DNA from: Dicyema japonicum
Lineage: Eukaryota; Dicyemida; Rhombozoa; Dicyemidae
Assembly: GCA_011109175.1 (NCBI GenBank)
Contig: RDEW01000029.1
Span: 468,158-532,157, forward strand
Length of the DNA: 64,000 bases
Direction: 5' to 3'
Shown: positions 1 to 64,000 of the stretch, one piece after another
Layout: each line of letters opens with the position of its first letter
Position numbering within the stretch: position 1 is the first letter of the stretch
Notes under the pieces: model-generated
What the model was told of the DNA's origin: nothing
Databases searched by the model: none
The model's input: the letters and a program-made list of their open reading frames with translations, nothing else
Program-made: the position numbers and the translations under genes

Positions 1-1552
1 AGTAGAAAATATTTTTCCAACCAGGATTTTCCTCGAAACAGTGTCAAAGGCTTTGTTGATGTCAATAGAAACGAAGATTGTGCGTTTGTGAGGCAGGGGA
101 TGGGTGTTAAAACCGTCTGCAATGAACTGCGATAGGGTAGCCAAGTATGTAGCGGTGGACCTACAGCGGAGGAAACCATGTTAAAATATAGGACGTGGAA
201 GATACGGAATAATGACTGATAATACAAGTTTCTCCATAATTTTTGACAGTGTGCTGGTAACGGAAATAGGCCTGTAGGAGGCATGTTCAGTCTCTGGTTT
301 CCCAGCTTTCAATATCGGTCTGATGATAGAATTCTTCCAAATCTTAGGAATAATATTATAGTTAATGGACAGGTTGTATATTTGCGTGAGGTAGCCAATT
401 GAGTAGTGGCTTAGGTGTTTTAGGTGAATAGAAGATACTTTGTCAGGCCCGCACGCCCGTGAGCTCTTTAATCTGGTGATCACATCCAAGACTTGGTCAT
501 CTGTGAATAGTTCGTGATAAGGTTCCTTCTTCGGTTTATGGGCATGCACCTTTCTGAATGGCAGCGCTGATAATTTCTGCGGCCTCATCAATAGATCGTA
601 TTAAGGAGGATAATCTCCGGGCCAAGAATTTATCGACAAGGTTACTGAAACCAGACCAGTCAACCTTCGTATAATCCTTGAATCTTTTTGAATCGGCGGG
701 CCGTCTCCTGTATCGTCGAAGACCTCTCAATTTTAGATAGATTGGATTGTGGTAAAAGACGTTCCAGGAAATGAGTCCAGCCAGAGAACGTGAGCATAGT
801 GTTAAGTCGGGGGATGTGTAGCTATCAGTCATCCTTAATGGGGTTCTCGTATGTGAGTTAAGGTTGTTCAGTATATTCAGGTCAGGAAGATAATTTGCAA
901 TGAATTCTCATCGGTTATCAGAGGATTGGGAAGTGAGCCAAACTGGATGTCGTGCATTAAGATCCCCACATAATAGTAGATTTTTTTATGTTGAAATGCG
1001 TGATAAATCAGGGGTGTAAGATGACGGACACGATCCTTGTGGAGGAATATATAAATTAGACAAATGGATCCAAAAGGACGGGAATAACTCGATTTTGACA
1101 GTAATCTGCTCCAAAGTCTTGTCGATGCCAAGAAGAACTGAGGTTCGTTGAGTTGTATCCATAAAAGGAATGTCGTTCTTTATAATAGTAAGTAGTCCTC
1201 CTCCGCGTCCTCCCTGACGATCTTTACGGATCACTGTGTATCCGGGAAAAGAGGGTGTTGGTATGGAGGGAGATAGCTTGGACTCCTGTATTAAAGCGAG
1301 GTCAGCCTCATTTTCGCGGATGAGTGCCCGGAGTTCAAAGATTTTCTTCCTGATCTCATTCGTATTCAGTTGTATAATTGTAAAACTTCTCCATGGACCA
1401 GGATTGGTTTCGACGTCTCCACATAGAAGACCACCGGACGGTGGGGAGAAGCTGTTGGCTCTTTTCGTTCTTTTTTGGAATGGGTGATAACATTTCTGGT
1501 GAGCCACATGACACCACGCTAACGCCACGCTAACAACATTTCTCAGAATCAC
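1..1552 (-). mobile_element. LINE-D: CR1/Jockey-like non-LTR retrotransposon, cut by the window edge
   Basis: Read on the minus strand, the order is a short N-terminal leader, a 2A-like motif, an APE-type endonuclease domain (QLNTNEIRKK..., LALIQESKL, RQGGRGGGLL) at 986-1552, a linker with KVDWSGFSNLVDKFLARRLS near 640-670, and reverse transcriptase blocks at 1-591 (ACGPDKVSSIHLKHL, SYRPISVTSTLSKIMEKLV, and FVSIDINKAFDT at the edge, holding the first catalytic Asp). The downstream half of the RT, with its second catalytic Asp pair, lies outside the window. Frame changes between about 590 and 990 show it is no longer coding. The same family recurs at 52.6-56.2 kb. Family placement rests on motif order; the clade within CR1/Jockey/Rex is not settled. 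Confidence 0.85.
1394..1429 (-). other. 2A-like ribosome-skipping motif in the LINE-D ORF
   Basis: Residues 42-53 of the 188-residue ORF at 986-1552 read LLCGDVETNPGP, which fits the D(V/I)ExNPGP consensus of 2A and 2A-like peptides. It sits at the N-terminus directly before the APE endonuclease domain. Such motifs are known from trypanosome and some invertebrate APE-type LINEs. If functional, translation would skip between the last Gly and Pro and release the endonuclease/RT polyprotein from a short leader of about 52 residues. The second family copy near 55.9-56.1 kb has lost the motif. Confidence 0.85.
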
Positions 1553-1559
1553 AGAATCG

Positions 1560-2335
1560 TTATAAATTTATAAACCAACATTGACATAATATAAAAGATA
1601 AATTGCTCCGTAGTTCATTTTAATAGATTACTTTCCAAGCATCTTTTGATTAAAAGTATATTTAAAAAAAAAATTATAGTTATTTTTTACTTCAATAAAG
1701 ACTTACTTCATGACAACTCTCCATTCTGACCAGAAATATTTTTGGTAGATATCCGTAAATATTCTAGACTATGCATAGAAGGAATTAACATAAATCCAAT
1801 ACATCCAGTAGGTTTTGTAAACTTTAATGTTCAATATATGCAAAGAAAATAATATCCGAGTAAGCATTAGTGACCTCATTGAATCTAGAGTAGATGGAAT
1901 GAGAAAATCAGATATTTTATAGTAGCACCTAGTAATAAAAATGATAGACCTGTTAGATTGAAATGTTTCATTGATGAAAGATTAAATAAAAAGCTGTTTT
2001 TTAGAAAATTCGTGAGTTTATAAAAAAATTGAGCAGGATATTTTCTAATAACAGTCTTAACCTATTCAACGACCTTCCTCATTGATCGAGGCATAGCAGT
2101 TGACGACACATTAGTATTTTATTCAAAACCTTGAAAAAATTAATAAATAACAAATAAAAATCATTAAAATTTTGACTTTATTGACCAAAAAAATAAATTT
2201 TGACTTTTCTTTTTAATAACTTTTAATTTATATAATATTTTTTATTAAAAATTACATTTTTATAAGCTTAAAACAGTTTTATAGAACATATGAATTTTTG
2301 ATTTTATTGACAAAAATCGCATTATTCATAACAAA
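1560..2335 (-). repeat. Interspersed repeat with GGGCGA-type end, copy 1
   Basis: This stretch is the inverted relative of 40805-41700 plus 43635-43790. Shared stretches include the AT-rich end with repeated 'gtcaataaagtcaaaatt', a middle with 'ggaaggtcgttgaa' and 'agactgttattagaaaatatcct', and the segment around 1640-1680. Both copies have broken reading frames through the middle (for example residues like FINSRIF and LTGLSFLLL) that I do not recognise. The outer end of the 40.8-kb copy is TAGGGCGATTTT, which suggests a DNA transposon terminus. It abuts LINE-D. Confidence 0.6.
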
Positions 2336-2559
2336 TCTGAGAATTCTTTCAAATTTATAGTACGAAATTAATGCAATACGTGATAAATAGATTATTTTTT
2401 AACGTTAATATGTGTTTGTCTTGTGCTATTAGCTTAATTTGTCTGATTCAGGCAATTTAGTTTCAAGCCAACCGAAGACCGGGCGGAACCACTCTCTTCT
2501 TTTGGGTAGAGTGGTAAATACTTTGCCTGAGAAGCCACCTGTATCGATAGCTTCTATTT

Positions 2560-2850
2560 TTCTAACCTCTCAACGACATTAACTGACCCAGGCTCAACTT
2601 CGGAAAAAGCTGAGACCCTAAAGATGAAAAATACGCATGTCTTAAAAGACAATTCATCTTCGAACCAGTGGCAGTCGAAACGACAAGAATAATTGGAAGC
2701 AGGTAACTGACGCTGCTAAACAGGATCGCCTCGCTCATTGCGAAGATGAAAAACGATAGGAGAGAAAGGAGCTGGCTTATTGAGCGCATTTCCTTCAATT
2801 CGTAAGGGGAAATGTGTTTTCAATTATGAGAGCAGCCAGCATTTGCTAAC
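2560..2850 (+). mobile_element. LINE-C 3' fragment (RT C-terminal tail)
   Basis: Plus-strand translation around 2630-2800 reads FEPVAVETTRIIGSR, then RERSWLIERISFNS, with stops and shifts. This is the FxPVAVETxGxxGPE...WLxQRLSVA block found at the end of many invertebrate LINE polyproteins, and it matches the better-preserved piece at 14575-14853. Only the tail remains. The sequence upstream to 2340 shows no feature I can name. Confidence 0.6.
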
Positions 2851-2929
2851 TTAGTTTTTGTCTTATAAAAAAATCTTTTAATTTTTGTAATTTATTTTAT
2901 TTATTAAAACCAAATATCATCTACAAATT

Positions 2930-3530
2930 AAAAAACTACCACTTCGTTATGCCGCCTGAGATAAGAGCTATTCAGTATTCTCCCACACCTAGTTGCAAGA
3001 TGATCTATGGTCTTCTTTGCTAAGTTACAATGTCCGCACTTAGTTTCTCCGTTATCAAAAAACATGCTACGATCCTAAAGTAGACACAGCCTTTTTTTGG
3101 TTATAGGAAAGTGACTTCTATGCACTAGCCATCCAGAGGATTCAGCAATATTCAATTCTGTGTCTTTTAAACACTGAAATAAAATAGTGTGCAGAGGCTT
3201 CTTCTTAATTTTTCCCGATAGATCAATTTCGACATGTTGTATTTCCATCAATTTCGACATTGTCAAGTCTTTCGCACTTTCAATGTTGTACTTTCAGGAA
3301 ATGAATTCTACGATAGTGGTGTTTTTTTTAATTCCCGCTATTCTTAGGCAGTAATTTGCCTTATGTTCCAAGTCATCATAAAATTGGAGGATCATCCATT
3401 CAGCTTTGTTACTTACAGACTCAAGGCCTATTCCAAATTTATTTCTTGGTAAAGTCTTTCTTTGTTAGCCGGTTGTAAGAAATCTGCGGATGTTTTTATC
3501 GATCTGTTCAAATTCTGGAGGCTCGATATC
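2930..3530 (-). mobile_element. LINE-B fragment: CCHC finger and endonuclease region
   Basis: On the minus strand a 63-codon frame at 3075-3266 carries ILFQCLKDTELNIAESSGWL, closely matching LMLFKCLKDLTIDIASSSGW of the plus-strand copy at 29.7 kb. Downstream comes a CGHC-type finger followed by IDHLATRCG, as in the copy at 59.0 kb. Frames are broken. In R4/NeSL-type LINEs this finger precedes the restriction-like endonuclease; here the endonuclease catalytic block is absent or unreadable. Confidence 0.65.
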
Positions 3531-3533
3531 AAT

Positions 3534-3605
3534 CAGTGGTTCCCAACCTGGGTTCCGAGGAACCCCAGGGTTCGACGTAGACAGTTTTAGGGTTCCGGGA
3601 AATTT
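3534..3605 (+). mobile_element. Possible hAT-type terminus
   Basis: CAGTGGTTCCCAACCTGGGTTCC is a typical hAT terminal sequence (CAGTGGTTC...), followed by 'gaggaacccc'. No partner end or 8-bp duplication was found before the Tigger element starts at 3624, so it may be a solo or truncated end. Confidence 0.4.
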
Positions 3606-3623
3606 ATTATAAATTATTTAATA

Positions 3624-5829
3624 CAGTGCAACCCCGAATTGGGGTAATCTTTCCCAACTTTCAGGTTTTCCCCAAAAAAGAGGGTTTTCCTTAAATTTGG
3701 GTCTCCCCTGTTCGATTTCCTACCTTAATAACATAACCAAGACGGATAATTACAATTATTATTTTTTAATAAAAAAATCTGTTGATTTTAATCGAGTGTT
3801 TTTTTCCCGGGTGGCATAGTGGTTAGGTGTTCGGGCTTAAGTGGCTTAGATTAAGGGTTCGAATCTCGCTTCTGTTCACCTAGTAGAAGGTTCCACGTAT
3901 CTACGATGCAGAAAGGGTTTGACGAGTGAGGCCGTCATCAGAGGATACTCACTGCGGAACTGGATTGTCTAGAAAAAACCAACACACAAGAAAAAGAAAA
4001 AAAAGAAGTCAAGATAATTCCTTGGTTTTTACGATTAGTTAAAATTAAAGTGTGTGTCCTGCCTATACGCAGCTATAAATATTATGGGTCTCGTGAAAAG
4101 GCCATTATTATTTGTTTTTTTCGCATGGACTCATATGGCAGAACATAATATTTGCTTTGAATCTATTGACGACCATGGAGGAACTAATCGAAAAAAAAAA
4201 AATGGACATCAATGCCAAAAAATGCTCATCCGCACGTACTTGTGTAGACTCAAGGGATGAACACTGAGAAAAGATGAGAGCCTAGATCCAATTCGTCGGG
4301 ATCACTTAGTTTAGTCTTTTTGGTTTAACAGTGGTCTTTGGAATTGATTAAATTAAAATTAAATCTGTATAAATCAAAGACATTTTCCTGAGTCTCTTGT
4401 TTAATAACATCTAGCAGCATTGTAAAAACGCATTCCTCATTATTTATAATTTGTTGATCATCCAAATGTTCCAGAAATTGATAGCTGCAGTCCTCTTCAT
4501 CACTACTATTATCATCCCAGAAGATCTCCAAAATCGCATTTTCCACAATATCCGAATCAATCAGACTTTCTTCGGTGCCTCTTTTTCCCGACATTCATAT
4601 TCCATAGCCTTTTCAAAGCAATGTCGTATTGAAGTTTCTGTAATCTCGCCCCATACCAATTTCGAACAGGAAATAGCATCTATTTGAGCTACAGGATTTT
4701 TATCATAGATAATCGTTTTCATTATCCAATTATTAAAACGATTCTAAAATGCATGTATTATTCCTTGGCCACATGGCTAAAATAAGGTAGTTGTGTTTCT
4801 TGGAAAAAATATTACCTCAACGTTTGAATATTGGGCAGAAACAGCATGACAAGTTGCATTGTCAATAAATAATGTTATTTTTCTTCTTTTTCTTCTCATT
4901 TTATCGTTAAATCGAGATAACCAATTTTCAACAATATTTTTTGTCACATAGACTTTGAATGAAGCTTAATATTAAATGCCATATCTTTCAGATTCACACG
5001 TTATAATACTCTTGGTGACTTCGCACCCCTAATTATAAGCGGTTTATATTTTTCTCCTGTGTAACTGTAATACAAAAGAAGTGTCATACGTTCTTTTCTT
5101 ATTTTATCCGCTGTGTGGGTCATTTCTTTCAAAAAACTTTTTTTTGGAAACGGCTTTATAAAATAATGCACTATCATCATAATTGGAAATGTTTTCTTTA
5201 CTATATTTCTCAAGCAAATCATTGAAAGTCGATCGGAAGTTTTCCGCACCTCCTTTTTCTGCTGATTGTGATTCGCAATATTCTGAATTTTATTTCGAAT
5301 TGTTTCTTAAATTTATAAAGCCATTCATTGGAAGCAGTGAAATCTTGATTTGAAATTCTATATGCAATTTTACGTGCAATTAGCTTTTAGGTTGGCCCAT
5401 TTATTGTGAAACCTTTCGACCTGAGATTACGAAAAATCTCGTAAACTAGGGCATTCAATTCGTATTCAATTATCCCTTCGGATGTTGAGAAACCTTGAGC
5501 TAGGATTCCTTCACTTTCTTTTTTAGTCGGGATAGCATTCCTTTAAAGATGTTAAATATTTCACAAATCTATTTATCCTTATAAAGAGAGAGACCTTACT
5601 GTATATCCTTGCAAATTCTGATCTTTTCACTTTGATTTAGATTTCTAGGCATTCACTTTCTAGAATTTATAGAATAACTTTAAAAATTGATAATTACAAT
5701 TCCTTACCAAGTTAAATAGTTAACTAACTTAGCAGGTTAAATAAATTTCAAAATTATTGATAATAAACTTGGTTTCCCCATAAAAGAAGGTTTTCCCTGT
5801 ATGGGTTTCCACAATTCTGGGTCGCACTT
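3624..5829 (-). mobile_element. Tigger/pogo DNA transposon, inactive, carrying a SINE
   Basis: The left end reads CAGTGCAACCCCGAATTGGGG after a TA dinucleotide. The right end ends TTCTGGGTCGCACTT before TTA, an imperfect inverted match. Internally, on the minus strand, there is a CENP-B/pogo-like helix-turn-helix region (about 5300-5660), then ADKIRKERMTLLLYYSYTGE and PLIIRGAKSPR (5001-5249), then ITLFIDNATCHA...FFPRNTTTLF (about 4780-4920). The last is the DDE_1 second-Asp block with its PxNTTxxxQP signature, here with a stop near the QP. A C-terminal acidic piece follows at 4325-4594. Stops and frameshifts make it dead. A SINE interrupts it at 3806-4117. Confidence 0.85.
3806..4117 (+). mobile_element. 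tRNA-derived SINE, near full length
   Basis: The head 'ccgggtggcatagtggttagg' has a pol III A-box-like TGGCATAGTGG, and 'gggttcgaatctc' is a B-box. The body follows (ttccacgtatctacgatgca, gacgagtgaggccgtcatcag, tgcggaactggattgtctag, then 'gtgtgtcctgcctat' and 'cgtgaaaaggc'), with a TTATTATT tail. Six further copies lie in the window. It sits inside the Tigger element at 3624-5829. Confidence 0.9.
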
Positions 5830-6035
5830 TATTTTGGCTTACAATTTAACAAGAGATTTAATGATTCGGTCCTTTTGAAAAAATAGCTTAAAAAGATTTA
5901 TCCGAAAAGTCGATCATGAATAGTTTCAGAGTTTACAATAACGAAAATCTTGAATTTGGTATTATTGAAAAGAATGAAAAAAACAGAAATTTCGATCCTC
6001 TTAAAGTTTATGTTTTTAAACATTGAATACAAGTA

Positions 6036-6100
6036 CAGTACGACCTCGGTTTGGGGCACCATTTTTATCATAGTGCCCCAAAAAGCGAGGGTAAAATATT
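6036..6100 (+). repeat. Tigger-like terminal inverted repeat, left end
   Basis: After a TA, CAGTACGACCTCGGTTTGGGGC starts a pogo-type terminus; 'gtgccccaaaaagcgaggg' about 30 bp on folds back on it. The best partner is at 14940-15012 (gccccaaaccagtgtcgtatg then TA). If they belong together, a Tigger has been expanded to about 9 kb by insertions; the transposase remains lie at 12252-13474. Confidence 0.55.
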
Positions 6101-6360
6101 ATTTGCTATTATGTCACGGTGGTTACACTTATGGACTTAGAATAACCCATAAAATAAAAAATTATGGCGACCAATTTAATAGGACCCAAGAACAACAAGC
6201 AAGAAAAAGATATCGTTGACTACAAAAATATTCGATAATAAAAGTTAACATAATTTAAAGCGTTCTTTAAATTAGTAAATTTAACTATAATTTTCTTAAT
6301 TAATAAATTAAACCCCACTTTATTTAACGAACAAACAATAAAAAAGTTAATATATTTAAT

Positions 6361-6655
6361 CAACAACCTTCCTCGCCTGCCTGTTTGCCAGCCTCGTCGG
6401 GCAGGTTCGATTCTGGTTGCTGAAACAACTACGAGAGCGCATTTCTAATTGAACCCTTTGCCCATATGGCATCTCTGAGCTCTCTTTCCTATACTCCATT
6501 GTATGGATCTCTAGGGTCCGCTTTAATACCGTTTATTGTAGAGGTTCTTATATATTCATAACTGTTTTAGATTACCCTTGTGGTACTTTGTTGAAATTCT
6601 TTCCACTATTGGAATAACTAGAACATTGCAACCAAGCACCGTATCTAAATACAAT
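6361..6655 (-). mobile_element. LINE-B 3' end, copy in the metalloprotease block
   Basis: This is the reverse complement of the 3' end of the LINE-B copy at 59.4-59.7 kb: the region encoding the post-endonuclease tail (LESLTLEYRRQ equivalent) and the 3' UTR 'caaccttcctcgcctgcctg'. Copies with the same boundaries lie at 15.25 kb and 32.96 kb. All three are upstream of a metalloprotease gene, so the fragment was carried along by duplication. Confidence 0.8.
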
Positions 6656-6688
6656 ACATTTGCAAAAAGTAGTTACAGAAGATTCGAT

Positions 6689-7491
6689 GAATAAAACAAA
6701 AGATTCGATGTCTCCACCGTTCTGGATAAAACTTTCGTTTAGATTTTATATTTTACATATAGCAAAAAGATTACGGCTTTGATAAAAACCAAATGAGACA
6801 ACACATTAAAAAATTGTTCGATCTTGCTCAAAAAGTATATATTTATAATAATCAGATTCTTGGAACAATCAAAATTCATAAATCTTTCAAAATTCAAAAT
6901 CTTTCAAACTGACGACATTACCTCAACTGATCCATACACTGCTTCCTTGTACGCAACTAAAAAAATATTTACTTGATGCAGACGCAGGTTTGTTCTTTGA
7001 GTAATTATTCTAACTAATTCTCAGAAATTCTTATGTAAAAATAAAATCAGGAACACATTAAGTGGGAATTGCATATGTAGGAACTGTCTGCACATTTTTA
7101 TCAGTGGGAATTATTTATAAAGAATCTTATGATGAAAAGACTGCAGCGACTATGTCTCATGAGTTATTCCACATGCTTGGTATTCACCAAGTCCAAATAC
7201 TGATAGTGATTGCAATAAAAATTGTTTAATGAATCCTTATAGCCATAAATATGAGTACCAAAATTCTTAATTTATAGACATGTGTCTAAAAAAACAATCG
7301 ACGATGTATTTTCATTAAAATACATGTGGTTGGTGCCTTAAATCGAGTAATGAATTGTTTTAATTTTAGTTAATGTTAATAATGATTTCCCCGAAGATGC
7401 TAGGACCAATTATGAGTCAAATACAGTCAATCTCTGGATTTACTTTCTTATATTTCTAGTACAATATGCTAATTATATTTTAGGCTCTTAA
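6689..7491 (+). pseudogene. M12B-type metalloprotease, broken copy
   Basis: This is a degraded relative of the intact genes at 17168-18044 and 36300-37173. Recognisable are exon 2 (DVSTVLDKTF), exon 3 (NQMRQHIKKLFDLAQK), the zinc site region and the C-terminal exon. Defects are a missing signal-peptide exon, several indels in exon 3 (near 6870-6965), a 1-nt loss just after the zinc motif (7190), and Gln replacing the third zinc-binding His (HELFHMLGIHQ). The 24-nt and 23-nt intron positions are still visible. It is adjacent to the LINE-B 3' end, with about 1.6 kb of the duplicated block deleted between them. Confidence 0.85.
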
Positions 7492-7597
7492 TTAGTTTTG
7501 CATCTCTAAATATTACTAATCATCTAATAATTATTATAATAATTATATTCAATTTCTTATATTATTAGAGTATGACCTCGTTTATTATTATCATTAA

Positions 7598-7880
7598 TGG
7601 CTTAGGCTACGGGTTCGATTCTCGCTGCTGTTCACCTGGTGGAAGGTTCACGCATCTACGATTCAGAAATGGTTTGACGAGTGACGCCGTTATCAGTGGA
7701 TACCTTTTGCGAACTGGATTGTTTAGAAAGGACACTCACTCATTAAAAAGAAAATAAGAAGCGAAGATTATTCCTTGGTTTTACGATTAGTTAAAATTAA
7801 CTGTTCTTTACTTAAATAAGATGTATGTGCTGCCTATGGGGAGCTATAAAAGGCTTTATTATTATTAATAATAATAATCA
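7598..7880 (+). mobile_element. tRNA-derived SINE, 5' truncated
   Basis: It starts within the tRNA-like head at 'ggcttaggctacgggttcgattctcg' (B-box kept, A-box missing), continues through the shared body and ends 'aaaaggctttattattatta'. An 'attattagagtatgacctcgtttattattatc' flank precedes it. It lies just downstream of the broken metalloprotease copy. Confidence 0.88.
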
Positions 7881-8374
7881 AAAAAGGTGAAGAAACATTG
7901 GTCTAATGTATCGGTTCTAAGTACTAACAATTTAATATTCCAATAAAATTTAGAATATTTAACCACTTAAGTGCTAAGTGAACGAATGAACGACTCTATT
8001 AGCCTGGGAATGAAAAGATGCGGGTAGTTTATTAAAGTCCTACCTCTAGACTTAGACAATCCGCTAAAGTCCATCTTCTCCATAGATTTCTAGATTCCAA
8101 GTGGGGTCCAAACGATGGATCCCGGAGTCCTAAATAGTAAATCAACATAATTGCTTAAATTATATTATATAGTTTTTGTTAGACACAAATGCCCTATTTA
8201 TAATTAATATTCGAATCTTAATGAGAAACGTTTATTATTGAAAGTTAATTATATTAATTATTATTTTTTTTATTATTATTAATAAAGATTGCTCCTATTT
8301 GAATGATCTAAATTATATATTTTCATAAACTAGTAAAAATGAGTATACATAGAAAAAAGATTTTATGTGTGTTT

Positions 8375-8940
8375 TTAATGTTTCTGCAATATTTTTGATA
8401 AAGTCTTCACATTTCTAAGTAATTTATAAATCATTACCATATCCTTCAAAGCTGCATGATAATCAAATTTACAAGTTAACTATAAATAATAATTACAATA
8501 ACTGCATTTTCAATAAATATAGGCTTATTTGATTCAAATATATAGTCAATTAACCCTTCTCTAATGTCGAATGATGAGAAGAACACAATAATGGTAACAT
8601 TAAATATCAAAATAAAGAAATGAAATAACAAAAGCTATAAATATAATAATTTACAACAGTTATATTTAGCGGTTTATTACTTTTCCAAATCCTTACAATT
8701 CCAAGAGTCGTTACGGGAATATAGAAAGTAGCAGTAATCAAGATACATGAAACTGAAACCCAAAAAAAGATTGGCGAATCACTATCATCATAATTATTGA
8801 TATATGCATATATGAAGAACCCACCTCCAACAAATAGTCCAATAGATATTCCCTAACAATTAAAGTTATCATACAGATAAAAATATAGTTAAAATTATTG
8901 TATTTGCTATATCCACGATTCGTCTATATAGTATAACCAT
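8375..8940 (-). CDS. Small multi-pass membrane protein with three tiny introns
   Basis: Predicted exons on the minus strand: 8875-8940, 8655-8852, 8503-8634, 8375-8479. The introns are 22, 20 and 23 nt with GT...AG ends. All exons sum to 501 nt, a 166-residue protein from MVILYRRIVD to the stop. Hydrophobic segments are at about residues 12-40 (possibly one long or two short), 53-80 and 87-111, followed by a charged C-terminal tail (RNVKTLSKILQKH), so three or four membrane spans. I do not recognise the family; a tetraspan-like protein is only one option. Two broken paralogues (25680-26175 plus strand, 28405-28846 minus strand) keep the first intron at the same site. The start ATG is in frame and conserved in all three copies. 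No signal for regulation was found. Confidence 0.72.
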
Positions 8941-8989
8941 TAATTAGAACAAATCATAAATCTTTATTATATATTTGGTTAACCAATGT

Positions 8990-9200
8990 AAATAATATTT
9001 AAAAATTAAAAAAAATTATGTAAATTTTAATTAATTCTGTCCAAATATAAAACTCGACAGAATTAACCTTTCTCTTAGTCCGAATGGAAAGATTTTGCAT
9101 TGGCAAAAAATTGGTTTAATGTATTTTTTGAGTAAACGAACCTAAAGCAAGTTGATTCCTTGTACAACAGGAATATTTAGATCTGGAGTGTCCAAATTTA
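8990..9200. repeat. Tandem ~150-bp repeat, partial array
   Basis: One and a half units of the repeat seen better at 24835-25190 and 28925-29420. Diagnostic text includes 'cttagtccgaatggaaag', 'ttgattccttgtacaac' and 'actcgacagaataaac'. It lies upstream of the membrane-protein gene in every copy. Confidence 0.75.
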
Positions 9201-11801
9201 TGACTCGACAGAATAAACATAACCTCATGCACTGAAGATCTCCGTGAACGCCGCTGGTTATTTAAGCGAATTTCACATTTATCGCCGGTAAATTCATCAC
9301 GAGGTAAATTCATCCCAGTTAAATCAAGGAATCACGTGGGCGGGTTTCTAGATAGAAGAGGTCGAAATTTTGATTTTTTATATTATAGTAAAATGCAATT
9401 TTGGAGATTATTCGGCGATAGGAGTCACGTATCCGTGACGGTAGGACCTATGAAATTGAAGAGAGAGGATCTATTTTTTCACCTCTCTTCAAAAGTTAAC
9501 GTATGCCTGCAATGTATTATTGAGGGGTTAATTTAGTTGTCACAAGCAGACGTTCTCTTTTGCGTTCCCTCCTTGAATTAATTACCAATGACTGTTTTTG
9601 CTAAGGCTTACCAAAGATTGTACGCCTGTGGCTAACAAATAATAAAATAAATATTTTGACAGCATGGCTTTGCAATTTGTAATGAGTGATAGAAGTATGA
9701 GAAAACTTTCTGAAGATGGATACATTTATTGTTTTGAAAAATTTAATGGCGAAGTCACATTTTGTTTAATGATAATATAAAAAATCAAAATTTCGACCTC
9801 TTCTTTCAGGAACCCACGTGGTTTGAAATATAAATTAACTTGTTCCATCATCTTAACAATAACTTCTTCATCGTTCGAAATAAGTTTTAGGTCGTCTATG
9901 AATAAAAGATGATTTGTTGAAAACGATAAAATTGACTGATCATTACTGGTAATCGAAATTTTGGGATATCTGTTATTAAGGAATCGGCTAAGTGGATCCA
10001 ACACTAGCACAAATAGCATAGGAGACAAACGATCTCCCTGTAAAATTCCTCTTTGTAGTTTGATAGTGCGAATATTATCTTTATTCAAAAAAGCTTGAGT
10101 TTCCAGTTTTGAATAAGTATTTTAGTTACGTTAACAATCCACAATGGAATGCCAGAGTTTTCAAGGACATCAAAGAGAAAATCATGGTTTACTGAGTCGA
10201 AAGCCTTTTTAACGTCAATCCATGCTGCATAAAGTCCAAATCTGTTAATTCTGTTAAGTGACTTGTTCACCAGAGCCTGTTCCTTAGCACCTTGGCATCT
10301 CCTCCTAGTGCCCATTTGGTTTTCAGTAAGTAGGTCAAATGCTTCCGCATAGTCAGTTAGCTTCATATTAATGCATTTCGTCATGAGTTTATATAACGAT
10401 GGCATGCATGTAATCGGGCGGAAATCTTTTGGAGACTCAGGCGCAGTGCATTTTGGGATCAAGTAAGTGAGTCCAGTGAAAAACCACTCTCCAGGCACAC
10501 ATTCTCCTTCTATAAGTTCACTCATCACATTAAATATTGAGTCGTGCAAAGACTTGAACTTTTTAACAAAAAAGTTGAAAACTCCATCGCAGCCTGGGGC
10601 TTTCCAGTTAGGCAGATATTTAATTGTTTCATTAAACTCATTTCTATTAAATCCAACAGGTACATTCTCGACGCGGGTTATTCATTTTTCAATATTGACC
10701 CTCTCTAAACATACATCATTCTTTTTCCAGACGTCTTCCCAAAAGTCTGCACATTTTTCATTATCAATAGACTCAGTAACATTATTTGCCGTAGGGGTTA
10801 AGTTTCTGTGAAATGATCTTCGATTTAATTCGAAGTTAAGATTATCAAGACGGAATTTCTTGCGGGACTCAGATACACACACTTTCTTTTCGAGAATTTT
10901 AATTTTATCTTCAATGTACGAAATAATCCTCCCTCTTTCACCATGATTTTTTTGGTATCCCACTAAAGATAACGCGTGGCAGGCCATAGGTTTTTCCCCT
11001 GATGACAACGTCTTCATAAAAAATTTTTTAATTAGCAAAAAATAGGATTTCCACTTTTCGACTTTTTCACATATATTCTCATTCCATTTTGATGGCTCAT
11101 TTTTTCACTGTAATAATCTGATATGTAGCTTGACCAGCATAAATAAGAGTAGAAATTTGATCCATAGAAATTATGGAGTTCTTTTTAACCCATTGGTTAA
11201 TGACACAGTTCAAATACTCCAATAAGTTATTGTCAATCTTGACAATGGGAATCTTTTTGGATCGGAGTCTCGAGCTTTCTTCAATTTGCTCGGCAATCAT
11301 CTATTGTTCCATAAATGTGTGTCGGCAGTGATCGTAAAATTTAAGATCCAGGGACGGTGAAGACATATCAGGCTTAGAATCTGGGGTTACCTTCGGATCA
11401 AGTTCATTGCGTGATAATTGTTTGCGTTCCTGGATGTATATCAGTTTTCTGAACTCAGGCATTGTTATTTCATCTCCAAACTTAGTCTTGAACCCCTCCA
11501 AGAGAATAGCCCATCCACCTGTGGGGACACGACCCAGTCTAGAGCGCGTGCTTTCAATAACTGAGGCAGCCCATTGTTCTCGACAATCAGCTGTTGAGGA
11601 AGACATTATTGCTCGTAGAACCGGAAATTTCGTGTTGTTTTGCTGAGGACGAATCCTAGAAGCATCCGCGTCGGAAACATGTCGGACAAGCTCGGTGGCC
11701 GTTCGATTTGGGTTTTCTTTACTCAATTTGGCGCAGAAGTCCGCATAATCCGATGAATTTAGATGATTCTTATCAACATCAACAATAACCATAACCAACA
11801 A
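9116..11801 (-). mobile_element. LINE-B: R4/NeSL-like retrotransposon, RT region, degraded
   Basis: Minus-strand order: an N-terminal frame (11301-11801) without known motif, a linker (10682-11300), then reverse transcriptase at 9726-10610. RT motifs include PNWKAPGCDGVFNFFVKKF, LTYLIPKCTAPESPKDFRPI, AWIDVKKAFDSVNHDF (first Asp), GILQGDRLSPMLFVLVLDPL and LLFIDDLKLISND. The last is the catalytic box as FIDD in place of the usual YADD. The rest of the RT (GMNLPRDEFTGDKCE) continues at 9116-9330 beyond a MITE inserted at 9332-9828. This RT type (FRPITC, LDPLSRFLN) is typical of LINEs with a C-terminal restriction-like endonuclease, matching the LINE-B ends elsewhere in the window. Several frameshifts mean it is inactive. 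Confidence 0.82.
9332..9828. mobile_element. MITE-like element with ~50-bp terminal inverted repeats
   Basis: The left end 'cacgtggg...agaagaggtcgaaattttga' through 'ttttttatattat' is mirrored at 9773-9828 ('ataatataaaaaa...cgacctcttct...cccacgtg'). About 500 bp lies between the ends, with no transposase. It interrupts the LINE-B RT frame; LINE-B sequence resumes on both sides. A clear target duplication was not found, so the superfamily is open. Confidence 0.7.
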
Positions 11802-11804
11802 CGT

Positions 11805-12250
11805 GCAACGTGCAACGTCGATTTATTATATTTCTACTAATAGAAGTTACAAAATAACTTAAATAGAGAAATAATAAGTATATCACGAGAAATAACTAAT
11901 GTTCTAAACATAGATAGAACATTATTATAAATCTCGCATGAAACTACATCCCTGATAGACACTAATTCCCTATGCGACCTTCGGCCGCTTTTCTTCAAAT
12001 AGACACTAATTCCCTATGCTGTTTTTATTTAATAAAGAAATTTAATTTCCTTTATTTATTTATCTCAAACGATAAATTAATTTTCAATCTTTATCGAAAA
12101 ATAACCGAAGTGTAACCACCTAGGCTCGTGACATATTATTTTATCCTCCATACATTTTTATTGCATTTTAAACAATAAATTAAAATTATTTAATATTAAT
12201 AAAAATTATAACATAGTCTTTTCTTTATAAAATTTAAAAATTAAAATAAA
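11805..12250. other. AT-rich spacer without recognisable gene
   Basis: It contains a short direct repeat 'gacactaattccctatgc' at about 11959 and 12003 and otherwise low-complexity AT-rich sequence between LINE-B and the Tigger remains. Nothing else was seen. Confidence 0.6.
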
Positions 12251-12251
12251 T

Positions 12252-13474
12252 TCAACATATACTATTAAAAATAATCAGTAATTTTCCCACCGAATTGGTT
12301 TTTTTCAGTTCTCCTGATAGATTTTTTTGAAATTCGTAGTAGATTTTTAAACTTTGGGGACATGTACTAAAAATATTATCTTCTAGATAATTCATGATGT
12401 TTATGATTTCTTTAATTGATGATTTTTTGGATTCATATCCATCATAAGTGATTTTGTCCTGAATAGTATCTGTCGAATCCATTATTATAACATCTGCTAT
12501 CACGTCATTTATTAATTCTTCGTCCAACTGTATATTTTCCAAAATTTTTGATCTGTTTTCGTTAATTTTCTGCCAGCAATTAATTATTGTTGTCTCTGGC
12601 ATCATTTTCTCACTAGTCATCCAAAATATCACTAGTCATCCACGAATTTTTTGAGGCAGCATATAGTACTCCGTTATCGTCGGCGTTAAAATTTTTTAAA
12701 CACCGAAGAGATTTGAATTTTCCAATTAATAGAAATTTTAACTTTTCACCAAGTGCATTACAACAAAGCAGGAGGGAAACCTTTACTTTACTCTTATTAA
12801 TTCCATTGCATTTGTGATTAAATTGAACAAAAATTTCGACGGCGTTCGCTTTATGTATAAAGCTGTTTCGTCACAGTTGAAAATATTTTCACTTTCTACA
12901 ATTTCCAAACAGTTGTCATAATCAGAGAAAAAATTGGATGCAGAAAAAAGGTCAGACGAACTCTTTTCTCCACTTATAGTTTTGAATAGCAACTCGTGCC
13001 TTTTCTTGAACCGGTCGAGCCATCCATTTGATGTTTTAAATGATTCATAATTTATTTTTGTAGAAATTTTTTTACATTGAGTTTTAATATGGTTCCAGAA
13101 ATTGGAAGAAATTCATCTCTCAAACGTAGAAAAGTTTCAAAAACTAATCTATCTAGTGTAGACGATTTATTTTGTGTAGAAGATTGATTATTTGGATCGC
13201 ATGATTCCTTGTTTCGATCGCATTCAGTTAATCCCACATCAAAATAATAAACCAAATTTTGTTTAATGCGAAAATAATTATTTAAAAAGATACCTTTCCT
13301 CGTTTTATACTTTTTAGCGAGATCTCTTTCTGAAAATTGACCATGTTTTATATCTTTAGCAATTTTAATTTTTGTTTCATAATTAATCTTTGAATTCTTT
13401 TTACGAACCATACAAGAATCAAAATAAACACGTGAAATAATAGTACTATTTATTATTATTATTATTATAAGCAA
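12252..13474 (-). pseudogene. Tigger/pogo transposase, internally deleted
   Basis: Minus-strand pieces in order: an N-terminal HTH region (13052-13474; KIKIAKDIKHGQFSERDLAKKYK), the first DDE block (12783-12992; ENIFNCDETALYIKRTPSK, holding the first catalytic Asp), then directly a C-terminal region (12252-12632). The second-Asp block (DNxxxH...PxNTT) is missing, and a small duplication ('actagtcatcca') marks the deletion near 12620-12640. It is probably the core of the element whose ends may be at 6036 and 15012. Confidence 0.82.
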
Positions 13475-13501
13475 CTACATAGAATCATATAAACTATAAT
13501 T

Positions 13502-14425
13502 CTATTCGTGCCGCGTCTGAACAATCCTCTTAATTAGCCTTTCCCATCCCCTCCTGTCCGATGCCAAGTGCCGCAGACTACTAAGGTCTTCACCGTCCTT
13601 TAGTAGTCTGGTTACTGATCTCAGGTCACCATTAAAGACTTCCGGAAGAGTTATTCTTGGACGACCTCTGAACTTCTCCCATGACGTATCGAAGTATTCT
13701 TCCATGACGACGTTTGCTGGCGTGTCTTGTTCCAATCTGAGAATATGGCCAAACAATCTCCAGCGAGCCTTCATGTTCATGGTGCTCAGAGGTCCGGAGC
13801 CGCATCTTCTATATAAATTTTCACTCCCTACACGCATTGGCCACTTTAGTCCCAAGAGAGACCAAAGTTGCCTTCTGTGAAAAGAGTCAAGGTTTTGTTC
13901 GTCCGTTTTCGAAATTCCCCACGTCCCAGAGTTGTATGTTAGTATGGGCCTCACGAACGCCTCATACAACCTGAGTCGGAGTGATGGCCCGACCGAGCAT
14001 TTTCTTATCCAACATTTCATAAGTTTTTGCATAGTAACCGTAGATAACAATTTTCTTCTTGCAATGTCTTCGGAGTCTCCGAGAAGAGAGCCAAGCTTTA
14101 CGGTCTTCCTCCAACATTCACTATTGCGTAGTTCCATCCGCTTAATTTCAACAATATCCGTTTTCTGAACATTCAGTGATAGACACCATTTGGCCAAACA
14201 GCCTGATGCAACCTCCAAGAGACGTAAGAGTGCTTCTTTGTCAGTCGAGATAAAGTCAACATCATCGGCATACACGATCTCCATAATATCATTGTTGTAA
14301 TACTTCCGGAGGTCTTGCAGAGCCGATTCAAGGTATATAGCAAACAATACTGGGGAAAGGGAATCTCCTTGGGGTGTGCCCACTGTTGAAATAATTTCCC
14401 GTGACAAACATTTTCCAATACGCAC
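13502..14425 (-). mobile_element. LINE-A: APE-type LINE, RT catalytic core to C-terminus, open frame
   Basis: One open frame of 307 codons holds GTPQGDSLSPVLFAIYLESAL, then MEIVYADDVDFISTDKEA (intact YADD box), thumb and tail (RRQLWSLLGLKWP, ARWRLFGHILRLEQDTPANV, GRPRITLPEVFNGDL) and a stop at 13502. The 3' flank is 'gcttataataataataataataa' (minus strand), i.e. a TTA/ATA microsatellite tail like that of the SINE. The 5' side is truncated at about 14427. This is the least damaged RT segment of the window, suggesting relatively recent insertion. Confidence 0.88.
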
Positions 14426-14489
14426 ACATGTAAGTACTATTTAATAATTAATAAATAAAATAACATTTTGTAATTAAATAAATTAAATA

Positions 14490-14860
14490 TGTGCCCCAAA
14501 CTGGGGTCATCAAAATAAATAATAATCGAGGGCGAAACCTTGTATGGGATGTGACCTGTGTCTGCTCTTTCGCCCCAAGCAAAAAAAATTATTCACCGGG
14601 CAGACCTTCTTCTCAAGCAGAGGAAGTAAAAAATGCTAAATACTCTAATATCAGCGACAGGTACATTTTCGCACCTGTCGCGATTGAAACTTCGGGGAAC
14701 TTTGGCCCTAAAACGCTGAAGTTCCTGAACCATTTGGGAAAACTACTAACTGACAAAACTGGTGATCTTCGTGAGACGAGATGGCTCAAGGAGAGGCTCT
14801 CGTTGGCTGTTGTCCGTGGGAATAGCTTGTGCATCTCCCAACAGCTGAATTAAAATTAAC
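14490..14860 (+). mobile_element. LINE-C C-terminal fragment
   Basis: An open frame ending at 14853 includes IFAPVAIETSGNFGPKTLKFL, then LGKLLTDKTGD and LKERLSLAVVRGNSLCI. This is the conserved tail block of many invertebrate LINE polyproteins. Only this tail is present; the frame upstream of about 14575 is not LINE-like and includes a 'gtgccccaaactgggg' Tigger-type end at 14485-14510. Confidence 0.75.
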
Positions 14861-14939
14861 TATTCTTTTTCCATTTAAAATTTTGTAATAAGGAAGTTGT
14901 CTAAATAATATAATAAAAATTGACTGTTTTCAAAAACTG

Positions 14940-15012
14940 TCCCTAAAAGCGGGGTGCCCCAAAAACCGAGGGTGGACCACCCCTGTGGTCTGCCCCAAAC
15001 CAGTGTCGTATG
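14940..15012 (-). repeat. Tigger-like terminal repeats, right end candidate
   Basis: 'ggggtgccccaaaaaccgaggg' and 'tgccccaaaccagtgtcgta' are inverted relatives of the 6036 terminus; TA follows. The double structure suggests either a hairpin subterminal repeat or two abutting ends. Confidence 0.5.
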
Positions 15013-15239
15013 TAATATGAAACATTTAATGAAAATTCTTTAGAAAATTCAGAAAATAGCTAAATAAGATTTGTAGACAGAGTGGAAATTGCAGTTAGAT
15101 TAATTACTATAGAGAGGGAAATATTAGTAATGTTGAGAAATAAGTTTTCTCTAATTTTTTCAATAAGAAAGTACAAAGCAATTATCATTGAAGCAAAGAA
15201 AAATAGTTAGGAATACATTTTTTTAAATACCATTTTATA

Positions 15240-15570
15240 TAACCAACAATAAAAAGTTCACATTTATTAATCAACAACCTTCTTGTCCTGCCTGCTCAGT
15301 CAAGTTCGATTCTGGTTGCTGAAACAACTCAAAGAGCGCCTTGTCCAATTGAAACCCTCTGCCCATATGGCATTTCTGAGCTCTCCTTCCTATACTCCAT
15401 TGTCAGGATCTCTAGGGTCCGCTTTAATACCGTTTATTGTAGAGGTTCTTATATATTCCTAACTGTTTTAGATTACCCTTGTGATACTTTGTTGAATTTC
15501 TTTCCACTATTGGAATAACGAGGACATTGCAACCAAGCACCGTATCTAAATACAGTACATATGCAAAAAG
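15240..15570 (-). mobile_element. LINE-B 3' end, copy 2 of the duplicated block
   Basis: It matches 6361-6655 and 32960-33260 closely in the same orientation and corresponds to the 3' end of the 59-kb LINE-B copy. It marks the left part of the duplicated block that ends with the metalloprotease gene. Confidence 0.8.
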
Positions 15571-15609
15571 TAGTTAATAGGTAGGATTATAAATTTGATT
15601 TAATGATCT

Positions 15610-16029
15610 TTGAGTCAAATTGCAAATATTGAGAAACATTTTGTAATTTTTCATTTAAGAGAATTGCTTCTAAAGCTTTCTCATCTTTTGCGAATTTACT
15701 ACTTTAGAATTATTTTTACACCCGATCAAAACTTTATATTCCTGGGATCCCCAATCACCATAAATGCAATGGGGAGAGCTATACGAGAAAAACAACTGTC
15801 ACTTGGATAGACTTTGGACCGATTGTGCCTACTTGACATGCATACATCATTATTCCTCTTGAAAAACAGTCTCAACGTACAGAGGCTTGCATATGTCCTG
15901 ATGACTGCTCCCTATTTACTCAGTGTGACCAACTCGAACAGATTAACGGGATCTTCTGTTAGACAGCGGAGCGAATCTTCAACGTCCGGTTTGAAAATTA
16001 CTCCTGAAAGCAAGCGACGCTGCCAGTGA
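15610..16029 (+). mobile_element. LINE-C RT-tail fragment
   Basis: Translation gives IFLGSPITINAMGRAIREKQLSL, one stop, then LDRLCLLDMHTSLFLLKNSLNVQRLAYVLMTAP. This is the GSPI...L..LDxHxALFLLKNxxxxPKLxYxLRTxP block that lies between RT and the C-terminal tail of this LINE type. The second copy at 33450-34035 extends further. The duplicated block was therefore formed after this LINE fragment was present. Confidence 0.78.
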
Positions 16030-16434
16030 GACTCATTTTCAAATTCCACTGGTAAAAACGATATATGAATATGATTACATCTTGGTTTCATCATTGACAC
16101 AGGGGGACCCTCGTACTTTTTATGGGGTAAGTACATTTTATTTTAATAAAACTTAAACACATTTTTTGTTTATTTAAGACAATCATTTGCTCATTGTTTT
16201 TTCAAAATTATAGATTTATTATTTTTAAATTAGCCTTTTCTCAAATTGGCCACAAAATTATAAGGAACCAAAAATGGCCAATTTGCTTGGTTCGAGTGTT
16301 TTTTAAACTTTCTTCACACTTCACACACTTTTCTAATAAAAGATCCAGTAATAAGCCTATTATTCTAGCATGTCTAGTATATAAAGCTAGAACTTAACAT
16401 AAAACTATTTTAGACTAAATTAAAAGATGTTATT

Positions 16435-16610
16435 TGTCCTCCGAAAAAGGAAACGGATGTCAAGGTCTCCCAATTTGTAACTTGCAACTCCAATCACTTT
16501 TTTTAGACAAAATTAAAAAATTCGTCTCACGGTGATTTAGTGATATGTAGGGCAAGTTGTTTCTAGCTCTAAAAATTATTAATTCTAGCTGAAAATTATT
16601 CAACAATTAC
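16435..16610. repeat. Merlin/hAT-associated repeat with 'gggcaagttgtttctagc' end
   Basis: 'ccgaaaaaggaaacggatgtcaagg...aacttgcaactcc' followed by 'tgatttagtgatatgtagggcaagttgtttctagc' matches 35640-35830 (duplicated block) and, more distantly, the right part of the composite transposon at 55300-55420. The motif is probably the end of a non-autonomous DNA transposon. Confidence 0.5.
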
Positions 16611-16859
16611 TAGTCATCCATATTTAATTAAATTTTCCAAAATAATCTCTATGATTTAAATAATATATGAAATAGTTGCTCTATTCAAAAGACAATATGA
16701 CAATATGACAACAGCAGCAATAAAAACATGTGAAATTGACTATATTTCTTTCATATAAGATATACAGCATATATCTTTAATAAAGACAAAATTATTCCAA
16801 CTCTCCATTTTCAATTATATGATAAGAACAGATTGACAATTAATTTTGTATCATTACTT

Positions 16860-16985
16860 AAATTCACAGTGGTATTTGAAGAAGCTGGAAATGGATGTTT
16901 TAAGCTCGAAGACAGAGTCATTAGATGCTTGTCTTACGAATCTTTTTCTGAACCTAAAGTGTAAGAGAATAAAAAATTAACTAGT
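16860..16985 (+). other. Exon-like open segment in the duplicated block
   Basis: From about 16870 the frame reads VVFEEAGNGCFKLEDRVIRC then LSYESFSEPK, followed by a GT. It is repeated at about 34168-34275 with only substitutions (VVFEKAGNGCFKLKDRV) and at about 36100-36200 with a frameshift. It lies about 200-300 bp upstream of the metalloprotease genes. It could be a gene remnant or an unrecognised upstream exon; splicing into the protease was not demonstrated. Confidence 0.35.
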
Positions 16986-17167
16986 CGGGATAGTTTTACT
17001 AGTAACGTGGTATAAAAACATCTTAGAGCAAACAAAACGTAAGAATTAATTAAAAAAATTAGAATGAAACCAATGTAACCAAAGTCACATTACACGCTTC
17101 AAAAATAATAGCTGAATAATTTTAGCTATAAGAGTAATTTTTAAACGACTTTTTGCAATTTTATCAG

Positions 17168-18044
17168 ATGAATTTTCTCATTTACACGTTATTCTGTTAT
17201 TTCGTTGGTAATTTATTATTAAACAATTTTAGAGAACAGAAACTTAAATAGAAAATTCGATGTCTCCACCGTTCTGGATAAAACTTTTGTTTATATTTAA
17301 TATTTTACATATAGCAAAAACATTACGGCTTTGATAAAAACCAAATGAGACAGCACATTAAAAAATTGTTTGATCTGGCTCAAAAAGTATATATTTATCA
17401 TAATCAGTATTTTGTAACAATCAAAATTGAATTAAATCTTTCAAAAATATACTTCACTGACGGCATGACATCAACTGATCCTTACATTGCTTCATTGTAC
17501 GCATCTAATAAAAAATATTTACTTGATGCAGACGCAGTTTTGTTTTTTGAGTAAGTATTCTAACTAATTCTCAGAAATTCTTATGTCAAAATAAAATCAG
17601 GAACACATAAAGTGGGAGTTGCATATGTAGGAACTGTCTGCACATCTTTATCAGTGGGAATTATTTATAAAGAATCCTATGATGAAAAGACTGCAGCGAC
17701 TATGTCTCATGAGTTATTTCACTTGCTTGGTATTCACCACGTCCAAAATACTGAGAGTGATTGCAATAAAAATTGTTTAATGAATCCTTATAGCCATAAA
17801 TATGAGTATGAAAATTCTTAATTTATAGACATGTGTCTAAAAAAACAATCGACGATGTGCATTCATTGAAAGACTTGTGGTGGTGCCTTAAATCTAGTAA
17901 TGAATTGTTTTAATTTTAGTCAATGTTAATAATGATGTCCCCGAAGATGCTAGGACCAATTATGAGTCAAATGCAGCCAATCTCTGGATTTACTCCTTTC
18001 TTACTTTCCTGGTACAGTATGCTAATTATATTTTAGGCTCTTAA
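17168..18044 (+). CDS. Minimal M12B-type zinc metalloprotease, intact copy 1
   Basis: Six exons: 17168-17207, 17233-17288, 17315-17550, 17575-17805, 17829-17896, 17920-18044. The introns are 25, 26, 24, 23 and 23 nt, all GT...AG, with CTAAC/TTAAAC-like branch sites. The joined frame is 251 residues. Residues 1-13 form a short hydrophobic signal peptide. The zinc site HELFHLLGIHH is at 156-166 (HExxHxxGxxH, catalytic Glu 157), with a Met-turn CLMNP at 178-182, and VGVAYVGTVC just upstream, as in reprolysins (ADAM/M12B). Residues 232-250 are hydrophobic, suggesting a membrane or lipid anchor. There is no propeptide, disintegrin or Cys-rich domain, unlike typical ADAMs. It is likely a secreted or surface protease. 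Alternative: without the last intron the protein would end at 17913 (215 residues). Confidence 0.85.
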
Positions 18045-18424
18045 TTAGTTTGCTTCTCTAAATATTAATAATCATCTAATATTAATAAAAATAATTTTTA
18101 TAATATTTATAGCCCGTGAAGTATAAAATATAAGAGAATGAGTTAGTTTGTTCCAGGCTTTTCTGTTCTTAGCCAAATCCCTCAGTGTCATCAGCAGATA
18201 CTAATGTTTTCTTTGTGCCTTTCAGATCGCCTCGTAAAACTACCGGGAGAATTGTTCTTGGTCTCCCACAATATCATTGCGCTAGCATGACCTCGCTTAC
18301 TAGAGCTATTTAATTCAAAAAGTTACCCCAAAAACCAATGCTAAGTAATTTTTTTATTTTTCATGATCTTAATTCATTTATCAAACAATATGTAATAGAA
18401 ATTCCTTTTTATTATCTCCATTTA

Positions 18425-19790
18425 TGTCAATGTTTCTTAACGTGGTCCCCAGAAATATTTTCTAGGTCAATTGATTTTTATGACTAAAAAAATTTATTTA
18501 AATTTTATTATTTATTCGCACTAGAATATTATTTAATTTTATTCCACGTGTTTTTTGTGTTATTTGATTGTAATGGTTAATCGTAAGTGGATTGATTCTT
18601 ATGTCCAATATGGATTTACCCAATATACTGGTTCTGACAACGTCGATAAAGCGCAGTGTATGATATGCGATGTCATAATGGGTAACAACTCTTTGAAGCC
18701 GTCACAATTCAAAAGACATAAGAAAAAAACTCACCCACAAAATGTTGACACTGTCGAAAGTTTTATTGCAAAGAGAACTAAATATGATAAATCTGGAAAA
18801 CTTAGTAATTTCGGATTTAGATCAACAGATAAACCACGATTGCTAGCTTCACATGAGGTATTAATAATTGAAGCATTTATTTTAGATATTTTTAATTATT
18901 GCCAAAAACAAAGTATTTCACTCTTCTAAAGAAAATTTAATAAAACCTGCCTCATTGACAATGGCAAGAATATTGCTCGATGAAGATGCCGTACAAAAAT
19001 TTAAAAAGTGTACCTTTATCTAATGACACGATTACGAATCGAATACGAAACATGTCTTGTAATGTTTAAACAACTTGTTATGAAAATTAACTGCTGCCCA
19101 TGCAGAATTAGTATAATTGTATGAATCTACCGATATAACATCTATAAATCAGTTGGTTGCATTGGTTCGTTTTGTTGACATGGAATCTATTCATGACGAG
19201 TTTTTATTTTGTTTGGAGTTAACTGCAAGAACAACAGTTAATGATAATTTTGATTTGTTTTCTGGCTTCTTACGTGACAATTGTATTCACTGGGATAGAG
19301 TTTGATCTATTTGTACAGATTGGTCACCAGCTATGATAGGACATCGTTCTGGATTTGTCACATTGGTGAAAGAAGTAGCACCACATGTAACAACGAAACA
19401 CTGTGTCATTCACAAATATGCACTCGCTACAAAACTCTGCCATTTGAGCTAAAAAATGTACTTGATTCAACAGTCAAGATTATGAATTTGATTCGAGGTA
19501 GGGCTACAAATTATCGACTTTTTAAAATACTCTGTGAAGAATTAGGAACATATCATTCAGTGCTTTTATTTCATATTGAAGTACGTTGGTTATCAAGAGG
19601 TAAAATACTATCACGGGTTACCGAGCTGTCAAATAGTTTACTTTTTCGTGATATTGGGTCGACCTAATTTGCCGATTTATTTAACAACGATATTTTCATG
19701 CTTAAACTATATTATCTGGCTGACATATTTAGTATTTTTAATGAATTAAACTTATCACTACAAGGTATTTTTATTAATTATTTATGTTAA
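18425..19790 (+). mobile_element. hAT transposon with BED finger, degraded
   Basis: The left end 'caatgtttcttaacgtggtcccc' resembles hAT termini. The coding remains on the plus strand are a BED-type finger at 18573-18760 (CMICDVIMGNN...PSQFKRHKKKTH), then LYESTDITSINQLVALVRFV (19110-19170; a LDESTDI-type motif), ICTDWSPAMIGHRSGFVTLV (19312-19375), and LLFHIEVRWLSRGKILSRV (19565-19620). These are the blocks of ZBED5/GTF2IRD2-type hAT transposases in correct order. Several frameshifts and a missing C-terminal domain make it inactive. It abuts another hAT in the opposite direction. Confidence 0.82.
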
Positions 19791-19799
19791 GGTAATAAT

Positions 19800-20870
19800 T
19801 AGGGCAAGTTGTTTCTAGCAGTTAAAAAAAATTTTTAGCGCTAAAAAATCACAAAATCTAGCAATTATAAAAATTAGCACTTAAAATGATAAAATCTAGC
19901 ATTTAAAATTGTAAAATCTATAACTTAAAATAATAAAATATAACATTTAAATTGTATTTATTGTAATATAATAAAAGGTAATGCTTGATATTGTCTGGAT
20001 GGAAGTTCCTATCCTTTTTTTAAATATTTTTTAGCATTTTAATAGCTCTTTCTGCAGATGCAGAAAATGCCTGACAGCGTGTAAGAGAAAAATAATCTTG
20101 TTGGCTAATTTTTGGTTCAGTCATTTATATAATAGATTTAAATCCATTTGCCTCCATTCTTTTATTTATATAATTTTTTATATTTGCCTTGTTATTATCA
20201 AAATGTAGTTTTTGTATATCATAATATGCCCTATTGATTGAGTAGTCACAACAATCCGAAAGTTTTAGAAAATCTACTACTTGCGAATAATTTAATATGA
20301 TTTCCGTTAATTGAAACTTAATATCCTGATTGTTGACATGATGTTTAGCATTTGATAGTAAAACTCCATCTGACTGAAATGCGTTAACAATCTCTAAAAT
20401 TATTTTAAAATTCATGAAATAATATTTCACTGTTTGAAACCAACTTCCCCATCTGCATAGATTAAGCAAAAGAATACCTAGTAATTACCACATCAAGTGA
20501 GAATCCAACATCCTTGAACAAATTACGACGTTTTCGTTTTTTACTGTAGCAGCTTTAATGCTTGCAATTAAGCCATCTATCTCCGGATATGCACATTTTA
20601 TAAGTAAAATCGTATTATGTAACAAATAAGATACACACGTCACATGATGCATGTTGTTATACATGACCATTAATGTTTTACCACCTATTTATTTAAATAA
20701 ATTTATATCACCAGAAATCATATAAGGAGCGGCATCTGAAATTAGTAGATAAAAATAATCTTCATTTCTCTAATGACGTCATCTATTAATTGGCAGATGA
20801 TAGCAGCAGTGGCATGATTTTCCAGTGTTCGTTCTAAAAGTTAAAATAAATTTTAATACGTTAATAATTT
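19800..20870 (-). mobile_element. hAT transposon, opposite strand, degraded
   Basis: Minus-strand frames include SDAAPYMISGD (about 20730), HHVTCVSYLLHNTILLIKCAYPEIDGLIASIKAATVK (20485-20670) and LCRWGSWFQTVKYYFMNFKIILEIV (20125-20469). The DAAPYM...HVTCxxHLLHN...TRWGSWL order is typical of a hAT transposase group (DUF659-like). The left end is 'agggcaagttgtttctagcag', followed by an internal array of 'aaaatctagca(c/t)tta' units at 19850-19935. No intact second end was found. Confidence 0.75.
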
Positions 20871-21867
20871 TGTCAACTCATTTATCTTTTTTCTACAAGA
20901 AATCTGAACGTAGTTCTGCATAAAAATTCGGACGGAATGTTAATTTTAAATGTTTTAAACATTTTTTTGATCGAATCTTTATTTAATTTGTACAGCGGGA
21001 TGTTTGCTTGACTTGGATTGATTCAGTTAATGCTGTTTGAACTGAATTACATGAATGACCTACAATTGTATTAACAAATTTATACGAATATTGTTCTGAT
21101 GTTTTAAAGAAGAACGATGAGAATCAACTGAAAATTTTTTTGAACAACTGTTAAAAAATATTGGTAAAACATTAATGGTATTATTAAACGATAAGAATCA
21201 ATAGAAGGCCAGCGTCAGCAATACAGAACTCATCTTTGAATTCCGAGACTATAATTGGGTCATCATTTATGGGAATTGGGTCATCATTTATGGGATTGAG
21301 TGTAAAGTAGGTTAGTTTTTTTTAATTTATAGATTCGCTTTTGTACAACCACTCTATAATAAGTCTGGTAAAGGAGTATGTGAAAACTTAAGATCTTTAT
21401 TCCTACTGAATTGGCCATGTAAATTTCTTCAGTCGGACAATGGCTCTGAATTTAAAAATCAAGAAATAACAAAACTTTGCGAAGATTTTAACATTAAGCA
21501 AATTCATGGAAGGCCTAACAATCCACGAGCACAAGAAATTGTCGAAAGATTTAATCAGACGATCACGAGGAAGTTGTCAAAAATGCTGGATAACAGTAAA
21601 AAAAAGTGCCTTGATAAATTAGAAAGTATAGTCTACAGTTACAACATATCGGTCCATTCATTTTCTAACGAAAGTCCTATCGAAAGACATCGAGGAATTA
21701 AGGGAATAAATTCAATAATTCATGTTTATACTTATTTCACATTATGACTTAGATAATTTAAGTGATGAGTGTGCGATTCCAGAACAAATTGACGATTTGG
21801 TTAATTGTTTGACTCTAGAATCTATTGAAAATTAACGTAGTTTGATTTAAAAAATTTATATCTAGAT

Positions 21868-24325
21868 CAGAAGTTCTCAACCTTTTTAGCTCATGGGCCA
21901 AATCGATAATTAAGAATATCTTTGCGGGCCGCACAAAAAATATTTTATTTGATTAAAGAAAAAAGGCTTTATTACGTAATAAGAGAATCAATGTGAGACT
22001 TGATTTTGCTTGGCGTCTACTATTTTATCGAAACGAGGAGTAAAGTTCGAAGACGATGTACGTAAAAGTTGAATTCGGTGTTCATCAGTCAATCGATTTC
22101 GACACTTACTTTTTATTCGCGTAAGTTTACTGAAAAGAGCTTCACATGCATACGTTGATCCGAAGACTGATGCATTTTTTTGAGCATTATAGACCAAGTT
22201 CGGATATTTCCATTGTGGAATTCGACTCCAAAAATCCAATAGTTCACTTGACTTAAATAGCGCGGTAATTTGTAAATCTGCCTGCATTTCAATTAGCTCC
22301 AGCTGATATACATATGGAGCGGTTGCAGCATCTGTTTCCATAGGTGACGAAAATATTTTCATAATAGGTAGAGCTTCTTTAAAATCATTAAAACATGTTT
22401 TGAATTCATCGATTAAGTCACTAATAACAGAGGTATATTTTTCATATGATCCATCTTCCCAGTGGTTTGAAAGTATTGGAAAATGAATGGTAACTCTAGT
22501 TTTTCGATAAATGCAAAACCAGTCTGTATAATTCATGACATAGTTTGTTCTTACCCTGCAGAGAAGTATTCAAAATCGAAAGGTGTGTAGAAATATCAAC
22601 CATAAATGCTAAGTCTGCAATCTACTCCTTATCAGTAAGCTAAAGATAGAATATCTTATTGTCAATAAAATTTATAATCTCCGGGAGAAGGTCATAAAAT
22701 CTAAATGCGATTTAAAAATTTATACAACCTTTTTAGACATGCTGCCCGACTCAACCATCGTACGGTTGTATGCATGAGCAAATCTCCATACTCAGCATCA
22801 ACATCCTCGAGAAATTACTTAAAATTGCGGTGATTTAAAGCACGAGAGCAAATAAAATTTACGATTGAAATGACCGTTTTTGTTACATGGTCCATTTTCA
22901 TAGATTTTACAGCTAAATTTTCTTGATGTAGTATGCAGTGATGCCAAACCACAAGACTCAACTCATCATCTACTCCCCATCCAGCTACGAGACCTTGAAA
23001 CCCAGTTTTCCATCCAACCATAGAAGGACATCCATCTGTGGCAATTGAAAACATTTTTGAAAGATCCAAATGTGCCTTTTCAAGGCAATCACGAAATTTA
23101 CGGAATATATCAGCTCCTTTAGTAGAACCATAAAAGTTACGTAGCGTGAGAAATTCTTCATAATTTTGAAGTCAGGCATGACACCTCGAATAAACACCAG
23201 CCATTTATTCTGTATCACTAACATCTTTAGTGATGTAAAGAGCAATAGAATAATGCACGAAAAAGTTGGATTCAGTGAGTAGCTGGCATTGAATATCGTC
23301 AAATGTTCTCTCAATTCTCCGAGTAACTGTGTCGCTGCTTAGCTGTAAGTTCATAACATTTTTTTAATTTCTGAAGAACGACATTTTTTCAGTAAATATA
23401 AGGATAGCCTGCGTAATAAATTCTCAATCTGAATACGGCTTTATATTTTTTGCAAGTAGATGACAAAATTTTGAAAGAAGCTATTGTAGCGGATCTTGAT
23501 GACATGGGCTGTTTAAACAAAGTGGTTTGTAGTTTGCGATTTGATTTCATAGATAGGAATTTGATTTTTTTGATTCACCTTGAAATGAATCATATTCTGA
23601 AGAATGTTTCATATAATGCCTTTCGACATTATATAACTTAAGACATCGTATAACAAAATGACAAATCAGGCAATGTGCTTTGCCATTTTCTTCAAAAACG
23701 AAAAATTGTTCCTCCCATTCGGAGTTAAATGTACGATATTTTTGAAAAATTTACTACTTCTTTTAACACGTTTTCCAGACATCACAAGAAATATTAATTA
23801 AAAGTTAATACAAAATATATATAAAGCCTTTTCACGAAAGCCATAGTATTTATAGCTCCGCATAGGCAGGACACACTTTATTTAAGTAAAGAACAGTTAA
23901 TTTTAACTAATCGTAGAACCAAGGAATGATCTTCACTTCTTTTTTTCTTTTTCTTGTGTGAGTGTCCTTTCTAGACAATCCAGTTCCGCAGTGAGTATCC
24001 ACTGATGACGGTGTCACTCGTCAAACTCTTTCTGCATCGTAGATGCGTGGAACCTTCCACCAGGTGAACAGCAGCGAGATTCGGACCCGTAGCCTAAGCC
24101 ACTTAAGCCCGACATCTAACCACTATCACACAAAATATATTTAATTTAAAAACCATAGTTAAAATTTGTAAAAATTTTTTAACTATAAAAGTTTAATGTA
24201 CGAAACAAACAGAAAGAAAAAGCACAGTTAAAATCCGGCTGTATTATGTAAAACATGTAATATTTTTTTTATAATTTTAAGCGGGCCGCATTAAAATCCT
24301 GGGAGGCCGCCTTTGAGAATCCCTG
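21868..24325 (-). mobile_element. hAT transposon (GTF2IRD2/ZBED-like) with perfect 8-bp target duplication
   Basis: Ends: CAGAAGTTCTCAAC on the left; TTTGAGAATCCCTG on the right (imperfect inverted match). The duplication ATCTAGAT is at 21860-21867 and 24326-24333. Minus-strand transposase pieces are SKMFSIATDGCPSMVGWKTG (22985-23069), HHCILHQENLAVKSMKMDHV and IVNFICSRALNHRNF (22815-22950), and a C-terminal hAT dimerisation region (21988-22536; FGSTYACEALFSKLTRIKSK in place of the usual FxSTYxCEqxFS). A SINE sits within it at 23819-24131. It splits the integrase at 21290-24720. Frameshifts make the transposase inactive. Confidence 0.93.
23819..24131 (-). mobile_element. tRNA-derived SINE nested in the hAT element
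   Basis: Reverse-complement copy: the tail 'aaagccttttcacg' is at the left, then the body, then the head ending 'agccacttaagcccgacatctaaccactatcaca'. The A-box side is damaged and the B-box is GGTCCGAATCTC. It is the innermost layer of the integrase > hAT > SINE nest. Confidence 0.9.
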
Positions 24326-24834
24326 ATCTAGATAATTCTCAGTCAGATAATTTGTGTCCGAATGCAAAGAGATTCAATTTCGAAATTAAATCGATTGAAG
24401 AAAATTCGAATTATTACAAAGCTATGAACAGGAAAATGGATGTTCATAATAGTAAATATACTTTTAACATGGGAGATAAAGTATGAATTAAAAACATTAA
24501 TAAATAGGTTCGGGCTATAAAAGACTTTAAAACAAATCCCTTATTGCGACTGGATAAGTTTGAGTCTCAGTATTATCCAGTTGCAGAAATAATTAATATT
24601 TTATCGAATAATCGTGTGGAGGTAGTTTTAAATAGTTTAATTTGATATATAAAAAATTCGAAAGGAGAAATATCGACTGTATTAATGAGTAGACTAAAAA
24701 AAGTTACTTAAATTTAATTTTTTGTGGTTAATAAATCATTTATAAAATTAATTGAAGTTAATCTTGGTTAAAGGTTAATGTAACAGGCAGCTCATAGGTA
24801 TCGCTTGGCCCATGTGACATTATGTTTTATATTA

Positions 24835-25190
24835 ATGTTTATATTTTTAAGGTAACGAACCTAAAGCTATTTGTCCGCAATAAAAATTCGAAAAAATGGG
24901 ATAATGTTTTATATTTTTGAAGTAACGAACCTAATGCTATTTGATTCCTTGTACAACAGGATCATTTATATCTCGACTGAACAAATATAAGACTCGACAT
25001 TATAAACCTTTCTCTTATTCTGAGTGTAAAGTGATTGAATTGGCAAAAAATGGGTTAATGTTTTATTTTTTAGGTAACAAACCGAAATCTATTTGATTCC
25101 TTGTACAACTGGAACCTAAGAACTCGAAGTGTCCAAATGTAAAACACGATAGAATACACCTTTCTCTGAGTCTGAAAAGAAAGTCGTCAC
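24835..25190. repeat. Tandem ~150-bp repeat upstream of the second membrane-gene copy
   Basis: Two to three units; 'ttgattccttgtacaac' recurs at about 24942 and 25094 (152 bp apart). The unit also contains 'gtaacgaacctaaagctattt' and 'actcgacagaataaacctttctctta'. Confidence 0.85.
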
Positions 25191-25269
25191 TCGTCAAACC
25201 AAGTCTTTATTATATATTTGGTTAACCAAAGTAAATAATACTTAATAATAAATTTATGATATTCTACGA

Positions 25270-25665
25270 TGCTGAGGTTCCACGCATCTACGATGCTGAA
25301 AGGGTTTGACGAGTGACGCCGTCATCAGTGAATACTCACTGCGGAACTGGATTGTCTAGAAAGGACACTCACACAAGAAAAAGAAAAAAAGAAGTGAAGA
25401 TCATTCCTTGGTTCTACGATTAGTTAAAATTAACTGTTCTTTACTTAAATAAAGTGTGTGTCCTGCCTATGCGGAGCTAATACCACGGCTCCGTGAAAAA
25501 GGCTGTTATTATTATTATTATTATAATAAAGACTTGTGTGTGAGTCATTTCTAAACAATCCAGTTCCACAGTGAGAGTCCACTGATGACGTCGTCACTCG
25601 TCAAGCCATGCGGAGCTAATACCACTGCTCCGTGAAAAAGGCTGTCATTATAATAAAGACTAATG
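25270..25665 (+). mobile_element. tRNA-derived SINE, 5' truncated, plus rearranged partial copy
   Basis: 25270-25530 is the SINE body without its tRNA head, ending 'aaaaaggctgttattattattattattat'. A partial repeat follows at 25535-25660 (scrambled pieces 'ctaaacaatccagttccacagtgag', 'gatgacgtcgtcactcgtcaa', 'catgcggagctaataccactgctccgtgaaaaaggctg'), indicating local duplication. It interrupts the flank of the duplicated membrane-gene unit. Confidence 0.85.
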
Positions 25666-25679
25666 AATTGTTCTAATTA

Positions 25680-26175
25680 ATGGTTATACTTTTTAGACGA
25701 TTCGTAGATATAGTAAATACAACAATTTTAACTCTATTTTTATCTGTATAATTACTATGATTGCTAGGGAACTTATATTGTACTTTTTGTTTTAGATGGG
25801 TTTTTCATATATGCATATAACAATAATCGTAATAATAATGATTCGCCAATCTTTTTTTGGGTTTCAGTTTCTATCTTTACTACTGCTACTTTCTATATTT
25901 CCGTGTCGACTCTTGGAATTGTAAGGATTTGGAAAAGAAATAAACCGCTAAATAGAACTTTGTAAATTATTATATTGTTAGCTTTGACATGCCATTTAGT
26001 TATTGTGATATCCAATGTTACCATTATTGTAATCTTTTCATCATACGACATTAGAGAAAAAATAATTGACTATATATTTGAATCAAATAAGCCTAAATTG
26101 ATTTTAATTTACAGTTTTTAATTATTAATTATAGTTAATTGTAAATTTGATAATCAGGATGCTGTTAAAGGGGTT
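25680..26175 (+). pseudogene. Membrane-protein gene paralogue 2, broken
   Basis: It aligns with the gene at 8375-8940: start MVILFRRFVDIVNT, a 22-nt GT-AG intron after the first exon, then GFFIYAYNNNRNNN and SPIFFWVSVSIF, TLGIVRIWKRNKPLNR, and after the second intron site CHLVIVISNVTIIVIFSSYDIREK. A 1-nt loss before the second intron shifts the frame, and the last exon is degraded. It is probably not functional unless splicing has adjusted. Confidence 0.72.
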
Positions 26176-26179
26176 TTGG

Positions 26180-26760
26180 TAATGATTTATAAATGACTTA
26201 GATATGTGGCAATTTTTTTTAAGAATTTTACAGAATCACTCTATACACAAAATAATATCTGTTTTCTATTTATACTCATTTTTACTAGTTTATGATTATT
26301 ATATATATTAGATTATTTAAATAGGTGCAATCTTTATTAATAATAATAAAAATAATAATAATGATTAACTATCATAAATACAGGCTCTCATTAATACTTG
26401 AATATTTGTTATAAATACGGTATCTGTCTCTAACACAATTTTTTATAACATAATTTAAGCAATCATGTAGAATCACTATTTAGGAATTTGGGGGTCATCG
26501 TTTGTCTAACTCCGGAATCCCTTTTTAGACCTTACTTGCAAGTCTAGAAAACTATGGAGAAGAAGGACTCTAGCGGATTGTACTAGTACTTTAATAAACT
26601 GCCCCCAACTGCTCATTCCCTGGCTAATAAAGTCGTTCATTCGTTCATTTGTTCATTTGTGACTTGAGTGGTTAAATATTCTAGATTTATTTTTGGAATC
26701 TCACATTCTTGGCACTTAGAAACGATAGATTAGACCAAAATATTTTTAGTAACAAAAATT
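26180..26760 (+). repeat. 3' flank of duplicated unit 2
   Basis: Inverted match to about 7900-8340, for example 'tttttactagtttatgattatt' near the gene and 'gttaaatattctagatttatttttggaatct' at the far end. A short 'gttcattcgttcatttgttcattt' run is inside. No gene was seen. Confidence 0.65.
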
Positions 26761-27388
26761 TACTATTACAAATCGGACAGCAATAGCAACAGCATTTTCG
26801 CGAACGATGGCAATTCCGAGGCGTTCATGAAACCAATGCCGCTCTAGAGTATCTCCCAACCTGAAGGGATTGCGATTCAAATCTCTCTGATAACATCTAT
26901 GATGACAGGTCCGACCAGAATCGAACTCTTAAACGAAATTGGGGCGAAGCATAAGCCCCGAGGTTTCTACTGCGACAGGCCGAGGACAAATTGATCCCGA
27001 AGTGTTTTCAGCTTTTCTAGTATGAAAAAGCAGATCTGTAACTATGTCAAAAAATAAAAAATTTACCTAATTTTTTGGCAATTCAAATACTTTCTATTCA
27101 GAATGAAGATTTTCATTGTTGCCCAAAATATGTATCAGCTACAATCTCTAGTGATGACTTGTTTTATGCGTTTTTATGGATTTATAACATACTATATATG
27201 CAGGAGGAAGTCTAATGTTATACCAAGCAGGAGAATGCCTGATCAATTCGGAAAAGGCATTATGAACTATCATTACTGGTGAAAGCCTAGGAAATTGATA
27301 TTATCGTCGTTCATGAAATTTAAATCAGAAAAAGAAGATTTCATCCTAGAGGGTTTTTCGTCTGTAGATATAAGATAAAAGGAAAGAG
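26761..27388. other. No identifiable gene; possible old LINE pieces
   Basis: This stretch has a GC-richer patch (26790-27010) with no long frame on either strand. I could not identify any domain. Confidence 0.4.
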
Positions 27389-27950
27389 ATGTTGCCTGCA
27401 AGATTACGTCTCTTATTTTATCGTCGACATCTATACACTCGAAGACCCCAAGTCATACGGAACACTGGTTGTGAATTTACGTCTGTTGACGTTTGCTGTG
27501 ATGATGTGTGGATTACCATCAAGGCAATGTATTCGAAGATTCTTATTAATTGTGTGGACAGTATCAGCCAGTTTTTTATTGACTACCCTATTTGGTAAGA
27601 GACCTTAATTCTAAACATGTTGCTTTTGGGTGTGGTACAACCAATCTGGATGGACGAAGATTGAGACATTTATATGACTCTCTTGGCGTCGAGGTTTTGA
27701 CATCAGGAACCAAATCATTATTCGTACACAGGTAGAGATAAACTTGGTGTGTTTCTGGTGTCTTCATCTCTTATTGCGCATGTGGATACTCCTAATATTA
27801 TTCGAGATATTAGAAGCGACCATATTCTCCAAGTATTATGAGTTAATTTAAAGTCGGCCATGTTTTGAGTGGCGTATTCAGAGATTCCTGGCAAAAATGG
27901 AATCTCAAATTAGTTAACTTTTATGGTTCCGCGGACATTGCTATTAATAA
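27389..27950 (+). mobile_element. LINE APE-endonuclease fragment
   Basis: Around 27470-27720 the plus strand reads VIRNTGCEFTSVDVCCDDVWI, then DLNSKHVAFGCGTTNLDGRRLRHLY and DSLGVEVLTSGTKSLFVH. The GDLNxKHxxFGCxxTNxxGxxL block is the catalytic-core segment of LINE APE endonucleases (the Gly before Asp is mutated). Frames are broken. It is probably of a different family from LINE-A and LINE-D. Confidence 0.65.
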
Positions 27951-28400
27951 TAATAATACCGGAGATTACGCTTACACAAACTAACTCAACACCTGACTCA
28001 ACACCTCTAGCAGGGACCTCATCTTGTCCCGATGCTCCTCCCTTGACCTCCCACAAGCATGTATTGGTCGAGTGACTGGACCTTCGCAGTCACGACGGCG
28101 CGTTCCATGGTTGATTCTTATAAAATCTTCAAGAGGCATTGGTTGTTGGAGCTCTCCAGAAATCAAGCGTTCCGTGATTTTGGAGGCTCTTTTCCGGCTA
28201 TTAATAATAATTATTTATTTATCCCCTAGACCACCAGGAAAGATAGGTCAAAACTATCTAATTATGTATCCCAGCCTCCAGCAACATCCGAACTCTTTTC
28301 ATTTGGTCTTCTGATGATCCAACCGCACTCTGGAAAAGTCTTCGATTCCCTCTGCAAAGGAATTCAATCGACGTGCACTTTTGTTTTACAGACCAAAATT
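27951..28400. other. Spacer, nothing recognised
   Basis: Overlapping short frames exist on both strands at 27981-28314, but none shows a known motif. It is bounded by the LINE fragment and the third membrane-gene copy. Confidence 0.4.
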
Positions 28401-28404
28401 TCTT

Positions 28405-28846
28405 AACTATTAAATAATAATTACAATAGCTGCAAATTCAATAAATTCAGGCTTATTTGAATCAAATATATAGTCAATTAAATTTTCTCTAATGTCGTAT
28501 GATAAAAAGATTACAATAATGGTAACATTGGATATCAAAATAAAGAAATGACATATCAAAAGCAAAATATATAATAATTTACAACAGTTATATTTAGCGG
28601 TTAAGTTCTTTTCCAAATCCTACCAATTCCAAAAGTCGTTACGGAAATATAGAAAGTAGCAGTAGTAAAGATAAATGAATTTGAAACCCAAAAAAATATT
28701 AATTTATATATGCATATATGAAGAACCCATCTAAAACATAAAGTCCAATAGAAGATCCCTAACAATTAAACTTATCATACAGATAAATGTAGAGTTAAAA
28801 TTGTTGTATTTGCTATATCCACGAATCTTTGAAATAGCATAACCAT
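28405..28846 (-). pseudogene. Membrane-protein gene paralogue 3, broken and 3' truncated
   Basis: It keeps the start (MVMLFQRFVDIANT), the 22-nt first intron and LDGFFIYAYIN. A deletion after this creates a stop and removes part of the second membrane segment's lead-in. The third segment (ILLLICHFFILISNVTIIVIF) and SYDIRENLIDYIFDSNKP are clear. The last exon is missing. Confidence 0.72.
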
Positions 28847-28924
28847 TAATTAAAAGAATTCCTAAGTCTTTATTATATATTTAGTTAACCAATGTAAAAA
28901 ATATTTAATTATAAAATTATAATA

Positions 28925-29420
28925 TTTATTTCATATTTTTATTAACTCTTTCCAAATATAAAACTCGACAAAATAAACCTTTTTCTTAGTCCGAATGGAA
29001 AGTATTTGAATTTGCAAAAAATTGGTTTTATGTTTTTTTTGAGGTAACGAACCTAAACCTATTTGATTCCTTGTACAACTGGAACATTTAGATCTCAGAG
29101 TGTGGAAATATAAGACTCGATAGAATAAACCTTTTTCTTAGTCCGAATGGAAAGTATTTGAATTTGCAAAAAATTGGTTTAATGATTTTTTGAGGTAATG
29201 AACCTAAAGCTATTTGATTCCTTGTACAACTGGAACCTTTAGATCTCGACTGTCCAAATATAGGACTCGACAGAATAAACTAGTCTTTTAATCTGAAGTG
29301 AAAATATTTGAATTGGCAAAAAATCGGTTAATGTTTTATTTTTTTAGAAAACTAACCTGAAGCTATTTGATTCATTGTACAACTGTAACCTTTAGATCTC
29401 GACTGTCCTAATATAAGACT
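28925..29420. repeat. Tandem ~140-153-bp repeat array, about four units
   Basis: 'ttgattccttgtacaac' recurs at about 29073, 29214 and 29366 (spacing 141 and 153). The unit also has 'gtccgaatggaaagtatttgaatt' and 'caaaaaattggttta'. It is the longest array of this satellite in the window. Confidence 0.88.
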
Positions 29421-29469
29421 AAATTTTGTTAAAACACTCCTTGGATAATATAATGGGTGCTTCAACTCA

Positions 29470-30655
29470 AATGTGGATTCGCTAAACGTGCATGATATTC
29501 AACCGTCTCTATCTTACGGGTGCTGCCAACCTATCAAACAGGAATATTTAAAAAAATCAATGCTTTTCAAAAAATGGCCAGTAATTTTTGCGGCCTGTCA
29601 ATTTAAAGAAAACACATATGGCCACTATCGCAGGATTCTTAACTCAGAAGTATAATTTCCTCTGAAATGGATGTACAAAAACTTAACAAGTTCCAATTGA
29701 ATGGTTATTGATGAAAATTAACAGTAAATCTCTTCATTTTATGTTATTCAAGTGTTTAAAAGACCTGACTATTGACATTGCATCGTCTTCGGGATGGTTC
29801 GCAAATGGGAATAATAATCCAATAGCCGAACTTTGTATTGCCTTTTACAAGACCGAAATTTGTTCTTTTAAGAAAAAGGATCGAAATGCAATAATTGTAA
29901 ATCTGATAAATATAACAGTCGATCATTTGGCAACAAGATGCAATAGGATGTTTAATATTGATTACATACGACGTCACAATGAGGTGGAGAAATGTCTTTA
30001 TTTAAACCTGTGTCGTAAATGTGGAATCATATGTTCCAAGAAAGTAAAGAATCACTCAGTCCAATCGATAGTAACAACTTAGAATGTTGAGATCCGAGTC
30101 GATACGAGGCTAATGACTGATGTCAAAGTACAGCATAACAATCTGGACAAATTTAATTTTGACAACAGACAAGTGAGATTACTATAGTAGAGGTTGGAAT
30201 ACCTTCTCAGGAGATGCAAAAGGAGGTAGAGGTAAAAAACCATCACAAATACGACCTGCTTGCTTGAGAGTTGTCTCAAATATACAATGCGAAAGTAAAA
30301 ATTATTCCTTTTGTTTTGACATGGGAGAGAATTGTAAGTAAGTCAAACAAGTCATATATGCATGATTTGGATATAATTCCGAGGGGATATATTTAATCTA
30401 TTATGTTAAAGGAAATTCTAGAAAACATGTTAGTGGAGCACCGAGATGGGATGAACTTTCAAGAGAATGATGTTAGTGAGGTCATTCCTTTCCTACAACA
30501 AAAGTCTCTTGAACAAGTAGAGGATGAGGGAATCGTGCCCATAGAACAACTATGCTGGAGTGAAAATCAGATTGTATATGGTGGCGAAAAGAATGCAGTT
30601 AGACAGCTAAGGAATTGCTCAAAACGAAAGAGAATAAATAATATTATTATTATTA
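29470..30655 (+). mobile_element. LINE-B: CCHC finger and restriction-like endonuclease, degraded
   Basis: Plus strand: LMLFKCLKDLTIDIASSSGW (29730-29790), then ITVDHLATRCNRMFNIDYIRRHNEVEKCL (29920-30000) with the finger's first Cys pair lost, then KNHSVQSI. The endonuclease part is broken: the PDI block reads LDKFNFDNRQ instead, and VEVGIPSQEMQ is only partly in frame near 30190. A 93-codon tail (30403-30684) follows, matching the post-endonuclease tail of the 59-kb copy in position. It ends with an ATT-repeat tail near 30640. Inactive. Confidence 0.75.
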
Positions 30656-30686
30656 ATAGCACTTTCGAAGAACCAAAAATGTAATT

Positions 30687-32505
30687 TATTTAATTAAGGT
30701 TCCGCTTGTGCCGTATTTTTCTTCAGGTTATTTTTTTCCACAATTCTCTTGACAACTTCCTCAATGCTCCGCGGTTACAGGCAGTTATTCCGAGCGTATC
30801 CAGATCATCTCCAGTTTTCAGCTTTCGTCCTACATTGGTCAGGTCCTTGTGTAGAACCTCTGGCAAAGTTATGCGAGGTCTTCCACGGAACGAGGTATTC
30901 ACTTCTGGGCAGAAATAGTTATCCATTGCTATTTTAGCAGGCGTCATCTGGCTCATTCGAAGGATGTGACCAAACAGACGCCATCTTGATTCCAGGATAT
31001 CCAGACTCAATGGTCTTGTATTACATACTTTGTATAGATTCTTGTTTGTAATTTTTTTCGGCCAGTTGATGCCAAGCAACAGTCGGAGTTGCTTACGATG
31101 GAAGGCATCTAGTTCGTCCATTACCGCTTCTGAGACACCCCAGGTTGCAGCGTTGTACATTAGGACTGGTTTCACGAAGGCATTATATAGTCTCACACGT
31201 AATTGTGTGCTAATTTGTTTACGATGATTACAGACTACTCCCATTTTTCTAAACCACGACGGCCAACATCTTCCTGTTAGTGATATCCTCAGCGTCTCCG
31301 AGCAACGACCCCGATTTTTTACAGTATCTCCATTTTTCATCAGTTCGGGTTAGTTCACGGCGTATGGTAGTTGTCTCCGTCTTTTCCGTATTGATTTTGA
31401 TGAACCATTTTTCTAGGACATCTGGCATCCTTGTCCGTATATAGTTTAATGTTTTCTCGTCGCTGGATATATAGTCGATATCATCTGCATAAATCACTTC
31501 AGTTTGAGGTAGATCGCCAATTAATAGTCTGATGTCTCTGAGTGCCGCCTCCAGATATGCCACAAAAAGTTACCGGTGACAAGGAATCTCTCTGCGGTAC
31601 CCCGAACGTTGTCTCGAATAGGACAGACTCCAAATTTCCAAAACGTACACTTAGCTGCGTTGTTCCAAGTAATAGACGGATCATTCTGACACTGTCCTCG
31701 TCAACCAACTTCTCCAAGATAACCAAAAGTCTCCCTCTGTGTATAGAGTCAAAGGCTTTGGACATGTCCATGCCAAGGATGCCAATAGCCCCCTTGTACT
31801 TTTGATGTGTTGCACAAAGCCATCGATGTCCCAGACCACATCAGCTGTAGATCTCCCTGACCTGAATCCGCTTTGGACCGTGAGAGAGAAAGTTCTCGAT
31901 GTCAGATCCAATCCTGTTTAGCACTATAAGTGATAGTGTCTTGCGTAGAGTTGTCAATAGTACGATGAGTCTTAAATTCGTTAAGGGGCCTTTAGCTTTG
32001 CCCGGCTTTTGTAGTGCAATTAGTGTGCCATTACCCACATCCAGTAGTGAGTTGTATTTGAATGTTTTGTTGTATATCTCAGTTAATAGTTCAGAGATCT
32101 CGGTTGGTGCATATTTGAGAAGTTCTGCATTTATGTTGTCAGGGCCAGCAGATTTATTGTTGTTCAGTTTTTCCAGGGCTTTTTTTGTTTCCAGAATCGT
32201 TATCGGAATATTTAGTTCTCGTGCTTCATCATCGAATTGTTTGATTTTTTCCCCGTGGTTTTGATTGAAGGCCTGCTGATAATGGCTGGATATGGCCGAT
32301 AGAATTTCATTTTTGTTTACATAGTCTTTCCAAACTGGTCATGTATTGTGATTTTTGATGACTGCGTGTCTCTATGTAGTAGGTGAACAGCCTTGAACAT
32401 CTGCGCTCCGTTTTTGAGTCTTTCTACTTCTTTAGCCATTCTAGCAAGTTTATTTTCCTTTATTTCCCTCGTTCTTTTCTTTATTTTATAAATAAATACA
32501 GCCAA
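30687..32505 (-). mobile_element. LINE-A: nearly full RT domain, frameshifted
   Basis: Minus-strand blocks run from 5' to 3': KKRTREIKENKLARMAKEVERLKNG (32317-32505), LNNNKSAGPDNINAELLKYAP (about 32110-32170), a RT palm start around LTNLRLIVLLTTLRK, GMDMSKAFDSIHRGRLL (first Asp, about 31740), FGVPQRDSLSPV (31600), VIYADDIDYISSDE (catalytic YADD, about 31480), and a tail of QLRLLLGINWPKKITN, SRWRLFGHILRMSQMTPAK and FRGRPRITLPEVLHKDL (30723-31340). At least four frameshifts. The upstream APE domain is absent. Confidence 0.88.
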
Positions 32506-32699
32506 TCAATTTTAAATAGTTTAATTCTTTTTGAAATTAATTTAATTATTAGTATATTAAAATTTAAAATATTTATTTATGTTATGTCACGTTATGGACT
32601 CTACATGAATTATGTCGATACAAAAATAGGTATCGGGACCCTCTACAAGCAGTAAGTCGAGCCAACAATAGGCTATGCATGTGCTGCATGGGAATCTAA

Positions 32700-32960
32700 C
32701 CTGTTGGCAACGAACCTAACAAAAATTCAAGAGATCCACCAGTCAAGAGCAAAAAAATTACTGGAAAAATATACAGATAAAGAAATCGAGTCTATCATAG
32801 AGGCAACTGGAGGCAATTTCAGAAAAGGAATGGAAAAAAACCCCCGTGGATCACGGTCGGAGCATCGAGAAAAATGGCCCGATTATTGAGAGATGCCGGG
32901 ATCACCTGAATATTAGTTATTGGTTAAGACGATGTTTCTTCGGCTTAAATAATAATAATA
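32700..32960 (+). repeat. LINE-type 3' repeat, copy 1
   Basis: It encodes TKIQEIHQSRAKKLLEKYTDKEIESIIEATGG and ends 'gagagatgccgggatcacctgaatattagtt...cggcttaaataataataat'. A second copy is at 37255-37494. It has the look of a LINE 3' UTR with an AAT microsatellite tail; the parent family is not identified. Confidence 0.6.
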
Positions 32961-32961
32961 A

Positions 32962-33270
32962 AAAAACAATCTTCCTGGCATGCCTGTTTCCAGCTTCTTT
33001 AGGCAGGTTCGATTCTGGTTGCTGAAACAACTCAGGGAGCGCCTTTTCCAATTAAAACCTTCTACCCATATGGCATCTCTGAGCTCTTTTTCCTATACTC
33101 CAGTGTCAGGCTCTCTAGAATCCGCTTTAATACCGTTGATTCTAGATAGGCCTGGAGCTTTCTATCTACTTCTAACTGTTTTAAATAACCCTAATAGTAC
33201 TTTGTTGCAATTTTTTTACTATTGGAATAACGAGGACATTAAACCAAGCACCGTGTTTAAATACAATACA
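32962..33270 (-). mobile_element. LINE-B 3' end, copy 3 of the duplicated block
   Basis: Same orientation and content as 15240-15570. It opens the second large copy of the metalloprotease block, which runs to about 37.25 kb. Confidence 0.8.
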
Positions 33271-33449
33271 TGTGCACAAGTAGTTAATTGGTAGGATTGT
33301 AAATTTGCTCTATTGATTTTTTAGTCATGTAGAAAATATTGAGAAACATTTTGTAACTTTTCATTTAAGAGAATAGCTTCAAAAGCTTTCTCATCTTGCG
33401 CTAATTTACTACTTTGAATTATTTCCACACTCGATCAAAAATATATTCC

Positions 33450-34035
33450 TAGGATCCTCAATCACCATACTTGCAATGGGGAGAGCTATACAGGAAAAAC
33501 AACTGTCACTCGGAGAGACTCTGCACCGATTGTGTCTACTTGACATGCATACAGCATTATTCCTCCTGAAAAACAGTCTCAACGTACAGAGGCTTGCATA
33601 TGTCCTGATGACTGCTTCCTATTTCACTCAGTGTGACCAACTCGAACAGATTAACGGATCTTCCGTTCGAGAGCGGAGCGCATCTTCAACGTGTGGTTTG
33701 AGGATTACTCATGATAGCAAACGACGCTGCCAGTAAACTCGGAGAGCTTGAATTTCGCAACCCTGTATACCTATCTCTCCCTGTATATCTCTCGTCGCTA
33801 ATGGCCTGTAACTGTTTTGTCAAGAGAATTCTACATTTCCTCCCTGATATCTCTATTGACGACTACGCCGGCCATGCTGGTGAGGCCTGGAGCCCTACTT
33901 ATCAGCTTTCCCTGCCTTCCTCGTTTTCTCAACAGTGCCTGGACGATGCTGTTTGGCGGAAGTTTATCGACGATTTGCTTATCTTATCTAGCTGTCTTCG
34001 AGCCATTTCCAATGGAGTTTTTGGTACCATGCTAG
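33450..34035 (+). mobile_element. LINE-C RT-tail fragment, longer copy
   Basis: Translation: MGRAIQEKQLSLGETLHRLCLLDMHTALFLLKN, as at 15.8 kb, then a frame change to ASKLGELEFRNPVYLSLPVYLSSLMACNCFVK and DDAVWRKFIDDLL. This adds the next conserved block of the LINE (AxxxALPAFLSSxYA). In the 15-kb block the second half is deleted. Confidence 0.75.
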
Positions 34036-34114
34036 GGTTGAACCGACGCATTTTCGATAACACCGTTCTTCTAATAGTTTTCCATTTTGGGTGAATATGC
34101 CGCCGGATGTTTTC

Positions 34115-34420
34115 CTTATAAGAACAGATTGACAATTAATTTTGTATCATTACTAAATTCACAGTGGTATTTGAAAAAGCTGGAAATGGATGTTTTAAGC
34201 TCAAGGACAGAGTCACTAGAAGCTTGTCTTACGAATCTTTTTCTAAACCTAAAATGCAAAAGGATAAAAAATTAGCTAGTCGGGATTGTTTTACTAGTAA
34301 CGTGGTATAAAAACATCTTAGAGCAAACAAAACTTAAGAAAAAATAAAAAATTTAAAATGAAGCCAATATAACCAACGTCACATTACACGCTTCAAAAAT
34401 AAGGTAATCCTGTGATTCGG
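34115..34420 (+). repeat. Locally duplicated segment (also at 36055-36225 and 16825-17110)
   Basis: 'agaacagattgacaattaat' through 'cattacacgcttcaaaaata' occurs once in the 15-18 kb block and twice in the 33-37 kb block, flanking 1.6 kb of extra DNA. It contains the exon-like segment described at 16860. The duplication probably arose by unequal exchange or a staggered insertion. Confidence 0.75.
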
Positions 34421-34429
34421 GAGATTGTT

Positions 34430-35260
34430 TTGGTCATATTGGATTCTGCGGAGTTGATCTTTTCCATCTTTTTGGCAAGATTGGTTCCCCAAGCTGCACA
34501 TCCATAACTTATAGACTAGATAACGTTGATAAAGATCGGATTGAGGATCCTTTAAATTTTGAGGCGAGCACCTTCAGGAGGTTTAGCTTTCGTGCCGATG
34601 CACTGAATACATTTGTGTGCTAAAGGTCATGAGGGTGTCAAATGTTACTCCCAGACTCTTGGCTTGTTTCTTATTTGGACGTAAAAAAGAAGTAAAGGAC
34701 TCTTCAGTGGACGTTGACATTGAATTTCTTTTCAACCATTCACGGAGTCTTTCCAATGTAGTTTGCAATTTGTTCGTAGCTGTCGTAACACATATATCCA
34801 CTTTGAAAATGCTGGAGATTTCTGAGCAGTAGATCTTCCTTGTTAAGATTTTTATGGGAACCGAATCAATAGCCCTACGAATGTCAACCGAGCACAATAA
34901 AGTTTGTGACGGTTTGCAAGTGCGTACTTGTAGATAGGTCTTTCTTAAATCCGTGTTTTAAGGATTCTTTAAGTAAATATGGGAAGATGCGGTCCAAAAC
35001 CATTTTCTCCAGAATTTTTTACAATGCGCATTATAGGGATATTGTTCGATAAAAAGGTGACTCCTTTGGTTTTTTATGTTCTGACCTGGGTGGATGTGGG
35101 CGAACTTCCACATTGAGAAATTGTGTTTCTATTTATGGATTTGTTGTATATGTGTTAGTTCTGTGAGTGCCCTGGGTCCAAACTTTTTTATAACAATCAT
35201 GAAATTTTATCTGGTCCACTTGAGTAGGTTAGTTTTTGGAATTTAATTGCATGTTCAACA
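34430..35260 (-). mobile_element. CR1-like LINE RT fragment (LINE-D-like)
   Basis: Minus strand: WKFAHIHPG (about 35085-35110), then KILEKMVLDRIFPYLLKES (about 34975-35035), LKHGFKKDLSTSTHLQTVTN, CSVDIRRAIDSVPIKILTRKI (first Asp block, 34840-34895), and EWLKRNSMSTSTEE with SLGVTFDTLMTFSTQM (34625-34740). The YADD box between is deleted. It lies inside the extra DNA specific to the 33-37 kb block. Confidence 0.7.
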
Positions 35261-35639
35261 TCCACTGGTAAAAACGATATTCGAACATGACATTTTAGTT
35301 TTATCAGTAACGAAGGGGACCCTCGTACTTTCTATGGGGTAAGTACATTTTATTTTAATAAAACTTAAATACATTTTTTTGTTTATTTAAGGCAATTATT
35401 TGCTCTTGTTCTTCAAAATTATTGAATTTATTTTTTCAAATTTGACATTTCTCAAATAGACCACAAAATTCTAAGGAACCAAAAATAGTCAATTTGCTAG
35501 GGTCGAGTGAATTTTAAACTCCCTTCATAATTCACATACTTTTTTTTAATAAAAAGTCAATTAATAAACCTCATTCCTCTACATGTCTAGTATATTACAG
35601 CTAGAACTAAAATTAACATAAAACTATTTTTAGACTAAA

Positions 35640-35835
35640 TTACAAATTTTATTTTTCCTCTGACAAAGGGGACCGATGTCAAGATCTCCCATTTTGTAAC
35701 TTGCAACTCCAATCACTTTTTTAGACAAAATTAAAAAAATCGTCTCACGGTGATTTAGTGATATGTTGGGCAAGTTGTTTCTAGCACTAAAAAATATTAG
35801 CCCTAGAAATTAATAAATATAGCTGAAAAGTATTC
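35640..35835. repeat. Merlin/hAT-associated repeat, second copy
   Basis: It matches 16435-16610 ('aacttgcaactccaatcactttttt', 'tgggcaagttgtttctagcac') and belongs to the duplicated block. Confidence 0.5.
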
Positions 35836-36299
35836 AACAATTACTAGTCATCCATATTTAATTAAATTCCTCAAAATAATTTATGATTTAAATAATTTAT
35901 GAAATAGTTGCTCATTCAAAGAACTAATAGATCAATATGACAACAGCAGAAATAAAAATATGTGAAATTGACTATATTTCTTTCAAATAAGATATACAGC
36001 ATATTCCTTTAATAAAAACAAATTATTCCAACTCTCCATTTTCAATTATATGATAAGAACAGATTGACAATTAATTTTGTATCATTACTAAATTCACAGT
36101 GGTATTTGAAAAAGCTGGAAATGGATTTTTAAGCTCGAGGACAGAGTCACTAGAAGCTTGTCTTACGAATCTTTTTCTAAACCTAAAATGCAAGAGGATA
36201 AAAAATTAGCTAGTCGGCACATTACACGCTTCAAAAATAATTGCTTAATAATTTCAGCTATAAAAGTAATTTTTAAACGATTTTTGAAATTTTAAGCAA

Positions 36300-37173
36300 A
36301 TGAATTTTCTATTTTACACGTTATTCTGTGCTTTAGTTGGTAATTTATTTTTTAACAATTTTAGACAACAGACACTTAAACAGAAGATTCGATGTATCCA
36401 CTGTTCTCGATAAAGCTTTTGTTTATATTTAATATTTTACATGTAGCAAAAACATTACGGCTTTGATAAAAACCAAATGAGACTGCACATTAAAAAATGG
36501 TTCGATCTGGCTCAAAAAGTATATATTTATCACAATCAGTATTTTGGAACAATCAAAATTAAATTAAATCTTTCAAAAATATACTTCACTGACGACATTA
36601 CATCCACTGATCCTTACATTGCTACTTTCTACGCAACTAATAAATATTTACTTGATGTAGACGCAGTTTTGTTCTTTGAGTAATTATTCTAACTAATTCT
36701 CAGAAATTCTTATGTCAAAGGAAAATCAGGAAAACATAAATTGGGAATGGCATATGTAGGAAAAGTTTGCACATTTAAATCAGTGGGAATTATTTATAAA
36801 CAACCCTACGATGAAGACACTGCAGCGATTTTGTCTCATGAGTTATTCCACTTGCTTGGTTTTGAGCACGTCCAGGAAACTGAGAGTAATTGCAATAAAA
36901 ATTGTTTAATGAATCCTTATAACCATAAATATGAGTATGAAAATTCTTAATTTTTAGACATGTGTCTAGAAAATCAATCGACGCTGTGCCTTCATTGGAA
37001 AACAAGTGGTGGTGCCTAAAATCGAGTAATGAATTGTTTTAAATTTAGTCAATGTTGATAATAATGTCCCCGACGATGTTGGGACCAATTATGAGTCAAG
37101 TGCAGCCAATCTTTGGATTTACTCCTTTTTTATTTTTCTGGTACAATATGCTAATTATATTTTAGGCTCTTAA
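36300..37173 (+). CDS. Minimal M12B-type zinc metalloprotease, intact copy 2
   Basis: Six exons: 36300-36339, 36365-36420, 36447-36679, 36704-36934, 36958-37025, 37049-37173. The introns are 25, 26, 24, 23 and 23 nt at the same positions as in the 17-kb paralogue; the third now starts GTAATT rather than GTAAGT. The joined frame is 250 residues with a signal peptide (MNFLFYTLFCALV), zinc motif HELFHLLGFEH, Met-turn CLMNP and C-terminal hydrophobic stretch. All zinc ligands are kept while several surface residues differ (TFKSVGI, KQPYDEDT), so both copies appear under constraint. Same family caveats as the first copy: no propeptide, no disintegrin domain. It lies directly after the duplicated upstream segment at 36055-36225. 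Confidence 0.85.
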
Positions 37174-37254
37174 TTAGATTGCTTTTCCAACAATTACTAA
37201 TCATCTAATAATAATATTAATTTTTATTCAATTTCCTTATAATATTAGAGTAAA

Positions 37255-37494
37255 AAAGTCAAGAGATCATGTCAAGAGCAATAAAATTACTAGAAAAATT
37301 TACAGATAAAGAAATTGCCCCCAGAACACTCGAGTCTACCATGAGGCAACTGGAGGAAATTTCAGAAGAGGAGGAAAAAAAGAACCCCGTACGTATAGAA
37401 AAACTGTGGGGTCACGGTTATTGAGAGATGCCGGGATCACCTGAATACTAGTTAGTAAATAAGACGGTGTTTCTTTGGCTTAAATAATAATAAA
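37255..37494 (+). repeat. LINE-type 3' repeat, copy 2
   Basis: It matches 32700-32960 ('caataaaattactagaaaaattta', 'ttattgagagatgccgggatcacctgaat') and ends in AATAATAA. The Ginger-like element is inserted in its tail. Confidence 0.6.
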
Positions 37495-38438
37495 TGTCGT
37501 ATGTCATAAGAACCCGGGGCGATGATACTGTCCGGGTTGATAAGACAAATTTATCACTTGAAAACATTAACAACCACTAAGTTTAAGAAACAATATCGAG
37601 AAGTTAAATCCCCAAGGAAAATAGAAAAGTAAAATCCCTAAATAAAGTAAAGATGTTAAATCCCCAAGGAAAAAAACTGAGATATCCTTATATCTCCAAT
37701 TCTGATATATAACAAGTTTCTTGAATTTCATCATCTGAAAAATGTTCAGTTTTTTGGGCTGGTAATTCGATCACTTTTAATCAGACACAGAAACAGTATT
37801 GAATCCCGAATTTACAAATAATAGTGTAAAAATAAAATTTATAAAGCTAACCTGAAAGGTGACTTTCCAGTAGCACGATGAATAGAATTGTATATTTATA
37901 AACAGTGTTTTCAATCTAATTATTAGATTTGGATTGAAATAGAGTTTTCGCTAACCAACGCTTTAGCGTTTGATTTTAATATTCCACCTGCCCTTGTGAT
38001 TGAGGGTGTCTTGGTCTACCATGAATCGCCGTTATCCCCCGATCACATAATAATGTTGAAACTTCAGAGTTACAAGACTCTTTGTCAACCTTTTAACGCT
38101 TAATCGCTTTATTGACTCAAACTAAAATTATTTGTTTTTTGAAGGAACAAGGGACCGATCCTTCGACCTCTTCTATTTTCGACTCTTTTCTCGCTTAATC
38201 ACTTTATTGACTCAAAATAAAATTTTTTGTTTATTGAGGGAACAAGGGACCGATCCTTCGACCTCTTCCATTTTCGACCCTTTTCTCGCTTAATCGCTTT
38301 ATTGACTTAAAATAAATTTTTTTGTTTTTTAAAGAGATCTTTCGAAGCAAAACTTAGTGGTTGTTAATGTTTTCAAGTGATAAATTTGTCTTATCAACCC
38401 GGACAGTATTAACAGCCCGGACGCTATCACATACGACA
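37495..38438 (-). mobile_element. Ginger-like DNA transposon, internally deleted
   Basis: The ends are TGTCGTATGT... and ...ACATACGACA, fitting the 5'-TGTNR terminus of Ginger elements. About 85-90 bp of inverted repeat is visible (37495-37582 against 38347-38438, e.g. 'ccgggttgataagacaaatttatcacttgaaaac'). It is flanked by a 5-bp duplication ATAAA (37490-37494, 38439-38443). Inside, on the minus strand near 37970-38060, is ITAIHGRPRHPQSQGQVE, the integrase block with the catalytic Glu. The rest of the integrase is missing. Confidence 0.82.
38099..38345. repeat. 95-bp tandem repeat inside the Ginger-like element
   Basis: 'cttaatcgctttattgact' begins units at 38099, 38194 and 38289. The unit includes 'acaagggaccgatccttcgacctctt'. 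There are two full units and a partial third, next to the right terminal repeat. Confidence 0.88.
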
Positions 38439-38584
38439 ATAAATAATATTAGAGTATGACCTAATAATAAATAATATGAGGGCGATTTTTTGTAACATAA
38501 AAAATTAACTTTATTAACTTAAAAACTAAAAAAATTACTCAAAAAGTTAACTTTATAACTAAACAATAAAAACACTAAAACTTT

Positions 38585-39960
38585 TTGTTACACATACAAA
38601 TTTCTAAATTTTCTGGTAGAAAAAATCGGTTGGAACTTGAAAATTTTTTCTCTCAGGGACACATCGTTCAACCAAGCACGAAGTTGGCTGACAATTCAAG
38701 AGTGATTAATTTTTCATCAATTTCTACGTTTTTTGAGAATGTTGGGTTATTTTGGAACAATGTATGTTGTTGCACAACCGATGGAGCACCAGCAATGCTT
38801 GGTTTTCATTCTGGCTTTAGAGCTCAAATTAGAGTAGCTAACGAAAAAACGAAACATTTGCATGTATGCTACAACGATATGCACTACCTACAAAAACATT
38901 AACTTCAGATTTAAGATATGTTCTCGATGATGTCGTACACATCGTAAATTATACTAAAAAGAGTTCTTTACATTCTCGCATTTTCAGACTAATTTGCGAA
39001 AAATTTGAAAGGAACGAAAAGACTTCGCTATTCCACACTGAAGTGAAATAACTATCTCGGAGAAACATTCTTGCCAGAGTTTTTTGGAATGAATTATCTG
39101 AATATTTTAATCGCGAAAACAATTCCAAATCATCGGAATTTATTTCGAAATTGATGGCTATCCAAGCTTCCTACTTGAGATGTTTTTTCTCTTATAAATT
39201 CACTCAACAAATTGCTTCAAGGAGGACGTGAAACTATAGTTGATTTTGTGGATAAAATTTAGTTTGTGAACTGTTTAATATTAACTATTAGTGCCTTTGT
39301 TATGAAGTTACAACTGTGGAAAGAAAAAGTTAAACTGAATAATTTTACTATGTTTGAATCTTTTGAAAAAGAATCTGTTAAAATAGATGCATTTGAAACC
39401 AAAAAAATAATCGAGCTTATTTATGCACATTTAAAAAGAAGTGAATAAATACTTTTCAGAATTGGACAATATTGATTTGAATTTAATTTGTACACCGTTT
39501 GATGTTGATCCACGTTTAGTCGATAGAAATATTCAAGAGGCTTTCATTGATATGGTCAATAATTCGAATGCTAAAAATTTGTATGAAAAACTTCCTTTGT
39601 CAAGATTTTGGTGCGAAATGTGTTATTAATATCTTTCCGTACGCGCAAATGCATTAAATTTGTTGCTTAATTTTCCGACAACGTATTTATGCGAACATGA
39701 TTTTTCAGCACTTCTCAATATAAAAATACTCATCGTGCAAGACTGAATATTAAATATGACATCAGAGTATGTTTGTCGACAACCAAACCTCAAATTGAAA
39801 AAATTGCCTCAAAAAAACAACATCAACCTTTTCATTAATTTTATTTCCTTTTTTTTAAATTGTGTTTTTAGAAAAGTAATAATTTTTTGACAAAAAACTT
39901 GTAAAAATATGTTGGGGGTCCGCGACCAAAAAAGGTTGAACACCACTGGTTTAGTGGAAT
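38585..39960 (+). mobile_element. hAT transposon, degraded
   Basis: Plus strand: CTTDGAPAMLGFHSGFRAQI (38770-38830), then LTSDLRYVLDDVVHIVNY, TSLFHTEVK and LSRRNILARVF (39020-39085), FDVDPRLVDRNIQEAFIDMVNN (39500-39560) and LLLNFPTTYLCEHDFSALLNIK (39660-39725, the hAT dimerisation motif). This is the ZBED5/FAM200-type order. The right end is 'ggttgaacaccactg' (CAGTGGTGTTCAACC inverted). The left end was not found, so it is 5' truncated or rearranged. Multiple frameshifts. Confidence 0.85.
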
Positions 39961-40226
39961 ATCAGATTTTATAAATGCTCTGGTTACTTGTAGAGCCAAA
40001 TCATCATTTTTGGAATATTGGTCAATGTGTGTTTGGTGCGATAATCTACGAGAAATAATTGTTTTTTCGCAAAACTCAATGAATTTTGATGTTTTTGTGA
40101 AGCTCGATAGAAATTCACAAAATTTGTTTTCTCGCATTTTATATTACACAAACAGAGTCGACAAATTCTTTAGGATAATCTTTTACAAGCTTAGGCATGT
40201 CATCCAAAAATTTTAGTTGCAAAGTA

Positions 40227-40533
40227 TAATAATAATAATAGCCTTTTCACCAGAGTCATAATATATATAGCTCCGCATAGGCAGGACACACACTTTATTT
40301 AAATAAAGAACAGTTAATTTTAACTCTTCACTTCTTTTTTCTTTTTCTTGTGTGAGTGTCCTTTCTAGACAATCCAGTTCCGCAGTGAGTATTCACTGAT
40401 GACGGCGTCACTCGTCAAACCCTTTCTGCATCGTAGATGCGTGGAATTTTCCACCAGGTGAACAGCAGCGAGATTCGAACCGTAGCATAAGCCACTTAAG
40501 CCCGACACCTAACCACTAAGCCACCCGGCCGGC
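40227..40533 (-). mobile_element. tRNA-derived SINE, near full length
   Basis: Reverse complement: tail 'ataataataataatagccttttcac', body, then the head 'cccgacacctaaccactaagccacccggc' with intact A-box (TGGCTTAGTGG inverted). A B-box like GGTTCGAATCTC is present. About 12 bp is missing in the body near 40324. Confidence 0.92.
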
Positions 40534-40559
40534 TTCCAAGTATACGACAAAGAAAACTG

Positions 40560-40800
40560 GAGATAGATAGTTTGATAATAAGTCTTGTGTTATCCTCATT
40601 AAGAAAACTCAATCAACGTCCAACAATGTTTTTTCTGTTGACCAGTGTCAAACGTAATGGACATGTCACTCCCAAAATCTTAAAATCAATCGTATTGTTG
40701 ACAACATGGCCATATCCCTGTGGGACCAAACAGCATCTGCGGTCGAACGTCCCTTTCTGAACCCACTCTGTTCCGGCTACAAAAATTCATAAACATCAGA
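40560..40800 (-). mobile_element. LINE-A RT fragment
   Basis: The minus strand reads PEQSGFRKGRSTADAVWSHRD, the RT block before the first catalytic Asp, and then degrades. The same block is seen in the 31.8-kb copy (GFRSGRSTADVVWDI). Confidence 0.7.
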
Positions 40801-41689
40801 ATATAGAGTAGGGCGATTTTTGCCAATAAAGTCAAAATTTTATATGTTCTTTAAAATTGTCTAAAACTTATCAAAATGTGATTTTTAATTAAAAATATTA
40901 TATAAATCGAAAGATATAAAGTAAACAAAAAGTCATTGGGTAATGTCAAAAAAGGTCAAAATTTAATTTTTTAGGTCAATAAAGTCAAATTTTTTATTGA
41001 TTTTTTTATTTTTTATTTATTAATGTTTATAGTTTTTGAATAAAATACTAGCGTGTCACATCAACTGTTGCGCCGCATTCAAATCAGGAAGGTCGTTGAA
41101 AAGATTAAGACTGTTATTAGAAAATATCCTATTGAATTTTCTATCAACTCACGAATTTTCTAACAACAGCTTTTTATTGAGTCTCTTGTATAAGAAATAT
41201 TTCAAACTAACAAGTTTATCATTTTTATTAGTATTTCACAGGTGCTAATGTAAAATTATCTGATTTTTTCATTCCATCTGCCGACTCTAAGATCAATGAG
41301 GTCATTGCTTACTCAAATATGATTTTCTTTGCATAAGTTGAATAATAAAGTTTATAAAATTTGTTTGAGGGTATAGGATATTGTTTTACTTTCTTCTATG
41401 CAAAAGTGAAAAAAAAATTTGCCAAAGGTAACTTGACCGAAGCTATTTTTGAGTTTTTTAATGCATTTATTATAGATTTGGAAAAGTTGGTTTGATCTAA
41501 GGAATCCATATAAATATATATGAATACACTAATAAATTTCTTGAATAAAAAATAGAAAATTTTATTAAAATTGGCTATCCTCCCAAAATAATTTTTGTCA
41601 GAAGGGAAAATTGTCTTGAAATTTTTGAATATTATTGTAAAAATGGTTGAGGTGGTGAAGTCCTTCTTGAAAAGTATGTCTGAAAAACA

Positions 41690-43560
41690 CGAAAATTGCA
41701 ACCTAAATGACTTCTCTCTTTTAACGTTCAATGTCAAAGGACTCTCTAGTGCAGAGCTTTTCAAAAAATAATTCTCGCGGCACACTAATCGTAAAAAAAA
41801 TATCCACGGCACACATTAAAAAATAAAAATTAAATTTTAAGATGTGTAAAACTAAGTACTAAAATTGGTAATTTAATGCCCAAATTTTTATTAATAAAAA
41901 ATGAAATCTTAATTATTATTGTTTTTGCATATATCATCAATATCAGGTCGAATGGTTGACAAAGCCACCCGCATTTAATCAATGTTTCTCAAACTTTCAC
42001 GTTTGTTATATTTCATAATATGCTGCGTAGAAAAACCTGTTTCGCATAAATAGATCGTTGAAAACTGTAAAATTATGGTCAGTGCTTGTTTTGATTAACT
42101 GGGATATATGTTTCGAATATATATCCAGAATTCTCCAATGTCTAACTCCGTCATCATTAATTTTAAAAATCGATCATTAAACAGTGCAATAAGTTCTTTA
42201 TTTTCTTTAACAGATAAGTGTTTTGATTCTGACACAAGAAAACGATTTCGTATCTAAAAATTATTTTAAAAATAATAACCCAATCGAATTTTTCAATTTC
42301 TAAGTCTGAAAAATAAGCATCCATTTTGTTTTCAAAAATTATTAAATATTCATTAATCAGTCCTTGTATCGATTCACCATTATATCCTTATTATAATTAA
42401 AATATAAAATAAACCAATATCCGTGGATTCATCAAGTTGTAATGAAAACCGAGTTTCTTTAATAGAAAATGAGACATTATTTTCAATATTCTCCGACAAA
42501 GCACAAATCCGACGAGAAACAGTGTTATCTGACAAAGGTATCTTCATTATTTTTTGTTCATATTTATGACCAAACATAGTCCGAGCAATAATACGACAAG
42601 CAGGGATTATCAAGTTTTCGCCAATAGTGTGAGGTTTTAGTTGTTTTGCTATCAATTCTGAGATCAGGTATGAACATTTCAATGATTCCTTTGTGTTTAC
42701 AAAAGTTTCACTGAACATCATTTGACTAGATCTACGATTCATAGTAAAAAACTAAATAATACTTGTGTTGTTTTTTCAAATGGATAAAATAATTCTCAGA
42801 TTTTTCGGAATAGTCCGGATGCTTAGAAGTAAAATATCTTTTTAGTTTGCTAGGAACCATAGCATCATTTGCCAAGACTTCCATGCAACTTAGACATTGA
42901 GGTAGTTTATTTTTATCTTTGCATATAAATCCAAATGACAAATAAGAATCTTTATAAGAACGACGAACTGATTTATTCATAAGCAGGTTGATGCGCACGT
43001 TATTAAAAAATTAATAAATAATGGTTAACCAATGTAAATGTCATTTAATATATAATAAAAAAAATGATTATTTTAAATTTGTTTATCTTTTTAAATTAAT
43101 TAGGTCAAAAAATGTATATAAATATTCAAATTTGTATTTGGCAGGCGGCACACTAGAAATTGTCTCGCGGCACACTTAGTGTGCCGTGGCACACCGTTTG
43201 ACAACCTCTGCTCTAGTGCATGGAAAAGAAAAGAACTTTGTGAAGACCTTTCAAAATACAAGATATCAATCGGATGTCTCCAAGAGACAAAAATATCGAA
43301 GGAGTTTGAAATCTTATACAAGAGAACAGGAACTGAACCAATATCATGTGAGATTACTGAATCAAGATGGAGGCTCTTTGGACACATACTCCGCCACGAT
43401 ATGGGGACCCCTGCCAACATAGCAATGGAGGAGTATTTTGTCTTAGAAGCTTCTCGTTTCCGCGGCCGGCCGAGGACAACACTGCCGGTTATTCTAGATG
43501 AAGATTTCAGGATACGCTACGGAACATGGCAACGGATCGAAAAAGATGGGGGACGTTAAT
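41690..43560 (+). mobile_element. LINE-A: APE start fused to C-terminus, interrupted by a hAT
   Basis: Skipping the hAT, the plus strand reads LLTFNVKGLSSA, then WKRKELCEDLSKYKISIGCLQETK (APE N-terminal block), ISKEFEILYKRTG, then directly ESRWRLFGHILRHDMGTPANIAMEEYF and FRGRPRTTLPVI, the C-terminal end of LINE-A. APE remainder and RT are deleted. This copy shows that the APE domain and the RWRLFGHILR tail belong to the same family. It ends with 'cctataataataat'. Confidence 0.85.
41752..43210 (-). mobile_element. hAT transposon with perfect 8-bp target duplication
   Basis: CTCTAGTG is duplicated at 41744-41751 and 43211-43218. The ends are CAGAGCTTTTCAAA... and ...TTTGACAACCTCTG, with 'cgcggcacact' subterminal repeats on both sides. 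Minus-strand frames hold a BED finger (42732-42998; CLSCMEVLANDAMVPSKLKRYFTSKH) and the start of the transposase (42380-42742; KIPLSDNTVSRRICALSENIE, FSLQLDESTDIG). The catalytic core downstream is deleted, so this is a non-autonomous derivative of a ZBED5-like hAT. Confidence 0.93.
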
Positions 43561-43914
43561 TAGATTGTTAACTTTTCGTGTTGCACATGCTCTGTCATGA
43601 TATTGGCATCGCGTACGTGCCTATAATAATAATATTGTAAAAATTTTATTGAGGTAAAAAATAACTATAATTTTGATGGAATTGGAATTTTAATGTAAAT
43701 ATGCTTGGAAGTAATCTATTAAAATGAAATATGGAGCAATTTATCAGCTTTATTTTGTCAATATTGGTTTATAAATTGATACAGATGACAGAAAAAACTT
43801 ACATCACAGTAAAGACGCATATTAAAAAATTGTATTTCAGTAACAATTTATGCAGAATTAAGAAGTATCTGGAATCTAGATAAAATTCGCCCTAGTTATC
43901 AGAGATAGTATCTT

Positions 43915-44345
43915 CCTCAATGATCCCAGTAATATCACAGTCTTGGATTTTTTTATCGGTCCCTTGCTCTTTCCTGGTTTATGCAGAGGAGTCAAAATTC
44001 CATCACCAAGTTTCAAGGGGATTACGTCTCAAATACCTTATTGAAAATCTTTGTAATGAGGGTTGTCAGTTCACCTGGTGCATACTTGATCATTTCTCTA
44101 TCTATGTTGTCTGGTCCCGCTGCCCTGTTGTTGTTTAATTTAATGATTGCCAGGTTAGTTTCCTTGAAGCCACGTTGGAATATAGGTTTTGGGAGAGAGG
44201 CAAATAAGTTTTAGGAACAGTTTCTGCAGGATTTTCGACAATACACATATAGGGGAGACTGGTCTGTAAGATCCGGGATCGTTCTTCGGTCTTCTCGGAG
44301 GGGACCTTTACAAGAAAAAGGTGACCCATATTCTGGTCGTCAGAA
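43915..44345 (-). mobile_element. LINE-A RT fragment
   Basis: Minus strand near 44040-44160: RQSLN, then TTGQRDQTTIDREM-type sequence with shifts, equivalent to LNNNKSAGPDNINAEL of the 32.1-kb copy, and a following APGELTTLITKIF. Heavily decayed. Confidence 0.6.
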
Positions 44346-44348
44346 ACC

Positions 44349-45150
44349 ATGATGAGCAAAATGGAGAGGATAAGAACAAAAATCTATGTGGTGACCACAA
44401 CAATCACGCCAAATGGAAACAAACTTCCCACGGTGGTGAAGTTCAATTTCGTCAATATTCATGGTAGACGTCTCAGACGCTTGTTGGCACCAATTCATTT
44501 TTGCCGTGCTCTGTGGATTTTTGGCTTTCGCGGTCTTCGACCTATCACAAACTCAAATATTCATCCCTTGTCTACTTTTTAATCATGTACCCCCATTTCA
44601 TGACTTTAAGCTCAATTTATATTTAGATGTTGGTCAAGATTAAACATTTAGAAAACGTGGGACAAAACTCCTTGAACAATACGACAAGATGAGTAACTAC
44701 GCCAATTCATTATCGAAAATTTGTATTTTTTGTATGACACAAGTAGACATTATGAAAGTCGTCGTTCAACAGGACATATTTGAAAGTCTTCGACATCCAT
44801 CAAGTTTCTACTGGAGATTACACGAACAACATAAGGGAGAAAAGGAAGAGAGCTTTTCAGTCACTCCTATGTACACGAAGTTATACGTTTGCCGTGAGAC
44901 CCACTTGTTCATCTCAAGGGAGTTATTCTCCTTAGCCTACTTTATGGTGCGAGAGGTAATTCTTCTCTCCGAAGAGGAAGAAGATCCTATCCCTCCTAGA
45001 GAAAAGAAGTAGAGCTGCAATTGAGCTCTTCTCAAACAAGAAACTGAGAGACCGTCTAAGCAATGAAGAAGACAAACTGGATTGTGGAGGATCGGATCGA
45101 CGGTTTCAGAAGATGCAAGATCTAGGACACATAAATAAACTAAAATTTAT
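44349..45150 (+). other. Uncharacterised coding-like region
   Basis: Plus-strand open frames: 44349-44582 (IYVVTTTITPNGNKLPTVV...), an alternative hydrophobic frame 44461-44643, and 44650-45012 (LLEQYDKMSNYANSLSKICIF ... DPIPPREKK), followed by a further open stretch to about 45150 in another frame (AAIELFSNKKLRDRLSNEED). The base composition is less AT-rich than the surroundings. Short introns could link these pieces, but I found no chain that keeps frame throughout. No family recognised; it could be a host gene or a LINE remnant. Confidence 0.35.
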
Positions 45151-45606
45151 TTATTATTTTTTAAAACCAAGAATTTTTGAAAATATAAAATAAAAGGGAA
45201 GGGGGACCGTCATGTAATCCCGGCCTCTTTAACCAGCCGCCTCATCTTTTCTAGCTGTTTACTTCCTGTATGGATGATCCACTTTTCGGAAATTTGGAGG
45301 TTTCAAAGAGGATCCCGTTCTTTTCACAAGTTCCTCGAACGGAGGTGGCATTAGTGGAGAGGAGAACTCTAGTAGGGCCATCGTGACTACTTGGAAGGAA
45401 TTGATTTTCTCTATGTTTGTATATGATATGTTTGTGGCCCATTGGCGTATAAGGATGATTTAATTCTGAGTGGAAACAGCTTTTGTAGCCAGCGTTTTTA
45501 CAAAATTTAGTTTTCGTTGGGAGGAAGAAATGCTGACGTGTTTGCTTAGGGTTGGCTCTTATGTGATCCTCAGTATTTTTTTAAATAAGTATTAAAATTA
45601 AATCAA

Positions 45607-48496
45607 TTAGTCAATTAATCTCGATTTATAATAGCAAGCCAAATCATACTCATCCAACACTGCCAAGAAAGCGTCCCTCATTGATGTACTCACTGAATTG
45701 ATCATTCCAATTAGTTTATGCCTTTGACTCTCGGCATAGCTGCAGTCAATCTCCCTAAAATAGCTTGAAATATCCCTTCCTAGCACCCTCGTTAATAAGT
45801 CGTCCAAAAATCTAAATAAAATGATAATCACTACTCTTCGTATTTTTTGATAAAGTTATGAAGGAGACTGTCATATAATTTGATCTTTGTTTGAGAAATC
45901 TTTCCACCTTTTAGTACCTCTGACCATGAAACGGTTCGTTCACTCTTTTGTTTAATACTTTTTTAACCTCAGGCAGCAAATCGCTCAAAATAAGATTTTT
46001 ACTTTTCAGAGAATTATTTCGAAGCCATTGATATATCTCTTCAGACTCGAAAGGTTGGTTAGTATCCCTTTTAGCAACATCTCCTACGGGGGACTCATAA
46101 CTTTCTCCGTTTGTCTTCTCTTTGATGTTGGGAACGTTAATGGTTTTTAGAATAGATCGAGGTACAGCTTCTATTTGTGAAGAAATCAAATTACTGTCAT
46201 TATTTGTAACTCCTGTGAATTTTCTTAGACTGATAGCAGTCCTTACATTTTGTTGTTTATCACGACATTGGTCTCTCAGTTTAGTTAGGACTTTAATGTG
46301 CTCTTTACATTTGTGTCTCTCATATTCAATCATTCTTGTGTCTTCACTTTTGAATGCGTTCAGTTGATTGCCTTTTATTCCGCATGTATGCACCGAGTAG
46401 GTCCCTTCGGATTTAGTCGATAAGGACTGAAGAAACTCGTTAGCTTGATAATCCAGTGGATTGAACGAAAGAGTGTTGACTGGGGTGTTCAGTCTCATGG
46501 AGGAGTATATATCATCCACGTGTTCATTTGGACGACCATCGGAAAATATAAAGATTGATTCTGTGTTTGAATCATTCATAGCGTGACTCAGCGGTGGAAT
46601 AAAATGAGTCGACGTGCCCAAGGGGATCGATGTAAGCCACTTGAGTGCTTCATTGATCTTACAATTGGTTGCCAATGTCAATTTGTCTTGAAAACAGTAA
46701 CATCGTTGATTGAATGCGATGACATTAAAATATTTACAATTTACAAATTGTTCCTGTAATAACCACAATCTCGTTACATTCAAAAGTGCATAAAGAATTT
46801 TGTGCACGTATTGCATGACCGCCTTCATTGATTGGGAGACATCGACCAGAATGTAAGCCTTGTTTTCAACGACTCTGCCAAAATAATAGATGCTAGTCTC
46901 TCGAAGCCACAAAAGTCTTTATTTATAATTTAATTAATTATAATTTAATTTAAATTAAAATTTAATTTATAATTTCTGGCAAACCTGTTGTTTATTTTCC
47001 TCAGGATTTGTCTCACTTTATTACAATACTCCCTCCATACATCATTGGTTACATACACGTGCATTATTCTTCCGTCCTTCCATACCACGTGTCCAAACTG
47101 CTGGCAGTACTTTGCATCCACTATTTTATCTCCCTTTGATAAAGAGACAAGTCCATTGCAGTGTTTGAATGCTACATTGGCGAGAATGTCAAAAATATTC
47201 AGTTTGCTAGCACAAAGACCGTTTTTTCTAAGCCAGTCTTCACTGGAATGAATGGGAAATGATTTTGCTGTTTTTGGATTATCACAGTTTTGTTTTTCTG
47301 GATTTTTTTGTTCTTAAATAAATATTTTTAAATTTATTACTTTTAATCGACAATTTGGTTTCAATCGATTTCAACCTTTTAATGAAAACCTCAACTTGTT
47401 CCAATTCAGAAAAAATTTTGAAGACGTCTTCCCTAATGCCCGACCCCAGCGGCATTCCTCCAAAAGCTTTTCGTATTTTTTGAATTTGTTGGTCCTCAAT
47501 TTGGAAGACATCAAACTGAAGATTTATCCCATAGGCGTGAAATCTCCCATTTTTACTAAGAGTGATCTTTTTTAACTCGTTTATTAATTTGTAGTCTACT
47601 GAATCAAATACCACCACATTGATTACCACATCATTGTGGATCTACTATAAAACTACCAATAACATTATCAATTATCAAGTCCTTACTTCCCACTGAGGAC
47701 TCACCTTCACTGAACAAATATACTGCTTCAGTCTGCTAATTAGTTACTTAAATTACGGTTTTGTCGATTATTGCTGCTTTCACGGATTCGAAAGTGCATC
47801 TAACGGTTCCTTCAGACCTTGGACTCATTTCCTTGAGCCATTCCATAGCCTCAGATATGCTGTCCTGGGTGACTTGTCTCATTTTGTTCGAAAACAAAAT
47901 TGGTGTTTCCTTCGCCCTGTGAATAAAAAATAATAAATACCAAACTAAATTAAATTCATCAATATTTGAAATTTGCGTCCTCACCAACTCCAAGGCAACT
48001 GTTAAATAAGGATCGAACTTCTCAGAGGAAGTCGTATCAAAGACTATTGTCACAGATCGTTCCACTATGAGACCGAATATTCTCCTTGTTCCACAATTCA
48101 ACCAGTTTAACCTTTCCACGTAAAGATTTCTCAAATAGTCAAGTTTTTCTCTTAATTTAATTATTTTGTCCTTATTTTTTGTTATCTTAAGTTTATCAAT
48201 ATCTTACATTGTAGGTCTTTCCACATTCCTGGCAGAACTCTTCTACGAAAAGGTCTCCGCTATAACGAGAACAGATTGGCTTTTTAAGAAAATCGACATA
48301 CTCTACAGTTTTAGGATTTTAAACCTTCGCTTCTCTTAAATCCGATTTTATCCAAGATATTTCCCCATTTTAATTTATTTTTTTCCAAGCCATATTTTTT
48401 CAGCCAATTTTCTGCACTTATTTGTTCTGTGACGTTGGATGAAAATTTTGTGGACATATCTTGCTGTAATTCAGCATTGACCACGTTAATGTCCAT
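45607..48496 (-). CDS. VWA3-like protein (von Willebrand A domain-containing, cilia-associated family)
   Basis: Ten predicted exons (minus): 48325-48496, 48208-48302, 47941-48185, 47757-47916, 47664-47732, 47341-47641, 46985-47312, 45968-46916, 45835-45944, 45607-45811. The introns are 22, 22, 24, 24, 22, 28, 68, 23 and 23 nt, GT-AG. The exons total 2634 nt, exactly 878 codons with stop. Near the start, SAENWLKKYGLEKNKL and a paralogous SSEDWLRKNGLCASKL later in the protein are VWA3A/B hallmarks. The first vWA domain (about 120-300) has a degenerate metal site (FDTTSS). The second (about 476-640) has DVSQS at 482-486 and FIFSDGRPN. WSEVLKGGKISQTK and LGRDISSYFREI mark the C-terminal part. It is shorter than vertebrate VWA3A/B. 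The gene could be VWA3A- or VWA3B-like; symbol withheld. Confidence 0.9.
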
Positions 48497-48755
48497 TTGG
48501 TAATATTCATCAAATTCTAGTATATCTTAATGTCTTACTTGAATTTTGCTTTGTATTTTCGTATTTTATCATAATTTCTATGGAAACCAACAATTAATAC
48601 ATTTTTATTTTTTTTGTTTTAATTAAAATGTTATATTAATTATTTAAAAATTATATTAATTAATAATCGTCAAAGGGTTGAGTTTATGACGTATCTCTAT
48701 TCCACCAAATGCTTTTATAGCCTCATTGCTGAAATTAAAAATCCGAGAAATTTAT
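48497..48755. other. Upstream region of the VWA3-like gene
   Basis: Very AT-rich, no frame. It presumably holds the promoter; no TATA or known element can be asserted in such sequence. Confidence 0.4.
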
Positions 48756-49200
48756 TGTCACTGATGGTCGATTATACTTCAAAGACAAAAATTTTGAAAA
48801 GCACAGACTAGTTATTTGCATGGATAACGAGTATGAAATTGCGAAGTCTATCCAAGAAATTAATTAAAATGCAGCAACAATGTTTGCACTCCTATTTTTC
48901 AATAAAATGGAAAATTATTGAAAGAATTGTCCAAGAGTGCCCAATTTGCAAGTTTTCCATCCACCTAAAGTAGAAAATTAGTTTATATAATAGGTTTCCG
49001 ATTCTAAATAACACGTGATTGCCAAGAGACTTTATGAACGATTCCAGGCAGACTTGAGAAATCAACTAAAAACTGGAAAAATTTAATAAACGAAGCATTT
49101 TTACATATAAAACCACGATTCGATCTTCTGCAAATGAAACGCCATTTATAAAACTGAGAGGGGATTCTGGAATAAACACAGTCATTCATGAGTACAAAAG
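48756..49200 (+). pseudogene. Gypsy/Ginger-type integrase fragment
   Basis: Plus strand: KFIVTDGRLYFKDKNFEKHRLVI, then IIERIVQECPICKFSIH (H2C2 zinc-binding Cys pair). After a deletion follow LYERFQADL and TRSSANETPFIKLRGDSGINTVIHEY, matching NESPIERHRGIKGINSIIHVY of the 21.7-kb integrase. The catalytic core is missing. Confidence 0.65.
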
Positions 49201-49860
49201 TTTATTATTTTTTTAAATTAAAAAAAAAGTGAGATTTCGGATAAGTTTTTCCGGGATCATCAGAGGATATTTACGTGGAGCGTATTTCAAGTAATTATTG
49301 TATAAAGTATGTTAGAAACTTAAATGCATATCATTTTGATCGATTTTTTTCACCAATTCAGCCTATGTTGGACATAATAGGTTTTGGACATACAGGCGTT
49401 TAATAATAAGGAGATGGGGACGTGCAAAGTGTCAGGCCATGAATGGATGACTATGATAAAACCCTATAGTTAACTCCTATTTACAGTTATTATGGATAAT
49501 AGTTGTTTGTTTTGGTGTTAATATTATCACACCGTAAGAGTTATTGTTTGAAATCTGCTGGATAACACAATACCACCTATGACATATACTACATTAGCTA
49601 TTGATCTCCCAACCGTGAACCCACTTTGACTTTAAGCCAAGTAGACGTCAACTGGTTCTTGGATCAGATTAAGTACGATCATGGGAAGGATCTACAGGGT
49701 ATTTATAAGGATGACTACGAAAAGTTTCCAACAGCTCCGGCGGGTTTATTTCCTTTCTGGACTGGCAGTAGTACCCCTTTTCCATCTCTGAAAAGTCCTT
49801 GTAAGCCATCATATCATTTAGCAATCTCGAGAGTTATCTGCAAGTTATGCTGGGCCGAAT
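49201..49860. other. Spacer with short open frame, unassigned
   Basis: A 79-codon plus-strand frame (49626-49865; VDVNWFLDQIKYDHGKDLQG...) has no recognised motif. The rest holds nothing I can name. Confidence 0.35.
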
Positions 49861-49869
49861 TTTAATAAT

Positions 49870-50480
49870 TCTAGGATGTGTTGTCTGGTCCCGGAAAGTG
49901 ACCAAATTTTAGCTCTTCATTGCTCTGGAGACCTCTTCTGGTAAGATGATCCATTGGAGGTTCAATAGGGATGGCACGTCTGGCTGACGATGACTTTTGT
50001 GGAGTTTAGGTTTCCCAAAGTGTTTGTCAGCCTCGGAAAGGATCCCTCTCACACTTTCGAATCATGCCATTCTTGATATAAGATCTGTTCCTATATTTCT
50101 GATTGACTCCGATGCACACTTTTGATATTCTGCTTGCAGTCTTGCTGCCGAGTCCATGAGTTCAGTCAAATACCTCTTTCTTGAACTGTGGAATGTCCAC
50201 CACATTGTGTTTGGATGAAGCATCTCCTGTTAGATTTCGCCTGGAGAATCTTATCCTCCGAAGTTAGACCGGATTTTAATGTGATTTTACAGACACAATT
50301 CAATGGTCAGTCAACAGTGAATCCCCCATAAAACCTCGAGTCACATAAGAGAGATTTGTCGTTTATTCGACAAACAATATAATCGATCTGATTGTAAATC
50401 TTATCCGAAATCCGGTGATCGAAAGTCCGGAGCTTACACACATTGTTATTGCGTATGGAATAAACAATGGCGTGTTATAT
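49870..50480 (-). mobile_element. LINE APE-endonuclease fragment
   Basis: Minus strand near 50300-50470: YSIRNNNVCKLRTFDHRISDKIYNQIDYIVCR, then SLL and a DH-containing end (FTVDH). The NQIDYIxV and SDH-like end are the conserved C-terminal blocks of RTE/LINE APE endonucleases. Frames are broken. Possibly LINE-A. Confidence 0.65.
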
Positions 50481-50523
50481 TTCAAAAAGTAACAATAAAA
50501 CCATTTAATTAATAGTTAATATA

Positions 50524-52107
50524 CAGTCCGACACCGAATTGGGGCAACCAAGTGCCCCAAAAACAGAGATTTAATAGAACAGAGATTTTAAACATCAAAA
50601 ATCAATTTTAGAAAAATAATCAGTTAATTTATCCCCAGTTATCCTTTTACTTCTTAAATTTTTCATAAAATTAAGTCGAAAATCGTAAAATTCTTTGAGC
50701 ATTTCAGGAGATGTAAAAAATTTTCTTCTCTTACTGATCAAGAGAATCTTGCGTTTCTCTTAAAATTGTTTCCATGTTATCGTTTTCTAAACCTTCGTTG
50801 TAAATATTATCAACGAATTCGTCACTTTCCCCATTCAATTTTGTTTACGGCATTGTTGATCATTTCTTCTGTAATGGTATCTTCAATTTTTACGGAATCA
50901 CGAATCTTTTCAATTTGATTCCAACAATTAAATATTAAACTTGGATCAAGTTTTTCCCAGCTTTTAGAAATTAGCAGAATTACAGACGAAGGTTTATTTT
51001 GTTTATCAACCGTTTGAATTCATCATCATCCTCCTCAAAACACAAATACTAAATCTGATAATTTAAGTAATAATCTTTAAAGGTCTTGATAATTCCCATT
51101 CCAATGGTTGCAAATACGGTGTTGTATTTTTTGGCGAAAATAAAAACTCAATATTTGGGCATTCAATAGTTTTATGACATCCCGCATTATCAAGCAATAT
51201 TAATAGTTTTCTGTTGATTGTACAAAATCTTTCATTTATCCGATCAACGGAAAGTTTTTGATTTTCCAACAATCAATTGCTCAAGTTTTTCCCCCATGGA
51301 ATTGCAACAAAGAAGTAGTGACTCTTTCTTTTCCCTGTTTAAAGCCAAAAGTATCGTCATTTATTCCGACAAACGACTTTCGTGGAGTCCTTTTTATAAA
51401 GACCAGTTTCATCAAATTAAAAAACATTTTGTCTTCCATATTGAATAATTTTCTCGTCAAGAATTTTAAAAAAACTGTCAGTCACATGAAGTCCGTAAGT
51501 CAAGTCACATGAATTTTTTTCTCCACAAATTGATTTAAATTTCAGTTCATGTCACGTTTTAAATCTGTCAAGCCAGCCATTTGAAGCTTTGAAAGTATCA
51601 AATCCAATTTTTAAAGCCGTATATAAGGTAATTTTCTTTATGAAAGGACCTGATATTGGAACCTTATCTTCGCGTAGTTTCTGAAATATTTCAAAAACTT
51701 GACAATCGAATTTGGATTTCTCACAATAAGGCATAGGATCCTCATCCGTGTTTACAGTTCCTTGTTCAAGAAAAGGTACAATTATTTTTTTATTCGCGAA
51801 ATCATGCCTTTACTAGTTTTGTATTTTTTAATTATCTGTCTTTCAGATAGTTTGTTCTTCAATATCAATTTAGCAATCGTTCATTTTGTTTCGTAGTTGA
51901 TAACCATTCACAACGAAAAATGTAAATGAACGTGTAAATTAAAATTATATATTTATTAATAAAATATAATTTTATTTACTTATAATTTCATTCCCCACAA
52001 TTTTATAGTGTCCCAAAATTTCCATGTTTTTTATCGATTTTCCATTTTACTCTGCCAAAATGTTGGCCAAAAAAATGCCCCAAAATGCCCAATTCGGGGT
52101 CGGACTG
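50524..52107 (-). mobile_element. Tigger/pogo transposon with near-perfect terminal inverted repeats
   Basis: The left end is CAGTCCGACACCGAATTGGG and the right end CCCAATTCGGGGTCGGACTG, one mismatch over about 23 bp, with TA on both sides (50522-50523, 52108-52109). Minus-strand transposase remnants are an HTH-like region (51552-51734; GFDTFKASNGWLDRF), TINRKLLILLDNAGCH and FLFSPKNTTPYLQPLEW (51063-51272; second catalytic Asp and the NTTxxxQP signature). Frames are interrupted and the first-Asp block is poorly preserved. Inactive, but the ends are intact. Confidence 0.93.
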
Positions 52108-52109
52108 TA

Positions 52110-52600
52110 TCTTCCCTTGCCATGACAAACATCCAATGTCCTTTTTCTAAGACTCAATGATAATTTTTTGCGTGTTTCCATATAAAATTTCGACCATTAG
52201 ATTTTTAAATTTTGGGGCGCTCTTCCTGTTATTTTCGTTTAATTATTTCCCATAAGTTCTCATCGAGAGATTGGGACCATTCCGACAATTCAACATTTCT
52301 TTCACTTAAAATTGTTTTGTAAATTCTTGTGACACATAAAAATTCATAAGATTATTTTTCAAGTTACCATGCAGGTTCCAGGGCAACAGTGATAGCTTCC
52401 ACTCCACTCATCTTCGTTATAAGACTATTGATACTTCTCAGTGTCTTCCAAAAAGTGCCAAACTAGTTTTTTGTAGCATAGTCGACTAACAAGCCGGTTC
52501 CACTAATGTCTGTGGTTAACACGGATTAGTTGGGAAATTCTGTAATATAGAGTGCGTATAAACGATATATAGCCATTTGTCTGCAATACAGTTTTCTTTA
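52110..52600 (-). other. Probable LINE remnant, not resolved
   Basis: Between the Tigger and LINE-D copy 2. The minus strand gives scattered LINE-D-like residues (VLTTDISGTGLLVDYATKN, resembling an RNase H start) but with many stops. Confidence 0.4.
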
Positions 52601-55600
52601 AGGCTCCTGTTTCTTGGTGCCCTAAAATAGTTTCGGATTTAATGTTTTGTATGACGATCGGGGGTTAAACGTTCTGTCGGCTCTCAGGAATATCGAAGTT
52701 ATTATCTGAACTCCCTTGTCTTGTCGTATGCTAATCCAAGAATTGAAGGAGACCTTGTTACTGGCATCTGAACAGATCCAATGAAAATGCTCTGGAACGA
52801 CGGTCTGAAATGAAACAAGTACAAATCGATTTTGTGGCTGAAATCGTAAGGTTGGCAATCAACCAATTGATGATATATTTACTTTCGTCCGAGCATTAGA
52901 GGTCGTGTCTTGTGTCGAATCATAATCTGATTGCTCTCCACGTTTTCCAGATAGTTGGCCAGCCTCAGTTTAGGTTTGGATAAACTTTTGAAGCAAAAAA
53001 TCTTACAAGTTATAAATTGTCTCTGGCCTTGTTTATGACGACGGAAACAACGTGTTGTCCGGTATTATTAAAACCATCAGCAATAATTTGAGATAATGTA
53101 GTTATCTGTGTATTGGTGGATCTTCCAGGACGATAACCTTGTCGGAATGCAAGTCGAAAAAGTTATAGGTTATATATTTGCGTTAGGTAGCCAATGGGCT
53201 TAGGTGTTTTATATTAATTGAAGATGCTTAGTCAGACCGTAACCACGTAAACTATTTAATCTGGCGATTACCTCTGAGATTGCTTATCTGAAAATTGTTC
53301 GTGGTAAGGTTCTTTTTCCGGTTTATGGGCATCCACCTTGATTTCCAAGTGTTTCGAGAATTTTTTGAAGCTGATTCCAGCTCAATGTTTCATAAGTAGG
53401 TTAGGATGTATATGACACGTGTTATGGATAAGACTTTCCGGTTTTGTTTGGGTCTTCCAAGTGTGCAAGAATTAGAGGAATAAACACATTCAGCCTTTTG
53501 AATTAGACACTGATAATTTTTTGCGGCCTTATCTATCGAATGTTTTTGCGATGAGAGTCCTCTGGCCAATTCTATGTAAACGAAGTTACAGAAACCAGAC
53601 CAATCAACCTCCATATATTTCTTGAATTATTTGAATTCAGTCTGCTGTGTCTGTAGTCAAATCCTCTTAACTTAAGAAGTATCAGATAGTAGTCGATGGA
53701 AAATCCACAATTCACATCTCATGATTCGAGTTGCTAAAGAATAGTAACATGAAGTTAAATCGAGAGATATACGGTTATCAGTTCTCCTTAAGGGTCTTGT
53801 GTGTAAATTAGGATCAAGACAATCATATCAATAAGACCATTTACGATGAACAGGCTTCGGTTTTCAAAAGACTGTCGAGCAAAACAAACGAGGTGTCGCG
53901 CATTGAGGTCGCCGGGTACTGGTGCATAATAGTACCCCCTAAGTAATTTTTCTTATTTTTCTAAAATTAATAATTTTTAGCGCTAAATATCTGTTTAAGT
54001 GCTAGAAACATTTGCTCCACTTATCACTCTAAATCAGACATGCTCACGATCATATATCCATGGCTCCCTTTTCGATATTTTTAAATAAATTATATTTTTT
54101 GGCTCCCTAAGTTTAACAAAAATAAAACTATTTACTAAGTATAGACAATATTTGTTATTATTCATATCCGACTCAATATTTGGAATGATAATCGTAGATC
54201 ACCTCTATTTACAACATCAAGTCTATTCCTCGTTTTTTAAGTGATACTACTTTACTGAAACCACATTCCACCAAATAGGGTGATGAAAAAGCAATAAAAA
54301 ATTAAGCTTTCATCCACAGATTAGGATATTTGTTTAGCAAATATATGCTTGATAATTGTCGAAACTTAAATTGCAGAGAGACAGATGACAGATCTATTAT
54401 GTCTTGTATTTTGATCTCAACTGTGGAAGGTTTTACATTGAAAGGATCAATAATCCTTTTTATGTGCAAATGATTTTTGAGTTTGTTTAGCATCATGTTT
54501 TTATTCGTTAATGTACGATGGCATATTAAGCAAAATGCCAAATTTAAAATGGCGCATCTCAATTATTAGGTGATGCAATAAATCCATATGATAAATATTC
54601 TTCAGAATATTGTCGATGCTTTTTTGGTAACATTAGTCATATTGAGTTTTTTCCTAAAATAATTAATCATAATTATAAAAAAAATTTTATTTAACTTAAT
54701 TATAAAGATTATATGATAAAAAGTTAACCACAAAAAAATCATATAAGAAAAGACAGACAGCAACCACGTGAACTATTTAATCTGGTGATTTTTATGTTAT
54801 TTAACTTAATTTAAAGATTATTATGGCGACCTTGACATCGCTTCCCTTTTCGGAGGAAAAATGAAATTTTCAATTTTGTTTAAAAACGTGATTGGTGTTG
54901 TAAAGGACTAAAAACTATGGTTACTGGTGCTGTATAGTACCCACTAAGCGTTTTTAGTCCTTTTAACAATTATAATTATAGTAACAATTTAACTAACAAT
55001 CTTGATTTGCACTCTCTCCATACTCTCTCGACGGTTTGTGTGTGAATATTAGTGTCATTGGGGTCAATAAATTTTTTCACTATGGTTCACCTAGCCATCA
55101 CTTGCAAAATGCTTTTTTAAAGTAGCATAAACAGCCAATTGATCACTATAAATAGCCGTTTCACTATCCACATTCTCTTTTAGAATACGTAGTAAAGTTT
55201 CCCTCTTTTCCATATAATAAAAAAAAGTCTTGTGCTTCTTGTTTTTTCCATTTTTTCCTTTGCACGCCAATCACGTTTTTGACAAAATTAAAAATTTTAT
55301 TTTTTTCACCGAAAATGGAAGAGCCGATGTAAGGTCTTTTATTTTTGTCCCTTGCAACGTCAGTTTCACAGTGACTTTTATTGATAAGTGAGCAAGTTGT
55401 TTCTAGCACTTAAAATATTAATTAGTGATAAAAAATTATTAAATCTAGCACTTATAAGAAAAATTGCTTAGGAGTACTATAATTGTTTTGGGGGTACTAC
55501 AACTGATTAGGGGGTACTATAAATGCTTTTGGGGTACTATAATGCACCAGCACCGGTCGCCGCATATTAGTAAGTTCTTCAGTGTTGAGAGGCGGGGTAG

Positions 55601-56160
55601 ATTGTTGGTGTATAATGTTGGGCAGTTCCTTGTGGAGGAATGTACTAGTTGACCAAAGGTATCCAAAAAGATGGGAATAGCTGGAGTTTGATTGTAACCT
55701 GCTCTATAGTATGATCTGAGTCAAAAAGCTCTTAGGTTCGTTGATTTAAATCCATAAAGGATATATTGTTCTTCACAAAAGTGAGTAGGCCTCCACCTGG
55801 TCTTCTATGACGATCCTTACGAATTACTGTGTATCTGGAGAAGGAAACTTTTGGCGAGGAGAATGAAAGTTTGGATTTCTGGATGAGGTCAGTTCGATTC
55901 TTGGAGAAGAGATTCCGAAGAACCGAATCTTCCTTCTAATTCCAATTGCATTTAGTTGTAAAATTATTAAGTCTCCACGTGGAACAATGATGACGGCAGA
56001 CGCAGTCGGAAGCACATAGGTTAAGGGAACCACAAAACGGTGGGGAGAAGTTAATGGATCTTTTCTTTCTGATATTGGTGATATCAATTCAGGTGAACCA
56101 CAAGATACCACGCTGAACAAATTTTTGTGAAAGTTAGGAAATCTAAGCTCACTTCGGCAA
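52600..56160 (-). mobile_element. LINE-D copy 2, degraded and interrupted
   Basis: Compared with copy 1 (1-1552), the minus strand has the APE start (55824-56120; IILQLNAIGIRRKI), the linker VDWSGFCNFVYIELARGLSSQ (53390-53614), RT blocks near 53100-53330 and later sequence to 52600, so it extends beyond copy 1 on the 3' side. The 2A motif region (about 55985-56030) is mutated and shifted. A 1.6-kb composite DNA transposon at 53930-55545 is inserted into the APE domain. Confidence 0.8.
53930..55545 (-). mobile_element. Composite DNA transposon: Merlin-like transposase plus hAT remnants
   Basis: The outer ends are inverted: 'ggtgcataatagtacccc' (53930) and 'ggggtactataatgcacc' (to 55548). Inside, a second inverted pair ('taagtgctagaaacatttgctccacttatca' at about 53996 and 'tgataagtgagcaagttgtttctagcactta' at about 55382) suggests nesting. 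Minus strand, 55000-55420: ETAIYSDQLAVYATLKKHF, VNHSEK, then a shifted DPNDTNIHTQTVE and WRECKSRL, the signature blocks of Merlin/IS1595-type DDE transposases. At 54302-54562, a BED-like finger (CLICHRTLTNKNMMLNKLKNHL) runs directly into a hAT C-terminal region (KFRQLSSIYLLNKYPNLW), i.e. an internally deleted hAT. Confidence 0.72.
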
Positions 56161-56431
56161 TCTTCAAGAATATCGTGGTTATTTAATCTTATTTCTTTTG
56201 CTGTCCTAAGAGAAAATAGGCATTCTGTAAGGCTACTACCATTAGCTTTTCGTAGATAGCAGATTAACCATCATTTAATTTGGGTTTTTATAAAATATAG
56301 ATTATTCAGAAAATCACTATTACATACTTAGAATACTTTCGATTTAATCAAACTTTTCAATCGTTTAATTACCTGGAAACAAATAAATAGCCAAAATACT
56401 AATCAATGAACGGCGATAATAAAATATAATA
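56161..56431. other. Upstream region of the sulfotransferase gene
   Basis: AT-rich spacer between LINE-D copy 2 and the gene. 'aataaaatataataatg' leads into the start codon at 56432. No regulatory site can be asserted. Confidence 0.4.
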
Positions 56432-57528
56432 ATGTTTAGTTATAATAATATTGAAATGATATTCTGGAAAACTAGGTTTATTTTATTCCTGTTGATTGTT
56501 TCACTGATGATCTTCATAATTTTGGAATTGACACTCCATAAGCCATACACTCTATTCCAACTAAAAAACTCTGGAAAAATGAAAAATATAAAAAACCCAG
56601 TCACAACGATTGTTTTTCTCAAAACATTGAAATGTGGAAGCAGTACAATAGTTAATATTTTAAACAGATTTGCCCGTCTTCACAATCTATCAATTGCTGT
56701 GCCAATTAATAAAAGGACTCACTTTGGAAATTCCTCTTCCTTCTTTGACTTGAAATACGTCAAAAATCAACACATGCCATTCGACATGCTCTTTTTCCAC
56801 ACTCGAATGGACAAAAAAGAAATCTTGAAAGTAATGAAAAATGATCCTTTCTTCTTGACGATTCTGAGAAACCCCTTTTATCAATTTCCCTCGTATTATC
56901 ACTACAGTGGAAATTCTAATGATCTGGAAATAGATGAATTTTTAAAAAATCCGAATTTTTATTTCCAAAGGCTTAAAGACGATAAATTGAAAACCCTCAG
57001 GCTTACATGCTTGGTTTCAATTCCCGAACAAATTACACCGAAACAGACATTAATTTTTTTGTGGAAAAAACGATTAAAGAGTTCGATTTAATATTGATTG
57101 CCGACTACTTTGATTTTTCTATGCTACTTTTGAGAAAATATTTACATTGGGAGTTGGATGACTTAATTTCTTTTAAAATCAACTCTCAAAAGATTGAAAC
57201 AGTGGACCAAAAGTTAAGACAGTCAATCATTGAGTGGAATGATGTCGATACGGCCCTTTATAATGCAGCCCTCTCTCGTTTTTGGAATGAAGTCTCTGCC
57301 AAAGATATTCAAATTAACGACTTGGAGTACCTCACCTTCAAGAGACTAGAGCTCTACATTAAATGTGTGAAATCAGAAACCAAGAACAATTCAAATTTGG
57401 ACACGTTCAGCAAAACTTATTTGGGTTTATCATATGGATTTGTTTTGACTGAATTTGGAAAGACAAACGATTTGTGTAATAAATTGGCCATGACAGATCT
57501 GGGAATCCTTCATAGCTACTATAGTTAA
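56432..57528 (+). CDS. Galactose-3-O-sulfotransferase-like protein, one apparent frameshift
   Basis: A type II membrane protein: residues about 16-35 are a membrane anchor (FILFLLIVSLMIFIILEL). LKTLKCGSST at 63-72 matches the 5'-phosphosulfate-binding loop of Gal3ST/cerebroside sulfotransferases, and FLTILRNPFYQFPSYYHY the 3'-phosphate site. The second half (57007-57528; VEKTIKEFDLILIADYFDFSMLLLRKYL, WELDDLISFKIN) is in another frame; protein continuity KTLR-AYMLGFN near 57000 needs one extra base. No GT-AG intron of suitable length and phase explains it, so this is a 1-nt deletion: sequencing error or young pseudogene. Predicted role: sulfation of galactose on glycolipids or glycans in the Golgi, with PAPS as donor. 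Total about 365 residues, near family length. Confidence 0.85.
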
Positions 57529-58010
57529 CTTGATTCAACAATTTCTATATTTCTGGGCATAGTTTTGATTCTGTAAGGTTTATCATAATTTTGACGTTTT
57601 TAAATAAATAAAGTAGATAATCTTCTTATATCTGATACATATAAGTGAATTCTGAGTTAGAAGAAAAAATGAACAGTCCGCTAAAGTAAGAACAACACGT
57701 GCATTAAAGTGTGATATTCAAAATATGGAAACCACAATATTGTTAAAATAGCATATTTTCAAAATTATTTTTTAACAATTATTGATTAGTTTTGTTTTTT
57801 GAAGAATTTACAATCAATAGGTTAACATCAATAAAATGTTAATCGATTAAAAAGACTACAGACACTCATTAAAGAGAATTTATCAATCCTATTTCTTAAA
57901 ATCTTATTTTCTGTACTACCAGCCATATCTCGCTTAATTTATGAAGATTGGCATAAAAAAGTATATGTCTTTATGGAGTCGCATAAACAGACACTTTCAT
58001 TCAATACACC
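57529..58010. other. AT-rich 3' flank, no gene seen
   Basis: It contains 'aaataaataaagtag' (57602-57616), a possible polyadenylation signal for the sulfotransferase gene. Otherwise nothing recognised. Confidence 0.4.
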
Positions 58011-58550
58011 ATAATTACATAATCTGATCGTTTACCATCTCCCCCGTCCAGTGCATCGAGTTTGAATGAATAAACATGATGTCCATAACAGTCAACGGTA
58101 CCACCGCACCAGCAATGGGAGTCTGAAGAATTTTCAGTCCAAGTCTGATTGAAATTCCGACACGGACAGTATCGTTTTCAAGGTGGGTCCCGACAACTCC
58201 TTTGAAGGAAATTGATTCAGGCGCCACTCCACGAGAATCAACAGCTGACTCAAGAACAAAAAGGATGGATATGCAGCACAGATGATGGATACCGGTCGGT
58301 AGGAAAACGGTTAGTTAGGTGACTTGTTTTTCTTCATGATAGGATGCATCAGTGATCTCTTCCGTATTCTTGGAATCTCGTTATAGTTTACTTAGAAATT
58401 GAAAATTTTTGTTATTGCCAAGGGAGGATCCAGGTTCTTCAGGTCGAAAACGGAATATCGTATGAACCTCGAGGCGACGATATTCATTTTCGTGATTACC
58501 GAAAGCACCATAGATAGTGTAAGAAATTTATTTTGGAAATATTAAAATTT
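58011..58550 (-). mobile_element. Fragments shared with the 61.2-kb region and a LINE RT piece
   Basis: 58015-58227 is a 70-codon minus frame (PESISFKGVVGTHLENDTVR...) without known motif. Part of it ('catgatgtccataacagtcaacggtacca') recurs at about 61257-61287. At 58310-58480 the minus strand resembles a LINE RT start (LAITKIFNF..NYNEIPRIRKRSLMHPIMKK). Low preservation. Confidence 0.45.
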
Positions 58551-58555
58551 TTTTA

Positions 58556-58884
58556 GCCGGGTGGCTTAGTGGTTAGATGTCGGGCTTAAGTGGCTTAGGC
58601 TACGAGTTCGAATCTCGCTGCTGTTCACCTGGTGGAAGGTTCCACGCATCTACGATGCAGAAATGGTTTGACGAGTGACGCCGTCATCAGTGAATACTCA
58701 CTGCGGAACTGGATTTGTCTAGAAAGGACACTCACACAAGAAAAAAAAAAGAAGTGAAGATCATTCCTTGGTTCTACGATTAGTTAAAATTAACTGTTCT
58801 TTACTTAAATAAAGTGTGTGTCCTGCCTATGCGGAGCTATAAAATACTATGGCTCTCGTGAAAAGGCTTTATTATTATTATTAA
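58556..58884 (+). mobile_element. tRNA-derived SINE, best full-length copy
   Basis: GCCGGGTGGCTTAGTGGTTAG carries the A-box, and GAGTTCGAATCTC the B-box, about 40 bp apart. The body is complete and it ends 'gtgaaaaggctttattattattatta'. The head resembles a serine/leucine-type tRNA with a long variable region ('gcttaagtggcttaggc') but does not fold as a complete tRNA gene. It can serve as reference for the family of about 310-330 bp. Confidence 0.95.
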
Positions 58885-58919
58885 ATTTTTTTTTTAATTA
58901 ATAAATTTAAACAATATAA

Positions 58920-59720
58920 GTCAGGTAGTTGCCGCCCTCACCGCGTGGCTGTTCCCTCTCAAAATTGCGAGCGAAATTCGCTCAAATAGCCAGCGGCGTT
59001 CCAACAAATACATGTCCCCACTGTAAGTCAAGGAGCATGTCGGTTGATCATTTAGCCACTCGATGTGGATCCATGCTCTGCCACGACTATGTGTGGAGGC
59101 ACAACGAGGTAGTAAGGAGTCTTCATCTTCTACTATGCAATAAGTATGGTATTCGCCACACCAGAAAGTTGCGGACTCATAAGGTGCAATCTGTAGTAGA
59201 GAACACCAGGGTCCAAATTAAGGTAGACAGTGTTATCCGTACCTCGGTGCTAGTCAAGCACAATAAACCGGACATTGTGGTACACGATAAGGAGTCTGGC
59301 CAAGTCCTTATCATAGAGGTTGGCATCACGTCTCAAGACCGTTTGCAGACTGTGGAGGTGGAGAAAAAAAGGAAGTATGACTTTCTTGCAAACGAGATGG
59401 GGCAGATGCTTGGTTGCAAGGTCCTCGTTATTCCTATAGTAATGACGTGGGAAGGAATTGCAACAAAGTACCACAAGGGTTATCTGAAGCAGTTGGGGTA
59501 GATAGGAAGCTCCAGGCCTATCTACAGTCCACTGTGTTAAAGCGGACCCTAGAGAGCCTGACACTGGAGTATAGGAGGCAGAGCCCTGAGATGCCATATA
59601 TGGGCAGAGGGTTCAATTAGACAAAGCGCTCTCGGAGTTGTTTCAGCAACCAGAATCGAACCTGCCTGAGGAGGCTGGCGAACAGGCAGGCGAGGAAGGT
59701 TGTTGATTAAATATATTAAC
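58920..59720 (+). mobile_element. LINE-B 3' end: CCHC finger and intact restriction-like endonuclease
   Basis: An open frame of 190 codons (58929-59501) starts with a finger of CPHC...DHLATRC form (CPHCKSRSMSVDHLATRC), then RRHNEV-like WRHNEVVRSLHLLLCNKYG, then the endonuclease core: NKPDIVVHD, 11 residues, VLIIEVGI, and EKKRKYDFLANEM (PD...E...K). All catalytic positions are present. A shift then leads to a tail ending FN at 59620. The 3' UTR runs to about 59735 and matches the fragments at 6.4, 15.3 and 33.0 kb. It is 5' truncated at 58.92 kb, next to the SINE tail. R4/NeSL-type LINEs have this arrangement. Confidence 0.88.
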
Positions 59721-60069
59721 TTTTTTATTGTTTGTTAAATAAAGTGGGGTTACTTTTAATTTAATAATTCTAGATGTTATAATTTGGAATCCTTAATCAG
59801 TCAATCAGAAGGGGTCCTAGCATTCAAAGAATATCTGGATGCAGAACTAGATAGCATGCTTACAGATTTGCCGCCCGGAAAATCCTAGTATTTTGTAAAG
59901 CAGTCAATTCACAAAGGAGCCAGCCTACATCTATTGAAAGAACATGAGAGAATCCCATCGCACAGGATCGAAGAACAACATGGGAACTTTCGACTAATCT
60001 TCCTTCCAGGTGGAAACAAGCACTATGGACATGTACGCGATGAAGGACCTTGCCAATAAGCAGAAGACC

Positions 60070-61105
60070 ATATAAATGCTATATCAAAATACTGACAATT
60101 CGAACGTAAAATCAAAATTGCTGCTAGAAAGAAAAACTATCAAAGCAAAAATAAGAAAAACTATACGTCAGCATAACCGAAATAGAGCACTGGACCAGAT
60201 TAAGAAGATAGAACCTCTCAAGGACAACGCTAAATTCTACGAGGCTGTTAAACAGATAAAAGGTAAAAGAATCCGTCAACAGAATGATAAGAGATAACAA
60301 AGGAACGCAGATTGTGGACCAAAGGGAAGTGGCAGAAATTATCTCTGCCCACTTCGGAAAACTGTTCAATCTAAGGAACGAAACTATCATCCTAGAACGA
60401 GGAAAATTGGATGAAGAAATCACACCATATGAAGTTGAACTTGCGAGTTCCAAGTTAAAAAACAACAGGATTCATGACCCCGACGGACTTGGTGGTGAAT
60501 TTTCAAATATGGAACCCAAAAACTGCATGAATGTATCGCTAGGATCCTGAATAAAATGTACTATTAAACACACGCTGACCCTGGGAGAGGGTATCTTGAT
60601 ACCTGTACAGAAAGCCAATAAACCAAGCTAAGGTGGAGAACCTTCGTCCAGTCATATTAATGTATTCACTTTGGAAAATTCTGGCGAACATAACATTACA
60701 AAAAATGGAAAGACGCCTTGATACTTTTATACCACAGCAGATTCCGAAAAGGAAGATCTACTTCCGAAATTTTGTGGTCGCACAAGAGGAAATCGCGGCC
60801 GTTCAAAAGTTCAAAATGTCTACAGCCATCCTCGGAATCGAAATTTAGATGGCCTTCGACTCTGTCGACAGACGGAAGCTAATGCTGGTTCTGGAGAGTT
60901 TCCTAGACGCTTCCACTGTCAGAATGGTCAACACTCTTCTAGCTGATACTTGGCTCACTGTAAGAGTCGGGGGAGCCTTGTCTCGCCGATTTGAGACGAC
61001 TGTTGGCACTCCACAGGGAGACCCATTATCACCTATTCTTTTTGTCATATACCTTGAAGATGCTCTACGGGAATCGAAACCTGACGTCCCAGTTTCTTGA
61101 AAGAT
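60070..61105 (+). mobile_element. LINE-A: RT N-terminal half to catalytic entry, frameshifted
   Basis: Plus-strand pieces: RTIRQHNRNRALDQIKKIEPLKD (60150-60230), LASSKLKNNRIHDPDGLGGEF, ENLRPVILMYSLWKILANITLQKM (60630-60710), AFDSVDRRKLMLVLESF (first Asp, 60850-60900) and RRFETTVGTPQGDPLSPILFVIYLEDALRES (60985-61075). It ends before the YADD box. Several frameshifts. The sequence at 61080-61350 is a rearranged mixture including the shared 'cataacagtcaacggtacc' piece. Confidence 0.85.
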
Positions 61106-61349
61106 GGTAATTCTGTCCGGTCTTGTCCGTCTCTACTGTCCAGGTGGACCGGTTCCTGTATGGACGGGTATCCAGCAGACTCTATGGTTCCCTTAACGGA
61201 TTCGTTTATCGCCTTATGTATTCGGTATCGTCCTGCGCTTGTTCGGCAAGAAAGGGCATGATGTTCATAACAGTCAACGGTACCAAATAGTTCAGGAACA
61301 ATTTTGGGCCAATTTGGGAATTTAAAAAGTATTTCCGATTTTGAAATCA

Positions 61350-61610
61350 TAATAAAAAATAATAATAAAGCCTTTTCACGAGAGCCATAGTATTTATAGC
61401 TCCGCAAAGGCAGGACACACACTTTATTTAAGTAAAGAACAGATAATTTTAACTAATCGTAGAACCAAGATCTTCACTTCTTTTTTTCTTTTTTTTGTGT
61501 GAGTGTCCTTTCTAGACAATCCAGTTCCGCAGTGAGTATCCACTGATGACGGCGTCACTCGTCAAACCCTTTCTGCATCGTAGATGCGTGGAACCTTCCA
61601 CCAGGTGAAC
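61350..61610 (-). mobile_element. tRNA-derived SINE, head missing
   Basis: Reverse complement: 'aataataaagccttttcacgagagccatag' tail and body to 'gaaccttccaccaggtgaac' at 61610, where it stops abruptly just before the tRNA head (5' truncation typical of LINE-mediated insertion). Confidence 0.9.
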
Positions 61611-61674
61611 TCTAGGCAATTAAGGAATGTTATTCACTGTTTTTTCTTGAATTTCGAATATTAAATAAATTAGA

Positions 61675-62145
61675 AAATTTGTGAGCGATTTTTTGGTACG
61701 GTGTAGTATTATTCTCGTCTTCATATCTCAAAATTTCGAGTTTTTGGAAACTATTTAGCCTTGACGAGAAGCTTTCGAAAGCATGGTAAAATTTTTAGTT
61801 TGAAATTTTGATTTTTAATAAAATAATTGAAAAAGATTAGCAAAAATTAATTTTATGTTTTTTAATAATGCGTGGACAATTTCTTGGGAAAATTGGTTTT
61901 TTATTGGTTTTTTGAAACCCTGATGTGAACTCTATCCATATTAAGGGTTGCTTATCTATTAAAGATTTTATTATTGTGAAATTATTATCTAAAGACAGAA
62001 AACATTTTTAATTACATTATTCTACATTTTATTAAAGTTTTTGATTAGCTTTTTTCACAATTAAATTAATTTTCTAGATAAATATGTCCTAAAGTTAAAA
62101 ATGTTCAAACCTTCAAATTTATAAAGCAAAAATAAAACTCGCCCT
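61675..62145. mobile_element. Possible short element with GGGCGA-type ends
   Basis: The left 'gtgagcgattttttggtac' and right 'aaaaataaaactcgccctagtg' are an imperfect inverted pair resembling the ends at 40807 and 43895. No coding sequence between. The pairing is tentative. Confidence 0.4.
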
Positions 62146-62149
62146 AGTG

Positions 62150-62225
62150 ATAAGTAAGGCAAGTTGTTTCTATCACTTAAAAAATAATTAGCACTAAAAA
62201 CTATCAAATCTGCACAAAAAATTGA
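62150..62225. repeat. 'ggcaagttgtttcta' repeat end
   Basis: 'gtgataagtaaggcaagttgtttctatcacttaaaa' matches the internal ends of the composite transposon near 55380 and the copies at 16.55 and 35.77 kb. Solo end. Confidence 0.5.
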
Positions 62226-62346
62226 TTATGTACACTATACTGCCCATATACTTTTCAAAAATGAAAAATCATGAAAAAAGAAAAAGATTAGTAACGACTA
62301 AGAGTACGAGAATTCATCAGAATGTTCTCTATAATCATCGAATAAC

Positions 62347-62600
62347 TCAATACTCATTCATATCAGTAGAAAACACAGAATAGGCATCATCACTTACATC
62401 GATGTTGACCATCCGCGAATCCCAATTAAACGTGTCAGTAGTACATATATCATTAATGCCACCATCAGTTGTGTAGGCCATCCCCAAGGGAGCGGTCTCA
62501 TTCTAACGTCATTAATAAACTCACCACAATAGATGATCCTCCATTGGCACATTCAAGTCGGAGAATATAGTTTCCAATAACAATTTCCTTACTCTCTAAG
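62347..62600 (-). other. Possible continuation of the TRIM37-like gene
   Basis: In another frame the minus strand stays open: ESKEIVIGNYILRLECANGGSSIV, a 22-nt GT-AG intron (GTGAGT...GTTAG), then NETAPLGMAYTTDGGIND... to a stop at 62347-62349. Joining this to the MATH exon needs an intron whose length is 1 modulo 3; no convincing one keeps the RSPSYYQ motif. Confidence 0.4.
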
Positions 62601-63942
62601 AATATTGTATTTTTGGTAGTAAGACGGGGACCGTACACTCATTTTGAAAATGATACTGTTGTTCAATATGAACCCCCCACTCTCCAAACGATTGAACCGA
62701 CAGAACCGAGTATATCCCCAGCATTCTCCAACTTCAAAATCTGAGGTATAAGTCCGAGATATATTTTTAGTCTCGTCCTCATTGATCAGTTCTAGCTTGT
62801 ATTCAAATCTGAATGAGACCTACGCTATACCTGCATGATTCACGGAGACCGCTTGTAAGCTCAATAAACAAGGACAAAAAGCTTCCCTCGACTTCTCCAC
62901 TCCCATTCTGCCGTTAAACATAAACTGTTACGGGGTAGACCTTCATTCGCCAGCCGATTCCGTCAGACAACAGCAGATCAGAAAAAACAGGTTTTCCGAC
63001 AATTTTGACCTCACTAAAGTTTTTAAGGGTGAAATCCTTGAATTCGTAATGCGGAATACACTCACTGAAATCAATAGACTGATGAACCTATGGAAAAGAT
63101 TCATAGTTTCCTCTAGGGGACTAATCACACCGGGACTTCAAACATCATTTCGATTTCCTCATTGATTTTCGGGGCTTCCTCGACCAACTGGCGATGAGTA
63201 AACAACTGCAGTTTCGACTCCGTGTTCTTTATCACCGTCGTAGCCAAGTTTATATTCTCGTGGACGCAGTTACTGGATTCTGATAGAAATTAGAGTCATT
63301 TACTTTCTAGTTCCAGAAGTTTCTTCTGCTGTAGAATCTCAAGTCTCTCCATATTTTTGGAAAACATACTCCTCATATCTTTCAGCTGCTGGACTTTGAT
63401 ATTCTTTATTTGTTCCACTTGGTGAGCCTTAGTAAACAAAAATCAAACAAATTTGTCACTCTGCTTCTCCAATAAATCAACCTTCTCCGTCAAAAAAACG
63501 AGATTAGCCTTTATCCCCTTTCTGATTTCCGAATAAACGTCCACGAGGGGTTTAAATTCATGCTTGGAGTGCTCATCGGACCAAAGGGCACAGTGGTTAC
63601 AGATCGGGGAGGAACATGTGTTGCAATATATCTTCCGTTTTTTCCCATGAACAGTACAACTAAATATATTACAAGATTTTACGTTTCCGGGGAATCTTTA
63701 GGAATATCATGAGTGCTGTTCCACTGTCCAATAACGTCACCAGCCCAGCGACAAGGGACAAGATCATCCATCGAAAGGGGACTGCGGCAATGGGGACAAG
63801 ATTTTTGACAATTTTCTATCCATCTCTTTACACACTCAAAACAGCACATTTTAGAGCAGTGTGGACAGAGGACAGCATTTGCTAGGTTATTCATGCAAAT
63901 GCAGCAATTAAATATCTCCGGAATTGCTTGATTCGAGAACAT
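62589..63942 (-). CDS. TRIM37-like RING/B-box/coiled-coil/MATH protein
   Basis: Seven exons (minus): 63683-63942, 63449-63659, 63304-63427, 63131-63279, 62932-63087, 62831-62907, 62589-62808. The introns are 23, 21, 24, 43, 24 and 22 nt, GT-AG. The exons total 1197 nt (398 residues plus stop). The RING C3HC4 finger is at about 13-52 (CCICMNNL, LCPHCSKMCCFECVKRW, CPHCRSPL), B-box at about 88-125 (CTVHGKKRKIYCNTC, CNHCALWSDEHSKHEF), then a coiled coil to about 200. MATH is at about 262-390 (GWRMKVYPNGSGEVEGSFLS, FEVGECWGYTRFCRF, SVRSPSYYQ). TRIM37 is an E3 ubiquitin ligase that limits centriolar protein assembly and acts in peroxisome quality control. Vertebrate TRIM37 is more than twice as long; here the low-complexity C-terminal half is missing, or continues through exons at 62347-62600 that I could not join. 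Confidence 0.92.
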
Positions 63943-64000
63943 TTAATATCACACAAATGTTGTTTCTGCTTAGTGATATAATTTATTTATTTGATATAAT
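63943..64000. other. 5' flank of the TRIM37-like gene
   Basis: Short AT-rich sequence before the start codon at 63942; the window ends here. Confidence 0.5.

Follow-up and report, generated by a model that had tools for sequence, protein, structure and literature searches.

A probable dicyemid VWA3B gene with at least ten predicted GT-AG introns, nine of them only 22-28 nt long

The gene described here lies on the minus strand of the 64,000-nt stretch of DNA that was analysed (the window, to whose positions all coordinates of the gene refer) and is read, with high confidence, as a dicyemid VWA3B gene carrying at least ten U2-type GT-AG introns, which an ordinary spliceosome would excise through intron definition, and whose product would function in motile cilia. 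The gene structure, the affinities to VWA3B and to dicyemids, the U2 and U6 genes and the intron sizes elsewhere in the genome were all determined from the sequence.

The gene extends from an ATG at 48496 to a stop codon at 45607. An earlier note on this DNA had described this span and nine GT-AG introns of 22, 22, 24, 24, 22, 28, 68, 23 and 23 nt, the removal of which leaves exactly 878 codons including the stop, or 877 amino acids, and all of this was reproduced from the DNA. The count of ten exons and nine introns given there proved too low. Alignment of the 877-aa form with relatives revealed an insertion of 8 residues in the second VWA domain, which corresponds to the segment 46777-46754, GTAACGAGATTGTGGTTATTACAG, a stretch of 24 nt that begins with GT and ends with AG, contains no stop codon and is divisible by three. 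Because removal of this segment closes the gap and raises the profile score, the gene is predicted to contain at least ten introns and 11 exons, with 870 codons and a product of 869 aa; the 877-residue frame stayed open with the tenth intron kept because that intron is stop-free and frame-neutral. Nine of the introns are thus 22-28 nt long and one is 68 nt long. All ten have GT-AG ends, but these were required by the model and are weak evidence by themselves.

Exon 1 (48325-48496, 172 nt) begins with the ATG at 48496, a start codon without homology support, and is followed by intron 1 (48303-48324, 22 nt, GT-AG, phase 1), whose junction, GFKRSE/EYV, is ungapped in the alignment with a Dimorphilus gyrociliatus protein. 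Exon 2 (48208-48302, 95 nt) is joined to exon 3 (47941-48185, 245 nt) across intron 2 (48186-48207, 22 nt, phase 0), also without a gap. Intron 3 (47917-47940, 24 nt, phase 2), again a stop-free multiple of three with an ungapped junction, precedes exon 4 (47757-47916, 160 nt), and intron 4 (47733-47756, phase 0), for which the splice sites permit either 24 or 21 nt, precedes exon 5 (47664-47732, 69 nt). A one-residue alignment gap adjoins the junction at intron 5 (47642-47663, 22 nt, phase 0). Exon 6 (47341-47641, 301 nt) and exon 7 (46985-47312, 328 nt) are separated by intron 6 (47313-47340, 28 nt, phase 1), which falls in the weakly conserved stretch linking the two VWA units. The sole long intron, intron 7 (46917-46984, 68 nt, phase 2), is AT-rich and has an ungapped junction. 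The second VWA domain begins in exon 8a (46778-46916, 139 nt) and is interrupted by the tenth intron (46754-46777, phase 0), after which the gene continues through exon 8b (45968-46753, 786 nt), intron 8 (45945-45967, 23 nt, phase 0), exon 9 (45835-45944, 110 nt), intron 9 (45812-45834, 23 nt, phase 2) and the last exon (45607-45811, 205 nt including the stop codon).

The start codon at 48496 is not certain. The seeded ab initio model described below placed an alternative start at an upstream ATG (48572) followed by an extra 22-nt intron (48538-48517), likewise without homology support, and this additional intron is regarded as doubtful.

In a chance control, the longest open coding sequence was scored when no more than nine introns were allowed, each with GT-AG ends and a length of either 22-28 or 68 nt. 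The VWA3B gene yielded 2655 nt with the use of eight introns, a length matched by none of 100 dinucleotide shuffles (best 912 nt, median 342 nt). The opposite strand of the gene yielded 717 nt, and the maximum among 37 other overlapping segments of the window, read on both strands (74 readings), was 1578 nt.

Individual junctions were evaluated by the score of the product against a profile of VWA3B-side proteins, which was 620.8 bits with all ten introns removed. Skipping the removal of any one of introns 1, 2, 4, 5, 6 and 7 reduced the score to 44-425 bits, and keeping the frame-neutral intron 3 reduced it by 13.2 bits, to 607.6 bits. Removing 21 nt at intron 4 gave 615.5 bits, compared with the full 620.8 bits for 24 nt, so that the longer form is favoured by the comparison. 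No drop in score was observed when intron 8 or intron 9 was kept (621.6 and 621.5 bits, respectively); both are situated in the C-terminal tail, which has no usable homology. The claim that VWA3 motifs continue across every junction therefore holds, by homology, for introns 1-7 and does not extend to introns 8 and 9, and the description of the intron set as internally validated went too far, since these last two junctions rest on reading frame and splice sites.

Ab initio gene finding was used for leads only and covered 302,533 bases, with one 3.1-kb stretch counted twice. When seeded with the introns of VWA3B and of a Zic gene it recovered the ten VWA3B introns, a result that is not independent since the lengths were learned from the seeds. 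It also added a 24-nt intron at 48266 that falls inside a conserved motif and was rejected as false. A model with flat intron lengths did not recover the VWA3B structure and drifted into long false introns.

The earlier note had called the product VWA3-like, and both protein searches and family comparison bear this out and place it on the VWA3B side. A first search with the product listed five proteins among 7,996 candidates. The best was an unnamed protein of the annelid Dimorphilus gyrociliatus (32% identity, E 9.9e-112), and a specific family name was carried only by a tunicate VWA3A (E 8.2e-48). A search from the Dimorphilus protein returned 72 rows including itself, in which every specific name was VWA3B or VWA3A and the remaining names were hypothetical or generic. 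The product scored 620.8 bits against a VWA3B-side profile (27 rows) and 251.7 bits against a VWA3A-side profile (8 rows), the sides having been set by name and similarity, with several members lacking a specific name. In a family tree of 19 rows, rooted at the midpoint, it fell on the VWA3B side (13 versus 6 rows) across a split with an SH-aLRT value of 100, its place inside the VWA3B group being unsure. These comparisons of sequence indicate that the product is a VWA3-family protein, most likely VWA3B rather than VWA3A. A search of its own genome gave eight matches, all within the gene itself, and VWA3B is the only copy found there; a diverged VWA3A could have escaped this search.

Pfam VWA_3 matched the 877-aa form in two stretches, with 32.4 bits against a cut-off of 27. 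Two VWA units are therefore present, and in the second the sequence DVSQS, which we take to be the metal-site motif, is aligned to DTSAS and is intact. No PF15057 domain was detected in the product by Pfam (E 0.1); this domain is also absent from many of the 72 related rows, that of Dimorphilus among them, and was not taken as defining VWA3B. No solved structure was matched by sequence. In common with the VWA3B proteins of other animals (Dimorphilus, Capitella, molluscs, flatworms and vertebrates), the product has two VWA units in equal order with the metal-site motif in the second, and it differs from them in being shorter and fast-evolving, in its C-terminal tail without clear homology and in its lack of PF15057; identity to spiralian members is 31-33%. 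Its branch in the VWA3B tree is long (2.51) and joins that of the rotifer Rotaria, with a warning of long-branch effect from the tree program, and this grouping is likely to be such an effect. Because of the long branch, VWA3B was rejected as a phylum marker and the gene cannot place the source organism.

A proteomics study with limited sample size found VWA3B in human airway cilia of the wild type but not in those with mutant DNAH5, and it also mentions a role suggested for the protein in transcription and DNA repair (PMC12310455). The paralogue VWA3A is part of a motile-cilia expression signature, although in chicken choroid plexus, a ciliated tissue, no in situ signal was apparent for it (PMC7331728). 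Since the epidermis and larvae of dicyemids are reported to be ciliated (PMC6736024), our best guess, by homology, is that the dicyemid VWA3B has a ciliary role.

The affinity of the source was examined with the Zic gene of the assembly around the window, which comprises 64,672,829 bases in 191 contigs. This gene has a first intron of 23 nt, placed by reading frame only, and, within the zinc fingers, a 26-nt intron that follows THT/G. A conserved bilaterian A-intron has been reported in the zinc-finger domain of Zic, and is present in Dicyema (PMC2222250); the intron found here likewise lies in the zinc-finger region. Among the best 120 of 4,542 protein matches, only three covered at least 85% of the query: Dicyema acuticephalum ZicA (56% identity over 89%), ZicB of the same species (52% over 91%) and a record labelled 'Octopus sinensis' (53% over 85%). 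The top-scoring match among these 120, duck ZIC4, covered 52% only. The query grouped with Dicyema ZicA and ZicB and the octopus-labelled record, with support of 100/100, in a tree built from 18 chosen proteins, and the similarity to this group reaches into the part of the protein before the zinc fingers. The query branch is long (0.95), and composition was flagged for the query, the Dicyema rows, the octopus-labelled row and Dugesia. Thus a phylogeny of a host gene, named in the earlier note as a check on its proposal of a dicyemid source, falls with Dicyema, in agreement with the short introns published for dicyemids, and the DNA most likely belongs to a dicyemid that is not D. acuticephalum. 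Miniature introns like those of Dicyema would accordingly be present in a second dicyemid, a divergent one.

The octopus-labelled Zic record (P0080, on a contig of 37,656 bases) nests with D. acuticephalum ZicB (98/95) and has nine extra residues at the place where the Zic gene of this assembly has its zinc-finger intron. This record probably derives from a contaminating dicyemid contig in which an unspliced 27-nt mini-intron was annotated as coding. It illustrates, together with the tenth VWA3B intron, a practical trap, namely that frame-neutral, stop-free mini-introns pass as protein insertions.

Intron lengths elsewhere in the genome were estimated from six-frame profile matches to TCP1 chaperonin and kinesin genes, by subtracting three times the profile gap from the genomic gap that separates adjacent exons of a gene. 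Pairs were considered usable if the profile gap was at most 12 positions and the genomic gap was below 200, and 40 of 40 TCP1 rows and 62 of 70 kinesin rows were included. Of 44 usable pairs, 40 imply introns of 20-28 nt: two of 20 nt, 12 of 22, 17 of 23, seven of 25, one of 26 and one of 28. The remaining four gave 46, 11, +1 and -1. The mean for the 40 pairs was 23.1 nt (SD 1.5), or 23.7 nt with a median of 23 when the value of 46 was added, subject to a bias in which lengths divisible by three keep the frame and are under-counted and indels shift the estimate by three. When all 70 kinesin rows were used, 43 of 71 neighbouring pairs within 3 kb were usable, the other 28 being dropped for larger profile gaps or overlaps, and one 20-nt pair was lost. 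The nine short VWA3B introns have a mean of 23.6 nt; with the 68-nt intron included, the median is 23.5 nt and the mean 28.0 nt. A narrow peak in the twenties is thus present across genes, at 22-23 rather than 26-27 nt.

Two conserved motifs permitted a closer view of individual introns, both judged by eye. In a DEAD-box helicase gene (Pfam DEAD, 150.5 bits; L037, minus strand, 1391-3404), a predicted 20-nt intron, GTATTGTTTGTTTATTTCAG, splits AQT/GSGKT, presumably the Walker A motif, and in a kinesin gene a 23-nt intron splits AYGQ/TGSGKT, which we take to be the P-loop motif. The ab initio prediction of a 62-nt intron in the kinesin gene conflicts with this motif, which points to 23 nt, and was rejected.

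The statement of the earlier note that dicyemid introns are very short, with a mean of about 26 nt, is in print: introns of Dicyema are reported with a mean of 26.2 +/- 1.9 nt (n=16; PMC2222250) and those of dicyemids with a median of 27 nt (PMC6543705), and the gene models of D. japonicum, whose genome is given as 67.5 Mb, have a mean intron of 38.2 nt (PMC6736024). The introns described here share with the published ones a very short size and a narrow range of lengths, and differ in the values themselves, which are 23.1 nt for the 40 exon pairs, 23.6 nt for the short VWA3B introns and 20 nt for one prediction. A Welch test of the 40 pairs against the 16 published introns gave p = 6e-6, in what is a rough comparison of different genes with long gaps left out. 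This suggests that dicyemid mini-introns can shrink about 3 nt further than in Dicyema. In distant lineages, introns of comparable size occur in Paramecium (20-35 nt) and in the nucleomorph of Bigelowiella (18-21 nt; both ranges from PMC2222250), and presumably reflect independent reduction. Beyond these three papers, no shorter introns were mentioned in the titles and opening lines of abstracts among the matches listed for dicyemids with introns, genome assembly or intron length; the study of Ogino et al. 2010, reportedly an earlier survey of 40 genes, lay outside the comparison. Short, uniform dicyemid introns were known already, and what is new is the set of length estimates from TCP1 and kinesin exon geometry.

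A bolder reading, to which we would give about even chances, is that no animal so far has shorter introns than this dicyemid lineage, in which lengths would peak at 22-23 nt and introns of 20 nt would be functional, values several nt below those published for Dicyema, and that the U2 spliceosome operates here at its geometric limit. On the same reading, frame-neutral introns of about 24-27 nt that contain no stop would form a hidden class which annotation mistakes for coding sequence, with this gene and the octopus-labelled Zic record as examples.

Other explanations of the VWA3B locus were weighed against the structure proposed above. The gene might have nine introns and an 877-aa product, with 46777-46754 as either an intron whose removal is optional or a genuine insertion, specific to this lineage, in the second VWA domain. 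The segment being stop-free and frame-neutral, the form that keeps it would still be an intact protein, but its ends are those of a GT-AG intron, its length is like that of the others, and its removal produces an ungapped alignment and gains of 10.6 bits (from 610.2 to 620.8) with the VWA3B profile and 11.0 bits with the VWA3A profile; we hold this version to be very unlikely. It is extremely improbable that the gene is a pseudogene or an assembly artefact whose apparent introns are short frame-breaking insertions. Although single-base frame breaks do occur in other conserved genes, namely in a Pax-like paired domain and in the two of 44 exon pairs at +1 or -1, the interruptions of VWA3B all begin with GT, end with AG and measure 22-28 or 68 nt; equally short sizes are found again in the TCP1 and kinesin genes, and the VWA3B frame is otherwise open over 2.6 kb.

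That the DNA comes not from a dicyemid but from some other organism with tiny introns, be it a protist or a different animal such as an orthonectid, appears highly improbable. VWA3B itself does not place the phylum, and the Zic evidence comes from rows that include no orthonectid Zic, with a long query branch and a group flagged for composition, but the full support for the grouping with Dicyema and the similarity extending before the zinc fingers favour a dicyemid, orthonectid introns have a reported median of 57 nt (PMC6543705), and the assembly is near in size to the 67.5-Mb genome of D. japonicum (PMC6736024).

The reading of the locus as a dicyemid VWA3B gene with at least ten introns implies that its pre-mRNA carries these as U2-type GT-AG introns. 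We infer from the sequence that they are removed from the transcript, and the simplest mechanism would be removal by the ordinary spliceosome through intron definition, near its minimum size. The spliced product would be a protein of 869 aa with two VWA units, the second with DVSQS, which, by homology, may serve the motile cilia of dicyemid adults and larvae.

Genes for spliceosomal RNAs were identified in the genome: 22 of 25 matches to U2 and nine of ten to U6 exceeded the cut-off, and one U12 gene was found (85.4 bits; contig C68, 163471-163599, locus L042). From these matches, part of the minor spliceosome seems to have been kept in a genome of mostly 20-28 nt introns. A scan for miniature U12-type introns with a splice-site and branch-site pattern within 30 nt, which we took to represent the U12 consensus, gave 12 matches compared with 14 in a reversed control, and hence no signal. 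Among 48 introns of at most 30 nt predicted by the seeded model, one false intron having been removed, 23 carry an A at position -7 and 22 carry one at position -8, and this A may mark the branch point. As U2, U6 and U12 snRNAs are encoded, dicyemids offer a natural test of the shortest intron that an animal spliceosome can remove.

Several other features were recorded. The single-base frame breaks within conserved domains, located in the Pax-like paired domain (L007, about 1690-1710) and in two kinesin pairs, are too short to be introns and are either assembly indels or real changes. In the window, a galactose-3-O-sulfotransferase-like gene (56432-57528, plus strand) lies in two overlapping frames, and of the GT-AG candidates of 18-44 nt that were tried between 56941 and 57092, none joined these into one frame of more than 300 aa. 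Mobile elements of the window are represented by pieces at 13502-14425 and 10085-10549 (-), 21988-22536 (-) and 986-1552 (-). Those of reverse transcriptase, of which there are two, and one of hAT dimerisation exceed the Pfam cut-off, and an endonuclease-like piece is below it. Eight matches to the paired domain (PAX) were found, at four places in the genome (contigs C13, C101, C122 and C1).
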